Shown piece by piece: positions 1 to 64,000 of a stretch of 64,000 nt of DNA (position 1 is the stretch's first letter; the number at the start of each line of letters is the position of its first letter). A program made the translations under genes and the position numbers. Source of the stretch: Ignatzschineria sp. RMDPL8A (GTDB lineage: Bacteria > Pseudomonadota > Gammaproteobacteria > Cardiobacteriales > Wohlfahrtiimonadaceae); NCBI RefSeq assembly GCF_029815055.1, contig NZ_JAPPWA010000001.1, forward strand, positions 1-64,000, written 5' to 3'. Below the pieces are notes generated by a model. That model was not told the origin of the DNA. It saw only the letters and a program-made list of their open reading frames with translations, and ran no database searches.

Positions 1-14
1 TAAGCAGACGAACT

Positions 15-42
15 ATTCTAGCAACTTTTTTAGATCTGTCAA
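15..42 (-). promoter_or_regulatory. Sigma-70 promoter, downstream of a tandem pair
   Basis: Read on the minus strand, this is TTGACA, 16 bases, TAGAAT. It points out of the window to the left. It lies about 240 bases downstream of a second promoter with the same spacing and a similar -10 context (GC before the hexamer). The near-consensus hexamers and tandem layout are typical of rRNA operon promoters, but no RNA gene is inside the window to confirm it. Confidence 0.55.
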
Positions 43-158
43 CTCTATTTTAAAAGTTTTTGTGCTCGAAAATCGATCAACTCAAAACCCGTAAAACAAA
101 CCGTTTAATCAACACCTCAAATTAACTAAGGGGATAAAAACGAAACTGACAAACCCAA

Positions 159-170
159 TTGTTAAAGTGC
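159..170 (-). promoter_or_regulatory. boxA-like antitermination element
   Basis: The minus strand reads GCACTTTAACAA, close to the boxA sequence of gammaproteobacterial rRNA leaders (TGCTCTTTAACAA), which recruits NusB/NusE and the SuhB-containing antitermination complex. It lies about 90 bases downstream of the upstream promoter and about 117 bases upstream of the second. The match is by eye only. Confidence 0.4.
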
Positions 171-255
171 CAATCTTGCAAACTCCGCTAATTTACTCAT
201 GAAACTCGCCTCGCCGCCTGGAAGATTTTTTGTTCTCTGCCGAAACAGGTGATCA

Positions 256-283
256 ATTATAGCGAAGATTTAGATTACGTCAA
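256..283 (-). promoter_or_regulatory. Sigma-70 promoter, upstream member of a tandem pair
   Basis: Read on the minus strand, this is TTGACG, 16 bases, TATAAT: a near-consensus promoter. With the boxA-like element and the second promoter downstream, it looks like P1 of a stable-RNA operon that lies to the left of the window. Confidence 0.55.
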
Positions 284-659
284 CCCCGATTTAAAAGAAA
301 AACGAAAGATTGTCACAAATCCGCAATAAGACCATGATTTGACGAGGAAAGAATTTTGATGTTTTTAGAAAATTCTCTCGAAGATCTATTTAAGAAGCTT
401 TGACACCCTACTTTAACTCTCCCTACCCTCGCACTCCTCCCCCACTCTCTTCTTATTACCTTATATATTCCTTATATATAGGCCTTTATATATAAACACC
501 CCTCGCTTAAAAACCCTTTATCTATATAGAGATAAATAAAGATTCGTTATTTAACGCAAACTTTTATTGCAAAAAACGACAGAAAACACTGATTTATATA
601 TCAATTTAGGTATAATATTTCGACATACAACAATCAACTACCCAATACCGAGGTGTTTT

Positions 660-3600
660 ATGGCACGGCGCATTCAACTTTCGCTGTTTTTATTCTTATC
701 CGTTCTGCTGACGCCGCTTTTTGCAGGCATCAGCTCCATCAATCTTGCCACCATTGAAGATCAGGCCTCGATTGCAATCTTTTTTGATTCTCCCGAAACT
801 TTTAATGAAACCGCTCTTTCCGCACAATTTTCCATCGATGAGATTGTTGATTACGACTATCAAACCGGTGAAGAGAGTAAAAAACCGCTATCGACCGGGA
901 AATGGCACGCGAGTAAAGATGGCCGATATATCTATTACACGCCAATTAAAACCGGTAGCTATATCGTGACGCCGAATGATTATCCTAATCATAATTCGCG
1001 CTTTAATACGACCTACATCTATTCTGGAGAAGCCCCTGAAGTGGTAAACATCATAGGCAAAGGCCCGGTTATGCCGCTCACTCAGCGCTCACTTCCGATT
1101 GAATCGGTAGGCGTTAACGAGGTGGATATCGAGTTTTTCCATATCGATAACCCCGCGCAATTTTTAGAAGATTACTACCTTGGTAAAACCCTCGATTACT
1201 GGACGCTTCGCGAGATCAGCCGCAATCACTTAAAGCCTAGCGGTATTTTCCGTTATGTTATGCCTAATGATGTGGATCTCAATAAAAAGACCGAACACCG
1301 CATTCCCGTCGATAAGAATATCACCTCCGGCGCTTATGTTGTTACGGTAAATCCTGCCGGACAGATCAATCGTACACTCGATGCGCGCATTCTTTTCATC
1401 TCGGATATCGGGATGCACGTGCGTCAATATAGTGATCGCGCACTTGTAATGGCCAACTATTTTTCAACCACAAAACCGCTCAATCACGGCACGCTTGAAA
1501 TTTGGCGTCAAGAAAAGGGTAAACTCGTTATTCAAGAGGATGTTTGTCAATTTAAAGAGGGACTGTGTGAGATTCCTCGCGCACTCAAACAAAATGAACT
1601 GTTAGTTGCGAAGACCAATAACGATATCTCGATGTTGCCGATGCGTGAAATTGCGCTCGATCTAAACGATTTTGCCATTGCAGGTGACCGTTTCCAAAAA
1701 GCGCCGGCCCATCTATATAGTAATCGCCTGCTCTATCGCCCCGGTGAAACCATTACCGTTAATGCGCTACTCCGCGACCAAGATGGCGGTATGTTGCCTT
1801 CGCAACCGGTAGAAGTAAAACTGATTAATACCGAAGGGAAAGCAGTCCAAACGCGCACGCTCACCGCAAAAGAGAGCGGCTTTTATCAAACGGATTTCAC
1901 CACCGATCACGATGGAAAAACGGGGATTTGGAAAGTTGAACTCCGCACAGACCCTTCGCTTGATATCCCCAATGGCTCGCTTACACTGCATATTGAAGAA
2001 TTTATGCCTGAGCGCATGGAGCTTATTTTAAAACCTGGGCATACAAAACTCACCGCCCGCGATACGCTTCAGTTTGATATTGCGAGCCGCTATCTATTTG
2101 GCGCTCCCGCTGCGGGCAATGAAGCCAAAATCACCACACGTTTACAGCCGAATCTCCACCCTTTCCCCCGCGAGAAGGATTGGTATGTGGGCACCAATGA
2201 GTATTTCTATCAATCCCTTGATCAATACTCACTCTCCATGAATGAGATTCTATCGGATGAAGGGGAGAAAACGGCACGCATTTCGTTACCGCTTTCAGAT
2301 ACAAACAACCTACCGAAACAAATTATCCGCGCGATGGTGGATGTGAGCGTACTCGATGGCGATGCTACCGGCATTAATCGTAATTTTACCGCAGACTTTT
2401 GGCCGCAAGAGATCGTCCCGGTGGTTCACCCGCTCTTTAATTCCCGTGATCTTGGTTATGGGCAAAAAGCCGATTTTGAGATTTTCGCCGCCGATAGTGA
2501 TGGCAATATCGTTCCGCGCGATCTCACCTTAACGCTGCGCTTTACGTCTAATTGGTGCATTTGGGTCTACAACTCAGGCCGCGGTTGGCGCTGTCATGAA
2601 AATGATAGTGCGACGATTCAAGCGCTCAACACCATCGATAAAGATGCCGGAATCTATCGCTTTAGCGTTGATCCTTACAGTTGGGGACGTTACGAGCTTT
2701 CGATTGTTGATAATGAGACCGGATTTGAGACCGTTTACCCCTTTAGCAGCAGTTGGGATGATGGCCAAGGCGATCAATTGCCGGCCGCTCGCCCGATGAG
2801 TCTTAATTTAACGCTCGACAAAGTGGCCTATCAAGATAACGACACCATGAAAGTTGAGATCGACTCACCTTTTACTGGCACGCTCATGCTGCTAATTGAA
2901 GGGGATTCACCGCTCTATAAAAAATCGCTTAAAGTGAAAAAGGGTAAAAATAATCTTTCGATTAAACTTGATCCTTCGTGGAAACGTCACGATCTCTATT
3001 TAACCGGACTCCTTCTCTCTAAAAATAGTAAAGAAGAGATTGTCCGCGCCCTTGGCATTCAAGCGATTCGTCTTGATCGTCACGAGCGTTCATTAAAGGC
3101 AGAACTCAATTTTGAGCCCGTTGCCCTGCCTGAAGCGCCGGTTAAAATTAAGGTGAAAGTGCTCGATCCAAAACCCAATGAGAAACTCTTTGCAACGCTA
3201 TCGATCACCGATCAAGGCATCTTAAATATGACGCCGACGCAAAATAAAAAGATCTTTAATGCCTTCTTTGCGCAGAAACGTTATAACGTCGATATTATCG
3301 ATTATTACAACCGTCTCTTTGGCAATAGCACCAAAGCGCTCTTAACACCGAAATTTGGGGGCGATGGTGAAGTGAGTGAAACCGAGGCCGACCTCAATCT
3401 TACCGAAATGAAAACTGTCTCGATCGCGACTGAACTTCTTGCGCTAAATGATGACGGTGAATATGAAGTAGAATTGATGCTCCCGGATTTTAATGGGGAA
3501 GCGAAGGTTCTCGCGACACTCTTTTCCGATACGCGCATGAACGAAACGGAGAAACAGCTCACCATTCGCGCGCCGATTATCGCGGATCTCATCACCCCGA

Positions 3601-5459
3601 ATTTTATTCGAGTGAACGATCACAACCACTTTTCGCTCTCGCTCCATAATATGAGTGGCAACGAAGAAGCGGTTCGCGTGCGCCTTGAGAGCGATTCCCT
3701 TGAAACGGCGTTTGATAAAACTTATATGCTTAAAGATAAAGAGAGCCTCAATGAGCTGATTCCGGTACGCCTCTTGGAATATACCCATTACGCGGATGTG
3801 AATCTGATTATTGAATCCGATGCCTTTTCAACGACGCGCAATTATCGTATCGGCACCATTCCCTATGCGGAAAAAGCGATATTTTATGATCGCGCGGAGC
3901 TCACTGTCGATCGCCCTTGGAATAAGCTCAACACTCAATTTAGCTCAATGACAGGCAATGTCTCTGAGTCGCTTCTTGTGTCGCGCTTCCCGATTATCGA
4001 TGTGCTCACCTATACCAACAATCTTTTTAGCTACCCTTATGGTTGTACCGAGCAGACTACAAGCCGCGCGTTTCCGTGGCTCTTCCGCTCGCATCCGATC
4101 TTAGATATGGAGAAAAAAGCGCTCCATCAATACTATCTCGATCGAGAAGAAACAAACGGCCGTAACACCCCGCTTGAGTATGACGCGTGGGAATATCAAT
4201 TGATGGAAAATGCGATCAATCGGATCTTGATGCGCCAAAACCATAACGGCGGATTTAATCTCTGGTCGAGCGATTATCACAACATTGCCGTATCGAGCTA
4301 TGTGGCAGACTTCCTCTATCAAGCAGCACGAAAATATCCTGAACTAGTATCATCGAAAACGCTTGATGAGGTGAGTGCTTATATAAAAAGTTCAGTCACG
4401 GATATGAGCCGAAAATTAAATTACGGTCATCACTACTACCTGCTCAATGACACCGTTTACGGCGCTTGGGTTTTAGCCCGTGAAGGGAAACTCTTTAGCG
4501 CGGATCTGATGATTTTCAATAAACATACCGATAAGATGAGCCCGCTAAGCCAAGCGTATTTGGGTGCTGCAAACCTTATAGCTGGCAATCAGAGCGTTGG
4601 CGAGGCGATTCTCGATAAGGTGACGTTTACCAATTGGAATAGCTATTATGGCTATTATCATACGGACGTTGCAGAAATTGCCCTAACGATCGATCTTATT
4701 AACCAACTCACCGCGAAAGGCGTATATACCGCGCCCGAAGGTAAGGTGAAAACGTTAATGAATCTGATGAATGAGCGCCTCAAAAATCGTACCTATTTTA
4801 GTACGCAAGAGCGTTACGCAATGATTAAAATTGGCATTGATACCCCTGATGATGGCACCCCGATTGAGCTTGTCGATCAAGATGGAAATCGCTTTAATGT
4901 GATGCCCAATACCATGATCGACTCAAAAGGTTTTACAGAGCTGTATAGCGATGAGCCGCTCTATCTTTCCTATAAAACGGAAGGATTCCCAATGAAGCGC
5001 ACGTCAACCTCCACCTTTGATGTTGAGATTGATCGCCAATACCAACGCCTTGGAACAACCGCGAATGTCGGCGATCGTTATTTAGTGGTGCTCACGGTGA
5101 CACCAAAACGCACAATTAAAAATGCTCTCATTGAAGATGAGATCTTGGGTGGTTTTAACCTCATCAACCCAAATCTTGTGAGCGATAACGTCTCTGAGTT
5201 TTACCGCTCCTTTAATATTAAAGCCGCGGATAAACGGGCGTCCAATATGCATCACGAAGAGTTCCGTTTTGATCGTTACGTGGCATCGCTTGATCTTGAT
5301 ATCAACAAAACCTATACCTTTGTCTATGTGATCGAGGCGGCGATTCCGGGGGATTATGAGGCTCCCAATACCTATATCGAAGCGATGTATCTACCCGAGC
5401 TCCGTGCGGTACGCGCCTACTCAGGTAAAGCGCCGATCAGCATTTTAAAAAGCCGATAG
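660..5459 (+). CDS. yfhM: Alpha-2-macroglobulin family protein (YfhM type)
   Basis: This is a periplasmic protease trap of 1599 residues. It should snare incoming proteases through a bait region and a reactive thioester. The thioester motif GCTEQ is present, with Cys1129 followed by T-E-Q, as in the E. coli homologue. I chose the ATG at 660 because GAGGTG sits 7 bases upstream and a clear signal peptide follows (hydrophobic core about 7-23, cleavage near LFA/G). The upstream ATG at 567 would bury the signal peptide. Unlike E. coli YfhM there is no lipobox cysteine, so the protein is predicted to be soluble rather than lipid-anchored. The next gene is pbpC, the usual partner; a terminator lies between, so the two may be partly separate transcripts. 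Confidence 0.93.
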   Translation: MARRIQLSLFLFLSVLLTPLFAGISSINLATIEDQASIAIFFDSPETFNETALSAQFSIDEIVDYDYQTGEESKKPLSTGKWHASKDGRYIYYTPIKTGSYIVTPNDYPNHNSRFNTTYIYSGEAPEVVNIIGKGPVMPLTQRSLPIESVGVNEVDIEFFHIDNPAQFLEDYYLGKTLDYWTLREISRNHLKPSGIFRYVMPNDVDLNKKTEHRIPVDKNITSGAYVVTVNPAGQINRTLDARILFISDIGMHVRQYSDRALVMANYFSTTKPLNHGTLEIWRQEKGKLVIQEDVCQFKEGLCEIPRALKQNELLVAKTNNDISMLPMREIALDLNDFAIAGDRFQKAPAHLYSNRLLYRPGETITVNALLRDQDGGMLPSQPVEVKLINTEGKAVQTRTLTAKESGFYQTDFTTDHDGKTGIWKVELRTDPSLDIPNGSLTLHIEEFMPERMELILKPGHTKLTARDTLQFDIASRYLFGAPAAGNEAKITTRLQPNLHPFPREKDWYVGTNEYFYQSLDQYSLSMNEILSDEGEKTARISLPLSDTNNLPKQIIRAMVDVSVLDGDATGINRNFTADFWPQEIVPVVHPLFNSRDLGYGQKADFEIFAADSDGNIVPRDLTLTLRFTSNWCIWVYNSGRGWRCHENDSATIQALNTIDKDAGIYRFSVDPYSWGRYELSIVDNETGFETVYPFSSSWDDGQGDQLPAARPMSLNLTLDKVAYQDNDTMKVEIDSPFTGTLMLLIEGDSPLYKKSLKVKKGKNNLSIKLDPSWKRHDLYLTGLLLSKNSKEEIVRALGIQAIRLDRHERSLKAELNFEPVALPEAPVKIKVKVLDPKPNEKLFATLSITDQGILNMTPTQNKKIFNAFFAQKRYNVDIIDYYNRLFGNSTKALLTPKFGGDGEVSETEADLNLTEMKTVSIATELLALNDDGEYEVELMLPDFNGEAKVLATLFSDTRMNETEKQLTIRAPIIADLITPNFIRVNDHNHFSLSLHNMSGNEEAVRVRLESDSLETAFDKTYMLKDKESLNELIPVRLLEYTHYADVNLIIESDAFSTTRNYRIGTIPYAEKAIFYDRAELTVDRPWNKLNTQFSSMTGNVSESLLVSRFPIIDVLTYTNNLFSYPYGCTEQTTSRAFPWLFRSHPILDMEKKALHQYYLDREETNGRNTPLEYDAWEYQLMENAINRILMRQNHNGGFNLWSSDYHNIAVSSYVADFLYQAARKYPELVSSKTLDEVSAYIKSSVTDMSRKLNYGHHYYLLNDTVYGAWVLAREGKLFSADLMIFNKHTDKMSPLSQAYLGAANLIAGNQSVGEAILDKVTFTNWNSYYGYYHTDVAEIALTIDLINQLTAKGVYTAPEGKVKTLMNLMNERLKNRTYFSTQERYAMIKIGIDTPDDGTPIELVDQDGNRFNVMPNTMIDSKGFTELYSDEPLYLSYKTEGFPMKRTSTSTFDVEIDRQYQRLGTTANVGDRYLVVLTVTPKRTIKNALIEDEILGGFNLINPNLVSDNVSEFYRSFNIKAADKRASNMHHEEFRFDRYVASLDLDINKTYTFVYVIEAAIPGDYEAPNTYIEAMYLPELRAVRAYSGKAPISILKSR

Positions 5460-5481
5460 GTCTTCCGTTTATAACGCAACT

Positions 5482-5517
5482 AAAGCGCCGGTTTATTGAT
5501 TAAATCGGTGCTTTTTT
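5482..5517 (+). terminator. Intrinsic terminator after the macroglobulin gene
   Basis: Arms AAAGCGCCGGTTTA and TAAATCGGTGCTTT pair, with G-T wobbles, around a short loop. A T run follows. It falls between yfhM and pbpC. Confidence 0.65.
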
Positions 5518-5563
5518 ATTGTATGATTCATACTACATTTTAGTTTTTATTTTGCGCCTCTCT

Positions 5564-7684
5564 ATGAAAAAATGGCTTAAACGAACCTTCTACACCATAA
5601 TCATCCTCTTTTTGAGTCTGATTGTTGGGTTTAAAATTCTCGATCATCTCTATCCTCTCCCGGAGGTTAAAATTGATGTTTCCCCCGTTGCGCTCGATCG
5701 TAATGGAGATGTTTTGCGCCACTTTTCCAGCAAAGAGGGCGTTTTTCGCCATTGGGTCACGCTTGACGAGGTAAGCCCGCTCTATATTGATGCGCTCCTT
5801 GCCTATGAAGATCGTTTTTTCTACTCGCATTTTGGCATTAACCCTCTTGCGACGCTCCGTGCGACGTTTCAATGGATAACCCACGGAAAAATCATCTCCG
5901 GAAGTTCGACGCTCACCATGCAGGTCGCTCGCCTGCTTGATCCTCACGAGCGCTCCATCTCAGGAAAATTTAAACAGATGTTTCGTGCACTGCAGCTTGA
6001 AGCTCGTTATTCAAAAGATGAAATCCTCACCTTTTATCTCAATTTAGCACCGATGGGCGGTGCGATTGAAGGCGTGGAAACTGCCAGTTGGCGTTATTTT
6101 TCAAAGCATGCCCGCGACCTAAATCACGGTGAAAGCGCCCTATTAGTCGCCCTTCCCCAGCGCCCAAGTCTCTATCGCCCCGATCTCTATCCCGAAAATG
6201 CGCGCATGGCGCGAAATAAAGTGCTCGATCGAATGGCCAAGCGTCAGCTCATTAAACCGCAACAGGCAGAGCAGATTAAAAAAGATCCGCTCGATTATCG
6301 CCCGCAACCAACCCTCTTTCTCGCTCCCCTTTTAAGTGAGCAATTGCGCAATCAATATCCCGACGCGCATCGCCTTGAAACGACGATCGATAAATCATTG
6401 CAGATGCAGATTGAACGCTATATCGCGCGCGAATCAAAACACTGGCAACCCGCGCTTTCTACGGCGGTAGTCGTCATTCATAATCCCACTCACGAGGTCT
6501 ACAGCTATGTGGGCTCTGCCGATCTTTTTAATCAAGAACGTTTTGGTTATATCGATATGGCGATGGCGATTCGTTCACCGGGATCGACGCTCAAACCCTT
6601 TGTCTACGGCATGGCGCTCGATTACGGCATCGTACACGAGGCAAGCCTTTTGACCGATATCGAACGCAATTTCAATGGCTATATTCCCAAAAACTTTGAC
6701 AATCAAGAACGCGGCGCGGTGCCACTTTATCGGGCATTGCAACAATCGCTCAATATTCCCGTTGTGCAAGTGACTCACCATTTAACCCCCGAGCTTTTTA
6801 TCAAAACGCTCCGCGATAGTGGCATCGATATTTTGATCGATTACCCCAATCTCAGCGTCGTGCTGGGCGGTGTTGGAATTAATCTCATTGAGCAAGCGCG
6901 CCTCTTTTCAAGCCTTGGGACGGAGGGAAAGCTCTATCCTCTTCACTTTCTCAAAGATCATCCCCCTTCAAATGCCACCGGTTCTATTATGAGCCCGGAA
7001 GCGAGTTATCTTATCAGCCGAATTTTAAGCGATGTCAGGCCCAAAAACCGTTATACAAAACGGCGCATTGCATGGAAAACGGGGACAAGTTACGGGTATC
7101 GCGATGCGTGGGCGCTGGGGGTGAGTCCCGATTGGACTATTGGCGTTTGGATCGGCAGGCCTGATAGCGTACCAAATGTCGGAACGCTTGCGAGCCAATA
7201 TGCCCTTCCGATGCTCTTTGATCTTTATAATTATCTCCCGAGTGACACGCGTGATTTCCCTAAACCAAACACTATCATCCGCGAGACCATCTGCTGGCCG
7301 TCAGGCATTTCCAAAAAACAGGCAACGGAGTGTGATGAGGAATTTACCATCGATACCGTTCGAGGCATGGTTCCGCCAACGCTCTACGATGCCCCCGGGG
7401 AAATTCGTCATAACGGTTGGCCTGCGGCATTAAAATATCACCCAAATACGATACAAGATGCTAAAATTATCACCTTTGCCGATGAGAGCATAATTTTTAA
7501 AACTCATCGTACACTCACCCTCGAAGCGCGCGGTAAAGCCCCTTTTTTATGGTATTTAAATGGCGAATTACTGCCGAGCAATCAGCTCGATATCGGCGCG
7601 ATGCCTGAAGGCAATAACGTGCTCACCGTTGTCGATGCCAATCAAAAACGCGATCGTGTCCGCCTTGAAGTTCGAGAATATTAA
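5564..7684 (+). CDS. pbpC: Penicillin-binding protein 1C
   Basis: This is a bifunctional peptidoglycan synthase of 706 residues anchored in the inner membrane. One TM helix lies at about residues 8-28. The glycosyltransferase GT51 domain follows, with catalytic Glu82 in EDRFFYSHFG. The transpeptidase domain has Ser341 in the S-T-L-K motif, an SLN motif, and Lys505 in KTGTS. A PBP1C-type C-terminal domain ends the protein. I chose the ATG at 5564 because it puts a basic stretch just before the TM helix; the upstream ATG at 5519 lies inside the terminator region. The pairing with the macroglobulin matches E. coli, where the trap is thought to protect the periplasm when PBP1C repairs a breached wall. 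Confidence 0.93.
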   Translation: MKKWLKRTFYTIIILFLSLIVGFKILDHLYPLPEVKIDVSPVALDRNGDVLRHFSSKEGVFRHWVTLDEVSPLYIDALLAYEDRFFYSHFGINPLATLRATFQWITHGKIISGSSTLTMQVARLLDPHERSISGKFKQMFRALQLEARYSKDEILTFYLNLAPMGGAIEGVETASWRYFSKHARDLNHGESALLVALPQRPSLYRPDLYPENARMARNKVLDRMAKRQLIKPQQAEQIKKDPLDYRPQPTLFLAPLLSEQLRNQYPDAHRLETTIDKSLQMQIERYIARESKHWQPALSTAVVVIHNPTHEVYSYVGSADLFNQERFGYIDMAMAIRSPGSTLKPFVYGMALDYGIVHEASLLTDIERNFNGYIPKNFDNQERGAVPLYRALQQSLNIPVVQVTHHLTPELFIKTLRDSGIDILIDYPNLSVVLGGVGINLIEQARLFSSLGTEGKLYPLHFLKDHPPSNATGSIMSPEASYLISRILSDVRPKNRYTKRRIAWKTGTSYGYRDAWALGVSPDWTIGVWIGRPDSVPNVGTLASQYALPMLFDLYNYLPSDTRDFPKPNTIIRETICWPSGISKKQATECDEEFTIDTVRGMVPPTLYDAPGEIRHNGWPAALKYHPNTIQDAKIITFADESIIFKTHRTLTLEARGKAPFLWYLNGELLPSNQLDIGAMPEGNNVLTVVDANQKRDRVRLEVREY

Positions 7685-7789
7685 TCAACGCGGGCGCTAA
7701 CCCACATCCGAGCAAAGTATCCTACTATTTATATATAGGGCGCGCTATAGAGCGATACAGATTGCCCTTAGAACTTTTTGCGGACGCAA

Positions 7790-7818
7790 TTTGATAAATA
7801 AAAAACCATCCCCATATT
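7790..7818 (+). promoter_or_regulatory. Sigma-32 (heat-shock) type promoter of lon
   Basis: TTTGATA, 13 bases, then CCCCATATT. This resembles the heat-shock consensus (CTTGAAA, 13-15 bases, CCCCATnT). Transcription would start about 80 bases before lon, which is a sigma-32 gene in E. coli. The -35 element differs from the consensus at two positions. Confidence 0.5.
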
Positions 7819-7905
7819 GCTTAATAGACCCAAAAGAGCAAAATAGAGAAAAGAATTAACATCATTGCATATCGATTTTGATGTGCTGATAAGGAGATTA
7901 CATAC

Positions 7906-10332
7906 ATGGCGATCGATGACCGCGATCTTATTCCAACCCATCCACAAAGCGACAATCAGGACGCAAACGAGCCGCAAAGTGGAAACCACGAGATCATTAT
8001 CGAAGGGGATACGATCTCGAATATTATCCATGTTTTGCCGCTCAACGAACGCCCATTTTTCCCGCCCCAAGTGGCGCCGCTTGTATTAAATGAGGAACCT
8101 TGGCTTACAACGCTCGATTCCATTATGGATAATCGTACCCGCGTTGTCGGTCTTGTGCTCACGAAAAAACAACCGGGCCCATCCCTCGATCCGGATGATT
8201 TTTACGAATATGGAACGCTCGTGCGCATTCATCACCCCCACCGTGAAGATGGTCGGGTGCAATTTATCGCGCAGGGAATTCAACGGTTTCGCATTAAAAA
8301 ATGGATCTCCACCGAGATTCCGTTTGTAGCGCAAGTAGAATATTTTGATGAAGAAGATAAAAATAGCGAGGAGCTTCGCGCCTACTCAATGGCGGTTGTG
8401 AACGCGCTCAAAGAGCTGCTTCCGCTCAATCCGCTCTTTTCAGAAGAACTCAAACATTTCCTCTCGCGCTTTACCAGCAATGAGCCCTCGCCCCTTGCGG
8501 ATTTTGCCGCGAGCTTAACGACGAGCTCTGCGGAAGATATGCAGGAGATTTTATCGACGGTACCACTCCTTGATCGGATGCAAAAGGTGGTTGCGCTCAT
8601 TCATAAAGAACTTGAAGTGGCGAAACTGCACAACCAGATCCGCGAGCAGGTGGAAGATAAAATCACTGATCAGCAGCGTCAATTTTTCCTCCGCGAACAG
8701 CTTAAAGTGATTCAGCAGGAGCTTGGCATCGCTAAAGATGATAAGACGGCGGATATCGATCAATTTGTCGATCGTCTGCAGGATAAAAATCTTCCCGAGC
8801 ATGCGCAAGAAAAGATTGATGAGGAGCTCGAAAAGCTTCAAGTATTAGAGACGGGCTCGCCTGAATATGCGGTTACGCGCAACTATCTTGACGTGATTAC
8901 CTCGCTCCCCTGGGGCAATGAAAGTGACGATAATTACGATCTTGATCGCGCACAACGCATTCTCGACCGTGAACATTTTGGCCTTAAAGATGTGAAAGAG
9001 CGCATCATCGAAATCCTCGCCGTTGGAAAACGTAAAGAGGAGATTAAAGGATCGATTGTGGTGCTCGTTGGCCCTCCTGGCGTGGGTAAAACCTCCGTCG
9101 GGCGTTCGATTGCTCACAGTTTAAATCGTAAATTTTATCGCTTTAGTTTAGGCGGCGCCCGTGATGAGGCTGAGATCAAAGGCCATCGCCGCACCTACAT
9201 TGGCGCGATGCCCGGTAAAATTATCCAAGCGCTCAAGGAGACCGGTACCGACAATCCCGTCATTATGCTCGATGAGATCGACAAGATGGGCAGTTCCTAC
9301 CAAGGCGATCCCGGCAGTGCGCTGCTCGAAGTGCTCGATCCTGAACAAAATCACGACTTTTTAGATCACTATCTCGATATTCGTTACGATCTATCGAACG
9401 TACTTTTTATCTGTACCGCAAATACGCTCGACTCGATTCCCGCAGCGCTCCTTGACCGTATGGATGTGATCCGTCTCTCGGGCTATATCTTGGAAGAAAA
9501 AGTAAAAATCGCGCGGCAATATCTCTGGCCGAAATTGCTAAAGCGTGCGGGATTTGAAAAGAGTGAACTTCGCATTAGTAATGCGGCGATTAGCAATGTG
9601 ATCGATGGTTATGCCCGCGAAGCCGGTGTGCGTCAGCTTGAAAAACAGCTCGCAAAACTTGTACGAAAAGCGGCGGTTGAATTTGCAAAAGATGAATCCC
9701 TTAAAGCGCTCAGCATTGGCGTGAACGATATTAAAACTCATCTTGGCAATCCCATCTACACCCGTGAAAAACCGCTTGCCGGCGTTGGCGTAGTGACCGG
9801 GCTTGCCTGGACATCGCTCGGCGGCGTCACCCTTAACTTAGAAGCGGCGAAAATTCACGCAAAAACCCGCGGCCTAAAAGTGACCGGGCAACTCGGGAAA
9901 GTGATGCAGGAATCCGCAGAGATCGCGTATAGTTTTGTGATGGCCAATCTCAAGCGTTACGGCGCTGATGAAACCTTCTTCGATGAGACCTTTATCCATC
10001 TTCACGCCCCCGAAGGTGCAACTCCTAAAGATGGCCCAAGCGCGGGAATCACCATGGCATCGAGCTTACTCTCGCTTGCCTTAAATAAACCGGCGAAAAA
10101 TATCGCCATGACCGGAGAAATTACCCTCACCGGGCACGTACTGGAGATTGGTGGCGTTAAAGAGAAGTTGATTGCGGCAAAACGCGTCGGCATTAGTGAA
10201 ATCATCTTCCCGTATGGCAATAAAAAAGATTGTGATGAACTTCCTGATTATCTTAAAGAGGATCTCACACTCCACTTTGTCAAAACCTATGACGATGTAG
10301 CTAAAATCTTATTTGAAGTCACTGCGAAATAA
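7906..10332 (+). CDS. lon: ATP-dependent protease Lon
   Basis: Lon unfolds and degrades damaged and regulatory proteins in the cytoplasm. The 808-residue protein has an N-terminal substrate-binding LON domain (about 40-230), a coiled-coil region, an AAA+ module with Walker A GPPGVGKT at 389-396, and a C-terminal protease domain. The catalytic dyad is Ser712 (in PKDGPSAG) and Lys754 (in GVKEKL). An AAGGAG site precedes the ATG. About 35 extra polar residues precede the usual start of the family. A heat-shock-like promoter lies upstream. It is not next to clpX or hupB as in many relatives. Confidence 0.96.
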   Translation: MAIDDRDLIPTHPQSDNQDANEPQSGNHEIIIEGDTISNIIHVLPLNERPFFPPQVAPLVLNEEPWLTTLDSIMDNRTRVVGLVLTKKQPGPSLDPDDFYEYGTLVRIHHPHREDGRVQFIAQGIQRFRIKKWISTEIPFVAQVEYFDEEDKNSEELRAYSMAVVNALKELLPLNPLFSEELKHFLSRFTSNEPSPLADFAASLTTSSAEDMQEILSTVPLLDRMQKVVALIHKELEVAKLHNQIREQVEDKITDQQRQFFLREQLKVIQQELGIAKDDKTADIDQFVDRLQDKNLPEHAQEKIDEELEKLQVLETGSPEYAVTRNYLDVITSLPWGNESDDNYDLDRAQRILDREHFGLKDVKERIIEILAVGKRKEEIKGSIVVLVGPPGVGKTSVGRSIAHSLNRKFYRFSLGGARDEAEIKGHRRTYIGAMPGKIIQALKETGTDNPVIMLDEIDKMGSSYQGDPGSALLEVLDPEQNHDFLDHYLDIRYDLSNVLFICTANTLDSIPAALLDRMDVIRLSGYILEEKVKIARQYLWPKLLKRAGFEKSELRISNAAISNVIDGYAREAGVRQLEKQLAKLVRKAAVEFAKDESLKALSIGVNDIKTHLGNPIYTREKPLAGVGVVTGLAWTSLGGVTLNLEAAKIHAKTRGLKVTGQLGKVMQESAEIAYSFVMANLKRYGADETFFDETFIHLHAPEGATPKDGPSAGITMASSLLSLALNKPAKNIAMTGEITLTGHVLEIGGVKEKLIAAKRVGISEIIFPYGNKKDCDELPDYLKEDLTLHFVKTYDDVAKILFEVTAK

Positions 10333-10407
10333 TGACCGCTCTCAAACTCGGCTCTTTTTTATAGTGTGTCGCTTTAGATATCTATATAAGAGAGTCTGAG
10401 CCCCTCT

Positions 10408-10457
10408 AAAACCTTCTTCATCGATCGCTGAGCGAAAGATAAAGAAGGTTTTTTATT
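10408..10457 (+). terminator. Terminator after lon
   Basis: Arms AAAACCTTCTT and AAGAAGGTTTT enclose a loop of about 23 bases and are followed by T-rich sequence. Confidence 0.6.
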
Positions 10458-10770
10458 GTTTGTGTCATTTCTACAACATCAAACTCACCGCTCAATGGAA
10501 CCATTTATTCGTTTTAATCTGCATTAAATTTCCTCTATCGACGTAAAGCCACCCTTCAAAACGAGATATTTTCGTAAAAATTACAATCTATTTTTATTTT
10601 TCTACGGATGATTTTAAAAGTGTATCTTTTTTGAAACAACAACCTCAAACACAAGTATTAATGAGCCTTCTCGCAACTATAGTGATCGGTAACAATAAAC
10701 AAAAATGCCCTTTTATCGCTCTCAATCGTATAAAAAGAACCACTATTTGTATTAAAAAAACAAAAAAGAG

Positions 10771-10799
10771 TTGCTTTTTAGATAAAAAAGCGTTTTAAT
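10771..10799 (+). promoter_or_regulatory. Probable porin promoter
   Basis: TTGCTT, 17 bases, TTTAAT in an A/T-rich context. A start at about 10806 would give a leader of about 65 bases before the porin ATG at 10871. Confidence 0.4.
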
Positions 10800-10870
10800 A
10801 GCACCCATAGATAGTTTTCTATCTTTCGATTTGATTAAATTTTATTAACAACTTTTCCATGGAGTTCAAC

Positions 10871-11932
10871 ATGAAAAAAGGTTTATTAGCAGTAGCAGTA
10901 GCTGGTGCACTTACAATGGGTGCAGCACAAGCTGAAACTTCAATCTACGGTTCTATCCGTTATGATTACAACAACATCAAACAAGAAATCGATGCTCCTA
11001 AAGGAGAAGCTAAACGCGTTTCTGATATGCAAGACCAAGGTTCACGTATCGGTATCAAAGGTTCTGAAGATCTAGGTAACGGTTTAGCATTAGTCTTCAA
11101 ATTAGAATTTGGATTCAACGGTATGGAAGGCTTAAGCACTAATAATGGTGACGGCTTTAATAACCGTATCGCAATGATCGGTTTAGCAGGTGACTGGGGT
11201 ACGTTCGCAGTGGGTCGTTTAGACAACCCATTCAAACAAACCATCGTTGACGGTTCAGTAATTGATGACTTCAACAGCACATGGTCAAACTCTTCAGCTA
11301 ATGCAGCGCTTCGATATGCATTTGCTGACCAAAATATCGACCGTGTTGGTAACGCATTAGCATATATTTCACCTGAGTTTTCAGGTTTCTCTGCAAACGC
11401 TGCTTTCATCATCGATGACACCTTAAACTTAGGTACTAAAGAGAAGCCAAATTTTGTAACTAAGAAAGAAAAACATCTTGATATCTGGACTATCAACGCA
11501 CAATACCAACACGAATTAGGTTTCTACGGTAAAGTGGGTTACATCCAAGGTAAACTTGGTGAGCGCGATCAAGAAAATGTAGAGAAATCAAAAGCTTGGG
11601 GTACTCAACTTGGCTATAAACAAGATCAATTTGGTTTAACCGTATCTTACGCTGACTCTAAGAATGGCAATAAAAAAGATAAAGGTTGGGATCTTGGTGG
11701 TTACTTCGCATTTGGTAACGACTACTCAAGCACTATCCGTGCTAACTACGGTCAAAACAAACCAAAAGTTGATGGTCAAGGCGAAAAAACCAAACGTTGG
11801 GCACTTGGTTTCCAACAAGATCTTTCAGAGCGTACACGCGTATGGGTTGAGTACGGTGAAACAAGAGAAAAAGTAGCTGGCGAAACTTTCAAAGACAACG
11901 GTCTTTCAATCGGTATCCGTCACGACTTCTAA
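10871..11932 (+). CDS. Outer-membrane porin
   Basis: This is a general diffusion porin of the Gram-negative (Neisseria/Burkholderia-like) 16-strand family, 353 residues. It has a signal peptide (MKKGLLAVAVAGALTMGAAQA, cleaved before ETS), repeated amphipathic beta strands, the typical GSRIGIKGSEDLG and WGTFAVGRLDNP segments, and a C-terminal phenylalanine recognised by the Bam machinery. The ATG at 10871 has GGAG 6 bases upstream; the ATG at 10859 overlaps that site and would spoil the signal peptide. Codons are strongly biased to GGT, GCA, TTA and AAC compared with neighbours, as expected for a very highly expressed protein. It is a single-gene unit with its own promoter and terminator. Confidence 0.92.
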   Translation: MKKGLLAVAVAGALTMGAAQAETSIYGSIRYDYNNIKQEIDAPKGEAKRVSDMQDQGSRIGIKGSEDLGNGLALVFKLEFGFNGMEGLSTNNGDGFNNRIAMIGLAGDWGTFAVGRLDNPFKQTIVDGSVIDDFNSTWSNSSANAALRYAFADQNIDRVGNALAYISPEFSGFSANAAFIIDDTLNLGTKEKPNFVTKKEKHLDIWTINAQYQHELGFYGKVGYIQGKLGERDQENVEKSKAWGTQLGYKQDQFGLTVSYADSKNGNKKDKGWDLGGYFAFGNDYSSTIRANYGQNKPKVDGQGEKTKRWALGFQQDLSERTRVWVEYGETREKVAGETFKDNGLSIGIRHDF

Positions 11933-11964
11933 TTTAACGCTCTAACGAGTATTAAATTTATGAT

Positions 11965-11993
11965 AAAAAAGCTCGCTTTATGCGAGCTTTTTC
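11965..11993 (+). terminator. Terminator after the porin
   Basis: AAAAAGCTCGC, loop TTTAT, GCGAGCTTTTT: a compact hairpin with a T run. It is a strong intrinsic terminator. Confidence 0.8.
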
Positions 11994-12113
11994 TTTGCCT
12001 TAAAATTTATCTCAAGATTTTAAGGCTTTCTCAATTACGCCTCATCAACTCATTAATCCATAGCACAAATATGATATACTTAATCCGTTCAACCCTAATG
12101 GAAGATAGTAAAA

Positions 12114-13121
12114 ATGAGTGATCTACAACATTATCCAAAAATTGCCGTACTCGGCGCAGGCTCATGGGGAACAGCCCTTGCAATGCACACAGCGCTTGAA
12201 TTCCCCACCATGCTTTGGAGTCACGATGAAGCGCACGCTAAAACCATGATTGAGGAGCGCGCCAACCATCACTATCTTCCTAATATTGCGTTTCCGCCCC
12301 TCTTACAGGCCTCAAGCTCATTTGAAGAGACGGTGCTCGATGCGGATCTTATCTTATTAGCGATTCCCTCTACGGCCTTTACCGAGACGCTCAAACGTTT
12401 ACAGGCGCTTCATTTAGACTCGCTTCCCCCTGTTTTATGCGCCACAAAAGGGATCGACCATGATACCAATGGTTTTTTAAGCGCTACCTTTGCACACCAC
12501 TTCCCGAATGCTGAATATGCCGTGCTTTCGGGCCCAAGCTTTGCCAAAGAAGTGGCGCTCAAACACCCGACCGCAATTGCAATTGCGAGCGATTCAGAAG
12601 CGACAATCGACTTTTTTATTCCCTATTTCCATCACAATACTTTAAGAGTCTATGGTAATAGCGATATTAAAGGCGTTCAGCTCGCTGGAGCGTACAAAAA
12701 CGTCATTGCGATTGCCACCGGTATTTCAGATGGGCTTGGATTTGGTGCAAATGCGCGCGCGGCTCTCATTACTCGCGGGCTTGCGGAGATGTCACGCCTT
12801 GGTGTAGCGCTCGGAGGCGATCTGATTACCTTTATGGGGCTAGCTGGCATGGGGGATCTGGTTCTCACCGCGACGGACAATCAATCCCGTAACCGCCGTT
12901 TTGGTCTACTTTTAGGGGAAGGCATCACCGCGGAAGAGGCATTTATTAAGATTGGGCAAGTGGTCGAAGGTACCAATATTGTGAAAAATATTTACGCCCT
13001 TGGGAAAGAGTATGGCATTGATCTACCGATCGTCAATCAGGTCTACAATATTTTGCATAAAAACGTCCTCCCGATGACCTCCCTAAAAGAGCTGCTTGCC
13101 CGCGAACAAAAATCTGAGTAG
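12114..13121 (+). CDS. gpsA: Glycerol-3-phosphate dehydrogenase [NAD(P)+]
   Basis: GpsA reduces dihydroxyacetone phosphate to sn-glycerol-3-phosphate, the backbone for phospholipids. The 335-residue cytosolic protein begins with a Rossmann dinucleotide motif GAGSWGTALA (about 14-23). It carries the catalytic Lys195 in GAYKNV and the GLGFGANARAALITRG helix, both diagnostic. The length is normal. It stands alone here between the porin and trkH; in many relatives gpsA follows secB, which is not seen. Confidence 0.96.
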   Translation: MSDLQHYPKIAVLGAGSWGTALAMHTALEFPTMLWSHDEAHAKTMIEERANHHYLPNIAFPPLLQASSSFEETVLDADLILLAIPSTAFTETLKRLQALHLDSLPPVLCATKGIDHDTNGFLSATFAHHFPNAEYAVLSGPSFAKEVALKHPTAIAIASDSEATIDFFIPYFHHNTLRVYGNSDIKGVQLAGAYKNVIAIATGISDGLGFGANARAALITRGLAEMSRLGVALGGDLITFMGLAGMGDLVLTATDNQSRNRRFGLLLGEGITAEEAFIKIGQVVEGTNIVKNIYALGKEYGIDLPIVNQVYNILHKNVLPMTSLKELLAREQKSE

Positions 13122-13226
13122 TCTGATCAGCCGCTTTTACCCCAATATGAGGATGCGTAAAGAGGCTGTCGATTCACCGAAAAGAGCGTATAATAATCCT
13201 TTTGTTCTTTGATAGTTAAATCATTT

Positions 13227-14684
13227 ATGCGAAACCAGTTGACCATTATCGGTAAAATCATGGGGATTTTTATCAGTAGTTTTAGTTTTACCTACTTGAT
13301 TCCAGTCCTCATCTCACTTATTTACCGTGACCATCAAGCGCGCTATTTTTTAATCACGTTTGCGATTACGCTCATCTTGGGTTTAAGCCTCTATCTGCCC
13401 TTTCGTAAGGCGAAAGCGCGCCTTAAAACCCGCGATGGTTTTATCATTGTTACCCTCTTCTGGACCGTTTTAAGTATCATTAGCGCCCTGCCACTTCATC
13501 TTTCATCGGCGCTCCAAGTCCCGCTCACGCACGCAATATTTGAGGCAACCTCAGGGTTTACCACAACCGGCGCAACTGTCCTTGTCGGGCTTGATCATCT
13601 GCCTAAATCCATTCTTTGGTATCGCACCCAACTTCACTTTTTTGGCGGGATGGGGATCATCATTTTAGCCGTGGCGATTATGCCTCTTTTAGGCATGGGG
13701 GGCATGGCACTCTTTAAAGCGGAAGCCTCTGGCATGGTCAAAGAGGATAAAATCACCCCTCGAATCGCTCAAACGGCGCGAAGCCTCTGGGCGGTATACC
13801 TCATACTTTTAATTTTATGTGCACTCACTTATCTTATCGGCGGAATGGATCTCTTTGATGCGGTCACACATGCCTTTACCACCATTGCAACGGCAGGCTT
13901 TTCCAATTACGATGCAAGCCTTGGCCATTTTAATAGTAAATTTATCGAGAGCAGCGCGATTCTCTTTATGTTTTTAGGTAGCATCAACTTTACCGTTCAC
14001 ATTCTGGCATTTCGTAAACAAAATATTCGCTACTACCTCAATAATACGGAACTGCGTACCTTTTTCACCATCTGCGTCAGCGCCATTGGAATCATCGGCA
14101 TTACCCTCTATCATCATGGCGTTTTTCATTCATTTTGGGAAGCGCTCCATCAGGCGGCATTTGCGGTGATGGCGATGATTACCACAACCGGTCTTTCCAT
14201 CAGCGCCTTTAGCGAGTGGCCCACCTTTATTCCGCTTCTCATTATCTTTCTATCCTTTATTGGAGGCTGCGCAGGATCAACCGCCGGCGGCATTAAAGTG
14301 ATCCGCATTATTCTATTGACCAAACAAGCACTTCGCGAAATTAAACTCCTCATCCACCCCCATGCAAAACTACCAATCAAGATTAATAATCGCCTCATTC
14401 CGCACAATGTTCTCGGAAGTGTTTGGGCATTTTTGGGGCTCTACGCCTTCTCAACCGGCGTGTTAACCATCATTGTTACAGGCTTTGGATTAAGCCCGCT
14501 CGATGCCTTTTCAGCCGTTGCTGCGTGCTTAAATATCACCGGCCCTGGACTTGGTGAGGTAGCAAATAACTATCAATCGCTTTCCAATGGAACGCTCTCC
14601 ACGCTCATTTTTACCATGCTCTTAGGGCGCCTTGAGATCTTTACCATCTTCGTGCTCTTAATGCCAAGTTTCTGGCGCAATTAG
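13227..14684 (+). CDS. trkH: TrkH-type potassium uptake protein
   Basis: This is the membrane subunit of a Trk/Ktr potassium transporter, about 485 residues. Four pore-loop repeats are visible: TSGFTTTGATVL, TTIATAGFSNYD, TTTGLSISAF and NITGPGLGEV, each with the glycine that forms the selectivity filter. The ATG at 13227 is preferred over the TTG at 13209, since neither has a clear ribosome binding site and the protein then begins like the E. coli protein. The regulatory partner TrkA is not adjacent, which is normal in gammaproteobacteria. Confidence 0.93.
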   Translation: MRNQLTIIGKIMGIFISSFSFTYLIPVLISLIYRDHQARYFLITFAITLILGLSLYLPFRKAKARLKTRDGFIIVTLFWTVLSIISALPLHLSSALQVPLTHAIFEATSGFTTTGATVLVGLDHLPKSILWYRTQLHFFGGMGIIILAVAIMPLLGMGGMALFKAEASGMVKEDKITPRIAQTARSLWAVYLILLILCALTYLIGGMDLFDAVTHAFTTIATAGFSNYDASLGHFNSKFIESSAILFMFLGSINFTVHILAFRKQNIRYYLNNTELRTFFTICVSAIGIIGITLYHHGVFHSFWEALHQAAFAVMAMITTTGLSISAFSEWPTFIPLLIIFLSFIGGCAGSTAGGIKVIRIILLTKQALREIKLLIHPHAKLPIKINNRLIPHNVLGSVWAFLGLYAFSTGVLTIIVTGFGLSPLDAFSAVAACLNITGPGLGEVANNYQSLSNGTLSTLIFTMLLGRLEIFTIFVLLMPSFWRN

Positions 14685-14718
14685 ATCGCCCCCTTTAATA
14701 ATCGGAAGCAAAAAAGAA

Positions 14719-14741
14719 GGCATTAACCCGACGTTAATGCC
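14719..14741 (-). terminator. Terminator of the CpxP-like gene
   Basis: Arms GGCATTAAC and GTTAATGCC flank a 5-base loop. On the minus strand a T-rich run (TTCTTTTTT) follows, so it terminates the gene to its right. It may also slow readthrough from trkH. Confidence 0.65.
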
Positions 14742-14819
14742 CAAATTAGAAGCCGTTGATTTTAGTAAGTCATCGTAATCAACAAACGATGTTGGATTTT
14801 AATGTCTCTTAAAACGTTC

Positions 14820-15497
14820 TTATCTGCGACGTGGCGCTTCATTCATACGAGGACAATCGCCTTGCATCTGTCCGCGCATCTGCATCGACCCATTTTTCTG
14901 ATTCATATTCATGCCCCGCATCGATTGACCATTCATTCGATCAGAGCGATTCATGTTTTTCGCGTAATGGCGACCTTGATGATGTTTCTGCCCTTTCATA
15001 TGATGACGATTATTCCCCATCATATTGGCCTTTTGCCCGCGCTCGCTTTGACGATTCATCTGGCCTGAACTGTTTTTACGTTGCCCGCGATTATCTTGGT
15101 TTAAATTTTGGTTTTGGCGACGATCATTTTGATTGTTATAGCGGGGCGTACGATTGCCCTGCTTATAATCATCATAACGCTGACGCATCCGCTCCATCGC
15201 ATCTTCCTGATTGTCTTTAATGATCTTACGTGCAAGATTTTCATCAAAGGTGTCGCCTTCCATCAATCGCTGCATATCAGCGCTCATACCACGCGCAATG
15301 CGCTGTGGGCGTTCCGCATTTTGCGTCATCATCTGCCCACGTTGTGCTGGTTGATTCATCTGATTAAACCCACGATTCCCCGGTGCATTTTGGTTTTGCC
15401 CTTGAGCGCCCGGCCCCATCCACTGTGCTTGCGCTAAGAGTGAACTGCCCGCCATTAAAAGAATTGCAAGTGATACTTGTTTTCTACCCATCTTCAT
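14820..15497 (-). CDS. CpxP/Spy-like periplasmic protein with Met/His-rich tail
   Basis: This is a secreted protein of 225 residues of very biased composition (Asn, Gln, Arg, Met). A signal peptide covers about 1-25 (LLAQAQ/W). Residues 71-113 resemble the core helix of E. coli CpxP: both have an M-x-RL segment followed by the FDEN block and a long charged helix. The LTPEQ motif that closes CpxP is missing. From about 114 to the end the chain is low-complexity, with a His cluster (HHMKGQKHHQGRHY, 165-178) and many Met residues that could bind metal. A good AGGAG site lies 7 bases before the ATG. It is divergent from a cpxRA pair with CpxR boxes between, exactly the E. coli cpxP layout. CpxP dampens CpxA and acts as a chaperone; this protein's role is inferred. 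Confidence 0.7.
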   Translation of the reverse strand: MKMGRKQVSLAILLMAGSSLLAQAQWMGPGAQGQNQNAPGNRGFNQMNQPAQRGQMMTQNAERPQRIARGMSADMQRLMEGDTFDENLARKIIKDNQEDAMERMRQRYDDYKQGNRTPRYNNQNDRRQNQNLNQDNRGQRKNSSGQMNRQSERGQKANMMGNNRHHMKGQKHHQGRHYAKNMNRSDRMNGQSMRGMNMNQKNGSMQMRGQMQGDCPRMNEAPRRR

Positions 15498-15550
15498 TTG
15501 ATTTCTCCTTTGATCTCAATTGATCTTGACTCTAGTCTATCGTTCGATTC

Positions 15551-15586
15551 GTAAATCAGGGTTATAGGCTTGTAAACTTTGGTAAA
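15551..15586. promoter_or_regulatory. CpxR binding sites (tandem GTAAA half-sites)
   Basis: GTAAA occurs at 15551, 15572 and 15582. The last two form GTAAA-N5-GTAAA, the exact CpxR consensus. A degenerate half-site (GTTAT) at 15561 would make a second box with the first, in phase. The sites lie between the divergent CpxP-like gene and cpxR, so they could control both, as in E. coli. Confidence 0.7.
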
Positions 15587-15637
15587 TCTCCGCTATGCTA
15601 GATAATGAATCGCTATAATTGATCCAGGAGGGAAACT

Positions 15638-16339
15638 ATGACCCATGTACTATTTGTTGATGATGACCTTGAGTTGCAGAGCCTCGTTCAAGAGCTCTTA
15701 ACCATCGAAGGCTTCAAGGTTTCGATTTGCGGGAACGGCGTGGAATGTCTCGATTTTTTAAGCCATACGCTCCCCGATATTATTATCCTTGATGTGATGA
15801 TGCCCAAGAAAAATGGCTGGGATACGCTGAAAGATATTCGCAAAGAATTCCCGAGCCTGCCGGTTCTGATGCTCTCGGCAAAAGGCGATAGCATTGATCG
15901 AATTTTAGGGCTTGAACTTGGCGCCGATGACTATATCTCAAAACCCTTTGATGATCGGGAACTCATTGCCCGGATTCGCGCGCGGATGCGTATTTTAGAA
16001 CAAAATCGCCCAGAAGAGAGTGACGAGGAAGATGAAACCATCATCGAAATTGAGGGTTTAAAACTCAATAATGCCCAATTTAGAGCGACCTTTGAGAGCA
16101 CCAATCTTAATCTCACCAGTACCGAGTTTTCACTTTTATATTATATGGCGCAACACCGCGGGGAGACCGTTAGCCGGGATGAGCTAAGTCGCGAGGTTCT
16201 CGGGAAACGTCACCAAGCCTTCGACCGCGTCATCGATATGCATTTAAGTAATATCCGCAAAAAACTGCCCGATCGCCCGAGTGGCATCGCATGGTTTAAA
16301 ACCGTTCACGGCCAAGGCTATCTCTTTTTAGATAATTAG
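15638..16339 (+). CDS. cpxR: Response regulator, CpxR-like
   Basis: This is an OmpR-family transcription factor of 233 residues. The receiver domain has the acidic pocket at Asp8-10, phospho-acceptor Asp52 (in LDVMMP) and the switch Lys102 (in SKPF). A linker and a winged helix-turn-helix domain (about 130-231) follow. AGGAGGG lies 7 bases before the ATG. It is followed after 14 bases by its kinase gene. The CpxR box in its own promoter and the divergent CpxP-like gene support a Cpx assignment; E. coli CpxR responds to envelope protein misfolding. Confidence 0.85.
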   Translation: MTHVLFVDDDLELQSLVQELLTIEGFKVSICGNGVECLDFLSHTLPDIIILDVMMPKKNGWDTLKDIRKEFPSLPVLMLSAKGDSIDRILGLELGADDYISKPFDDRELIARIRARMRILEQNRPEESDEEDETIIEIEGLKLNNAQFRATFESTNLNLTSTEFSLLYYMAQHRGETVSRDELSREVLGKRHQAFDRVIDMHLSNIRKKLPDRPSGIAWFKTVHGQGYLFLDN

Positions 16340-16353
16340 GAGTTCTCCCTTTC

Positions 16354-17883
16354 ATGATGAAGCGTTCGCGTTTTCTCCTCTCAGACCGGCTTAGTACGCG
16401 GGTTTTCTGCACGATTTGGCTTAGCATGGCGATCATGATCTGGCTCACCGTGCTCATTCCCCGCTTTGACCAGCGCCGGATTTTACCCTTAAGTACCGAA
16501 GAGGAGGAGATCTATCAAGAGCGCTTTGTGAATCGATTAGTGGCTGAAGAGATTCTCGCCAATCAGAAAGGATTTCGCCGTGGGCATGATCGTAAATCCC
16601 GTGGCGGTCGCCAATTGATCACGATCCCCAATAATGTGGAAGGGCGTTATTCTGCAATTCATAGTCTCCGCAATGATGGCTTTACCAACTTTATTATTAA
16701 CACCATTAACGGAAAGCGTGCAAGCCAACAATCGGTAGGAAAAGAGCTCATTGTCGGCCCGTTTCATGTCTCCGCAACGCCCGATTATCACTATTACATC
16801 GTCTCCCATGCGCCACCGCAAGCCTACTATCTCTCCCGGCTTTTTGATGCCCCTCTTCTCCTCATTATGCTAATGACGATCATCAGTGTGCCCTTTGTCA
16901 TTATGCTCACTTGGTCGCTCTCAAAACCGATGGAATACTTTAAAAAAGCGGCCGAACGAGTGGCTGAAGGGGATTGGTCGGTAGATAAACGACTCGAACA
17001 GGGACCAATAGAATATCGTACCGTTGGGCGTAGCTTTAACCGCATGGTAGAAGCGCTCACCAGTGCTGAAAATGAAAAAAATCGACTCTTTGCCAATCTC
17101 TCCCACGAACTCAGAACACCGCTCACGCGCATCCGCTTAACCAATAGCCTCATTCGCCGTAAAGCCAGTGATGATATTTTGCCGGAGGTGAAACGCATTG
17201 AGGATAATCTTATTTTGATTGAAGATCGAATTCAGTCGATGCTATCGCTCTCCCGCGAGCTCATTATCAACCGCGAACGCTTCGATGAGGTGTCGCTTGT
17301 CGAGCTTTTAACACCGCTCTTAGAAGATGCGAAATTTGAAGCAAAAGAGAATCATATTAAACTCGGCTACAACCGGATACCGAACCTAAAACTTGCGCTC
17401 AATAGCGAGCTCTTTACCAGCGGACTTGAAAATATTCTACGCAATGCGGTCTATTACGCGAGCAGTGAAATTAAGGTAAATATTTATGAGCGCGGGAAAA
17501 AGCTGATTCTCAATATTCATGATGATGGCCCGGGCGTGAAAGCGGCCGATCTTGATCATCTCTTCGAGGCATTTTATCGAGGCGAGCGCCCCGATGGTAT
17601 GAAAGATTACGGCGGTTCGGGACTCGGGCTCTCCATTGCAAAACAGATGGCGCTAAGCCATAAAGGCGAAATTAGTGCGGAAAATGATAATGGGCTCTCC
17701 ATTACGCTCACCTTCCCGCTGGCGGAACTGCGCGCAAAAAAGCCTCGTTTTCGTGATGGAATCCCCAATCACACCATCACAGAAACGCCGCTTTGGGTGA
17801 TTAAACCAAAAGAGAAAACTGAAACAGATAAAGAGAACGATCCCGATCAGGATACAGATCTAGGCAAAGATAAGAATCCGTAA
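16354..17883 (+). CDS. cpxA: Sensor histidine kinase, CpxA-like
   Basis: This is an inner-membrane kinase of 509 residues. TM helices lie at about 19-38 and 163-186 and enclose a periplasmic sensor of about 125 residues with a basic GRRRGHDRKSRGGR-like stretch. A HAMP domain follows, then the H box with His251 in NLSHELRTPL, the N box (ENILRNAVYY), and the ATP lid DDGPG and GGSGLGL. About 60 charged residues extend past the catalytic domain, ending in an acidic Asp/Lys tail. The extension is longer than in E. coli CpxA (457 residues). It should phosphorylate the adjacent CpxR and be held off by the divergent CpxP-like protein. Confidence 0.85.
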   Translation: MMKRSRFLLSDRLSTRVFCTIWLSMAIMIWLTVLIPRFDQRRILPLSTEEEEIYQERFVNRLVAEEILANQKGFRRGHDRKSRGGRQLITIPNNVEGRYSAIHSLRNDGFTNFIINTINGKRASQQSVGKELIVGPFHVSATPDYHYYIVSHAPPQAYYLSRLFDAPLLLIMLMTIISVPFVIMLTWSLSKPMEYFKKAAERVAEGDWSVDKRLEQGPIEYRTVGRSFNRMVEALTSAENEKNRLFANLSHELRTPLTRIRLTNSLIRRKASDDILPEVKRIEDNLILIEDRIQSMLSLSRELIINRERFDEVSLVELLTPLLEDAKFEAKENHIKLGYNRIPNLKLALNSELFTSGLENILRNAVYYASSEIKVNIYERGKKLILNIHDDGPGVKAADLDHLFEAFYRGERPDGMKDYGGSGLGLSIAKQMALSHKGEISAENDNGLSITLTFPLAELRAKKPRFRDGIPNHTITETPLWVIKPKEKTETDKENDPDQDTDLGKDKNP

Positions 17884-17898
17884 TGACTAATGTAAGAA

Positions 17899-18756
17899 TT
17901 ACGGTGTGGGGCGAGTGATCGGACGGGTCACGCCCCAGATTCCAACGAGGGGTTTGGCTTTCCAAAAAGGCGCGCCGTAGGTTTTTCCGCGATAATAGAG
18001 TCTTGCCAAGGTGCCATCTAAATAGAGCGCGTCTTGGCAACCGATTTCATCTTTAAAATAGGTAGCAAACTCAAAAAAATTGACGCTATCTTCCGTCACC
18101 ACAAAATGGACCTTTTGATCCATCACGCAGACGCCACTGCGGATTTTAAGGCTACGGGAATGCTCAATAAAACGGTGATTATAATCGCCATTAATAAGGA
18201 GCATCGGCCCCGATTGCGTTGCATATTGAATCGGTTTATCTTGGCTAAATTCGGCAAACTTATCGGTGGTTTCAATGTAGGCGCGATTGTGATCGTCCAC
18301 ATAAAAAACCCCATTGGGAAGAAGCGCAAAATTGCCCTGCCCTTCATTAAAGGTCACCGTATTGAGCGGGACTTTGGTAATGCCCTTTTCAATAAAGAGC
18401 CCAAGCGGGGTGTAATGCTCTGCATAAATGCCGCTGTTTACCGCAAAGAGCAATTCCTCATGCTGATCGGCACTTAAATGCCGTGCAAGCGATGGAATTG
18501 AGGCGAAATCTTGCTCGGTCTGTTCGTTTTTCCAATAGAGTTTTAACGGCTCTTTAGTTAAATCAACGATCCCTTCCACATAGCGATGCCCTTCATAACG
18601 CGCGGTTTTAAGCTCAAGTGCACAGACATAAGAGAGCGTACTGCTTGCAATAATTCCGAGCGCACAGCTAAAAAGCATCTTGCGTTTTAGTCCACGTAAG
18701 ATGCTTTTTATCGATTGTGTTTGACTGAATCTGCTCGCAATTGCGCTCAATTTCAT
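17899..18756 (-). CDS. Phosphodiester glycosidase (NAGPA/DUF2233) family protein
   Basis: This is an exported protein of 285 residues. A long basic N-terminus leads to a hydrophobic segment (about 27-47) ending at VCA/LEL, so it is secreted or membrane-anchored. The remaining chain fits the NAGPA-like domain: NSGIY, PLGLFIEKG, the GNFALLPNGVFYV block, ATQSGPMLL, and the DALYLDGT segment near the end. In animals this fold uncovers mannose-6-phosphate by removing GlcNAc; bacterial members are thought to cut sugar-phosphodiester bonds in glycans, but substrates are unknown. It starts 10 bases after suhB, with GAGGGCAGG before the ATG, so both are one transcript. It meets cpxA end to end. Confidence 0.75.
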   Translation of the reverse strand: MKLSAIASRFSQTQSIKSILRGLKRKMLFSCALGIIASSTLSYVCALELKTARYEGHRYVEGIVDLTKEPLKLYWKNEQTEQDFASIPSLARHLSADQHEELLFAVNSGIYAEHYTPLGLFIEKGITKVPLNTVTFNEGQGNFALLPNGVFYVDDHNRAYIETTDKFAEFSQDKPIQYATQSGPMLLINGDYNHRFIEHSRSLKIRSGVCVMDQKVHFVVTEDSVNFFEFATYFKDEIGCQDALYLDGTLARLYYRGKTYGAPFWKAKPLVGIWGVTRPITRPTP

Positions 18757-18766
18757 CCTGCCCTCA

Positions 18767-19531
18767 TTATTTGAGCGCGACTAACATCTCTTTTAAAAGA
18801 CGCGGTGCAACCACCACAATTTCGCCACTCATTAAATTCTCTTCACTGCCGCGGAAATCGGTCACTAATAGACCGGCTTCACGGGCAATTAATACCGCAC
18901 CTGCGATATCTTCTTCCGCAAGGTGAGCGCCTGAATAAAAGCCCGACGCTAAACCGCGCGCAGTCTGAATAATATCGCCTGCCACATCACCATAGCACAT
19001 GATCGATTTCGCGTTTCGTTGAAGCTTTGCAAATTGCTCATGATCAACAACAGTGCGGCCAATCTTAGTGAGAAGGTGTGCATTTTCTAGCTTACCATCA
19101 TTTTTGGGAGCGCGTAATTTTTGATCGTTAAAGAGCGCACCTTCAGTGCGGGACGCTACCGACATCTCATCGAGCACGGGATTATAAACCACCGCGCTTT
19201 GAAGTTTTCCACCCATCTCATAGGCAATCGAGACCGAGAAATTTGGTCGGCCAGCACGGAAGTTTTCTTCTGCGGTCATGCCACTAATGTACCAGCGATG
19301 ATAGGCATCATTTTCACGAGTATCGTGATATTTCGCTTGAATGGTGTGGCTTGGATACGCGCTACGAATGCCAGCAATCAGCTCTGATTCGATCTGCTCG
19401 TAACAACGTAAAAAGAGCTCATCATCGGCTCTTTGCTCGGGGTTTAACGCCTCAAGACGGAAATAGATAGTACGGATTGTACGGCTTGCATCGCGTGCAA
19501 CTTGTTGTGCTACTGTGGTATGTGAATTCAT
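18767..19531 (-). CDS. suhB: SuhB-like inositol monophosphatase-fold protein, catalytic site lost
   Basis: The 254 residues align along their length with E. coli SuhB: the SYPQHTI segment becomes AYPSHTI (58-64), and the RLPHFAVSIA and VVYDP blocks are kept as RPNFSVSIA and VVYNP. The metal-binding residues are replaced, however. The canonical W-V-I-D-P-L-D-G-T is WYISGMTAE (80-88), so both aspartates are Ser83 and Thr86, and the Glu of the EE motif is Lys67. Only Asp208 of the third motif remains. It is therefore predicted to lack phosphatase activity. E. coli SuhB has a second job in the rRNA antitermination complex that does not need catalysis; that role probably persists here. An intact paralogue lies at 61048-61824. 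Confidence 0.85.
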   Translation of the reverse strand: MNSHTTVAQQVARDASRTIRTIYFRLEALNPEQRADDELFLRCYEQIESELIAGIRSAYPSHTIQAKYHDTRENDAYHRWYISGMTAEENFRAGRPNFSVSIAYEMGGKLQSAVVYNPVLDEMSVASRTEGALFNDQKLRAPKNDGKLENAHLLTKIGRTVVDHEQFAKLQRNAKSIMCYGDVAGDIIQTARGLASGFYSGAHLAEEDIAGAVLIAREAGLLVTDFRGSEENLMSGEIVVVAPRLLKEMLVALK

Positions 19532-19593
19532 CTCTACAACTACTCTTAAATATAAAAAAATGATCGTTTCGTAACGGTGTTACTCGCTTCGAA

Positions 19594-20325
19594 TTAATCC
19601 TGTTCAATCTTGGAAATTAGGGATTCAAATAGGCTCGACGCGCCAAATCTAAAATGATCCGGCGTCCCCCACTCGCTTCCCATAGTGGCAATCACAAGCT
19701 CAAGATAGATAAGCGCTTGCGAAAAGGTGCTAATGCCCCCTGAAATCTTAATGCCCGTGCGCGCTTCCGCTTCTGCGCTTCGAATCGCGGCGAGCATTGT
19801 TCCAACCGACTCCACCGACGCTCCTTTTGAGATGCGGCCGGTCGAGGTTTTAATAAAATCAGCGCCAATACGAATCGCCATCTCTGATGCTCGTTTGACA
19901 TAGCCTTGGGACTTTAATGCGCCCGTTTCTAAAATTACTTTTAGGGTTTTATCGCCCGCTGCCTCTCGTACGCCCCGCAAAAAATCTTCACAAAGACGGG
20001 CTTGATGATTTAAAAAAGCAAAATATGGGAAGACCACATCGATCTCATCGGCACCATCATCAATCGCTTTTTTTACCTCACTACAGGTGCGATAGAGATT
20101 GAGATCCCCACTTGGGAAATTAGCCACGGTCACAATTTTTACCTTGCTACCAATCCGCGCATTAAGCTCTTTGACATATTGCGGCAACACGCAGACCCCG
20201 GCGACCGTTCCATAGGGCGAAATCGCTTTTTCACATAGGGCATCAATATTAAGGGCCGGCGAAAAATCGGTGAGATCTAAAATCCCAATCATCTTCTCCG
20301 CCACTTTTATTTCAAATTCTTTCAT
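19594..20325 (-). CDS. deoC: Deoxyribose-phosphate aldolase
   Basis: DeoC splits 2-deoxyribose-5-phosphate into acetaldehyde and glyceraldehyde-3-phosphate during deoxynucleoside breakdown. The 243-residue TIM barrel keeps the Schiff-base Lys159 (in DFIKTSTG), the proton-relay Asp95 (in DEIDVVFPY) and Lys193 (in GIKISGG). It starts 3 bases after the MFS gene, and its GAGGG site lies in the end of that gene, so they are translationally linked. The other deo genes (deoA, deoB, deoD) are not here. Confidence 0.95.
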   Translation of the reverse strand: MKEFEIKVAEKMIGILDLTDFSPALNIDALCEKAISPYGTVAGVCVLPQYVKELNARIGSKVKIVTVANFPSGDLNLYRTCSEVKKAIDDGADEIDVVFPYFAFLNHQARLCEDFLRGVREAAGDKTLKVILETGALKSQGYVKRASEMAIRIGADFIKTSTGRISKGASVESVGTMLAAIRSAEAEARTGIKISGGISTFSQALIYLELVIATMGSEWGTPDHFRFGASSLFESLISKIEQD

Positions 20326-20328
20326 CGA

Positions 20329-21603
20329 TTATCCCTCATTTGATTCGCGATTATCAGTGGCGGCTGTTGCCTCTGACGGATCATCTTTTTTTGGTTTACG
20401 GACCGGATTTTTCATCGGATAGGCGACATAGAGCCACGCCAGCACCAATAAAATCGCCGCAAAAAAGACCACGAGCGGACTTTCAAAACTGCCGCGAAGT
20501 TGCATTCCAAGCTGACCGCCCACCGCAATGCCGATAAATTGGCTTGAGGAGAAAATCCCCATCACCATGCCGCGATTATCTGCCGGCGCAAAGCGCGACA
20601 TAAGCGAGGGTTGCATCGCTTCTAAGGTATTAAACCCTAAGAAAAAGAGCATCATCACCACTAATAATCCGCCATAGCTGATCTTGAAAAAGGTGAGCAT
20701 GAGCGCTAGACCAAGTAACCCGATCGCCATTAAAAAGACTTTACGGTGATGGTAAAAACGTTCTGCAAATCCCACGATCGGGAAGAGCAAAATAATCGAA
20801 ATTAAAAATCCAGGCACATAGACGCGCCACGAAACAGCATTATCAAAGCCGTGATTGATGAGATAAAACGGAAATGCGGTGAATGCGAGGGTTAAAATCA
20901 TATGCACCATCATTCCGCCAAAATAGAGCCGATTGATGTTGCCATCCTTAAAGGCCGCTTTAAAATTCTCAATACCGCCCGCCGCTTCCGCTGCACTGCG
21001 ATCAATTTTAGGCGGCGTCGGTAGCATAAACCACGCCAGTAAAATCCCCAAAACACCTAAAATCGCACAGAGAAGAAAGACCCCTAATCCACCGGAAAAG
21101 CCAAGACTTTCGGTAAAAGCATAGAGCTTTGGCGAGATAAAAAAGGCAACTCCGAAGGTAAGCCCTATCGTAATGCCGATAATCGCCATCACCTTCGAGC
21201 GCACCTCTTCACGGGTCAGATCCGTTGCAAGGGCTAAAATCACCGCCCCAATCGCGCCGGTTCCTTGAATAATTCGCCCTAAAATCGCCACATGAATGTT
21301 GGAAGTAAAGGCAATAATCGCGCTCCCAATCACAAAAAAGAGGAGTCCTGCTACGATGGTCTCTTTGCGGCCAAATTTATCAGAGAGCATTCCGAAAATC
21401 GGTTGAAGAATAATTTGCGTTAGCGCATACCCGCTCATAAATAAGCCTGCAAGAAACGGCGTTACGCCCTCGAGCGAAGCGGCATGTTGTGCAAAGATCG
21501 GAATAATAATAAAAATTCCGAGCATCCGTAACGAAAAAAGACTCGCTAAATTGAGGCTAATCCCACGCTCAGCGCGGGTTAAATGATGCGATTGGGTAGT
21601 CAT
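20329..21603 (-). CDS. MFS transporter, YajR-like
   Basis: This is a 12-helix major facilitator protein of 424 residues. It resembles E. coli YajR in its FSLRMLGIF start, the cytosolic loop motif GMLSDKFGRKETI between helices 2 and 3, and LGRIIQGTGAIGA and LATDLTREEVRSK. It lacks the extra C-terminal YAM domain of YajR and ends in a short charged tail. It is the first gene of a unit with deoC, so it might move a nucleoside-related compound, but the substrate is unknown. Confidence 0.85.
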   Translation of the reverse strand: MTTQSHHLTRAERGISLNLASLFSLRMLGIFIIIPIFAQHAASLEGVTPFLAGLFMSGYALTQIILQPIFGMLSDKFGRKETIVAGLLFFVIGSAIIAFTSNIHVAILGRIIQGTGAIGAVILALATDLTREEVRSKVMAIIGITIGLTFGVAFFISPKLYAFTESLGFSGGLGVFLLCAILGVLGILLAWFMLPTPPKIDRSAAEAAGGIENFKAAFKDGNINRLYFGGMMVHMILTLAFTAFPFYLINHGFDNAVSWRVYVPGFLISIILLFPIVGFAERFYHHRKVFLMAIGLLGLALMLTFFKISYGGLLVVMMLFFLGFNTLEAMQPSLMSRFAPADNRGMVMGIFSSSQFIGIAVGGQLGMQLRGSFESPLVVFFAAILLVLAWLYVAYPMKNPVRKPKKDDPSEATAATDNRESNEG

Positions 21604-21660
21604 ACGATTCTCAATTCCTTCTGGTTAGCTATGGCGCTTTATCCTCGATTGCTTTAACGC

Positions 21661-22494
21661 TTATTTTAATGTTAATGCCATCTCATAGAGTCTGTTTTTG
21701 GGCGTTGCCGAGAGTTTTGTCGCAACTTTCACCGCCTGTTTCACAGGAATCCCTTCCGCAAGTAACGCCGTTAATAACGCCTCATCACTCACGCTCGATT
21801 GGTCGCTCTCAGACTCAGTCACCCCGCCAATGGCCACCACAAATTCGCCGCGCACTTTATCGCTGTGATCGGTCAAATAGGTTAAAAGCTCGCCAAGCGT
21901 TCCGCCACGATACTCTTCAAAATGTTTGGTCATTTCACGCCCGAAAAAAGCCGGATGATGCTCACCAAACACCTCAACGGCATCGCTTAACATCGCGGTA
22001 ATTCGATGGCTTGATTCATAAAAAACCATCGTTCGCGGTTCGCTTTGAAGGTTTAAGAGCTTTGTTACCCGCTCCCCTTTTTTGGACGGCAAAAATCCTT
22101 CAAAGGTGAATCGATCAGTGGGAAGCCCCGAGACCGAAAGTGCGGCAATAATCGCCGAAGGCCCGGGAATGGGAATAACATCAAAATCGTGCTGACGCAG
22201 ATGCGCGACAACCGGATAGCCAGGATCTGAGATAAGCGGTGTGCCCGCATCGGAAATAATCGCCACCGACTCGCCCTCTTCAAGATAACGCACCACTTGC
22301 GCTGTACGCTCACGTTCGTTATGCTCGTGAAGTGAAAGGAGTTTTGCTGAAATCCCAAAATGAGATAATAATCGACCCGATACGCGAGTATCTTCCGCAA
22401 AAACGACCGTCACACTTTTTAAGGTTTCGAGCGCGCGTTGACTTAGGTCCGCCAAATTTCCAATCGGAGTTGCTACGATATAACAGATCGCCAT
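21661..22494 (-). CDS. rsmI: 16S rRNA 2'-O-ribose C1402 methyltransferase
   Basis: RsmI methylates the ribose of C1402 in the 16S decoding centre, using SAM. The protein, 277 residues from the ATG at 22494, opens with the family signature YIVATPIGNLADLSQRAL and carries ISDAGTPLISDPG and PGPSAIIAALSVSGL. An in-frame start 78 bases further upstream would add an unrelated stretch overlapping yraN and is rejected. It is divergent from yraN, the usual arrangement. Confidence 0.95.
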   Translation of the reverse strand: MAICYIVATPIGNLADLSQRALETLKSVTVVFAEDTRVSGRLLSHFGISAKLLSLHEHNERERTAQVVRYLEEGESVAIISDAGTPLISDPGYPVVAHLRQHDFDVIPIPGPSAIIAALSVSGLPTDRFTFEGFLPSKKGERVTKLLNLQSEPRTMVFYESSHRITAMLSDAVEVFGEHHPAFFGREMTKHFEEYRGGTLGELLTYLTDHSDKVRGEFVVAIGGVTESESDQSSVSDEALLTALLAEGIPVKQAVKVATKLSATPKNRLYEMALTLK

Positions 22495-22559
22495 AGATTT
22501 TGATTCAATTGTAAAATAGTAAAAATATAAAGAACCATTATAGCAGGAGTTTAGAGCAG

Positions 22560-22913
22560 ATGACGAACTCAATCACAGAAGGCAGACACGGAGAATCCAT
22601 TGCGCAAAAGTTCTTAGAACAGCAGGGGTTTTCACTCATTATCCAGAATTATTATGCCCGCTATGGTGAGATTGATCTCATTATGAGCGATGAAAAAATA
22701 CTTATTTTTGTGGAAGTCCGCGTCCGCAATAATCCCTATTACGGTTCAGCCATTGAAAGCATCACCGACGCGAAGATCGAAAAATTTCGCCAAACGGTGG
22801 AACTCTATCTTCAAGAACATCCTACCGATCTGCCCGTTCGCATTGATGTGATCGGCATTCAAGATTCCCATATTCCCAATCCTGAGATTGAGTGGGTACA
22901 AAATGCGTTCTAA
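22560..22913 (+). CDS. yraN: YraN family (UPF0102) nuclease-fold protein
   Basis: A 117-residue cytosolic protein with a restriction-endonuclease-like core. The GEIDLIM and IFVEVRVR segments supply the D and E-x-K-like positions; the usual Lys is Arg here (VEVRVR). Its role is unclear, possibly DNA processing. The rsmI-yraN divergent pair is widely conserved. It ends 28 bases before the end of dnaA on the other strand. Confidence 0.9.
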   Translation: MTNSITEGRHGESIAQKFLEQQGFSLIIQNYYARYGEIDLIMSDEKILIFVEVRVRNNPYYGSAIESITDAKIEKFRQTVELYLQEHPTDLPVRIDVIGIQDSHIPNPEIEWVQNAF

Positions 22914-22941
22914 CAACACAGGTTTTTGAAAGGGTTCGACG

Positions 22942-24306
22942 TTAGACTAAGAGCGAGGCTTTCAGCGCTTCAAAGTCACGGCGTAAACGAATATTGGTCT
23001 CAAGCTCTTCTTGAATTCGCTGACATGCATGCATCACCGTTGAGTGATCGCGGGAAAATGCACGGCCAATTTCCGGAAGGCTATGATCGGTCAATTCCCG
23101 TGAGATATACATCGCTAATTGACGCGGGCGCACAATATTCGCTTTACGGGATTTACTCACAAGGTCATTCGCATCGAGATCAAAATAGCTCGTCACCGTT
23201 TTTTGAATATTGGTGAGTGTAATTTGACGATCTTGCAGTTCCGTTAAATGTTGCAGCGCATCTTGCGCGACTTCAAGCGATAACGGCATTCCTTTAAAGC
23301 TTGCGAGCGCATTGGTTTGTTTGAGCGCCCCTTCGAGTTCACGCACGTTCGCACGGACTGTTTGCCCGATAAAAAATGCCGTTTCAGAAGGAAGATCAAT
23401 GCCCCACGCTTCCGCTTTTTGCATTAAGATCGCAATGCGGTGCTCAAGCCCTGGCGGTTGAATATCCACAATTAATCCTGACGCAAAGCGCGACTTAAGG
23501 CGCTCTTCCATCGCATCGAGCTCTTTGGGATAACGGTCACAGGTTAAAATTACCTGATGCCCCCCATCAAGCAGCGTATTAAAGGTGTGGAAGAATACCT
23601 CTTGCGAGCCCTCTTTCCCCGATAATAATTGAATATCATCAATCAGTAACGCATCGAGCGTTTTATAGAAATGGCGCAATTCATTGATGGTATTGTTACG
23701 AATGCTGCGAACAATGTCTTCAATAAACCCATCACAATGCTGATAGATAAGACGCGCATCGGGATAACGCTCTTTAATGGAGTTCCCGATTGCGTGCATT
23801 AAATGCGTTTTACCTAAACCTGTATTTCCGTAGATAAAGAGCGGATTATGGGATGTCCCGGGCTTTTTTGAGACTTGCGAGCAAGCTGCAAGCGCAAAGG
23901 TATTCGATTTTCCTTCAACAAAGTTGGAAAATTGGAAATCCTTATTTAAATTGCTTGTCTCAATCGATTGCTCGCGCACCGAATATTTCGTTACCTCGCG
24001 AGCTTTACCGCTACGCTCACGACGTTTTGAGCTGCGTTTTTGAACCTGATGATCTTCATAATCCGATTCGGTTCCAACGCCATACCGCAGTTCGATTTCC
24101 GCGCCCAACTCTTCTTCAATCGCCGCTAATAGAAGGTCTTCAAACTTGGTTTGTACCCCGCGAAGCACGATCTCATTGGTGGCAAGAATCATGGCGTGAT
24201 CATCTTTCATGACCACGTTTAATGGGGAAATCCACATAACAAACTCATCTTGAGTCAAGTGTTCTTCCAAGTAGCGTAGACAATTTTCCCAGTTAAAAAT
24301 ACCCAT
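22942..24306 (-). CDS. dnaA: Chromosomal replication initiator DnaA
   Basis: DnaA binds DnaA boxes at oriC and melts the origin. The 454-residue protein has domain I (1-80), a basic linker (about 88-105), the AAA+ domain with Walker A GNTGLGKT at 160-167 and Walker B LLIDDIQLL, and the domain IV signature RDHSTVMHACQRI. It lies 41 bases after mlaE, without a clear ribosome binding site or own promoter, so it may be the last gene of the mla run. It has no dnaN or recF neighbour, and no DnaA-box cluster was seen next to it, so oriC is probably elsewhere. Confidence 0.96.
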   Translation of the reverse strand: MGIFNWENCLRYLEEHLTQDEFVMWISPLNVVMKDDHAMILATNEIVLRGVQTKFEDLLLAAIEEELGAEIELRYGVGTESDYEDHQVQKRSSKRRERSGKAREVTKYSVREQSIETSNLNKDFQFSNFVEGKSNTFALAACSQVSKKPGTSHNPLFIYGNTGLGKTHLMHAIGNSIKERYPDARLIYQHCDGFIEDIVRSIRNNTINELRHFYKTLDALLIDDIQLLSGKEGSQEVFFHTFNTLLDGGHQVILTCDRYPKELDAMEERLKSRFASGLIVDIQPPGLEHRIAILMQKAEAWGIDLPSETAFFIGQTVRANVRELEGALKQTNALASFKGMPLSLEVAQDALQHLTELQDRQITLTNIQKTVTSYFDLDANDLVSKSRKANIVRPRQLAMYISRELTDHSLPEIGRAFSRDHSTVMHACQRIQEELETNIRLRRDFEALKASLLV

Positions 24307-24347
24307 AAATTCTAAAAATCCGACCTTCTAAACTTAAACTTTTAACT

Positions 24348-25127
24348 CTAACCAAACAAGATTGCCGTTAGAATGAAATCCGCCACTAAGATTAATAATG
24401 ACGCTATAACAACTGTACTTGTGGTGGCTCGAGCGATACCTCCCGCAGTAGCGCGACCGTGTAAACCGGTGAAAAGCGCTACGAGGTTGCTTATAATACC
24501 AAAAACAAAACTTTTTAATACTATTCCTTGGCCAATATCGCTGCTTAAATTTACCGCAGACTTCATTTGCGACCAATATGCGCCGCCGTCCACCCCAAGG
24601 GAGAGCGTTGCCACCAAGTATCCACCGATAATTCCTACCGCACTAAACATAAGTGCAAGCAGTGGCACCACCAATACGCCCGCCCAAAAGCGCGGCGTTA
24701 AAATATATTGAATCGGATTAATCGCCATCATCTCATAGCTTGCCCACTGCTCCGTTGCCCGCATGAGGCCAATCTCAGCGGTGAGCGATGAACTTGCCCG
24801 CCCCGTATAGAGAAGCCCGGTCAAGACCGATCCTAATTCCCGAAAAAGCGCCAGCGCGACAATCGTTCCGACCGACGCTTCCGCACCAAAATTCACAAGG
24901 TTAATATAGGCTTGAAAACAGAGCACCATTCCTACGAAGAGACCGGCAAGCAAAATGATCGGTAACGACAAAACGCCAAGTTGATAGACTTGACGTGTAA
25001 ATAGAAATGGCTTTTTAAATAGATACCAGCTCTCTTTTAAAATCGTGAGTAGGAGAAGCACGGCTGCACCTAAAGCAAATACAAATCGCCGCGTCCCTGC
25101 ACCTAAATTTTCGATGGCTTTAATCAA
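24348..25127 (-). CDS. mlaE: Phospholipid ABC transporter permease MlaE
   Basis: MlaE is the inner-membrane permease of the Mla system, which keeps phospholipids out of the outer leaflet of the outer membrane. The 259-residue protein has 5-6 hydrophobic segments and the family ELGSVLTGLLYTGRASSSLTAEIG stretch (written here in part). It starts with TTG, overlapping the mlaF stop by 4 bases (TTGA), which supports coupled translation. The periplasmic partners mlaD, mlaC and mlaB do not follow; dnaA does. Confidence 0.93.
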   Translation of the reverse strand: MIKAIENLGAGTRRFVFALGAAVLLLLTILKESWYLFKKPFLFTRQVYQLGVLSLPIILLAGLFVGMVLCFQAYINLVNFGAEASVGTIVALALFRELGSVLTGLLYTGRASSSLTAEIGLMRATEQWASYEMMAINPIQYILTPRFWAGVLVVPLLALMFSAVGIIGGYLVATLSLGVDGGAYWSQMKSAVNLSSDIGQGIVLKSFVFGIISNLVALFTGLHGRATAGGIARATTSTVVIASLLILVADFILTAILFG

Positions 25128-25915
25128 AATAATGCTTCCTTCAGTGGAGTCGTCGGGAGATGAAATGGCACCGGCCCATCAAAATATCCATGAATAAACT
25201 GCCTCACCCAGACGTTGTCGCTATTGCGAATCTCATCGGGCGTGCCGCTTGCAGCAATGGTATTTTCCGACAAAATACAGACATGATCGGCAATGGAGAG
25301 CACTTCAGCAACGTCATGGGAGACCACAACACTCGTTAAGTTGAGCGCATCATTGAGATTTTTGATCAATCGTAATAAAACGCCCATCGAGATCGGGTCT
25401 TGCCCCGCAAACGGCTCATCATATAAAAGGAGCGTTGGATCGAGTGCAATCGCCCGTGCAAGTGCTGCTCGTCTTGCTTGACCGCCTGACAGCTGATTGG
25501 GCATTGAACCGGCTAATGCACGAAGTCCCACGGCCTCAAGTTTTAATAGAACCAGCGTACGAATCATCGATTCACTCAGACCCGTATGCTCGCGAAGTGC
25601 GAACGCAATATTATCAAAAACGGTCATATCGGTAAAGAGCGCGCCCGATTGAAAAAGAACTCCCATCTGCTTTCTAAGCGCGTAAAGATCACGGTTAGAG
25701 ATATCAGTTAATGAGTGCCCCATCACCGTCACATCCCCTTTATTGGGCGTGAGCTGTTGGCTGATCAATTTCAGCAGTGTGGTTTTCCCTGTTCCCGATG
25801 GCCCCATAATGGCCGTAATTTTCCCCTTTGGGATTGCAACATCCATCTCCTTAAAGATGATTCGCTCACCAAATTTAAGGGTAATGTCGCTCATCGTAAT
25901 GATCGATTCTTGCAT
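25124..25915 (-). CDS. mlaF: Phospholipid ABC transporter ATP-binding protein MlaF
   Basis: This is the ATPase of the Mla transporter, about 263 residues from the ATG at 25915, which has a GGAG site 5 bases upstream (a GTG two codons earlier is less likely). Walker A is GPSGTGKTT, the signature is LSGGQARR, and Walker B is LLYDEPFAG. It begins 16 bases after the ChpA-like gene and overlaps mlaE, so it appears to be in one run with the reduced chemosensory genes. Confidence 0.94.
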   Translation of the reverse strand: MQESIITMSDITLKFGERIIFKEMDVAIPKGKITAIMGPSGTGKTTLLKLISQQLTPNKGDVTVMGHSLTDISNRDLYALRKQMGVLFQSGALFTDMTVFDNIAFALREHTGLSESMIRTLVLLKLEAVGLRALAGSMPNQLSGGQARRAALARAIALDPTLLLYDEPFAGQDPISMGVLLRLIKNLNDALNLTSVVVSHDVAEVLSIADHVCILSENTIAASGTPDEIRNSDNVWVRQFIHGYFDGPVPFHLPTTPLKEALF

Positions 25916-25931
25916 ATACACTCCGTTTTCA

Positions 25932-28691
25932 TCACTTCATAGTATCAAATAAAACGGTTTTGATTTGAGAAAAAATATCGGTAAATTCCTGTTTCACTTT
26001 CGCCACAAACGCCGCATCATATTTCGGCGCAGTAATCAGACCGTGCTCGATCTCATTGAGGCGATCGGCCAATCGATCCATATTGATCAAACGAATATTC
26101 GCTTTGAGCGTATGGGCAATCCTTGAAAGCGATGAGATGGTATCTTTCGAATAGCTCTCCGCCTCTAAAAGCGCGTTCGCTTCCGCCTCAAGCTCTTTTG
26201 TTTCATCGGCAATCGCTTCAAGAAGCACTGTATCACCGAAGATATCGGCCATCTCTTTTCCGCGCGATGAGATCGAGCGCTCTTTTTGTTTTAGCGGAGC
26301 ACTTGAAGCCACCTTCGCTTTCGACTTTGGTTGCGGCTGCGATCTGACGATCGATGCTACCCCTTCCGAACCACTAATTCTTTGCGATTCTTTACGCATC
26401 TTATCATTTTTTTCAATCAGTTCCGCTTCAGAAGTTATTTTTTTTTGAGAACCACTGTCTCCCTCTATCTCCTCATCCTCTACCATTAAAGAGAGGCCAT
26501 CAACCCGATCATTATTGACCTTAAGTTGCGGTGCGGAGGGTTCACCTAGATCGACCTTTGGAGGATCGGTCAGTTTCGCAGGTTTTTTCGGTTTTGCATC
26601 CGGATCTTCAAACGAGAGATTTAAAAATGAATCACTCACTTTAAGCGGATCATTTTCTGGCATCAGATCGCCAATCTCTTGGGTTTTGGTATGAAAATCA
26701 GGCGCGGCGTCAAAGAGCGCATCGTCATCTAAAAAACTTAAATCGGGGGCACTAATTTCACCAATTTCCACTTTCGGAGGCGCGGTAAGTGGCTCGATCT
26801 CATCATCGTGCATAAATTGTAGATCAAGATCCGCTGTCGGCGCCGTGAGTCGCATGAAAGAGGGCTTTTTACGATCTTCCGCTTGATTGTTTAAAGAGGC
26901 TGTTGCCGCATCAAATTCCTTAGAAAGTGACTCATCTAAATCATCCCCAAAATCGATAGTGATCTCTTCAATCTCAGGTGCGCCTGCTTCTACAGAAACG
27001 GTGTCTGCCGGCTGAAATACTGGTGTACGTGGCGATTCTACGGCGGGTTTTGGTGCAACTGTAGGCTGGACTTTAGGTTGAGCTACTGGTTGAACCTTGG
27101 GCTGAACTTTAGGTTGCGCCTTCACCGCAGGCGCTGGCTCAATTTTCGGAGCGTCTGGTGCCACAGCTTGAGAAGCGGATTGCGGAGCTGGCTGAGGGGC
27201 TCGTTGAGCCGTTGATTGAGGAGCCGATTTTACCGATGGCTTCAGCGCAGCCGGTTTATCCCCATCAATGCCCAATAATTGATATGCATCTTTTAAGATC
27301 GCCGGAGCAATCGGGCTACTCGTGCTATTTTTATTAGCAATATATTCAAGCGCAAGGAGCAATGTTTCGAGCTCTTTTGGATTAAAGAGACGTTTTAACA
27401 AAACATCAAGCGTTGCGCGGAGAAGCGGATTTTCAGGGCGCATATGCGTTTCCGCATAACAGAGCAAAAAGAGCTGTTGCTGAAGCGCTTTCGCATCCAC
27501 TTGCCCACTTTTAACCTGTTCTGCTAAGCCATGATAGCGTGTCGCGAGCACTCGATAGGCCTCGCGTTTTGAATTCATTAAGCTCCACGCACTGATCTCT
27601 TCCACACAGACCGGCACTTCCACATCATTGAGCTGATAGAGATTGGCAATGGAGTTTTCAAGCGACCAAACGGAGTTTACCGTCGCGTAAAAGCCTTTTT
27701 TGTCCCCAGGATTGGCGAGCACTCGATTGATTTGATCAAGCACGGTAAACGCCAACTTACTCAAACGCGCAAAGCCCATCAGATGGAAGACTTGCCCAAG
27801 ATCGAGAAGCAGTTGTTTATTCGCTTCAATTTCGTCCGCTTGGCTTGAATCGAGATAGAAACGCTCGAAACTTTCATGAAGTTTTAACAGTTTATCGCGC
27901 AGTGAATTACTAAAGCGTGAATAGACGCTTGCGCTTACATAGGTGCCCGATGAACGAAGATTGGTAGTAAGCCAGTGATAGCCATTAGGGAGACGGCGCA
28001 CCGCATCCATTAGCTGAGGCAAGAAGTCTTCTTTAGGCGCTTTAAGCTGTAATACGCCCGCGAGTTTTTGATCGAGAAGTGCTAAAATTTGGAAAAAAGC
28101 TTTTGGCCCTTTCGGCGCAGGGTTCGCCTCATATTGTGACAGATAATATTCAAAGGCCTGCCATTCGTTGTGCATGCCTTTCGGGAGCTCATCAATGAGA
28201 TCACCCACCACGCTCTGAAGCGTTTGCAACCCTTCATTTAATTGCCCACCACGGATCATCGCGAGCAACTCTTTTTGATAGTGCGTTCGCAGAATTTTCA
28301 CGAGCCCGTAATTGATATTTTCTTCGATCGTTTGGCTACCGCCCGCAAGGGAGAGCTCACTTAAAAGGGGAATGAAAAACTCATCGTCCACATCGACGCC
28401 CAATTTTTCCGTCGCGATAAATTCTTCAAGCAGAAGGCATAACAATAATACGCCCCGCTCGTTTTCACTCTCGCCAAACTCTTCAAGAAGATGCACGCGC
28501 CCAAGCGCAAGGTCAATGAGCGCGACAGCCTTATCAAATTTTGCCGCGGCAAAGACATTTTTAAGCTCGGTCAAACCATATTCGATATCCTGACGCTCTT
28601 CCGCCTCATCGCTCGAATCTTCAAGGAGCGTCTCAACATTCTCATTTAATTGGGTTACTAATTCTTCAATGTGTGGATATAGTTTACTCAT
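25932..28691 (-). CDS. ChpA/FimL-like protein: helical domain, Pro-rich linker, one HPt, no kinase
   Basis: This protein of 919 residues has a mostly helical N-terminal half (about 1-470), comparable to the FimL/ChpA N-terminal region of type IV pilus chemosensory kinases. A low-complexity Pro/Gln/Ala linker (about 485-560) with repeated KVQP units and an acidic stretch follow. The last 85 residues form one HPt domain with phospho-acceptor His860 in AHTLKANIRL. There is no CheA dimerisation, HATPase or CheW domain, which normally fill the C-terminal part of ChpA. The start overlaps the PilJ-like gene by 8 bases. It could relay or tune phosphate between a receiver and an outside kinase, or act as a scaffold. 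The family call is my reading of the layout and motif. Confidence 0.6.
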   Translation of the reverse strand: MSKLYPHIEELVTQLNENVETLLEDSSDEAEERQDIEYGLTELKNVFAAAKFDKAVALIDLALGRVHLLEEFGESENERGVLLLCLLLEEFIATEKLGVDVDDEFFIPLLSELSLAGGSQTIEENINYGLVKILRTHYQKELLAMIRGGQLNEGLQTLQSVVGDLIDELPKGMHNEWQAFEYYLSQYEANPAPKGPKAFFQILALLDQKLAGVLQLKAPKEDFLPQLMDAVRRLPNGYHWLTTNLRSSGTYVSASVYSRFSNSLRDKLLKLHESFERFYLDSSQADEIEANKQLLLDLGQVFHLMGFARLSKLAFTVLDQINRVLANPGDKKGFYATVNSVWSLENSIANLYQLNDVEVPVCVEEISAWSLMNSKREAYRVLATRYHGLAEQVKSGQVDAKALQQQLFLLCYAETHMRPENPLLRATLDVLLKRLFNPKELETLLLALEYIANKNSTSSPIAPAILKDAYQLLGIDGDKPAALKPSVKSAPQSTAQRAPQPAPQSASQAVAPDAPKIEPAPAVKAQPKVQPKVQPVAQPKVQPTVAPKPAVESPRTPVFQPADTVSVEAGAPEIEEITIDFGDDLDESLSKEFDAATASLNNQAEDRKKPSFMRLTAPTADLDLQFMHDDEIEPLTAPPKVEIGEISAPDLSFLDDDALFDAAPDFHTKTQEIGDLMPENDPLKVSDSFLNLSFEDPDAKPKKPAKLTDPPKVDLGEPSAPQLKVNNDRVDGLSLMVEDEEIEGDSGSQKKITSEAELIEKNDKMRKESQRISGSEGVASIVRSQPQPKSKAKVASSAPLKQKERSISSRGKEMADIFGDTVLLEAIADETKELEAEANALLEAESYSKDTISSLSRIAHTLKANIRLINMDRLADRLNEIEHGLITAPKYDAAFVAKVKQEFTDIFSQIKTVLFDTMK

Positions 28692-30450
28692 TCTCTTTTT
28701 CCTTTCTCGAGGTCACCTCGTGAAGATCGGCCATATCAAAATCGAGCATCGCAAAGAAATCGTCATCGGTCGGCATAGTAAAACGTTCCACCGCCTCGTT
28801 GAGTGCTTTCGCGAGCCCTAATAATTCGGCATTATATTCTTCAACACTTTTGATGATATTACTGTACTTCTCAAAATCTTGCGAGAGCGCAACAAGCTCA
28901 TGATTTAAGAGTGACGCATTATCAAAGACTTCGACCCCTACTCCTGACAAAATATTAAACGCATGCTCAAATTTATCGAGCTGATCGCCGGGGAGATGAA
29001 TTCGCCCAATCTCAATTAATTGGTGTAACATTCCGTCGGATTTATTTAAATAATCAAAGTATTTATTAATGATATTGAGTTTTGCCGTCATATTCTCAAT
29101 ATCTTTTAAGAGTTTACGATATTCCTGATGCTGAGTGCGCTCGTATTGAACCACCTTTTCAAAGATCTGATCGCCATCGATCACCATCTCCACAATGCGA
29201 TCTTCAATGCGATTCACCCGCCCAACGATCATCCGAAGCTCTTCAACAGCGACGTTAATACTATCAGCAATCACCCCGGTTGAATCGTGCGTGACCGTCA
29301 TTTCGGCACTTAAATCTCCTTTAGCAAGGAGCGCAACCTCATCGACAAGACGCAAAATCGCATTTTCATGATAATCATTACGGGCCTTTTCACTCGTCGC
29401 CTCAAAGTTTAACAGCGTCACCCGGCGTTGCAGTAAAATAGCAACAAGCACCAATAAGAGCCCTAGCGCGCCCATCGCACCCATCAATAACCAGTTCGAG
29501 CGGCTCATAAATTGGGCCGCTTCATGATCTTGTAGGCTCGCCGCAAGCATCGATTCACGTAATTCATCGTTAATCAAACGGCGCTCAGCATCAATCACGC
29601 CCATCACATTTTTAAGCGCTACTAATGAGCCTGCGTTTTCAATCAGCTCTGTGAGCTTATCGCTCATCGAAGCAAAGACAAACTCAGCTTCCGTTAAGAT
29701 CTCATCATAAAAACTGCCCGCTAAACTCTGCACCCCATCGGCATAACTCCCATGTTTTAGGGCATTTAAGCCTTGATTGAGCGAGTTTAAGTGACTTGTC
29801 ATATTGGCAAGTGCAATGGCGTGGCTTGAGCTCTTTTCCGACAATAAATTCATCATATCTGCTTCAATTTTAAGCGTATAAGCAATTAAAAGATCGGCAT
29901 AGCGTACCGTTTCCACGGAAAATTCACGCGTACTACGGAGACTATTGGAGAGCGACAACAATAATTCGTTTAAGCGCGAAAGCTCTCCTTTGACTTGCAT
30001 CTCAAGGCGCGGCAGCTTTTGCACTAACTCTTCTGAGAGCTCATTTCGACCAAGTTCCGTCTTAAGTAAATCCCAATGTACTTTCGCCTCTCCCCCATCG
30101 ATGCCATGCGTTTTTAACTCTTCAAACGCACGATCGACCTTGCTCGCCTGTTTTAGAACGCGGTCATAGGAAAAAGGCTGCTCGTTACTGGTTAAATTTA
30201 GATCGCGTTCGAGCACTTCTACCTCGCGCGCAAGCCCGTTAAGCGACACAAATCGCTCTTGAGAACTTCGCTCGGGCGTTGCCCAAAAAAGGTAGATAAT
30301 AAGCGCTAAAACCGCCACCAAAACCAAACTAATCAATAAGATTAATCGGTTTCGGCGACGGTCTTTTGGCAGAACCACTGAAATTGCAGCGACCTGCCCA
30401 CGTTCTTCTTCCGTTAACGATACATTAGACGTTACTCTTTGACGGGTCAA
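28684..30450 (-). CDS. PilJ-like membrane protein lacking the MCP signalling tip
   Basis: This is an inner-membrane protein of 588 residues. TM helices lie at about 36-55 and 320-340; between them is a periplasmic all-helical region. A HAMP-like region (about 341-400) follows, then a long coiled coil. The highly conserved methyl-accepting hairpin tip (QTNLLALNAAIEAA type) is absent; the C-terminus is acidic (PTDDDFFAMLDFDM). P. aeruginosa PilJ is about 680 residues with that tip. Its start is TTG at 30450, supported by a GGGGG site and lack of any nearby ATG. It overlaps the ChpA-like gene and follows the PilG-like gene by 27 bases, so the three form one unit. Confidence 0.55.
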   Translation of the reverse strand: MTRQRVTSNVSLTEEERGQVAAISVVLPKDRRRNRLILLISLVLVAVLALIIYLFWATPERSSQERFVSLNGLAREVEVLERDLNLTSNEQPFSYDRVLKQASKVDRAFEELKTHGIDGGEAKVHWDLLKTELGRNELSEELVQKLPRLEMQVKGELSRLNELLLSLSNSLRSTREFSVETVRYADLLIAYTLKIEADMMNLLSEKSSSHAIALANMTSHLNSLNQGLNALKHGSYADGVQSLAGSFYDEILTEAEFVFASMSDKLTELIENAGSLVALKNVMGVIDAERRLINDELRESMLAASLQDHEAAQFMSRSNWLLMGAMGALGLLLVLVAILLQRRVTLLNFEATSEKARNDYHENAILRLVDEVALLAKGDLSAEMTVTHDSTGVIADSINVAVEELRMIVGRVNRIEDRIVEMVIDGDQIFEKVVQYERTQHQEYRKLLKDIENMTAKLNIINKYFDYLNKSDGMLHQLIEIGRIHLPGDQLDKFEHAFNILSGVGVEVFDNASLLNHELVALSQDFEKYSNIIKSVEEYNAELLGLAKALNEAVERFTMPTDDDFFAMLDFDMADLHEVTSRKEKENE

Positions 30451-30477
30451 AATATGCCCCCTTTATCTGTAAATTAA

Positions 30478-30852
30478 TCAAGAATGACGCTCGATTGCAT
30501 TTACAATCTCGTCACGCGTAAATGGTTTGGTAATGAAGTCATCACAACCGGCTAGATCGCCTCTAGCTTTATCAAACGCGCCATCCTTGCTCGTTAACAT
30601 AATAATCGGGATTTTCGCCACATCGTGAGGCGATGATTTTAAAATTTGACAGGTATCGTAGCCATCAAGATTGGGCATCATCACATCCATAAAGATAATG
30701 TCTGGTTTAATGCGCGAGACGTTCACTAACGCATCAAACCCATCTTCGATACCAACGACTTCATAATTCTCTTTTTTTAGAATTAGCTCAGCGGTTTTCC
30801 GAACAGTACTACTGTCATCCACCACCATCACTTTTAGTCCGTAATTACTCAT
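30478..30852 (-). CDS. pilG: CheY-like receiver, PilG-like
   Basis: A single-domain response regulator of 124 residues. All active-site residues are present: Asp12 and Asp13, phospho-acceptor Asp56 (in MDVMMP), Thr87 in MLTSKD, and Lys109 (in TKPF). The TSKDGAFDKARGDLAG and ITKPFTRDEI segments match P. aeruginosa PilG rather than a generic CheY. AGGAG lies 8 bases before the ATG. It heads the three-gene reduced Pil-Chp cluster. PilG acts on pilus extension and cAMP signalling in Pseudomonas; the same role here is an inference. Confidence 0.78.
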   Translation of the reverse strand: MSNYGLKVMVVDDSSTVRKTAELILKKENYEVVGIEDGFDALVNVSRIKPDIIFMDVMMPNLDGYDTCQILKSSPHDVAKIPIIMLTSKDGAFDKARGDLAGCDDFITKPFTRDEIVNAIERHS

Positions 30853-30890
30853 CTATCTCTCCTAACACTCAATGGAATTTAGAATTTATA

Positions 30891-30938
30891 AGGCGATGCT
30901 AAGCGGGAGAAAACAGCCATCCCACTTATCAATCGCCT
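30891..30938 (-). terminator. Hairpin between dsbB and pilG
   Basis: Outer arms AGGCGAT and ATCGCCT, and inner arms that pair AAGTGGGA with TCCCGCTT on the minus strand. It follows the dsbB stop. The T tract is weak (TTATAAATT), so it may slow rather than stop readthrough into the pilG unit. Confidence 0.5.
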
Positions 30939-30966
30939 CAATACTGCGTTACTTTATAACTTTATA

Positions 30967-31473
30967 TTATGGACGTTTCCACTCAATCCAGTTGTAGACA
31001 ATCCCTGCGCCACCAATCACTAAAAACGCAAGGAACGTCCACATCGGAATGGATAGTCCAAATAGTTCCCAATCGATCTTTGTACAGTCGCCTCTCGCAA
31101 ATAAAAGCTCTCGAATGAAATCGAAATTTAAAAACTCTTCAATCTGCATGGTCGTTTGACGGCATGAATCAAGCTCATCACTGTGGTTCAACTGAAGCCA
31201 CGAGTGCTTGCCTGATAGAAATAGCCCAATCATCGTCGCTACCCCAATCAATCCGGCATAAACCTTCGCGCCCCACCCTTTCGGATGGTGAATTCCCGCC
31301 ACTAAAAAAAGCCCGCCCAAAAAGCCAAACGCCAATCGCTGCAAAATACAGTATGGACATGGCTCTAGCCATAAATAGTTTTGGAAATAGAGAATCGCTA
31401 TCCCAATCGCTACAAATGAAAATCCTGCCAAGGTGAGATTAAACCAACGTTTTGATCTGAAAAATGATCGCAT
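30967..31473 (-). CDS. dsbB: Disulfide bond formation protein B
   Basis: DsbB re-oxidises DsbA and passes electrons to quinones. The 168-residue protein has four TM helices and both redox pairs: Cys39-Cys42 in CPYC and Cys104-Cys130 in the second periplasmic loop. The spacing matches E. coli DsbB. A gene pair with nhaB, seen in enterics, is absent. Confidence 0.95.
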   Translation of the reverse strand: MRSFFRSKRWFNLTLAGFSFVAIGIAILYFQNYLWLEPCPYCILQRLAFGFLGGLFLVAGIHHPKGWGAKVYAGLIGVATMIGLFLSGKHSWLQLNHSDELDSCRQTTMQIEEFLNFDFIRELLFARGDCTKIDWELFGLSIPMWTFLAFLVIGGAGIVYNWIEWKRP

Positions 31474-31573
31474 ACTCGTTCTTCCCTTGAGTCATTTATA
31501 TAACTCGCTATTCTACCTTGATTTTAAATCAAGACGTATTCAAATCAATGAAATCTTAATATCTATCAATAAA

Positions 31574-31604
31574 AAAAGCCTGCATCCAAATGAATGCAGG
31601 CTTT
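31574..31604 (-). terminator. Terminator of the tRNA-Ala/tRNA-Glu unit
   Basis: AAAGCCTGCAT and ATGCAGGCTTT pair around an 8-base loop. On the minus strand a seven-T run follows. Confidence 0.8.
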
Positions 31605-31612
31605 CGTATGAT

Positions 31613-31688
31613 TGGCGTCCCTACGGGGATTCGAACCCCGGTTGCCGCCGTGAAAGGGCGGTGTCCTAGGCCTCTAGACGATAGGGAC
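31613..31688 (-). tRNA. tRNA-Glu (UUC)
   Basis: A 76-base cloverleaf with encoded CCA. The acceptor stem starts GTCCCTA and ends TAGGGAC. The anticodon loop CTTTCAC gives UUC. The T loop GGTTCGAATCC is canonical. It is 8 bases after tRNA-Ala in the same transcript. Confidence 0.95.
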
Positions 31689-31696
31689 ATGTGTCT

Positions 31697-31772
<76 letters not shown>

Positions 31773-31793
31773 AGACGTTGTCTGAGGATGACT

Positions 31794-31822
31794 ATAATAC
31801 TGAAAGGCCTATCCTCTGTCAA
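31794..31822 (-). promoter_or_regulatory. Promoter of the tRNA-Ala/tRNA-Glu unit
   Basis: Minus strand TTGACA, 17 bases, TATTAT, followed about 20 bases later by the 5' end of tRNA-Ala. The near-perfect sequence is expected for a stable-RNA promoter. Confidence 0.75.
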
Positions 31823-31849
31823 CATTAACATTGCGCAATTTTAAGCCAA

Positions 31850-32269
31850 TTAACCTGCACGGGATTTTTCTTTCTGCTCTTCAACCTCTTTACAGTCAAT
31901 ACAGAGCTCTGCAGTCGGGCGTGCTTCAAGACGTTTAATGCCAATTTCGATGCCACAGGTATCGCAATATCCGTAATCATCAAGGCCTAAACGACGTAAT
32001 GTTTTTTCAATTTTCGCAAGCAATTTACGCTCACGATCACGCGTTCTTAACTCAAGCGAGAAACCCTCTTCTTGCGTCGCTCGATCGTTTGGATCTGGAA
32101 GATTGAGCGCTTCGTCTTGCATATTATTGACGGTTTTTTCGCTCTCGCGCATTAACTCACTGCGCCAGCCTTCCAAAATTTTGCGAAAATGCTCTTGCTG
32201 AGCTTCGTTCATATACTCCTCTCCTTCCGCAGGAATATATGGTTTAAAATCTTGAAACTGATCTTTCAT
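31850..32269 (-). CDS. dksA: RNA polymerase-binding transcription factor DksA
   Basis: DksA inserts a coiled coil into the secondary channel of RNA polymerase and, with ppGpp, reduces stable-RNA transcription. The 139-residue protein has coiled-coil tip residues Asp59, Asp62 and Ala64 in DPNDRA, and a four-Cys zinc site (Cys102, 105, 123, 126). E. coli DksA has 151 residues; the difference is at the N-terminus. It sits directly upstream of two tRNA genes that have their own promoter and would be its targets. Confidence 0.95.
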   Translation of the reverse strand: MKDQFQDFKPYIPAEGEEYMNEAQQEHFRKILEGWRSELMRESEKTVNNMQDEALNLPDPNDRATQEEGFSLELRTRDRERKLLAKIEKTLRRLGLDDYGYCDTCGIEIGIKRLEARPTAELCIDCKEVEEQKEKSRAG

Positions 32270-32409
32270 AATATTTAATCCTCTAATACGATCGTAATTT
32301 CATTTAATCTCTAAATTAAATTTTAAAGAGAGCTATTGTAATCAATCTGAAAATTATTCCTATCTTTATTTCTTAAAAAAGATAGCGTGTATCAATTTTC
32401 TATTAAAAA

Positions 32410-32736
32410 CTACAGCTCCTTGTATTCACCTTCATATAAATTGCCGCGACGATCATTTTCGCCATCCTTTGGTGATGATTGGGATGATTGTCTCATCTCG
32501 TCATAAAACTTTGTCTGAGCGGCCTGCGCCTCATCCATCTGCGTTTTTAAGATTTTGCGAATTTGGCGAGTGCGCCACCAGAAGACTAGCGCGCCGATAC
32601 TGCCTGCAATCAATAAAAAGAGCAAGATCACAGCGCCAAATGTGAAGGTAAATATTAACGAAACAATGCCTATCCCCGCCATCAGAATTTTCTGCCACAG
32701 CGTTGCGGGCTTACCATTAATGCGTAGTTGACTCAT
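32410..32736 (-). CDS. Small membrane protein, unknown function
   Basis: A 108-residue protein with two closely spaced hydrophobic segments (about 17-35 and 37-54), then a basic stretch (WWRTRQIRKILK) and a soluble, partly acidic tail of about 50 residues. AAGGAG lies 6 bases before the ATG, so it is likely translated. The topology suggests an inner-membrane protein with its tail in the cytoplasm. I do not recognise the family. Confidence 0.7.
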   Translation of the reverse strand: MSQLRINGKPATLWQKILMAGIGIVSLIFTFTFGAVILLFLLIAGSIGALVFWWRTRQIRKILKTQMDEAQAAQTKFYDEMRQSSQSSPKDGENDRRGNLYEGEYKEL

Positions 32737-32803
32737 TGCGTTCTCCTTATGGTTCGGGGAGGGAATCTATCAATGTAGGGGGTGATTTGGCTTTTTTCAA
32801 GTA

Positions 32804-33559
32804 TTAGCCAAGATTTAACACGTCATACATCGAATAAATATTAGGCGTCTTTTGCTCACTTAACCACGCTGCCGCGCGAATTGCCCCTTTTGCAAAGAGC
32901 GTGCGATCAAGCGCAACGTGAGTAATGGAGATCGACTCCTCTAAACTGGTAAAGGATGCGGTGTGCGTGCCGGCGATATTACCGCTTCGCTCCACAGACA
33001 TCCCAATTTTGTGTTCTTCACGGGCGAAATGGCCGGGCGTGTAGAGCTCATAATTAAGATTGTAGACCTTCAATTTTGCGTTAATCATCTCTTCAGCGAG
33101 TGATACTGCCGTTCCTGAAGGGCTATCGACTTTAAAACGGTGATGCTTTTCATGGACATCAATATCGAAATCTTCATCCAAAATCTCCGCCATTTTCCCG
33201 GCCACATAGCGCTGTAAACAGGCACCGACACTGGTATTTGACGCGACAATTACTGGAACTTTTTCAGATAACGCTGAAAGTTTATCTGCCATCTTTTCAG
33301 GGCTCCAGCCGGTCGTACAGATAATGAGCGGCTTTGGCGAGCGCAGTGCTGCGGTTAAATTCGCTTCAACTAGCGACGCATGGGAGAAATCGATCACGAG
33401 ATCATTCTCTTGAAACACACGATCAAGGGCGGCATCGCCTGAGTTTTCCATGCTGTAGCCAACCCCAAGCTCAAAGCGGGGATCTTGCCCAATCATCTCT
33501 GTCAAAATGGAGCCCATGCGCCCCGTTTCACCAATTACTCCAACCGTTGTCTTTGCCAT
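32804..33559 (-). CDS. dapB: 4-hydroxy-tetrahydrodipicolinate reductase
   Basis: DapB reduces the dipicolinate precursor in lysine and meso-diaminopimelate synthesis. From the ATG at 33559 the protein has 251 residues. It has a dinucleotide motif GETGRMG (Glu in place of the usual Ala), and the catalytic and substrate segment HEKHHRFKVDSPSGTA, which is diagnostic. An in-frame start 96 bases upstream adds a sequence unlike any DapB and is rejected. It is not linked to carA or dnaJ, its usual neighbours. Confidence 0.94.
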   Translation of the reverse strand: MAKTTVGVIGETGRMGSILTEMIGQDPRFELGVGYSMENSGDAALDRVFQENDLVIDFSHASLVEANLTAALRSPKPLIICTTGWSPEKMADKLSALSEKVPVIVASNTSVGACLQRYVAGKMAEILDEDFDIDVHEKHHRFKVDSPSGTAVSLAEEMINAKLKVYNLNYELYTPGHFAREEHKIGMSVERSGNIAGTHTASFTSLEESISITHVALDRTLFAKGAIRAAAWLSEQKTPNIYSMYDVLNLG

Positions 33560-33751
33560 AATCGTGTCATCTCTTATATTAAAATCGTCGTACATTGAGT
33601 TGTGCTGATTGCGCCTCCATCCGTCTCTATCTGCATCTATCAATGCCATCAACAATTGATGGGATAGGATAGCGTGAAAAATGTAAAAAAACGCAAATCG
33701 CCTAAAACTCTCGATAAAATAATCAATTTTACACTATACACAGTTTTTTAA

Positions 33752-33839
33752 AAAAGCGATAACTCTATCGAAAACGCTTAACTGTCTCTCTTTCGCTTTA
33801 GCAATGTCATCTAAAAGCGCTTACTCTACCGAAGCGTTA
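33752..33839. repeat. Pair of imperfect direct repeats upstream of dapB
   Basis: Copies at 33752-33780 and 33813-33839 share the pattern AAAAGCG, 2-3 variable bases, ACTCTAYCGAA, then CGCTTA or GCGTTA. Each can fold back on itself through its AAGCG and CGCTT or AAGCGCTT ends. The copies are 61 bases apart, about six DNA turns. Confidence 0.5.
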
Positions 33840-33935
33840 TGACCGCTGTATGGTGAGATGGGTCATCAAAAAAACGCCCCGATAATCCCGCGCCGAGATT
33901 GCCCCTATATATACTATGTAACATCCGCAACAACA

Positions 33936-33964
33936 AAAGCCCCACTGAACCATCAGCAGGGCTT
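33936..33964 (-). terminator. Terminator of the heme operon
   Basis: AAGCCC pairs with GGGCTT, with an inner TGA/TCA stem. On the minus strand TTTTGTTGTTG follows. It ends the hmuRTUV-hugZ unit. Confidence 0.65.
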
Positions 33965-34003
33965 CTCTTCGTTCTGAGAAATCGCAAATGTAATTGGAGA
34001 AAA

Positions 34004-34765
34004 TTACGCGACTTTTTTCGCCATATCCACTAGGAGCATGCGGATATCGTTCGGCGTTTTGGCTTCGCGTTCAAAGAAGAAACGATGGAGCACCTCTCCC
34101 ATCGCGATAATAAATCCATATTGATCGATCGCCACCATCTTAAGCTCAGCATTTGGGAGCACTTCCACGCGGGTTTTCATAAAGCGGACAATGGTGTCGT
34201 GATGATCCTCATTCATATGATCGATCATGCTCGCTTCAGTCTCGGCATCAAAGGGCGAGGGCTGTAAAACGCGCTCCGTATCGACCCAATGAATCTCGCC
34301 AAATCCGTGAATATAACGATATTTTTTCGGGGTGAGCTGATAAAAATTAAAATCGTGCACCTCATGATAACGGCGACTCTCACCAAAGAATCGCTCATAC
34401 CGATCGGCAATATCATCGTACTCGCTTGGATCGATCGGCGTAATATCGCCAATCACCGTTAAACGCCAGCCTTTTTGAATATTATCTTGGTCAATATTGT
34501 GAATCATCAGCGAGGCTTTCGGATTCTCTTTGAGGTTTTTCGTATGTTGAGCAAGATCACTAATGAGTAAAATCGGCTCGCCACGGGAGTTAAGGCAAAA
34601 CGGCACCACAGAGCCAAAGGGATAGCCCTCAAGCCCGAGCGTATCGCGCATCGTCGTCGCTAATACGCCATTAAAGGTTGAAAGGAGTTGCTCGCGAGAA
34701 TCCGCGGCCGCTTGATCTTTGGTGTACACCTGCACAAGGTTATTTTTTGTAATCTGATCGGTCAT
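34004..34765 (-). CDS. hugZ: HugZ-type heme utilisation protein
   Basis: This protein of about 253 residues has a split-barrel PNPOx-like domain and a C-terminal extension with IDHMNEDHHD, the segment that holds the heme-binding His in HugZ. HugZ degrades heme to release iron in the cytoplasm. The ATG at 34765 has GGAGA 5 bases upstream; an ATG 12 bases earlier overlaps that site. It follows hmuV by 61 bases and closes the heme operon, so it likely handles imported heme. Confidence 0.88.
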   Translation of the reverse strand: MTDQITKNNLVQVYTKDQAAADSREQLLSTFNGVLATTMRDTLGLEGYPFGSVVPFCLNSRGEPILLISDLAQHTKNLKENPKASLMIHNIDQDNIQKGWRLTVIGDITPIDPSEYDDIADRYERFFGESRRYHEVHDFNFYQLTPKKYRYIHGFGEIHWVDTERVLQPSPFDAETEASMIDHMNEDHHDTIVRFMKTRVEVLPNAELKMVAIDQYGFIIAMGEVLHRFFFEREAKTPNDIRMLLVDMAKKVA

Positions 34766-34826
34766 TATTTTCTCCAAAATAGTTCTCAGTCATGATGGTA
34801 AAAAGAAATTCTCCGTCCTAGCCTTG

Positions 34827-35636
34827 CTACGACAGTAGATATGAAAGGGCTGAAATTTCAGCATTATCGGGGTGATAGAGCGTTATAAAATCGACGCCAA
34901 ACACCTCATTTAAAAGGGTACTTTCGCGCAGTTCATCGGGGGTATAGACGCCGTGAAGCGTTCCGCGCGCCATCAGCACTAATCGATCGGCCGATTGGAG
35001 CGCCTGATTGAGATCGTGCATCACGCAGATGATAGTCATCCCCGCTGTTTTAAGCTCTTTTAGATAGCGCAACAGCTTTTGTTGATGGTAAAGATCAAGA
35101 TGATTAAAGGGCTCATCAAGCAGTAATACTCGCGGCTGATGGGGCGTTTCATCACACGCAAAGAGCGCTTGCATTAACACGCGCCCAATCTGCGCCCGAT
35201 GTTGCTCCCCGCCCGAGAGCGTTTGATAGGTTTGATCGAGTAGATGCGAAAGTTCAAGGTGGGAACAGATCGTTTCAAGAAGTTCAATCACCCGTGAATC
35301 GCGATAACTCACTTCGAAAGGCATCACTCCCATTAAAAGCACCGCGCGCACATTGATCGCAAAAGGAATATGCTGAGTTTGCGGTAACACACTTCGCCGG
35401 TAAGCAAGCTCGCTAATGCTGTAATCATTGAGCGGTTTCCCCGCAAAGAACACCTCACCGGTTGTGGGTATTAAATCGCCCGCCAAGCAATTAAGCAACG
35501 TTGTTTTTCCAGCCCCATTTGGGCCAATTAATGCAGTAAATTCGCCCTGATGCAGCGTTAAATTAGGCACATTAATCAGCTCTTTCTGAAAGCGCTTTTG
35601 ACGAACGCTCACCTTGATATTTTTTACGGTAAACAT
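34827..35636 (-). CDS. hmuV: Heme ABC transporter ATP-binding protein
   Basis: The 269-residue ATPase powers heme import through HmuU. Walker A is GPNGAGKTT, the signature LSGGEQHR, Walker B VLLLDEPFNHLD. The shape is that of the BtuD/FepC/HmuV group. It starts 3 bases after hmuU. Confidence 0.93.
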   Translation of the reverse strand: MFTVKNIKVSVRQKRFQKELINVPNLTLHQGEFTALIGPNGAGKTTLLNCLAGDLIPTTGEVFFAGKPLNDYSISELAYRRSVLPQTQHIPFAINVRAVLLMGVMPFEVSYRDSRVIELLETICSHLELSHLLDQTYQTLSGGEQHRAQIGRVLMQALFACDETPHQPRVLLLDEPFNHLDLYHQQKLLRYLKELKTAGMTIICVMHDLNQALQSADRLVLMARGTLHGVYTPDELRESTLLNEVFGVDFITLYHPDNAEISALSYLLS

Positions 35637-35639
35637 CCT

Positions 35640-36650
35640 CTATCTCCCCTGCTTAAAGACGAGATACCCCAAAAAGGGTGCCCCAATAAAGGCGGTTAAA
35701 ATCCCGATCGGCACTTCACTTGGCGCTGCAAGCGTTCGCGATAATCCATCGGCCACCATCAACAGCATGCCGCCCAATAGATAGGAAAGCGGTAAGACAA
35801 AGCGATTATCCGAGCCAAACAAAATGCGAATAAGATGAGGAATCACAAGCCCGACAAAACCGATCCCGCCGGAAAACGCCACCGCACTGCCCGTCATAAT
35901 GGCGACGCCCCAGATCTGCTGTTTTTTCAGCTTCTCCACATGAACCCCGAGATGGCGCGCCTCACGCTCTCCAAGCAACATCGCATTCATCTCCCTCGCT
36001 TTTAACAGCAAAAAAGGAATAATCACTGCCTGAATGCCTGCTAAAATCGCGATCTTGTGATAATTAAATCCGCCGAGACTTCCCATCGACCAAAAGGTGA
36101 GGGAGCGCAGCTCTGTTTCACTGGCGATAAAGGTTAAAAGCCCGATCATCGCACCGGTAAAGGCATTGATCGCAATCCCAATTAAGAGCATGGAGCTAAT
36201 GCTGATCGAATGTCGGCTTTTCGAAAAATTGTATAAAATCGCCGTCACCAACCACCCGCCAATGCACGCCGCAACGGGAAGTGCGTAATCGCCGAGCGTT
36301 TCAAATGGATTCGGTAGCCACTTATAACCGAGCACAATGGTAAACGAGGCAAAGAGCGCCGCCCCACTTGAAACCCCGATAATCCCCGGCTCAACGAGCG
36401 GATTACGAAAGAGTCCCTGCATCACCGCGCCAGAGATCGCAAAAGCCCCGCCCACCAAGAGCGCCGAGAGCACCCGTGGCACGCGCACATTCCAAAAGAT
36501 GTAATAATCGATGGAATCCGAATTAAACAGATTGCTCCACTCAATCGCCATCGCACCCTGCCACATCGCGCCACCAACCACCACGCAGAGCGCCGCAATG
36601 CCACCAAATACCAGCATTTTTTGATACTGATCAAAGAGCTGACTATTCAT
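35640..36650 (-). CDS. hmuU: Heme ABC transporter permease
   Basis: A 336-residue BtuC/FecCD-type permease with about 10 TM helices. It has RVPRVLSALLVGGAFAISG, EPGIIGVSSGA and the GFVGLVIPHLIR loop that contacts the ATPase. It begins directly after the hmuT stop, with no gap, and is followed 3 bases on by hmuV. Confidence 0.93.
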   Translation of the reverse strand: MNSQLFDQYQKMLVFGGIAALCVVVGGAMWQGAMAIEWSNLFNSDSIDYYIFWNVRVPRVLSALLVGGAFAISGAVMQGLFRNPLVEPGIIGVSSGAALFASFTIVLGYKWLPNPFETLGDYALPVAACIGGWLVTAILYNFSKSRHSISISSMLLIGIAINAFTGAMIGLLTFIASETELRSLTFWSMGSLGGFNYHKIAILAGIQAVIIPFLLLKAREMNAMLLGEREARHLGVHVEKLKKQQIWGVAIMTGSAVAFSGGIGFVGLVIPHLIRILFGSDNRFVLPLSYLLGGMLLMVADGLSRTLAAPSEVPIGILTAFIGAPFLGYLVFKQGR

Positions 36651-37595
36651 CTACTTTGCCTCCGTCATGCATGCATCAACGGCCTCTCGAAGCGCGAGCA
36701 CTTCATCAAAAATATGGATTCCGTAAACCAGATAACGGCTCATATCGAGCTCAAAGACACATTTTGGCTGAAGCTTTGCCGGCCACTCTTTCATCCCCTT
36801 TGAGAGATGTTTAAACGGCGCAATTTGATCAAGACTCTCAGAGGCAAAATCCCGGCGACTCCCGATAAAGACAAGATCGGGACGTTTTTCCATCTGCCCT
36901 TCCATGCTCACCGATTTATAATTGTTAAAGTCGCTGCCAAATAGATTTTGAACTCCCAACAGCGTTAGCATTTTATCGGCACTGGTATCGCGACCTGAAA
37001 TGGAAACACTCCCCTTTCCGCCCGCTTCTTGCATAATAAAATACCCACGATAATTGGGGCGCTTAGCAACCACCGATTGCAGTTGTTCTGCAGATGTTTC
37101 CACTGATTGTGCCAGCCGTTCACCACGAGATGCAACGCCTAACGCCGAGCTGATTTTTCCGGTCATCGCGACAATATCTTCCACAGAATTGAGCTCATCG
37201 ATCATCAATTGCGGCACCTTTGAACGCGCCACTTGATCGAGCACATTTTGTGGCCCTGTGCCTTCAGCGATTAAAATCAGCGTCGGTTTAAGCGATAAAA
37301 TTCCTTCCGTTGAGAGCGCTAAACGGTAGCCCACATCCGGGAGTTTTTTCAGACTCGGCGTTGTGCGACTCGTAGTATCAACGCCCACAAGTTCCGCCTC
37401 TTTTCCGAGCGCGACCACCACTTGGGTGAGTACATTTGAGGTGGTGATAATGCGCTCTTTTGGCGGCTCAATCTCCGCAAACGCCATCGTCTGCGTTAAT
37501 CCAGCACTCGCAATCAATGCGAGCACCGAGGTTGAAAAAAAAGCCCTGCCCGATTTCGCTTTTTTCTGAAATCGTCTCTTCAATCGAATCGTCAT
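36651..37595 (-). CDS. hmuT: Periplasmic heme-binding protein
   Basis: This is the substrate-binding protein of the heme ABC transporter, about 314 residues. It has an Arg/Lys-rich N-terminus and a signal sequence ending near AFA/E. The conserved heme ligand Tyr94 (numbered from a GTG four codons upstream of my start) lies in PDVGYRLALSTEGILSL. I chose the ATG at 37595 with GTGGAG 6 bases before it; the GTG start four codons upstream uses AAGGA and remains possible. Confidence 0.9.
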   Translation of the reverse strand: MTIRLKRRFQKKAKSGRAFFSTSVLALIASAGLTQTMAFAEIEPPKERIITTSNVLTQVVVALGKEAELVGVDTTSRTTPSLKKLPDVGYRLALSTEGILSLKPTLILIAEGTGPQNVLDQVARSKVPQLMIDELNSVEDIVAMTGKISSALGVASRGERLAQSVETSAEQLQSVVAKRPNYRGYFIMQEAGGKGSVSISGRDTSADKMLTLLGVQNLFGSDFNNYKSVSMEGQMEKRPDLVFIGSRRDFASESLDQIAPFKHLSKGMKEWPAKLQPKCVFELDMSRYLVYGIHIFDEVLALREAVDACMTEAK

Positions 37596-37613
37596 GGAAT
37601 ACTCCACTTTTCC

Positions 37614-39923
37614 TTAAAAATCAATCTTGATCGAAAGCGCTGCATTAATGCCGGGTTTACTACCACGCTCGATCGATCCAGGAGAGGTTTGCATCATACG
37701 ATCGCCCCAACTCCAATGTTTTTTATCAAAGACGTTATAAATTCCGGCATTGATAGTGATGTCGTCCGTTGGCTTATATTCCGCCACAAGATCGAGCATG
37801 CCATAGCCCGGAACGCGCCCAACGCCCGTCTCTTTCATACTTGTCGAGATCTCGCTGGCCTTTTTCGCCTTCACCATTTTGACCCGTGCGCCCACATAAA
37901 AAGACTCATCAAAACGATAATCAAGCCCCATCGTCAGCGTTAACGGATCGACGCCATTAATCGGCTCTTTCGTCTTTTTATCTTTGCTTTTTGCGTACGC
38001 CGCGCTCACATTGAGCCCGATGGAACCGTGCCCATTTTGCACTTCCATCAGTTCAAAACGCGCCTTCGCCTCAAGTCCGTAGATATAGCTTTTATCGAGG
38101 TTAACTGCCTGATAGACGAGATACCCCGACTCTGGATCTTTCCCCACTGAGCTGAGCTCATCAATAAAATTGTTATAGGTGGTATAAAACCCTGTAAGCG
38201 CAACGGAATGTTTCTCATCGGTGTAGTTCCAGCCAAGCTCATAAAGCTTACTGGTTTCCGCCTTTAAATTAGGATTGGAGCGGCTCGTGTAGCCAACAGC
38301 TGGATTGCTAAAACCGACATTCACCGCTCCAAACGTGGGTGCTCGGAATCCTTCGGAATAGTTAACGAAAAGCGTGTGTTCATCATTCGGGTGGTAGAGA
38401 AGCGCAAACCGTTTCGAAAATTGGCTTTTGCTCACTTTCGCCGGCGGTAATACCCCGAGGTTTGCGCTCTCATACGCTGTGCCTGTTTTTGGATTGAGGC
38501 GATAATGATCAAAGCGCAATCCTGCGATCAACTCGATTTTATCCTCCATCAATCCAATGCGATCTTGGATAAATAGACCGTATTCACGAATCGTTGAATC
38601 GGGGAAACTTTTATTGGGAAACGCCTCTCTCTCCACCGATTGCCCACTCGGGCGCATTCTCGTATCGCCGGTACGTTCGGTACTTACGCGATTCTGCCGA
38701 GCACTTAATCCATAGGTTACATTGTGCGTAATGCCGCTTTGAGTCTCAAGCAATTTGATAAACTCCGCACCAATCCCAAGACTCTTATTATCAAACGTAG
38801 AGAGTCGATCCCGCTCGGTGACCATGCCCCCTTTAATCATTTCACGCACCTCAAAACTGCGCTGCTCAAAGCTATTTTTCTGGAAATAGAGCTGCCAAAA
38901 TCCTTGATCAAAGAGCGGCGTTTTTAGATTAAAATCGTGCCTAAAGGTGAGTTGTTGGCGTTTATTAATATCATTGGTTTCAAGGGCTAATTGCTTAAAC
39001 ATCCCAAAGGTAATATCGCCGATTTTTGCTTTCGGATCGACATCCACATCTTCCTTAAAATACTCATAGGTCGCGCTAAATTTGTGCTCGCTGTTTGGCT
39101 CAAATACCCATTTAGTCAGCAGATTATTGACGCTTGAATCGGAAGGATCGGGATGAAGACGATTTTTTCCCAATTGTGAACTTCCCGTACCATCCCCGTG
39201 ATGATTGGCGCGCTCATGTTGTTTTTTGTACGTCAGGCGCAAAAATGCCGATAAATCATCGTTAAAATTCGCCGCTCCCGTGCCAGATAACAAGGTTTCA
39301 CGTGAAGCCGAGCGATACCCTATCTTCGCCTCACCCCCATACTTTTCACCGGGTTTAATGTAATCGCTTGGATCTTTCGTCATCATGAAAATACCGCCCG
39401 CGAGCGCACTGCCGCCGTAGAGCGTCGACATCGGACCTTTGACAATATCCACCGATTTCATCGCATCGAGATCGAAATAATTTCGATTCGTTCCAAGATA
39501 GCTGCCGAAACTATAGGTCTGTGGAAGCGGCGCACCATCGACTAAAATAAGAACGCGATCGTCACCAATCCCGCGGATGCGAATATCACTCAAGCCACCA
39601 GATTTACTCTCATCTACGCTCACGCCCGGCTCATACATCAGCAAATCACTGAGCGATGTGGCATTGAGTCGATCGATCTCACTTTCACCAAAATGGGCAA
39701 TGGTCGCGCCACTATCTTCGATGGCAAGCGCTTCTTTCATCGCGGTAACGATGATGCGGTTGAGTTTTAATTCAGGGATTTGAGCGTTTTTATCGAGTGC
39801 CTCACTCGTCCCGTCGACCCCGTTAAATGGGGCATTCGTTTTCGTTTGGGTAGGCTCCGCCGCTGCTTGCGCCATTAATATAGACGCAAGCAGAAACGGC
39901 AGCAGTTTTCTTTTTCCTAACAT
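37614..39923 (-). CDS. hmuR: TonB-dependent heme receptor
   Basis: This outer-membrane receptor of about 769 residues has a signal peptide (LLASILMAQAAAEP), a TonB box region (NRIIVTA), a plug domain and a 22-strand barrel ending in IKIDF. The FRAP and NPNL motifs of heme receptors are present. The short stretch between them, however, has no His; in Yersinia HemR a His there binds heme, and here the residue nearby is a Tyr. It heads the heme operon and has Fur boxes upstream. The start is either the ATG at 39923 (GGTGG 4 bases upstream) or at 39941; I prefer the first because it begins right at the signal peptide. Confidence 0.9.
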   Translation of the reverse strand: MLGKRKLLPFLLASILMAQAAAEPTQTKTNAPFNGVDGTSEALDKNAQIPELKLNRIIVTAMKEALAIEDSGATIAHFGESEIDRLNATSLSDLLMYEPGVSVDESKSGGLSDIRIRGIGDDRVLILVDGAPLPQTYSFGSYLGTNRNYFDLDAMKSVDIVKGPMSTLYGGSALAGGIFMMTKDPSDYIKPGEKYGGEAKIGYRSASRETLLSGTGAANFNDDLSAFLRLTYKKQHERANHHGDGTGSSQLGKNRLHPDPSDSSVNNLLTKWVFEPNSEHKFSATYEYFKEDVDVDPKAKIGDITFGMFKQLALETNDINKRQQLTFRHDFNLKTPLFDQGFWQLYFQKNSFEQRSFEVREMIKGGMVTERDRLSTFDNKSLGIGAEFIKLLETQSGITHNVTYGLSARQNRVSTERTGDTRMRPSGQSVEREAFPNKSFPDSTIREYGLFIQDRIGLMEDKIELIAGLRFDHYRLNPKTGTAYESANLGVLPPAKVSKSQFSKRFALLYHPNDEHTLFVNYSEGFRAPTFGAVNVGFSNPAVGYTSRSNPNLKAETSKLYELGWNYTDEKHSVALTGFYTTYNNFIDELSSVGKDPESGYLVYQAVNLDKSYIYGLEAKARFELMEVQNGHGSIGLNVSAAYAKSKDKKTKEPINGVDPLTLTMGLDYRFDESFYVGARVKMVKAKKASEISTSMKETGVGRVPGYGMLDLVAEYKPTDDITINAGIYNVFDKKHWSWGDRMMQTSPGSIERGSKPGINAALSIKIDF

Positions 39924-39945
39924 AGGTCCACCAAGCTGCATAAAT

Positions 39946-39964
39946 GTAAATGATAATTGTTCTC
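39946..39964. promoter_or_regulatory. Fur box, promoter-proximal
   Basis: GTAAATGATAATTGTTCTC matches 14 of 19 positions of the Fur consensus (GATAATGATAATCATTATC). It lies just downstream of the hmuR promoter and overlaps its leader, so Fur with iron would block the operon. Confidence 0.65.
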
Positions 39965-39970
39965 CTTTGG

Positions 39971-40000
39971 CTATTATTGCTTTTTAATGATTATTGTCAA
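39971..40000 (-). promoter_or_regulatory. hmuR promoter
   Basis: Minus strand TTGACA (40000-39995), 18 bases, TAATAG. The -35 element lies within the second Fur box. Confidence 0.5.
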
Positions 40001-40001
40001 T
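39983..40001. promoter_or_regulatory. Fur box overlapping the -35 element
   Basis: TTTAATGATTATTGTCAAT matches 12 of 19 positions of the Fur consensus on the minus strand. With the proximal box it brackets the promoter. Confidence 0.55.
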
Positions 40002-40177
40002 TGCAAATATTTACTAAAATGAGAAATGATTCATCCACACTGCTAAAAGTGTTCCTAAAAACTCAACTTTCAATGAGTTACATCGGCTTTTGATTTGCTA
40101 GAGATATCGAATTATTATCTTTGATTTAAATTATTAATTACAAATAACGTAATCTGTCCATAAATCCGCGCATAAAA

Positions 40178-40199
40178 AAAGCGATCCGAAGATCGCTTT
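40178..40199 (-). terminator. Terminator of nadX
   Basis: AAAGCGATC and GATCGCTTT pair around a 4-base loop, which is TTCG on the minus strand, a very stable tetraloop. A T run follows on the minus strand. Confidence 0.8.
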
Positions 40200-40256
40200 C
40201 TTATTTTACATCGTACGTTTTATGTTAATTTTTAAACGCTCAACGCTCTAACCTCA

Positions 40257-41051
40257 CTACACCCATTCAAGCGCAACGAGATTATCGCAGGCATGGAGCA
40301 CACTTAATGCCGCCAACATTGAGGTTTTAGGATTTTTCGCTAAGGGATTGCCCTTAATGGTGATGGTGAAATCGCCAAAAACACCTTTAACATCGATGGT
40401 ATGGCGATTTTTGATTGGATTGGGATCACACCAAAGTTCCACATCGGTGGCCTCAAAGCCTGCTCCGGCTAGCGCAATGGTTGCCGCAACATTGGCATTT
40501 TTCGGGAAAAGTATCGCCGCTTCCCGCGCCGATCCTTTAAAAAAGCAGGTCGCTTCCGTGATGCTATCAAGATCGATTAAATTTTCCGCATGGGTGCCAC
40601 GCCAACCTTCGATCGATTTTAAACTCTGATACGAAACATGCTCAAGCCCCGTTCGCTTTGCCGCCGATAGTGCATCAATCCCGCCAAGTGCCCCAGGAAG
40701 CAACCAATATCGGCTATTGCCCTCTTTTGCAGCCTGTTTTAAATTATTGTGAAATACCTCATCGGCAAGTGCGCCCACCGACACAATCGTGAGCGGCCAA
40801 CCAAAACGAAGCACCGCTTCCCCGTGCATTTTTAGCGCTGCCTGCCCCGCGACTTCAAGGACTAAATCCGGCGTCATCGAGAGATCATTAATGCATGAAA
40901 CTACCTCGATCGGTTTGCCGGTAAAACGCGCCACAAGCGCCGGAATATTCTCAGGAACTTCTACCACGGCGGCCAGCTCAATCCCCTCAGGAAGATGCTC
41001 CGCTACATATTCACCAATCGCCCCAAATCCGATCAACACTATTTTTTTCAT
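40257..41051 (-). CDS. nadX: Aspartate dehydrogenase
   Basis: NadX oxidises L-aspartate to iminoaspartate, which can feed NAD synthesis in place of NadB. The 264-residue protein has an N-terminal Rossmann motif (IGFGAIGEYV) and the family segments PGALGGIDALSAA and FPKNANVAATIALAG, and the DPNPIKNRHTI block. GAGGAG lies 4 bases before the ATG at 41051. It lies 93 bases downstream of betT on the same strand; nadA and nadC are not near. Confidence 0.9.
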   Translation of the reverse strand: MKKIVLIGFGAIGEYVAEHLPEGIELAAVVEVPENIPALVARFTGKPIEVVSCINDLSMTPDLVLEVAGQAALKMHGEAVLRFGWPLTIVSVGALADEVFHNNLKQAAKEGNSRYWLLPGALGGIDALSAAKRTGLEHVSYQSLKSIEGWRGTHAENLIDLDSITEATCFFKGSAREAAILFPKNANVAATIALAGAGFEATDVELWCDPNPIKNRHTIDVKGVFGDFTITIKGNPLAKNPKTSMLAALSVLHACDNLVALEWV

Positions 41052-41144
41052 TCTACTCCTCGTCTTAATCATTATCGGCTATTTATCTATCTAGAATATC
41101 GGTTATGGCCAAATTACTCTATTTAAATCAGCCAAATAAATGAT

Positions 41145-43238
41145 CTAGGACTCTCGCACTAAATGTAGATACTGGATATGACGCTCATATTGGTTCAAGA
41201 TGTCGTTGATAATCTGCTCTAGTGAATAGTTTAAGAGATCATAGTCTTGACTTCCCTCAATCAGATGCACCTCAGCACGATAATATTGCTCTTTTTGTGA
41301 GGCTGGATGAAGAAGATTGAGTGCAAAAGAGGGCTTTTGATAGCCAGTCACTACCACTTTATAGCGGAAAGTTCGCTCATCCCCCATACGTACCTTAAGG
41401 CCAATCTCATCATATTCATCAGTACTTTCAAGTGCCACATCCAATCCTTTTTCTTCAAAGGCTTTATATACCTCTTCAAATGCCGGATAGACACTATTTT
41501 TCATAAAGAGACGCACTGTTTTCCGTGTTGGGAAATGCACCGTTTTGGAGATTCGCGCACGCCATGACGCAGTAGGCGCTAACACATCCTCATCAGAATT
41601 AGCCACCGCTGGCGGGAGCGTATGCTGTAGGCTCTCCTGACGACATCCCTCTAAATAGAGAGCACGATGAAGACCTAACATCAAAATCAATAGAAGAAAA
41701 GAGAATGGCAAGGACATCAACACAACCGCTGCTTTTAAAGAATCAACACTCCCTGCAAGCAGTAAACCGAGTGTAGTTAATGCAATCACTGCCCCCCAGA
41801 AAACGCGTAAACTTTTAGGTCCATCTTCATCTGGCTTACCATTTTCACAACTTAAATTGGAGAGTACGACGGTGCTTGAATCACCTGACGTAATAAAAAA
41901 GATAAATCCAATCACCACACAGAGTCCAACAATCACACTGGTCATTGGATATGACTCTAGTAATTGAAAAAATGAGGCGGCAGGCGCACTTACAGCTAAC
42001 TCACCTAACTCCACCGTTCCTTGATAAAGTACCTGCTCAAGAGCACTATTACCAAAAATTGAGAGCCATGCAAGGGTAAATCCAAGCGGAATAAATAATA
42101 CGCCTAAGACAAATTCTCGAATAGTGCGACCTTTTGAGATTCGTGCAATAAACATACCCACAAATGGTGACCATGAAATCCACCATGCCCAATAGAATAT
42201 TGTCCAATCTGCTAACCAAGAGCTTGGCTCATCATGAGCATAAAGATCGAAGCTTTTAGGCACTACAACAGCAAGATAATCTCCTAAATTTTGCACCATA
42301 AGATTTAATAAACGGAGTGTGGGCCCGGTAAACAAAATAAAGAGTAAAAAGAGACACGCAAGAAGAATATTGAGATTTGAAAGGTATTTAATGCCCTTCT
42401 CCACACCTGAAATCGCCACAATCACAGCAAGCGTCATCATCGTTGCTACAAGTGCTGATTGAATATAGGGATTATCACTCGGGAGATCAATAAGATGTGT
42501 TAATCCAGCATTAATAAAGAGCACGCCAAATCCCATATCCGTTGAAAGCCCCACAACGGTTGCGACAATTGCAAAAATTTCAACTCCATGACCAATCGAA
42601 CCATAAATACGGTTTCCAATAAATGGATAGAGCCCTGAACGCATTGTCAGCGGTAGTCGATACCGATACGCAAAGTAGGCGAGCACCATGCCTACTAGCG
42701 CAAAGACAGACCAACCATGCAATCCCCAGTGAAGGAAAACGGTCTGCATTGCGGCCCTTGATGCTTCTTGTGTTACAGGATCGGCACTCCCTGCCGGTGG
42801 AAATAAAAGATGGGTCAACGGCTCTGAAACGCAGAAAAAGAGAAGTGTAATCCCAATGCCTGCGGAAAAGAGCATACCTGCCCATGATAGATAACTAAAT
42901 TCAGGTTTATCATGATCACGCCCTAAACGGATATTGCCATATTTTGAAATGGCGATCCCCCCCACAAAAAGTAGATAAACGGTAACAACAAGCATGTAAT
43001 ACCACGCTACACTATTTGATGCCCACGTTTGTGCTCTTAAAAACCATAGCTCACTCGCTTTTGGATTACTCATCACAATTAAATCAAAAAGTAAAATAAG
43101 CAGCGCTGAAATAATCAAAACAGGTTTACTAATCTTCATTTTTTTAGAGCTTTCTAAATCATTTTTAACATTATTATTGTTTAAATTTTGTTCATTTCCT
43201 AGGTGAGCAATTGCTGTGCTCTTGATCGTCGTATGCAC
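41145..43238 (-). CDS. betT: Choline/betaine BCCT transporter BetT
   Basis: This is a 12-helix, proton- or sodium-driven choline transporter with the long cytosolic C-terminal domain of BetT (ends with EQIINDILNQYERHIQYLHL, as in E. coli). The BCCT signature is visible in WTIFYWAWWISWSPFVGMF. I chose the GTG at 43238, because AAGGAG lies about 10 bases upstream; this gives about 697 residues with a polar N-terminal extension of about 33 residues. An ATG at 43139 would start nearer to the first helix and remains possible. It is divergent from betBA, as in E. coli. Confidence 0.9.
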   Translation of the reverse strand: MHTTIKSTAIAHLGNEQNLNNNNVKNDLESSKKMKISKPVLIISALLILLFDLIVMSNPKASELWFLRAQTWASNSVAWYYMLVVTVYLLFVGGIAISKYGNIRLGRDHDKPEFSYLSWAGMLFSAGIGITLLFFCVSEPLTHLLFPPAGSADPVTQEASRAAMQTVFLHWGLHGWSVFALVGMVLAYFAYRYRLPLTMRSGLYPFIGNRIYGSIGHGVEIFAIVATVVGLSTDMGFGVLFINAGLTHLIDLPSDNPYIQSALVATMMTLAVIVAISGVEKGIKYLSNLNILLACLFLLFILFTGPTLRLLNLMVQNLGDYLAVVVPKSFDLYAHDEPSSWLADWTIFYWAWWISWSPFVGMFIARISKGRTIREFVLGVLFIPLGFTLAWLSIFGNSALEQVLYQGTVELGELAVSAPAASFFQLLESYPMTSVIVGLCVVIGFIFFITSGDSSTVVLSNLSCENGKPDEDGPKSLRVFWGAVIALTTLGLLLAGSVDSLKAAVVLMSLPFSFLLLILMLGLHRALYLEGCRQESLQHTLPPAVANSDEDVLAPTASWRARISKTVHFPTRKTVRLFMKNSVYPAFEEVYKAFEEKGLDVALESTDEYDEIGLKVRMGDERTFRYKVVVTGYQKPSFALNLLHPASQKEQYYRAEVHLIEGSQDYDLLNYSLEQIINDILNQYERHIQYLHLVRES

Positions 43239-43558
43239 GACTGAAATCTCCTTTTTAAGCCGATATAATGCCACTTTCGAGAAATTAAATATCGAACTTA
43301 ATCCATTATATAAAGCACATAATCATACCGATTTTTTAAGACATGTCCAAACTTTAACGGTTTACAGACGCCTGAGATTTGTTAAGCTAATTAGGCGTAA
43401 ATTATTCGACTAAACTCAAAAAAACTGACCCAAATTCCCCCTCTAAATCTCATTTTCTTTACGCAATTTCCCAAAAAAACGATCGACAACTTGCAATCAA
43501 TAAGAGAGTACTCGAGGGCTTTTTTAATTTTGAAAAAACCAAAAGGAATTATTTATTT
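43239..43558. other. Divergent intergenic region between betT and betB
   Basis: About 320 bases without a gene. It should carry the promoters of both bet arms. I could not recognise a BetI-type palindrome or a confident promoter. Confidence 0.5.
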
Positions 43559-45013
43559 ATGGCAAATCAAACCATCGTTGGACAATTCATTCATGGCCAA
43601 GAGATCTTCAATGAAACAGCAGAACGATTTGAAACTATCAACCCCGCCACGGAGGAAGTGATCGCGCTGGTTGAACAGGCAACGGATGCGCAAATTGATG
43701 CAGCCGTTGAGAGTGCGACAAAAGCGCAAAAGATCTGGGCGAGCTATCCGCCGGTTGAACGCGGACGCATTATTATGAAAGCCGTTAATCTCCTTCGTGA
43801 ACGCAATCTTGAACTTGCAAAACTTGAGACCAACGATACCGGTAAGCCTCTATCAGAAACAGAAAGCGTGGATATTGTCACTGGAGCAGATGTCCTTGAA
43901 TATTACGCCGGTTTAGCCGATGCCATCGAAGGAACACAACTTCCACTTCGTGATGATTCCTTTTTCTATACTCGTCGCGAGCCATTGGGCGTTGTCGCAG
44001 GGATCGGTGCTTGGAACTACCCTATCCAGATCGCCATGTGGAAATCAGCACCTGCCCTAGTTAGTGGTAACGCCATGATCTTCAAACCAAGTGAAGTAAC
44101 ACCTCTCTCTACAATGAAGCTTGCGGAAATCTTTGTAGAAGCAGGGGTTCCTGAAGGTGTTTTTAACGTCGTACAGGGCGATTATCGCGTAGGAGCCGCC
44201 TTATCAAATCATTCAGGTATTACCAAAATCTCTTTTACGGGAAGCGTTCCCACTGGAAAAAAAGTGATGGAGGGCGCTAGCCACTCACTTAAAGAGATCA
44301 CGATGGAACTTGGGGGGAAATCGCCACTCATTATTTTTGAGGATGCCGACCTTGACCGTGCTGCCGATATTGCAATGATGGCAAACTTCTATAGCACAGG
44401 CCAAGTCTGTACCAATGGCACCCGCGTTTTTATCCATGAATCAATCAAATCTACCTTTGAAGAAAAACTATTAGAGCGCATCCAAAATGTCCGCTTAGGC
44501 GATCCTACTCATCCAGAGACAAATTTTGGCCCCCTTGTTAGCAAACCACACTTTGAAAAAGTGATGCGTTATATCGAACAAGGAGAGGCTGAAGGAGCTC
44601 GCCTCTTAGCGGGTGGAAAACACGCAGCCGAAACCGGTTACTTTGTTGAAGCAACCATCTTTACCGATTGCACTGATGAGATGGCGATTGTTCAAGATGA
44701 GATTTTTGGTCCTGTGATGTCGATTCTCTCATTTAGCGATGAAGCCTCTGTTATTCAACGAGCCAATGCTACCGAATATGGCTTAGCTGCAGGAATCGTC
44801 ACCAATGATCTCACTCGTGCCCATCGCGTCATTCATCAAATTGAAGCTGGAATTTGCTGGATCAACACCTGGGGTGAATCGGCAGCACAAATGCCCGTTG
44901 GCGGTTATAAAGCGTCTGGTATTGGCCGTGAAAATGGATTAGAAACACTAAAAGCCTATACTCAAACTAAATCAATCCAGATTGAGCTTGGCGCCTTTGA
45001 ATCCGTCTTCTAA
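43559..45013 (+). CDS. betB: Betaine aldehyde dehydrogenase
   Basis: BetB oxidises betaine aldehyde to the osmoprotectant glycine betaine with NAD. The 484-residue protein has the ALDH core: [15 protein letters not shown], the catalytic Glu250 in MELGGKSPL, and Cys284 in GQVCTNGTR. It starts with AAAAGGA upstream. It is followed by betA after 55 bases, as in the usual operon, but with betB first and no betI in front. Confidence 0.95.
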
Positions 45014-45068
45014 TGCTCGTTTTGTTATAACGTTTCATTTGATGACACAGACTTAAAAGGAATTTATT

Positions 45069-46772
45069 ATGCAAGAATTTGATTATATTATTATCGGTGC
45101 GGGCTCTGCAGGGAATGTTCTCGCAACGCGCATCACAGAAGATAAGGAGGTGACAGTCCTTCTTTTAGAAGCCGGACCTAAAGATTATCGCCTCGATTTT
45201 AGAACCCAAATGCCTGCGGCACTTATGTACCCGCTTGGTGGCACATTTTATAACTGGGCCTATTTAACTGAACCTGAACCTCATATGAATAATCGTCGTA
45301 TGGAGTGCGGCCGTGGGAAAGGTCTCGGCGGATCATCACTCATTAATGGAATGTGCTATCTTCGTGGAAATGCATTAGATTATGATAACTGGGCAACGTT
45401 TGAGGGGCTTGAAAACTGGAGCTACCTCGATTGCCTGCCCTACTTTAAAAAAGCTGAAACTCGTGATATTGGCCCTAATGATTATCATGGCGGTGATGGC
45501 CCTGTTTCTGTCACCACCTCAAAAGAGGATCACAATCCTCTTTTCCGTGCCTTTATTGAAGCAGGAAAACAAGCGGGATATTCTGAAACGGATGATTTAA
45601 ATGGTTATCAACAAGAAGGATTTGGCCCGATGGATCGCACCGTGACACCCAAAGGGCGTCGTGCAAGTACAGGCCGTGGCTATCTGGATCAAACTAAATC
45701 ACGCGAAAATATCACCGTTTTAACGCGTGCGGTAACCAATAAAATCCTCTTTGATGGGAAAACCGCAGAAGGGGTGGAGTTTCTCCACAAAGGAGAGACA
45801 AAACGCGCCTATGCTAAACGTGAAGTAATTCTCTCAGGAGGTGCGATAGCATCACCTCAAATTTTACAACGATCTGGCGTTGGCCCTTTGGATATACTTG
45901 AAGAGTTTGATATTCCTGTTGTACACGAACTGCCTGGGGTCGGGCAAAATCTCCAAGATCACCTTGAGATGTATATTCAATATGAATGTAAAGAACCGAT
46001 TTCTCTCTACCCTGCACTTAAGTTTTGGAATCAACCAATGATTGGCGCGGAATGGCTCTTTAAAGGGACAGGCATTGGCGCAAGCAATCACTTTGAAGCT
46101 GGTGGATTTATCCGCACATCAGATGAGTTTGATTGGCCTAATCTGCAATATCATTTCCTTCCAATTGCGATCAATTACAATGGCACCAATCCAATTAAAA
46201 CTCACGGTTTTCAATTCCATGTGGGATCGATGCGTTCAGAGAGCCGTGGCCGCATTCGCCTAAAATCACTCGATCCAAACGATCATCCAAGCATTCTCTT
46301 TAACTATATGGCACACGAGCGCGATTGGAAGGAGTTTCGCGATGCTATTCGAATCACTCGTGAAATTGCGCAACAACCCGCCTTCGACCGTTATCGCGGT
46401 AAAGAGATTGCACCAGGCATTAATTATCAGAGCGATAAAGAACTTGATGAGTTTATTCGCAACTTCGCTGAAACGGCATATCATCCAAGCTGTAGCTGTA
46501 AAATGGGCGAAGATGAGATGGCGGTAGTGAATGCCTACGGGCAAGTTCATGGCGTAAACAATCTTCGTATAGTGGATGCCTCCATTATGCCAATCGTCAC
46601 CACAGGCAATACCAATGCGCCTACGATCATGATCGCTGAAAAAATTGCCGATCATATCCGCGGACGCAATCCACTTCCCCGCGCAAAAGTCGATTACTAT
46701 GTAGCTGGAGATGCACCACTTCGTAACTCTCCTATGCGCGAATATGTTGCAAAAGATCTTATTATCGATTAG
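45069..46772 (+). CDS. betA: Choline dehydrogenase
   Basis: BetA oxidises choline to betaine aldehyde at the membrane with FAD. The 567-residue GMC-family protein has the FAD motif [13 protein letters not shown] at the N-terminus, [15 protein letters not shown], and the active-site [10 protein letters not shown] segment with the catalytic His. AAAAGGA precedes the ATG. The terminator at 46814 closes the unit. Confidence 0.95.
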
Positions 46773-46813
46773 TTATCCTTTCAATCATCGACAGATCCTT
46801 AATATATAAAACT

Positions 46814-46846
46814 AAAACCACTCCTCGAACACTCGTTGAGTGGTTT
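46814..46846 (+). terminator. Terminator after betBA
   Basis: AAAACCACTC and GAGTGGTTTT pair around a 13-base loop. Further T-rich sequence follows. Confidence 0.75.
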
Positions 46847-47006
46847 TAATTTTTATATTCTCCTTCCCTCTACAGTCTAGCCATTAACTAAATGTTATAG
46901 CCCACCTCTAAAAACTCATTATCTCCTTGTATTGAAATCGATTAGTCTCTAAACAATTACGTACGGATTGACTACGTTATAACAATAATAAATCAAAGGA
47001 GAACTC

Positions 47007-48215
47007 ATGTTTCAATTAGATAGCTATTTAACGCTAATTGCGGCAACCCTTGCCCTACTCTTAGGAGGCGTTTTAGTTCGCCGAATTGCATTTCTACATA
47101 ACAATCATATTCCCGAAGCGGTTGTAGGGGGATTTGTTGTTGCGGTACTCTTACTTTTATTCAATAAAATAACAGGCATCAGTATCGGCTTTGATAGCTC
47201 TTTACAGAGCCTATTAATGATCGTCTTCTTTACCTCTATTGGACTAAGCGCAGACTTTTCTCGCCTCATCCAAGGAGGAAAACCACTCATTGTTTTTATC
47301 ATTGCTGTTAGTGTCTTAATTATTGTTCAAAATATAGTCGGTATGAGTCTTGCGATGTTGCTGGGACAAGATCCTTTTTATGGGCTGATTGCAGGATCGA
47401 TAACTTTATCAGGCGGACATGGCAATGGGGCTGCCTGGGGAGCGGTTTTAAGTGAGAAATATGGCATTACGAGCGCTGTTGAACTTGCGATGGCCTGCGC
47501 TACATTTGGATTGGTATTAGGAGGCTTTATCGGTGGCCCTGTTGCAAGACACCTGCTCAAAAAAATCAAAAAAGAGCGTAATGAAACACCTTATGAAATT
47601 AAAGAGACCTTCGAAGAGCCCAACATAAAGCGCCAAATTCATAGCTCTAGCATTATTGAAACAGTGGGAATGCTCACCGTAAGTATCAGTCTCGGTAGCT
47701 ATTTAGATGTGATCACAAAAGAGACCATCTTCCATATGCCAACCTTTGTTTGGTGTCTCTTCTCTGGGGTAGTTTTACGCAATATCATTACCCATATCTT
47801 TCACCATGATGTTTATGATCAAACTATCGATGTCTTAGGAAACGTTGCGCTCTCATTTTTCCTTGCTATGGCGCTTATGTCGTTACAACTAGGCGATCTA
47901 ACCAGTCTTGCTCTGCCTATTTTATTCATTATCGCCGTGCAAACAATCGTCATGATACTCTTTGCCATTTTCATCACGTTTAAACTAATGGGGAAAGATT
48001 ATGATGCTGTCGTAATGAGTGCAGGGCATTGCGGCTTTGGACTTGGAGCGACTCCGACAGCAATTGCCAATATGCAGGTAATTACCAAAGCCTTCGGCCC
48101 CTCTCATAAAGCTTTTTTAATTGTCCCCATGGTAGGTGCGTTCTTCGTCGATCTTGCAAATAGCACCATCATTAAAGTTTTTATTGAAATTGCCGCACGT
48201 ATAACCGGTGTCTAA
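47007..48215 (+). CDS. gltS: Sodium/glutamate symporter GltS
   Basis: A 402-residue inner-membrane symporter. It has two inverted pore-loop repeats: ITLSGGHGNGAAWG and SAGHCGFGLGATPTA, which are the family signature. GltS takes up L- and D-glutamate with sodium. AAGGAG lies 6 bases before the ATG. It begins a run with a LysR regulator, DadA and RidA on the same strand. Confidence 0.94.
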   Translation: MFQLDSYLTLIAATLALLLGGVLVRRIAFLHNNHIPEAVVGGFVVAVLLLLFNKITGISIGFDSSLQSLLMIVFFTSIGLSADFSRLIQGGKPLIVFIIAVSVLIIVQNIVGMSLAMLLGQDPFYGLIAGSITLSGGHGNGAAWGAVLSEKYGITSAVELAMACATFGLVLGGFIGGPVARHLLKKIKKERNETPYEIKETFEEPNIKRQIHSSSIIETVGMLTVSISLGSYLDVITKETIFHMPTFVWCLFSGVVLRNIITHIFHHDVYDQTIDVLGNVALSFFLAMALMSLQLGDLTSLALPILFIIAVQTIVMILFAIFITFKLMGKDYDAVVMSAGHCGFGLGATPTAIANMQVITKAFGPSHKAFLIVPMVGAFFVDLANSTIIKVFIEIAARITGV

Positions 48216-48245
48216 TAATGCTTTAAACAGCTTATTTTTATCTCC

Positions 48246-48309
48246 CATTACCTGCCTTTATGGTAACGTAAAATAATGATCTCCCACATGACCTTAAAGG
48301 CAAGTAATG
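48246..48309 (+). promoter_or_regulatory. Long inverted repeat that could cover the lysR ribosome binding site
   Basis: CATTACCTGCCTTTA (48246-48260) pairs with TAAAGGCAAGTAATG (48295-48309) with one mismatch. The right arm contains the AAAGG before the regulator gene. The loop is 34 bases. A 5-codon open frame (ATG at 48307, stop TAG at 48322) overlaps the regulator start at 48314. Confidence 0.5.
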
Positions 48310-48313
48310 CCAT

Positions 48314-49219
48314 ATGACGCTTAGACATTTAGAAATATTTTATGCTGTAATGGTCTGCGGATCACTCACTCGTGCAGCTCAGATGCTCCATATTTCTCAA
48401 CCTGCAGCAAGTAAGGCTTTAAAACACGCTGAATTACGGATCGGATTTAAGCTTTTTGATCGTTCTCGTGGTAAATTATTACCCACTAAAGAGGCATATA
48501 TTCTCTTTGAAAAAGCACAAATTATCTATCGCGATCTTTCAGATCTTAAAGAGCTAGCTGAGAATCTTTTAAATCATCCAGAGGGACGCTTATCCATTGG
48601 CTGCTTACCCAGTCTTGGACTAAGCCTAATCCCCAAAGTGACCTCTCTTTTCATGCGTCACCATACCGCAATCAATGTTGAAATTAGCACACATCACACT
48701 GCCGATCTTCTCAATTTGCTCTCACGCTATGATCTTGATTTTGCTATCAGCTTTACCCCTCTTGAGGAAGCAGGCATTGCTTCAATTCCACTTATGACGA
48801 TTCCTCTTGTCTACTTAGATGCAATTCGCCAACCGACACCTGTCAAAATTGAATCCATTGACTTGTCTCGTTGGATCCATCCCGGTGTTGATTCCCTAGG
48901 ACAGCGCATTAAAGAGCATCGCTCATTTCATTCAAGTCGGCTCAATGTACAGACCTATTACATGGCCGCGGCATTTGTAAAACAGAACATGGGCTGCACC
49001 ATCAGTGATATTTTTTCAGCTACTGAAACCCTTCCAGAGACTATGATTCATCCAATCTCTCCTAAAATTGAACTCGATATCTGCCTATTACATCGTTCCG
49101 ATATGCCACTTTCAAAAGCAGCCCAAGATTATCAGCTCATATTACAAGAGTATCTAAATCATATTGTGCCCATACTTAACCAAACGTTATACGGGAATGA
49201 TAAAAACTCAATTGTGTAA
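48314..49219 (+). CDS. LysR-family transcriptional regulator
   Basis: A 301-residue regulator with an N-terminal helix-turn-helix (GSLTRAAQMLHISQPAASKALKHAE, seen in part) and a periplasmic-protein-like effector domain. It lies between gltS and the D-amino acid dehydrogenase gene, on the same strand, and likely controls them in response to an amino acid. No partner operator was identified other than the inverted repeat ahead of it. Confidence 0.9.
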   Translation: MTLRHLEIFYAVMVCGSLTRAAQMLHISQPAASKALKHAELRIGFKLFDRSRGKLLPTKEAYILFEKAQIIYRDLSDLKELAENLLNHPEGRLSIGCLPSLGLSLIPKVTSLFMRHHTAINVEISTHHTADLLNLLSRYDLDFAISFTPLEEAGIASIPLMTIPLVYLDAIRQPTPVKIESIDLSRWIHPGVDSLGQRIKEHRSFHSSRLNVQTYYMAAAFVKQNMGCTISDIFSATETLPETMIHPISPKIELDICLLHRSDMPLSKAAQDYQLILQEYLNHIVPILNQTLYGNDKNSIV

Positions 49220-49275
49220 TGCGATAAAGTTTCTTCTAATAGAGCCATTATCTTTCTCATAAAAACAGTACGATT

Positions 49276-50529
49276 ATGGCACATATAGATCAAACAATTA
49301 CCATCATTGGGGCCGGTGTGATCGGACTTTCCACTGCTTACGCTTTAGTTAAAAAAGGCGTCTCCATTCAGCTTATTGATGCCTCAGATACGGTTGGAAG
49401 CGGGGCAAGTTATGCCAATGGCGCTCAGTTAAGCTATCGCTATGTTTCGCCACTTGCCGATCAAGGCGTCCCCCTTCAAGGTTTAAAATGGATGGGGCGT
49501 GCCGACTCCCCATTAAATATGCGGATTCGCTGCTCTCCCTCTCAGTGGCGCTGGCTCTTACAATTCACACTAGCCTGCAGCCAAAAAACAAATCGTTTAA
49601 ACGGAAACCATATCCTTCGGCTATCCCTTTTAAGCCAAGCAACCCTCCACAACTGGATGCAAAAAGACCAATTGTCCGATTACCAATGGCATCGCTCAGG
49701 AAAAATGATCATTCATCGACAACAGCGTGATTTTGAATATGCCGCTCATAAAGTTGATCCATCGGTTCAAAAAGTACTCTCACCCAGTGAGAGTATCGAT
49801 ATTGAACCCTCTCTAACCCATATTCAATCTCAATTAGTCGGCGCAATCTATGCTCCCAATGATGAAACTGCTGATGCTCATCAATATTGTCTTGCGCTTT
49901 TAGATAAGTTACAGAAATCGAGCCGGTTTACCTTTATTAAAGGTACACACGTTAAAACGATCCTCACAGATAAGCAGAAAATTACTCAAATCATTACATC
50001 CCAAGGAGATTTTAAAGTCGATCAATTGATTATAGCGGCCGGTAACGGCGCCACTACACTCTTAAATCCCCTTGGAATACACCTTCCCATCTATCCGCTA
50101 AAAGGCTATAGCTTAACACTACCCTTTCCTCAAGAACCGGCCGTTGTTCCAAGCATTAGCGTCACTGATTATGGACACAAAACAGTCTATGCCAAATTAG
50201 GTGACCGGCTTCGCATTGCCGCAATGGTAGATATTGGTTATGAAAATGAAGGCATACGCTCCGAACGAATTCAGGCATTAAAAAAGATTATCCAAAGCAC
50301 CTTCCCAAAACTGCGCCACCTTGATCAAGCAGAAGCATGGTCAGGTCTGCGCCCTTCTACCCCAAAAGGCCCTCCTATTTTAGGAAAGACCTCTTTTAAA
50401 AATCTCTGGCTCAATGTTGGCCATGGCAGTCTTGGATTTACCCTTGCCGCAGGAAGCGCAGAGGTCTTAGCACATCTCATATTGCAAAATGAATCTCCCA
50501 TCGATTTAACAGGGCTCACTTATCAATAA
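49276..50529 (+). CDS. D-amino acid dehydrogenase (FAD), DadA-like
   Basis: A 417-residue FAD oxidoreductase. The FAD motif TIIGAGVIGLSTAYALVKKG lies at the N-terminus, and SGASYANGAQLSYRYVSPLAD matches the DadA group. The C-terminal GLRPSTPKGPPILGK and NVGHGSLGFTLAAGSA are also conserved. It oxidises D-amino acids to imino acids, passing electrons to the respiratory chain. The preferred substrate is unknown; the neighbours suggest D-glutamate or a similar compound. No good ribosome binding site is seen. Confidence 0.85.
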   Translation: MAHIDQTITIIGAGVIGLSTAYALVKKGVSIQLIDASDTVGSGASYANGAQLSYRYVSPLADQGVPLQGLKWMGRADSPLNMRIRCSPSQWRWLLQFTLACSQKTNRLNGNHILRLSLLSQATLHNWMQKDQLSDYQWHRSGKMIIHRQQRDFEYAAHKVDPSVQKVLSPSESIDIEPSLTHIQSQLVGAIYAPNDETADAHQYCLALLDKLQKSSRFTFIKGTHVKTILTDKQKITQIITSQGDFKVDQLIIAAGNGATTLLNPLGIHLPIYPLKGYSLTLPFPQEPAVVPSISVTDYGHKTVYAKLGDRLRIAAMVDIGYENEGIRSERIQALKKIIQSTFPKLRHLDQAEAWSGLRPSTPKGPPILGKTSFKNLWLNVGHGSLGFTLAAGSAEVLAHLILQNESPIDLTGLTYQ

Positions 50530-50567
50530 ATCGATCACTCCCATCTTGATTAAACTAAGGATAAAAA

Positions 50568-50918
50568 ATGATTGTACGCCATCACCCCAACCAAAGACTC
50601 GCAGCTTACGTTGAGTATCACAATTTAATCTATCTCTCCGGACAAGTACCTACCAACTTGAACGGCGATATCACCCAGCAAACCTTAGAAGTTCTCACTA
50701 AAGTTGATGCTCTCTTAAAAAAAGCAGGCAGTGATAGATCTCGCATACTCACAGCACAGATCTGGCTTAAGGAAATCTCTCGTGATTTCGAAGCATTCAA
50801 TGCTGTATGGGACGCGTGGTTGCCAGAAGGAAGTGCACCTGCTCGTGCAGCAATTGAAGCCAATATGGCCCGCGAAAACGTCCTAGTAGAGATCATGCTC
50901 ACCGCCGCAAAAGACTAA
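50568..50918 (+). CDS. RidA family imine/enamine deaminase
   Basis: A 116-residue protein of the YjgF/YER057c/UK114 family. The catalytic Arg93 (in PARAAIEANMA) and Glu108 (in LVEIML) are present, so it should be an active imine hydrolase. It sits 38 bases after the D-amino acid dehydrogenase, whose imino product it could clear. AAGGA precedes the ATG by 6 bases. Confidence 0.88.
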   Translation: MIVRHHPNQRLAAYVEYHNLIYLSGQVPTNLNGDITQQTLEVLTKVDALLKKAGSDRSRILTAQIWLKEISRDFEAFNAVWDAWLPEGSAPARAAIEANMARENVLVEIMLTAAKD

Positions 50919-50951
50919 CACAAATCCACACCGTTAATCTCTCTCGAAACA

Positions 50952-50984
50952 AATTCTCTTCGCACAGACATTCTGAAGAGAATT
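50952..50984. terminator. Bidirectional hairpin between ridA and the TPR gene
   Basis: AATTCTCTTC pairs with GAAGAGAATT across a 13-base loop, between two convergent genes. There is no long T run, so terminator strength is uncertain. Confidence 0.45.
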
Positions 50985-50996
50985 CACGCCATATTA

Positions 50997-51674
50997 TTAC
51001 GGAGACTCAATGCTGTAATTGCCACTTTCCACCGCTTTAATAACTTCATCAATCATTCGAGTATTGGGGAAATGTTTTTGATAAACTTTAAATGCTTCGA
51101 GCGCCTTTTCATCTTGATCTTGGCTCAAATAGACAAGCCCAAGCCCATAATATGAGTGGGTATCCCCGAGTTCAATGGCGCGTTTGAAGTGCGTTTTGGC
51201 ATATTCATATTGCCCGGTTGAGGCTTGGAAATTAGCGATAAAATTGTGAAGCGATGCATCGTCCTCTTTCAGCTCAAGGAGTAAATTGGCCGTTTTATCA
51301 AATCGTTTTAAACTCTCAAGCGGATTATGATCAAGATTATAGGCCACCGCATTGAAACGCAAAAAGAGCTGTAATGTGCCGATATCCTCATTAAATGGAT
51401 AGATCACGCTGAGCATGTCCACCAAAATCACATCATCAATTGCTTGTTGCTGTTCCATGCGTGAATCAAACGTCACCGGATAGGTACGCGCATGCTTTTC
51501 AAAATTGAGCACCGCCTCTTGCAATTTATCCAGGTCAAAACTGACAAAATATTTACCGCTCTCTTCCCGAATCGACAAAATCTCTTCAAGACTCTTAATC
51601 GGCGTATACGGCTCCGCCATGACCCCACTCAACATTCCCACGCATAACAACGCAATACTCCACAACTTTTTCAT
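50997..51674 (-). CDS. Exported TPR-repeat protein, unknown function
   Basis: A protein of 225 residues with a signal peptide (ALLCVGMLSGVMAEP). Residues about 150-215 look like tetratricopeptide repeats (QYEYAKTHFKRAIELG, SYYGLGLVYLSQ, DEKALEAFKVYQKHFP). The middle part is helical and unlike a known family. The ATG at 51674 has AAGGA 6 bases upstream; a GTG one codon earlier is less likely. It lies 57 bases after the small membrane protein gene and could be the last gene of the ynbCD unit. Confidence 0.75.
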   Translation of the reverse strand: MKKLWSIALLCVGMLSGVMAEPYTPIKSLEEILSIREESGKYFVSFDLDKLQEAVLNFEKHARTYPVTFDSRMEQQQAIDDVILVDMLSVIYPFNEDIGTLQLFLRFNAVAYNLDHNPLESLKRFDKTANLLLELKEDDASLHNFIANFQASTGQYEYAKTHFKRAIELGDTHSYYGLGLVYLSQDQDEKALEAFKVYQKHFPNTRMIDEVIKAVESGNYSIESP

Positions 51675-51731
51675 CACTGTTCCTTATTTCTCACTGGTTT
51701 TCATCACACCCAATAGTCTCGCACACAGCTC

Positions 51732-52205
51732 TTATCCCAACAACACCATAATCATGCCTAATATCGAGAGTGAACATAACAAAAAAGAGAGCACAATAAA
51801 ACGTCTAAAAAGCTTCATCACGCCTTTCATTCGACACTCTATATCCCTAGGAATAGACGACTTTAGTAGATTTAAGGAGATCAAACTCTGATCAAGCCGT
51901 TCAAATAGATCAATGCCAAGTCTATCGCTCTGCATAAGCCGAGTTAAAATTGCCTGATCAAATCGTAATCGCCATGCATAATAATAGTTCAAGAATAACG
52001 CCATGCTCACAGCGAGGAAAATGGTGATTTCCAACGTAATTGTTGCCAGATCCCCTTGATTATCGAACGTCACCATCATGCCGATCAACATTAATCCAGC
52101 AAATAGTGATACAGCGATTTGAATTACGGAGAGACTCTCTAAGAGCGCAACCACCGTCTGAATTAATGCCTGATTCTCCTTATTGATGCGATATTCCTCT
52201 CCCAT
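51732..52205 (-). CDS. Three-helix membrane protein of the ynbCD unit, unknown
   Basis: A 157-residue protein with three hydrophobic segments (about 28-50, 55-80 and 134-156) and a soluble, amphipathic loop between the second and third. It starts with a one-base overlap (TAATG) with the PAP2/phosphatase gene and has a strong AAGGAGG at 5 bases. This makes a real, translationally coupled gene very likely. I do not recognise a family; it is not like YnbA or YnbB, the E. coli operon partners. Confidence 0.75.
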   Translation of the reverse strand: MGEEYRINKENQALIQTVVALLESLSVIQIAVSLFAGLMLIGMMVTFDNQGDLATITLEITIFLAVSMALFLNYYYAWRLRFDQAILTRLMQSDRLGIDLFERLDQSLISLNLLKSSIPRDIECRMKGVMKLFRRFIVLSFLLCSLSILGMIMVLLG

Positions 52206-53602
52206 TATCCCTCCTTATGCTCAGCCATGATATTTATTGGCTCCCACCAATCTTCAAGCGCTGTATAAACATCTTGCGAGATCACAATTCGGGGTCTCGA
52301 TCGCTTCACCGCACTTAAAGCATCCTCTAAGGCACGTAACTCTCGTCCTTCCACTAACCAAATTAATGAGGCAATAACGCTTCTTGAATAGCCTAGCCCA
52401 CAACAAATTAAGATTTTTTTCGATGGCTCAAGCGTCACAGCAACTGTTTTTACGAGCTGACGAATCGCCTCAAAGTCTCCACAGGTTGGTTTAACCATAT
52501 CTAGCATGGGGTATGAATAATACACTCCCTGAAAAGTGAAACGATGAGATAAAGAATGCCATCTACACTGAAGCGGGAAAGGAAACTCCGCCGTTAAATC
52601 GATGACGACATCATACTGCCCTACCAACAATTCTTTGCTCGTAGGTATACGCCCTAAGTAGAGATTTGGCGCGATCTCATCGGCCCCATTATCGCCATGA
52701 GTCCAAAGTCGAGAGTTGATCGCCATAATGACAATATAGGGGAAAAACAGCAATTGATTCGTCACAGTAAACGACCCATCACTCCGCTTTTGAAAGCCTT
52801 TTGCACCCACTCCCATATAGTTGAACGCAACCATAGCAAACGAGACCGCAGGCCAATTGAGGATCAACCACATTCCCCCTAATGTTACACCTAATATCAG
52901 CGATAAAAGCGCCAATGTTCCGTAGAGAATCACCCAGCGCAAACGACCATTACTCAAATTAAAATGAAACGTGCTTAATGGGGAACTCCCTTCAAATGGC
53001 CAAAGCCAAAGTACAAAACACCCAACCAATATGCCTAATGGCACATCCAGAAAATGATGTTGCCACGTTGTTAAAACCGAAAGCCCAATCAAGAAAAACC
53101 AACCATGTAGCAGGAAACGTGACCAACGCGCCATCAGGGGATAGTACGTTGCCCACAAGATAACCAACAAGGTGATATGCAACGAGGGGGCTTGATTATA
53201 CTGCTTATCAAAGCTACTCAATAGATTAAATAACTCTCCATAAAATCCCCCTACCTCTGGCTTTATAAAGGTTGCTTCTAGAGGAAAACAGAGAAATGAG
53301 AACACACAAATAACTTGTGCACTCAACAATCTCGCTATATGACGTTTTAATTCTAACGCCGTGCGTGGAATTAAAAATGAGAGCCCATAGAGAAGATTAA
53401 TCGACCAATATGGCACAATCGTCCACGGTAAAAAGGGAATATGACGCTCCCACATAAAAACCACATTGCCCACATCATTGCGCTGGTCGGTAATCCAGGT
53501 TGCAAATCCATAGGAGATGTAAAAAATGAGCGCCAACATCAAGAGCGCTCCAACCGCTTTTTTCAAGAGCCCCGGTTCACGTTTATCTAAACGAATCAGC
53601 AT
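52205..53602 (-). CDS. ynbD: PAP2 / dual-specificity phosphatase fusion (YnbD-like)
   Basis: A two-domain protein of 465 residues. The membrane half has 6 or more TM helices with PAP2-type motifs: PSLH (139-142) and a QHHFLDVPLG segment (181-190). Then comes a soluble phosphatase half with the C-x5-R loop, Cys401 to Arg407 in CCGLGYSRS. It resembles E. coli YnbD. The expected roles are to dephosphorylate a lipid phosphate and a second phosphoester. It overlaps YnbC by 7 bases. The companion genes ynbA and ynbB are missing here. Confidence 0.83.
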   Translation of the reverse strand: MLIRLDKREPGLLKKAVGALLMLALIFYISYGFATWITDQRNDVGNVVFMWERHIPFLPWTIVPYWSINLLYGLSFLIPRTALELKRHIARLLSAQVICVFSFLCFPLEATFIKPEVGGFYGELFNLLSSFDKQYNQAPSLHITLLVILWATYYPLMARWSRFLLHGWFFLIGLSVLTTWQHHFLDVPLGILVGCFVLWLWPFEGSSPLSTFHFNLSNGRLRWVILYGTLALLSLILGVTLGGMWLILNWPAVSFAMVAFNYMGVGAKGFQKRSDGSFTVTNQLLFFPYIVIMAINSRLWTHGDNGADEIAPNLYLGRIPTSKELLVGQYDVVIDLTAEFPFPLQCRWHSLSHRFTFQGVYYSYPMLDMVKPTCGDFEAIRQLVKTVAVTLEPSKKILICCGLGYSRSVIASLIWLVEGRELRALEDALSAVKRSRPRIVISQDVYTALEDWWEPINIMAEHKEG

Positions 53603-55350
53603 AACGGTCTCTTACGCGCAATTGAAACAGTAAAAATGCCCCAACGATCAATCACCTGCTCAATCTTCTCAAATCCAGCAGCTTCAACCAATTGATCCAT
53701 CTCAATCTGTGTACGGCGGCGCATCACCCATGGTTTACCATTGCGATGACTTGTCAAAACGCGCGCAATATATTCAAGCTGAGGATGCCACGGTTGTGCG
53801 GTATAGATTAAATATCCTCCCGATTCCATATTGTCATAGATCCCTTTAAGGGAATTGCTCACCAATAGATTATCGCCAAATAATTCATAAAGCCCTGAGA
53901 CAACGGTGAGCGTCGCCCGCTCAGGAAGCGTGGCTAGTTCCTCTCGATTAAACGCATCACCCTTTTCAAATCGGGCAATTTCATGAAGCCCTTTAATCTG
54001 AATCAGCGCGCGCCCTTTTTCAATATTTAATTCACTATAATCCCGTAATAAAATCGATTCTGGTTTAACTCTAAGCTGATTAACCCCATCTAAAATATAG
54101 CGCCCATGCCCTGCCGCCACATCCATAATTCGTACGGCTCGCCCCTCTTTTTGGAGCGCTTCAATGGTTTTAATTAAGCATTGTTCGGCATTGTCTTTAC
54201 GCTTCCGAATACCACGCCATCCGATAGAATTGAGGTAGACAAAATCGGCAAAACGCGCAAAACTTGCCTCTCCTTGGGGTTCATTTTTATAGATATAATC
54301 CAACGTTGAACCTGAGTCAAACCCCGTTTCAAACCCTAACTCTACCCCTTTAGAAATCCGCTTTGCATACTCAACAATCCTTCGAGCCATCCACCAATAG
54401 AACGTTTTCACAAGACCTTTAGGTGGTGCTTGTAACCGTACCAACTCCTCTTTTGTCACCCCGATTCGATCGGCATCTAATAAAGAAGGAAAGCGCAGTG
54501 GCTCTGCAAATGCATCTAAAATAAATTGACGCGCCTTTTCAATGGCAAGATGACGCTCTTTCTCTCCTAGAGTATCGTGATAAAATTTTGGCAAAAGATG
54601 AAACTCTTTTTTCGCCGAACTTAACTTATTAAAAAATTGACGTTGTGGCTGACGACGCACGACATAATCTGAACCAGACACCAACAATTGTGTGGGTACA
54701 TGAATCGAATCAGCATCATCAATTAACCGTTTTGAACTATCATGAAGGTCTAAAAGTAGTCGCACCGAAATTGGTCGCGTAATGAGAGTATCTTGCTTAA
54801 AAGAATCAATTCTTGCAGTATCATGCGTCAAAAGAGAGGGTTTAACATAACTATTAACATAAAAATTTCCCCTCACATTATACATTAAGCGCAACCCAGG
54901 AATTGCAAAGGGCACATATAACTTAATACGAAATGCGGGAGAACCCAAAATCATCGCTCGAATTTTAGGTACGTAATCATGCACCCAGCCCGCCGCAATC
55001 ACGGCGCCTACGCTCTGTCCAACCACGGCAATATCATTATCCGTCAAAGCATGTGTTGCCTTAATATGGCGCATAAAGCATTCTGTATCCTGCAGAATCT
55101 GTGCAAAACTCTCAGCATCACCACGCGCACCTTCAGAGAGACCTAAGCCCCGCTGATCCCATGCAAAAAACTGAAAGTCGGGAAGATTAAATTCCTCGAC
55201 AAGATGCTCAATACGACCGGAATGCTCATGCCCTCGGTGAAACAACACAATCGCAGGTGCCGCATTATCGCCATTGTTTGCTCTCCAATGACGATAAAAA
55301 ATCTCGTTGCCATCATAAGTGAAAAACCTATTCTCGGTCACTTGGCGCAT
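53596..55350 (-). CDS. ynbC: Alpha/beta hydrolase-methyltransferase fusion (YnbC-like)
   Basis: A protein of 584 residues with two enzyme domains. The hydrolase half has the nucleophile Ser113 in GQSVG and a HRGHEHSGRIEHL cap region. The SAM-dependent methyltransferase half has the motif I DVAAGHGRY at about 400. It matches E. coli YnbC in length and layout, where the reaction is not known. I chose the ATG at 55350 with GGAG 9 bases upstream; a TTG start five codons earlier lies within that site. It leads an operon of three or four genes. Confidence 0.83.
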   Translation of the reverse strand: MRQVTENRFFTYDGNEIFYRHWRANNGDNAAPAIVLFHRGHEHSGRIEHLVEEFNLPDFQFFAWDQRGLGLSEGARGDAESFAQILQDTECFMRHIKATHALTDNDIAVVGQSVGAVIAAGWVHDYVPKIRAMILGSPAFRIKLYVPFAIPGLRLMYNVRGNFYVNSYVKPSLLTHDTARIDSFKQDTLITRPISVRLLLDLHDSSKRLIDDADSIHVPTQLLVSGSDYVVRRQPQRQFFNKLSSAKKEFHLLPKFYHDTLGEKERHLAIEKARQFILDAFAEPLRFPSLLDADRIGVTKEELVRLQAPPKGLVKTFYWWMARRIVEYAKRISKGVELGFETGFDSGSTLDYIYKNEPQGEASFARFADFVYLNSIGWRGIRKRKDNAEQCLIKTIEALQKEGRAVRIMDVAAGHGRYILDGVNQLRVKPESILLRDYSELNIEKGRALIQIKGLHEIARFEKGDAFNREELATLPERATLTVVSGLYELFGDNLLVSNSLKGIYDNMESGGYLIYTAQPWHPQLEYIARVLTSHRNGKPWVMRRRTQIEMDQLVEAAGFEKIEQVIDRWGIFTVSIARKRPLC

Positions 55351-55590
55351 AATTAACGTCTCCAAAAGTTATCAATCGTTAACATTATTTATACAACCAC
55401 ATGAAATTGAGTTCAAGTAATTATTATACGTTACGATCATTTGAGGTGACTCAAATCAATCTCGCCTCAAACACCCCTCTTAATCTTATAAAATCATTTA
55501 ACGATAGACTTAAAATCAATGGGATAAAATTGAATAAATCCCGTATACTCAAGCATCATTCCCTATTGCAATATTATTTAGGATTTAGAA

Positions 55591-56256
55591 ATGCACTCTC
55601 TTTCAGTCAATGGCATTAATCTTCATTACACCAAGCGTGGATCGGGCGATCCGCTTATTTTATTGCATGGAAATGGGGAGGATTTAACGATTTTTGATCC
55701 GCTTGCAGAAAAACTGGCGGAGCATTTTACTGTCTACGCGATCGATAGCCGTAATCATGGAAAGAGTGAGAAAACCGATCAGTATCATTATGAAACGATG
55801 CGTGATGATATTTTAGAATTTATCGAGGTTTTAAACATTAAAACCCCGCATATGCTCGGCTTTAGTGATGGCTCAATTGTAACGATGTTGATGGCGATTA
55901 AAGCGCAAAATAGGCTGAATCGGCTCATTCTGCTTGGGCCAAATTTAACCCCTGATGATCTCACCGATGCGTGTCTGCGTTATGTGCGAATCTTATATAC
56001 CAAGACTCAAGATCCGCTCTATAAAATGATGATGGACGAGCCCAATATTACGCCAGATGAGCTAAAAAATGTGCAGAACCGGACGCTTGTTATCGGCGCT
56101 GAAAATGATCTTTACAAACCAATGACCTTTGAGCGGATCGTCGGCGCACTACCTCATAGCGAGCTAACCATCATCAAAGGTCATGATCATGGAAGTTATA
56201 TTGTCAATAATGATCTCATTTATGAGGACGTTTTTACCTTCCTCACACAAGATTAA
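55591..56256 (+). CDS. Alpha/beta hydrolase
   Basis: A 221-residue cytosolic hydrolase. The oxyanion motif HGNGED lies at 26-31, the nucleophile Ser92 in GFSDGS, and a GAENDLYKP block plus GHDHGSYI carry the likely acid and base residues. The cap domain is short. The substrate is unknown; a small ester is likely. It ends directly against the stop codon of the ecotin gene on the other strand. Confidence 0.83.
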   Translation: MHSLSVNGINLHYTKRGSGDPLILLHGNGEDLTIFDPLAEKLAEHFTVYAIDSRNHGKSEKTDQYHYETMRDDILEFIEVLNIKTPHMLGFSDGSIVTMLMAIKAQNRLNRLILLGPNLTPDDLTDACLRYVRILYTKTQDPLYKMMMDEPNITPDELKNVQNRTLVIGAENDLYKPMTFERIVGALPHSELTIIKGHDHGSYIVNNDLIYEDVFTFLTQD

Positions 56257-56730
56257 TTATTTCTGCTCAGCATCGTGAACAAGCACATTCGCCTGCCAGA
56301 TGCGATATTTCACTTCAGTGCCTTCAGGGGTATAGACCACAATCGGAAGACGGCTGTTATAGCGTACGAGATCTTGCCCTTGAAGCGTTACAAACTCCTG
56401 CTTTTTATCAGCATCGGCACAGGCCATTAAGGTACTCATCGGGCCTTTTAATTCAGACACTTCATAATAGTTATAGCCAAATCCTTCAACGGTTTTCTCG
56501 GTCATTTCACCGCCAAAAAAGTGGTGATTACAATCGGTTTCAATCGTTTTACCCACCAATAATTCCACTTTTGCCGTGTATTCATCAGGGAGTGCGGGAA
56601 GCTCAATCACATGGCGCACCTGCCCTTCGCCGGCTTCAGGAAAAGATTTTAAAGTATCGGCATCTGCCGCTTGGCCATAGGACATAAAAAAGATTCCTGA
56701 TAACGTTAATAATGTTTTTGAAAATTTCAT
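56257..56730 (-). CDS. eco: Ecotin, periplasmic serine protease inhibitor
   Basis: A 157-residue inhibitor that blocks trypsin-like, chymotrypsin-like and elastase-type proteases. It has a signal peptide (MSYGQA/A). The disulfide pair is Cys67 and Cys104. The reactive loop is STLMAC, so by alignment the P1 residue is Leu101 in place of the Met of E. coli ecotin. The LPIVVYTPEG block and KYRIW end are conserved. It likely guards against host proteases such as neutrophil elastase. Confidence 0.93.
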   Translation of the reverse strand: MKFSKTLLTLSGIFFMSYGQAADADTLKSFPEAGEGQVRHVIELPALPDEYTAKVELLVGKTIETDCNHHFFGGEMTEKTVEGFGYNYYEVSELKGPMSTLMACADADKKQEFVTLQGQDLVRYNSRLPIVVYTPEGTEVKYRIWQANVLVHDAEQK

Positions 56731-57296
56731 ATTTGCCTATCCTTCTATTATGGATGAATCGTACGGCGCGCCTTGTGGGCACATTTGCGTACGTGATCCC
56801 TTCAGTGTAAACGGTTTTTCGCCCAGTTTAAAGCGTTTTATGCGGAAAACAGCGCTCTGATTTATAAATCAAATCATGAACGATCAAAGAGATAATTCAG
56901 TAAATTGCGAAAGAGAGATCCCTCTTCAAGTAAAACGCTGACAAGCTCTGTCTGAAAACAGAAGTCGATCGATGCTAAAAAGGGATAGAGGTATACCGTC
57001 ACAATACCGATAAAATTTCCGCGTGCAGTGAGCGTTAAAACCGCTTATTAAAAGCGATGGTGCGATCACTCTACAAAACTGTGCAAATCCCCCTTCAATT
57101 TAAATTAATCAACAAACAACTTATCTCATTAATATTAACTATAATAGATTAATTGTCGTCAATCTAATGGCAAATAGCCGAGGTTTTTCACTAAAATGAT
57201 GTATATTGAAAGAATAAAGACACCTCTATTTTGCAATATTCATCGATTTTATTTCGTTTATTCAGTTCCTTTATTTAGTTACTCAGGAGAGCCATT
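56731..57296. other. Non-coding region between ecotin and PilY1
   Basis: About 565 bases. No gene is seen. It must contain the ecotin and pilY1 promoters. A palindrome GATTTATAAATC lies at 56859-56870. The right end is AT-rich and leads to AGGAG before pilY1. Confidence 0.45.
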
Positions 57297-60200
57297 ATGC
57301 GAACTCATCCGTTCATGCGCACTAACCGATTAAAAGCGTTATGGAGACGATCTCTTCTTACAATAATCTCCCCTTTTTTAATGACGGCAGCGATGGCTAA
57401 TACGCCATTTGAGCCGGCGCAAACGCCACTTACCTATGTAAAACCGCCAAAACCCAATGTCATTGTATTTATGGATAATAGTGGCGCAATGGCGAGCAAT
57501 TCGCGCAGTGAAGGCGTTGTATGGATGAAAGATGAGCAACACTGGCGCAATTTTGAGAACTCTCTGCGATCAAATCCCTCTATTTTAAAAAATACACCCT
57601 ACGAAAAAACGAACTACATGAACGTAAGACCTTACGGTCTTGCGCAGATTTTATTGGCGCAAATGATCAATGATTACTCACAAAACATGTACTTTGGATT
57701 TTCTCACTTTTTAGCAAGAAGCCCTCATAATGCAGCGGCTTCATACTATGTCGGACAAAAGCAAAACAACACTATACTGAAATACACAGGGCCAGACCAA
57801 GAGGTGAAAAGCAATCGTAAAGTCTACGATCAAGATTACGCTACCCACGAGGCTTTTTTATATATTCCGCTGACCGATATTTCCGATGAGGCTAAAAAAG
57901 AGGCGGTGATTGATCGCATCTATAAAAATATCCCCCGTGTAGAAGATAGTAAATTCAATGCAATCTATCATCGAGAAGGCAAGCGCTATCAGCCATTTCA
58001 TACCTTTGCCTTTACCACCTATGAGCTTGCTAAATATCTTCGAGGCTATGGCACCTATAAAAAAGGAAGCCCCATCCCATTACCTCAATTGAAGGGAGGA
58101 AAGTGGGTACCTAATATTAATCTTCATGGCTCGAATTTTCAGTTTTGGACTAAACCTGAATGGGAGGTTCATGAGTATCCACAACGTTATCGTTGCCAAG
58201 AAAATCATATTATCATTGTCGGATTATCGTATCGTCATATGGGGGATGGCTACTATGGAGTCGTTCCTCATGATGATATTTTATCGGACGGATATTGCAA
58301 TTGGTGTATGGGAAAACAGAATTTAAGTAAAAACTTTAAACGCATTCTCGCGGAAGACCCAAACAATTTTGGTGGTGGCTATGACATCATCTCACGCAGT
58401 TTTGATATGAATCGATTAGCAAAGCAGCTCAAAGCGGTTGATATGCGTTATGAAAAAGGGCATCTTGAATCGGCTCGTCCTGAATTTGATGATGCGGGCA
58501 AAGCCTGGACAGATGAAGGCTCTAAACAGATGAATATCACCCTTCACGCAATTCAGCTCGGTAAATGGGACTTAAAAAATCCCTCTCTAAAAAATACTGG
58601 CATTGATTTAGTGAAAATGGCGGATGTATCGGGCGGTGTAGGACGAACCGTGATTGATCATATTCAATTTAGCAATGCAATGAATGATATTTTTGGTTCC
58701 ATCATTCCTGAAAAGAAATTTGACACAAAAATCAACGATGGCCCTTACATAACGCTCAATAGTATCGCCTACCAAAGCACCTACGATGCCAATCGCTGGG
58801 CGGGAAAGGTGAAAGCGATGCAAGTAGTCAATCCTAATAAAGACGAACCTCTCAAACCCGGTGAGCTAATTCGCTATAAAGAGTTATGGAGTACCGACAA
58901 AACTTTTAGAGCTCAAAAAGAGAGCAACTATCGTTACAATCCCTTTAAAGCGTTGCAAAGTAATCAGGGTTCTGTTTCAGAGTTGCCTTTAAATCAGGCC
59001 ACTCATATCTCTAATAATATGAAAAACTGGATTATGTATGGTCGCTCTGATAATAATTTCCCTCTACGCAATAGAGCGACATTGATGGACGATATCATCC
59101 ATTCAAATATGCTCTATTTTAGACCAGATATCTTCTATGGCAATATGAATCAATATCCACAAGCCCTGCGAGACTCTCTATTACGTAAAGGCCTAGATGA
59201 GCGGACTGGGCGGAATAATCAAAATCGTTTAATCATTGGCTCTAACGATGGTTTGATCAATATTATTCGCGCCGAAAAAGATAGTATTCGCCCACAAGGG
59301 GGAAGCAATTCTCCCGTTGCAAGAGGGGAGCGTGAAAAAGCATTTTTAGTCGATACCATTGCGCAACAAAATGAATTAGATAACGTGCTCAATATCTCGT
59401 ACAATCATAAATTCTCTATGGATGGTAAAAATCATCTCTTTGATTACCTCTACGCTCCTGCCGATTTATATAATGCAAGCGCCGACGAAATCAAGCTCTA
59501 TGGTCTCTCCCTTTCTATGCAAGGTGCGGGCGGTAAAGGGCTTGTTGTAAACTCGATTACACCTCAAGGCAATATTAAAGGGTTTCTCTATATCGATACC
59601 AACACCCCGGGGTTTGAAGACTTAGGTTATACTCTGACCGACCCCGATTTTACTGCGACAACCACCCTTTTATCCGATGGATCGCCCTATCGCACAGCCA
59701 CCATTGTCCTTGGGAATGGGTATGGTAGTAAAAGTGACCGAAGCGTTGTATATATCTTAACGATCGACCCCGAAAGCTCAACCTCACCCATCGCCGATCT
59801 ACAACGCATCTATCTTAATAAAGCAAGTAGCGAATTTAGTGGCGGTGCTGGCTCACCAGCCCTTCTCACAAGCCAAGCAGATGTTGGAGGAAAGCAATAT
59901 TCCGTAATCGATGCCATTTACGTTGGTGACCTTAAAGGGGGGTTATATCGAATCACCTTCCCTGATCGGGATATTACCACTTACCGTTATGGCAAACCCA
60001 AGGTTGTGAAGATATTCCAAGACCCCAACAATCATCCCATTCACGCTCAACCGACCGTTGCAAAAGACAGTCGAGGGCAAACTTGGGTCTTCTTTGGAAC
60101 CGGATTAGCGGCACGTACTAGCGATAAATATACTCAAGATACCTTCCATTATTATGGTCTGCGTGACGATGTGGAAAATAGTGCCGATCGAATCTATTCA

Positions 60201-60821
60201 AGTGAATTGCTCGTACAGAAAATGACACGAAAAATCGCCTCAAAAGTAGGCTCTAGCTTTAGCGGGGTTTCAAATGAATATACGGTTCAATTTGAAAATA
60301 ACATGCCTGGAAGTCTCTTAAGCGATCAATATCGTGGATGGGTACTCCCCTTAAAAACGGCAGACGAAATCAGTCGTGGCGAGCGCATTATCTCCCCTTC
60401 GTTCTACTTCACTAAATCGCCCGGCGTGATCGGCATTCGAACATGGGGAATCATTCCCGCTACCGACGCTCTTGAGGCAGATGACCCCTGTTTAGATGAT
60501 CGAAATATATCAAAACTGCTCTTTTTAGATATGTGGACTGGCAATCAAGCCAAAAACTCTAATGGCAATCTTGTTACAGGTTATTCCAGTGAAGATGGAC
60601 TCTACGGTGAGGCACAAGGGAAAGATGTGATTATCGGCAATCCTTCCGGTGGCCGAGGCGATATGAGTTCTCCCCAACCTGAAGGAGGACCCGATTTTGG
60701 AGTTCCCATCTGTGAGTCTGGTGTTACAGCCAACACTCCTGGCAATCAAGAGATATGTCTTGAGCACTTTAACAGCGATGACACCTTATCGAAAGGCCGT
60801 CTATATTTGAGAAATATTTAA
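57297..60821 (+). CDS. pilY1: PilY1-type type IV pilus tip adhesin
   Basis: A 1174-residue exported protein. The signal peptide is long (basic to residue 19, cleaved near AMA/NT at 35). A von Willebrand A-like domain runs about 54-470, with the MIDAS at Asp60-Asn-Ser62-Gly-Ala64; the usual second Ser is Ala64. Then the PilY1 beta-propeller domain follows (NDGLINIIRAE, GDLKGGLYRITF segments). Near the C-terminus an RGD triplet lies at 1120-1122. AGGAG precedes the ATG. PilY1 sits at the pilus tip and supports pilus extension and adhesion. Minor pilin genes (fimT, pilV, pilW, pilX, pilE) usually lie next to it but are absent. Confidence 0.85.
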   Translation: MRTHPFMRTNRLKALWRRSLLTIISPFLMTAAMANTPFEPAQTPLTYVKPPKPNVIVFMDNSGAMASNSRSEGVVWMKDEQHWRNFENSLRSNPSILKNTPYEKTNYMNVRPYGLAQILLAQMINDYSQNMYFGFSHFLARSPHNAAASYYVGQKQNNTILKYTGPDQEVKSNRKVYDQDYATHEAFLYIPLTDISDEAKKEAVIDRIYKNIPRVEDSKFNAIYHREGKRYQPFHTFAFTTYELAKYLRGYGTYKKGSPIPLPQLKGGKWVPNINLHGSNFQFWTKPEWEVHEYPQRYRCQENHIIIVGLSYRHMGDGYYGVVPHDDILSDGYCNWCMGKQNLSKNFKRILAEDPNNFGGGYDIISRSFDMNRLAKQLKAVDMRYEKGHLESARPEFDDAGKAWTDEGSKQMNITLHAIQLGKWDLKNPSLKNTGIDLVKMADVSGGVGRTVIDHIQFSNAMNDIFGSIIPEKKFDTKINDGPYITLNSIAYQSTYDANRWAGKVKAMQVVNPNKDEPLKPGELIRYKELWSTDKTFRAQKESNYRYNPFKALQSNQGSVSELPLNQATHISNNMKNWIMYGRSDNNFPLRNRATLMDDIIHSNMLYFRPDIFYGNMNQYPQALRDSLLRKGLDERTGRNNQNRLIIGSNDGLINIIRAEKDSIRPQGGSNSPVARGEREKAFLVDTIAQQNELDNVLNISYNHKFSMDGKNHLFDYLYAPADLYNASADEIKLYGLSLSMQGAGGKGLVVNSITPQGNIKGFLYIDTNTPGFEDLGYTLTDPDFTATTTLLSDGSPYRTATIVLGNGYGSKSDRSVVYILTIDPESSTSPIADLQRIYLNKASSEFSGGAGSPALLTSQADVGGKQYSVIDAIYVGDLKGGLYRITFPDRDITTYRYGKPKVVKIFQDPNNHPIHAQPTVAKDSRGQTWVFFGTGLAARTSDKYTQDTFHYYGLRDDVENSADRIYSSELLVQKMTRKIASKVGSSFSGVSNEYTVQFENNMPGSLLSDQYRGWVLPLKTADEISRGERIISPSFYFTKSPGVIGIRTWGIIPATDALEADDPCLDDRNISKLLFLDMWTGNQAKNSNGNLVTGYSSEDGLYGEAQGKDVIIGNPSGGRGDMSSPQPEGGPDFGVPICESGVTANTPGNQEICLEHFNSDDTLSKGRLYLRNI

Positions 60822-60850
60822 CGGCCCAATAAGCGCATTTAAGACAATAA

Positions 60851-60884
60851 AAATCCCTCTGCTAGTTACCTAACAGAGGGATTT
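60851..60884. terminator. Bidirectional terminator between pilY1 and tRNA-Ser
   Basis: AAATCCCTCTG pairs with CAGAGGGATTT around a 12-base loop. T-rich sequence follows on the minus strand (TTTTTATT). Confidence 0.7.
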
Positions 60885-60889
60885 AAGTC

Positions 60890-60980
60890 TGGCGGAGAAA
60901 GAGGGATTCGAACCCTCGATACGCTATGAACGTATACCCGCTTTCCAGGCGAGCGCCTTCAACCACTCGGCCACTTCTCC
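60890..60980 (-). tRNA. tRNA-Ser (GGA)
   Basis: A 91-base tRNA with a long variable arm, typical of Ser. It starts GGAGAAGTGGCCGAG and has encoded CCA. The anticodon loop CTGGAAA gives GGA. The T loop GGTTCGAATCC is canonical. Confidence 0.95.
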
Positions 60981-60997
60981 TTTTACACAAGGGCTAT

Positions 60998-61026
60998 AAG
61001 ATACCCTATTTTTTATGAAACTACAA
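60998..61026 (-). promoter_or_regulatory. Promoter of tRNA-Ser
   Basis: Minus strand TTGTAG, 17 bases, TATCTT. The tRNA 5' end lies about 17 bases further on. Confidence 0.5.
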
Positions 61027-61047
61027 CCTATCGGCGCCGATTTTAGC

Positions 61048-61824
61048 TTAGCCGTTGATCAGTTTTAAGGTTTTTGCATGAACCTCGGGCGTTGCCGCTA
61101 AAATACTGCTGGTTTCAAGAGAGAGTTTGTCCCCTTCTAAGGTGGTCACGACCCCGCCCGCTTCTTCCACAATGATTGAAAGTGCGGCAATATCGAGAAT
61201 ATTGACATCGGATTCCACAATAAGGTCGAGTGAACCTTGCGCTAATAGATGATAGTGCAGGAAGTCACCAAATCCGCGTGTTGAGTTCACTTGTTTGATG
61301 AGTTCGCCATAATTGTTCCAGCGAGCTGAGTCTTGCGCAAGCGATTTCAAGTTCCCCGATGAGAGTACGACGTTTGAAAATTCGGTAATATCGCTCACCG
61401 ACAGGCGCTCACCATTTTCACGGAATGCTCCTTCGCCTCGCACCGCATAAAATTGCTCACCATTATTAAACGACGGCGCCGTTGAGACTCCTAAGATAAT
61501 CTCCCCTTTATACATGAGCGCAATTTGGCATGAGAAAAACGGACGGCGACGCACAAATGCTTTGGTGCCATCGATCGGGTCAACGAGCCATACATAATCG
61601 GAATCGATGTTCGATTTACCCTCTTCCTCCCCGAAAAATCCGTGGTCTGGAAAGTGCTTAGAGATATGCGCACGAATCGCCTGTTCTACCGCGACGTCCA
61701 CTTCGGTAACGGGCGTCATGTCTGCTTTGATGGTAATCTTAAATGCATTTTTATCATATTCAGTTGCAATAATATTACGGGCAATGGATGCCGCTTCTTT
61801 TGCGCACTCTAAAAATTTTTGCAT
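61048..61824 (-). CDS. Inositol monophosphatase family phosphatase (HisN-like)
   Basis: A 258-residue Mg-dependent phosphatase. The catalytic set is complete: Glu66-Glu67 in GEEEG, Asp82 and Asp85 in DPIDGT, and the third-motif Asp in VNILDIAAL. It fits histidinol-phosphate phosphatase HisN or a related phosphatase; the substrate cannot be decided from sequence. It contrasts with the dead SuhB paralogue at 18767-19531. It is divergent from the PhnD-like gene. Confidence 0.85.
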   Translation of the reverse strand: MQKFLECAKEAASIARNIIATEYDKNAFKITIKADMTPVTEVDVAVEQAIRAHISKHFPDHGFFGEEEGKSNIDSDYVWLVDPIDGTKAFVRRRPFFSCQIALMYKGEIILGVSTAPSFNNGEQFYAVRGEGAFRENGERLSVSDITEFSNVVLSSGNLKSLAQDSARWNNYGELIKQVNSTRGFGDFLHYHLLAQGSLDLIVESDVNILDIAALSIIVEEAGGVVTTLEGDKLSLETSSILAATPEVHAKTLKLING

Positions 61825-62048
61825 AGCTCTCTAGCCTTTTTTCTCTCATAGAATAAATAACAATTATAGAAATAATGCTCTAAAGAAAGGGGACTTAATC
61901 AGAGTCAAGCTCGGCCCGATTAACTCTTAATTTCTTATGCATTTTCTTAAAAAATAGTCTATCATGGTTAAATCAATATATACATAGAGCAGACCGCGTC
62001 GGCCAATTTTTATTGTATGTTTTAGCTTTTAAACAAAGGAACCGTTTT

Positions 62049-62810
62049 ATGTCATCGATCTCTTTTTCTATTGCCCCAGATGTCTCACCACAGCGTCTCC
62101 CTGGTTGGCATTTGTTCAGCAGCTGGCTCCAACGCAAAACAGGCGAAGGAATCAGTGTATTGGAGTATATTTCGTTTGATGATCAAAAGCAGGCATTACT
62201 CGACGGTAAAATCGATCTTCTTTATGCAAACCCGTATGATGCGGGCTGGTTAATTCGCGAACAAAAATTTATTGCACTTGCACAGCCAGCGTCGGATGTT
62301 GCGGAAGTGACCATCGTCACTAAAAAAGGTGGCGATATTACAAAGGTTGAAGATCTGCAAACGGATCTTAAAGTCTCTGCAGCAATGAACGCAGACCTTC
62401 GTACCTTAGGTACTATCCTGCTTGAACCTGCAAACTTAACCAAAGATGACATCACGTTTATCGATACATCAAACCACATTTTAGCGATTAAAGAGCTCTT
62501 AAAAGGCAACTCGCAAGTGGCGATGCTTCCAACGGATATCTATCGCGGTTTAAGTAAAATTGTTGCAAGCCAATTAGAGAGCTTAGTGGCAACAGAACCT
62601 GAAGATATCGCAACGGTTGCTCACTGCTTTGTGCTTTCACCCGCGTTTGCAGAAAAAGCAGAACTCCTAAAAGAGACGCTTCGCACCATGCATGAAGATG
62701 ATAATGGTAAATCAGTATTAGAAGACTTAAAAGTGGATCACTGGAAAATTTTAGACAGTGAAGACGACATCACCTTTATGATCGACCTAATCTATACCTT
62801 ACAGATTTAA
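62049..62810 (+). CDS. PhnD-like substrate-binding-fold protein without signal peptide
   Basis: A 253-residue protein of the phosphate/phosphonate ABC transporter binding-protein family. The start segment (SFSIAPDVSPQRLPGW), the YANPYDAGWL block and MLPTDIYRG are typical. It begins without a signal peptide or lipobox, and no transporter gene is near. It is therefore probably cytosolic. AAAGGA lies 6 bases before the ATG at 62049; an ATG 36 bases upstream has no such site. The role could be binding a phosphorylated or anionic ligand as a sensor. This is an inference. Confidence 0.75.
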   Translation: MSSISFSIAPDVSPQRLPGWHLFSSWLQRKTGEGISVLEYISFDDQKQALLDGKIDLLYANPYDAGWLIREQKFIALAQPASDVAEVTIVTKKGGDITKVEDLQTDLKVSAAMNADLRTLGTILLEPANLTKDDITFIDTSNHILAIKELLKGNSQVAMLPTDIYRGLSKIVASQLESLVATEPEDIATVAHCFVLSPAFAEKAELLKETLRTMHEDDNGKSVLEDLKVDHWKILDSEDDITFMIDLIYTLQI

Positions 62811-62841
62811 TCGAACACACGATTTTCGTGTACAAGATGCC

Positions 62842-62874
62842 AAGAGCCATTGAGTAATCAGTGGCTCTTTTTTT
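62842..62874 (+). terminator. Terminator of the PhnD-like gene
   Basis: AAGAGCCA pairs with TGGCTCTT around a 12-base loop, and a T run follows. Confidence 0.75.
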
Positions 62875-62915
62875 ATGCCTCAATCTATCCGTCGATAAAA
62901 AATCAATGGGCAATA

Positions 62916-62959
62916 AAAAAGCGATCTCTAACCAGTAAAACTGACTACGATCGCTTTTT
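62916..62959. terminator. Bidirectional terminator between PhnD-like gene and glyQ
   Basis: AAAAAGCGATC pairs with GATCGCTTTTT, with an inner CAGT/ACTG stem. The minus-strand copy ends glyQ. The stem is shared with the nadX terminator at 40178. Confidence 0.75.
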
Positions 62960-62978
62960 ATAAATCTGATGGAGCTAA

Positions 62979-63872
62979 TTAATCGCGCTCTAACATCGGG
63001 AAGCCCATCTTTTCACGAGCCGCATAATAGCTCTCTGCCACCGCACTTGCCATCTTACGCACGCGTAAAATATAGGATTGTCGCTCGGTTACCGAGATCG
63101 CTTTACGCGCATCAAGTAAGTTAAACGCATGAGAGGCTTTGAGCACCATCTCATAGGCGGGGAGCACTAAATCCACCGCAAGTAGACGCCCCACTTCCCC
63201 TTCATAAAAGGTGAAGGATTTAAAGAGATAATCGGTATCGGCATGATTAAAGTTGTAATCCGATTGCTCCACTTCATTTTGATGGAACACATCGCCATAG
63301 GTAATTTTACCAAAAGGTCCATCGGACCAAACCAAATCATAGACACTTTCAACGCCTTGAACGTACATCGCAAACCGCTCAAGCCCATAGGTGATCTCAC
63401 CGGTAACCGGCTTACACTCTAAACCGCCCGCTTGTTGGAAATAGGTAAATTGGGTTACTTCCATTCCGTTTAACCACACTTCCCAACCAAGTCCCCACGC
63501 GCCAAGCGTTGGTGATTCCCAGTCATCTTCCACAAAACGAATATCGTGCGTTTCAGTATCGATGCCAAGCGCTTCAAGCGAACCTAAATAGAGCTCTTGA
63601 ATATTGTCCGGTGAGGGTTTAATCACCACTTGGAATTGATAGTAATGTTGCAAACGGTTCGGGTTTTCCCCATAGCGGCCATCGGTCGGGCGGCGTGATG
63701 GCTGAACATACGCTGCTGCCCATGGCTCAGGCCCAAGCGCGCGTAAAAAAGTGGCTGAGTGGAATGTTCCCGCGCCCACTTCCATATCGTACGGTTGTAA
63801 GACTGCACAGCCTTTATCCGCCCAATATTGTTGTAGCGTTAAAATGATCTCTTGAAAGGTATTATTTTTCAT
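62979..63872 (-). CDS. glyQ: Glycine--tRNA ligase alpha subunit
   Basis: GlyQ is the catalytic-core alpha subunit of the bacterial two-subunit glycyl-tRNA synthetase. The 297-residue protein opens with [16 protein letters not shown] and has the [19 protein letters not shown] and [11 protein letters not shown] blocks. Its partner glyS normally follows at once, but here a terminator and a convergent gene do. The start overlaps the previous gene by 11 bases. Confidence 0.95.
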
Positions 63873-63999
63873 CTTGCTTTTCTATTTCTTCAGTCTCTAA
63901 AAATGGGTCATCTTCAGGAAGATCATCCTCCTCAAAGATCATGTTCTCTTGCTGTTTATAGCGCGTTAACGGTAACGCACTCCCCTCACGAAAGCGTAG
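63862..63999 (-). CDS. C-terminal end of an unidentified gene (partial)
   Basis: The last 45 codons of a gene that starts to the right of the window. The tail reads [16 protein letters not shown] and then is very acidic ([17 protein letters not shown]), ending in KQDEK. The stop TAA overlaps the glyQ start by 11 bases, so both are likely translated together. I cannot name the family from this piece. Confidence 0.6.
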
Positions 64000-64000
64000 C

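Follow-up and report, generated by a model that had tools for sequence, protein, structure and literature searches.

The gene at positions 18767-19531 on the minus strand of the window (the whole 64,000-nucleotide stretch of DNA analyzed) is the SuhB orthologue of its family, and its product of 254 residues is, on sequence grounds, a pseudoenzyme form of SuhB, confirmed throughout the lineage, in which the catalytic site has been erased. Purifying selection acts on this eroded suhB gene. SuhB is a sugar-phosphate phosphatase and a helper in ribosomal RNA production; in the family of the window genome, which is kin of fly-larva bacteria, it has probably been retained as a Nus factor acting in the rRNA antitermination/chaperone complex.

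The Putative NusA-Contacting Helix and the Nus Partners

In E. coli, SuhB binds the AR2 repeat of NusA and nut-like RNA, is required for the stable entry of NusB/S10 and suppresses termination (PMC6614801). The KL251/254AA substitution lowers the affinity for NusA AR2 more than 1000-fold, from a Kd of 94 nM to 141 µM, and disruption of the SuhB-AR2 contact weakens antitermination; in the presence of nut-like RNA, E. coli SuhB enters the complex without the AR2 contact (PMC6614801). The growth defect associated with suhB in E. coli is not linked to IMPase activity (PMC4807359; PMC6614801).

Positions 251 and 254 were picked beforehand from this independent mutant experiment (PMC6614801). In the window SuhB they correspond to K247 and L250 of the C-terminal helix segment PRLLKEML (residues 243-250; 18782..18805, minus strand), whose P, K and L are invariant in the family. 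Altogether, 22 of the 247 sites in the family SuhB alignment are invariant. The C-terminal helix contributes P247, K251 and L254 to this set, to which no catalytic position (67, 68, 84, 87, 89 or 212) belongs. K251 and L254 do not vary among the 12 distinct sequences of the family and occur in 17/17 genomes, so that a check for loss of the residues that contact NusA in E. coli found both retained.

Two prespecified sites would both fall within the 22 invariant ones with a probability of about 0.008 (22/247 × 21/246), and for three invariant sites within the eight-residue helix segment P = 0.026 was obtained. Among canonical SuhB sequences, K occupies position 251 in 52% and L occupies position 254 in 77%. 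The helix is therefore, if anything, more tightly constrained in the family, and the AR2 contact is no universal signature of SuhB.

NusA with two C-terminal repeats (AR1-AR2) is encoded in the window genome, and 14 of 16 family relatives also have it; the two-repeat C-terminus was undetected in the other two, the 80%-complete genome G002 and G009. NusB was present in the partner search. In Ignatzschineria genome G014, a boxA of the form GTTCTTTAACAA[AT]T lies between the rRNA promoter and 16S, and the same promoter-boxA order was found at contig ends in Ignatzschineria genome G003.

Taken together, the invariant K251 and L254 and the presence of NusA AR2, NusB and boxA favor a SuhB that would act as a Nus factor only. 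According to this proposal, E67, D84, D87 and their surroundings would have been erased in the ancestor of the family with the fold retained, and the C-terminal helix (K247/L250) would dock on NusA AR2 in the rRNA antitermination/chaperone complex, as its counterpart does in E. coli. By analogy with the E. coli protein, SuhB would also assist NusB/S10 in settling on boxA and may protect or fold the nascent rRNA.

Several observations stand against this reading. Besides the variation at positions 251 and 254 in canonical SuhBs and the entry of E. coli SuhB into the complex without the AR2 contact, the RRxGSAAL signature is replaced by MCYGDVAGD in the window SuhB, with R183/R184 changed to M/C and G186 retained, and the eroded SuhBs L049, L053 and L151 of other families, described below, lack both K251 and L254. 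The initial annotation had proposed that the lineage kept only the antitermination role; the catalytic loss, the orthology and the fitting family-wide state agree with this, and NusA binding, antitermination and a function in rRNA synthesis are what we infer for the family protein.

Gene Neighborhood of suhB

Profile searches and neighborhood comparison placed suhB in the cluster rsmI-MFS-(deoC)-suhB-NAGPA-cpxA, which is conserved across the family. In the window, a gene for a protein with a phosphodiester glycosidase (NAGPA) domain (17899..18756) lies next to suhB, with deoC upstream (19594..20325) and an MFS transporter gene as a further conserved neighbor (20329..21603), all on the minus strand. 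The NAGPA-domain gene may be a functional partner of suhB, or its position may reflect mere operon inertia. Among the Ignatzschineria loci, deoC was undetected in the cluster of L035, L037, L039, L041, L043 and L045-L048; it is still in the cluster in Wohlfahrtiimonas and in the window genome.

This neighborhood bears on the rival that survives best, namely that the dead SuhB persists because of a scaffold or regulatory role other than rRNA antitermination, for example one involving the NAGPA-domain protein or the MFS transporter. In its favor, the NAGPA-domain gene adjoins suhB in every family genome with sufficient flanking sequence, and K251 and L254 are absent from other eroded SuhBs. Such a role is nevertheless considered rather unlikely, given the invariance of both residues within the family alongside NusA AR2, NusB and boxA. 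In addition, suhB is ancestrally essential in Enterobacteriaceae (PMC11481867), where its known role is in rRNA.

The Catalytic Site across the Family

The alignment with E. coli SuhB gave exactly the replacements that had been reported from a first reading of the window: K67 (codon 19331..19333), S83 (19283..19285) and T86 (19274..19276), all on the minus strand, occupy the positions of the metal ligands E67, D84 and D87. The codon following K67 encodes Y68 in place of E68, and further changes relative to E. coli are P85 to G84, T89 to E88 and W211 to E207. The sole metal-ligand side chain left is D208 (18908..18910, minus strand), at the position of D212, which is T in the Ignatzschineria relatives and Q in genus g3. 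The PF00459 metal-binding set E67/D84/D87/D212 of the EE, DPxDGT and WD motifs thus reads K/S/T/D in the window SuhB.

Aligning SuhB from the related genera, as had been suggested, demonstrated that the loss of catalytic residues is common to 17/17 family genomes from four genera (that of the window genome, Ignatzschineria, Wohlfahrtiimonas and one more), and no catalytically intact SuhB was found among them. A loss peculiar to one assembly is thereby ruled out. The replacements vary by genus, with N/K/R/D at position 67, S/G/gap at 84, S/V/T at 87 and D/T/Q at 212, and the SuhB of the Ignatzschineria relatives carries a one-residue deletion within the DPLDGT motif. All four ligands are present in 36/36 canonical SuhB sequences. 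Among the non-SuhB sequences of the IMPase superfamily (HisN, CysQ and others), E67, D84 and D87 are kept by 47/47 and the complete set by 46/47.

With E67, D84, D87 and their surroundings lost, metal-dependent phosphatase chemistry should be impossible, and we infer that SuhB of this family lacks phosphatase activity. It could be argued that the active site was rebuilt, so that catalysis persists through different residues or on a different substrate: the pocket-side replacements F40, Y44, I47 and S201 are nearly fixed in the family, and D212 is retained in the window SuhB and in Wohlfahrtiimonas. This seems very improbable, as the ligand positions show no new invariant acidic set, genera differ in their replacements, and the DPLDGT motif is one residue short in the Ignatzschineria relatives.

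Identity, Fold and Selection

The open reading frame 18767-19531 matched PF00459 with 93.6 bits (gathering cut-off 27). The best PDB sequence matches of its product were structures of E. coli SuhB: 2qfl (E = 7e-26), 6ib7, 6ib8 and 6tqn (rrn complex), and identity to E. coli SuhB is about 30% over the full length. The AlphaFold2 model had a pLDDT of 95.2 and a pTM of 0.92. Foldseek assigned it to IMPases with a probability of 1.00, and its top matches were SuhB of P. aeruginosa and E. coli, including 6tqn and 6ib8, the latter a structure of SuhB with NusA AR2, with a TM of about 0.9.

Among the NCBIfam models, SuhB scored best (109 bits versus 75 for HisN). The score lies below the curated cut-off of the SuhB equivalog NF008027 (332 bits), a threshold that was reached in just 89 of 370 gammaproteobacterial genomes. 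In a maximum-likelihood tree of SuhB, HisN and CysQ computed after removal of the catalytic columns, the SuhB clade, including all eroded sequences, was split from HisN and CysQ with 97/95 support, and the SuhBs of the family were monophyletic (98/98). The earlier claim of a SuhB orthologue along the whole length is accordingly upheld by tree placement, PDB matches and predicted fold.

These results also concern the possibility that SuhB was supplanted by a divergent paralogue, be it HisN, CysQ or another. Such a replacement could be suspected from the long branch and from the position of suhB in the family, which is not beside trmJ. It is, however, scarcely more credible than outright decay of the gene and was ruled out by the tree lacking the catalytic columns. 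The model scores likewise prefer SuhB, no second SuhB occurs in the family genomes, and canonical suhB of the same order was also not seen beside trmJ.

For pairs within Wohlfahrtiimonas and within Ignatzschineria, the dN/dS of suhB was 0.02-0.12, and in the least saturated pairs (dS 0.45-1.02) it was 0.021-0.035. That suhB is a decaying pseudogene, as the low equivalog score might suggest, is the least tenable explanation of all and is contradicted by these ratios, by a frame that is open in 17/17 family genomes and by the confidently predicted fold.

The HisN-Type Paralogue

The window genome (2.18 Mb, 99% complete) contains exactly two PF00459 genes, suhB and the gene at 61048-61824 (minus strand), which was identified by profile, motifs and tree as a HisN-type phosphatase of the IMPase superfamily with intact EE, DPIDGT and D motifs. 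In the tree, its product clusters with HisN-like proteins of the family. Its motif 6 reads DIAALS and, as expected of HisN, is without the Gly found in SuhB at position 219. The best model was TIGR02067, with 229 bits, below the cut-off of 275.

The HisN-type paralogue is found throughout the family, sister families contain relatives of it, and hisD is present in the window genome. These observations, together with the position on the HisN branch, lead us to read its product as most likely a histidinol-phosphate phosphatase older than the loss in SuhB, in preference to a replacement IMPase. A duplicate or spare copy of SuhB was ruled out by the placement in the HisN clade. The initial annotation had regarded this paralogue as a complete phosphatase that would cover the enzyme activity. 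The motifs are indeed intact, but the protein is of the HisN type and is better read as older than the loss.

No CysQ-type (PAP phosphatase) gene was found among the PF00459 matches of the genomes of the family (f1). This leaves the HisN-like protein as its sole intact representative of the superfamily; two HisN-like genes occur in G002.

The Left Edge of the Contig

Near base 1 of the contig, an upstream promoter (TTGACG at 278-283, TATAAT at 256-261) is followed by the boxA-like element CACTTTAACAATT (157..169) and then by a second, rRNA-type promoter (15..42; TTGACA at 37-42, TAGAAT at 15-20), all on the minus strand. The tail of the latter, AGTTCGTCTGCT, agrees with rRNA promoters of Ignatzschineria. 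Past this second promoter the contig stops; the transcript from it would run off at base 1, and the standard leader boxA of the window genome would lie beyond this point.

The boxA-like unit, with its strong promoter, is present in four copies in the window genome, at positions 1-300 of the window (minus strand) and, in the assembly G000, at C1:76171, C2:97 and C2:771534; two of the four lie at contig ends. The copy at C2:771534 runs on into the second promoter, and that at C1:76171 does not. This repeat may serve rRNA operons as a separate upstream leader, or its copies may be decayed operon starts. No rRNA genes, including 16S, were found in the window genome assembly, and the strict boxA-plus-boxC pattern was also not found in that genome. 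Of the boxA-like rRNA leader that had been proposed at the left edge, the boxA-like element and the rRNA promoter region are real; comparison with relatives indicates that the string itself is an element other than the standard boxA of the 16S leader.

Eroded SuhBs in Other Gammaproteobacterial Families

A total of 370 gammaproteobacterial genomes were scanned against the SuhB model, and low-scoring proteins were inspected together with relatives of the window SuhB. High-scoring SuhBs were outside this inspection, and single-residue losses among them are therefore uncounted. Eroded SuhBs were found in at least seven further families: f159 (L165, reading R/E/H/D at the ligand positions, with R/E/H in place of E67/D84/D87, and L173, also eroded), f131 (L156 and L157, with L174 more degenerate), f161 (L150), f27 (L049), f3 (L053, L056 and L059, genera g8 and g13), f158 (L151) and f10 (L050). 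The catalytic loss is therefore not unique to the lineage of the window. Most genera of f3 and the neighboring families f2 and f4 have an intact SuhB.

In f159, f131, f161 and f27, the eroded suhB adjoins trmJ, so that its orthology rests on more than the tree; in f131 and in one f159 genome, iscR lies next to trmJ-suhB, an arrangement shared with E. coli. The AU test spoke against one common origin of the eroded SuhBs, which was rejected at p = 0.00018, and parsimony required at least six changes to the eroded state, the long branches in the tree calling for caution as to the exact number of losses. Confinement of the loss to small AT-rich genomes was also ruled out, since the f159 genomes measure 3.6 and 5.0 Mb and their SuhB loci have 57-61% GC. 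Including the family of the window, the repeated loss extends to at least eight families, with both large GC-rich and small AT-rich genomes.

Both K251 and L254 are kept in f131 (L156, L157) and f161; f159 has only K251, and f27, genus g8 of f3 and f158 lack both. The AR2 contact is therefore no universal correlate of catalytic loss.

Two genera show features of their own. The eroded SuhB of f3 genus g13 (L056:3629-4822, minus strand; L059:3971-5164, plus strand) is extended at its C-terminus by a lysine-rich stretch of about 110 residues, which was not seen in the other SuhBs compared and resembles an RNA- or rRNA-binding tail. In f131 genus g207, an extremely degenerate SuhB (L174:2375-3112, plus strand; profile E = 2e-15) is encoded beside trmJ-iscR and represents a further stage of erosion.

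Discussion

The closest functional reference for the window SuhB is that of E. coli, a Nus factor and inositol-1-monophosphatase (2qfl, 6ib7, 6ib8, 6tqn). The two proteins share the fold (TM about 0.9) and K251/L254, and NusA AR2 and NusB are present in both organisms. They differ in that E67, E68, D84, D87, T89 and W211 are replaced, R183/R184 are changed and the C-terminus is shorter in the window SuhB. SuhB of P. aeruginosa (8wip, 8wdq, 9j90), the best Foldseek match, has the same fold and binds D-myo-inositol-1-phosphate in a crystal, according to the title of 8wdq, whereas the window SuhB is without the metal ligands for this.

HisN, the IMPase-like histidinol-phosphate phosphatase (5yht), belongs to the same superfamily, as does the protein at 61048-61824 with its intact motifs, but it forms a clade separate from SuhB and is not an antitermination factor. 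The eroded SuhBs of other families resemble the window SuhB as SuhB orthologues that have lost at least one metal ligand, several of them encoded beside trmJ or trmJ-iscR. In contrast to it, they have independent origins and other replacements, and only some retain both K251 and L254. Among the open-access papers searched (subscription journals lay outside the scope), no description of a natural catalytically dead SuhB was found.

The question at stake is why SuhB combines rRNA antitermination with a functional phosphatase activity, and whether there is a connection between these roles. Lineages that lack the catalytic residues and still hold suhB under strong selection constitute a natural separation-of-function experiment: their eroded SuhBs point to the residues needed for the rRNA role alone and supply proteins with which it can be tested. 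Annotation by homology would label such proteins inositol monophosphatase, a doubtful label.

More interesting than the case of one family is the recurrence of the loss in independent lineages, which is directly testable. The same loss in several other lineages suggests that the rRNA job is what matters. On balance, it appears plausible that within Gammaproteobacteria SuhB became a catalytically dead Nus factor on several independent occasions, its paralogues HisN and CysQ retaining their sites, and that its phosphatase activity may be an ancestral leftover with which a lineage can dispense as long as the rRNA role persists.
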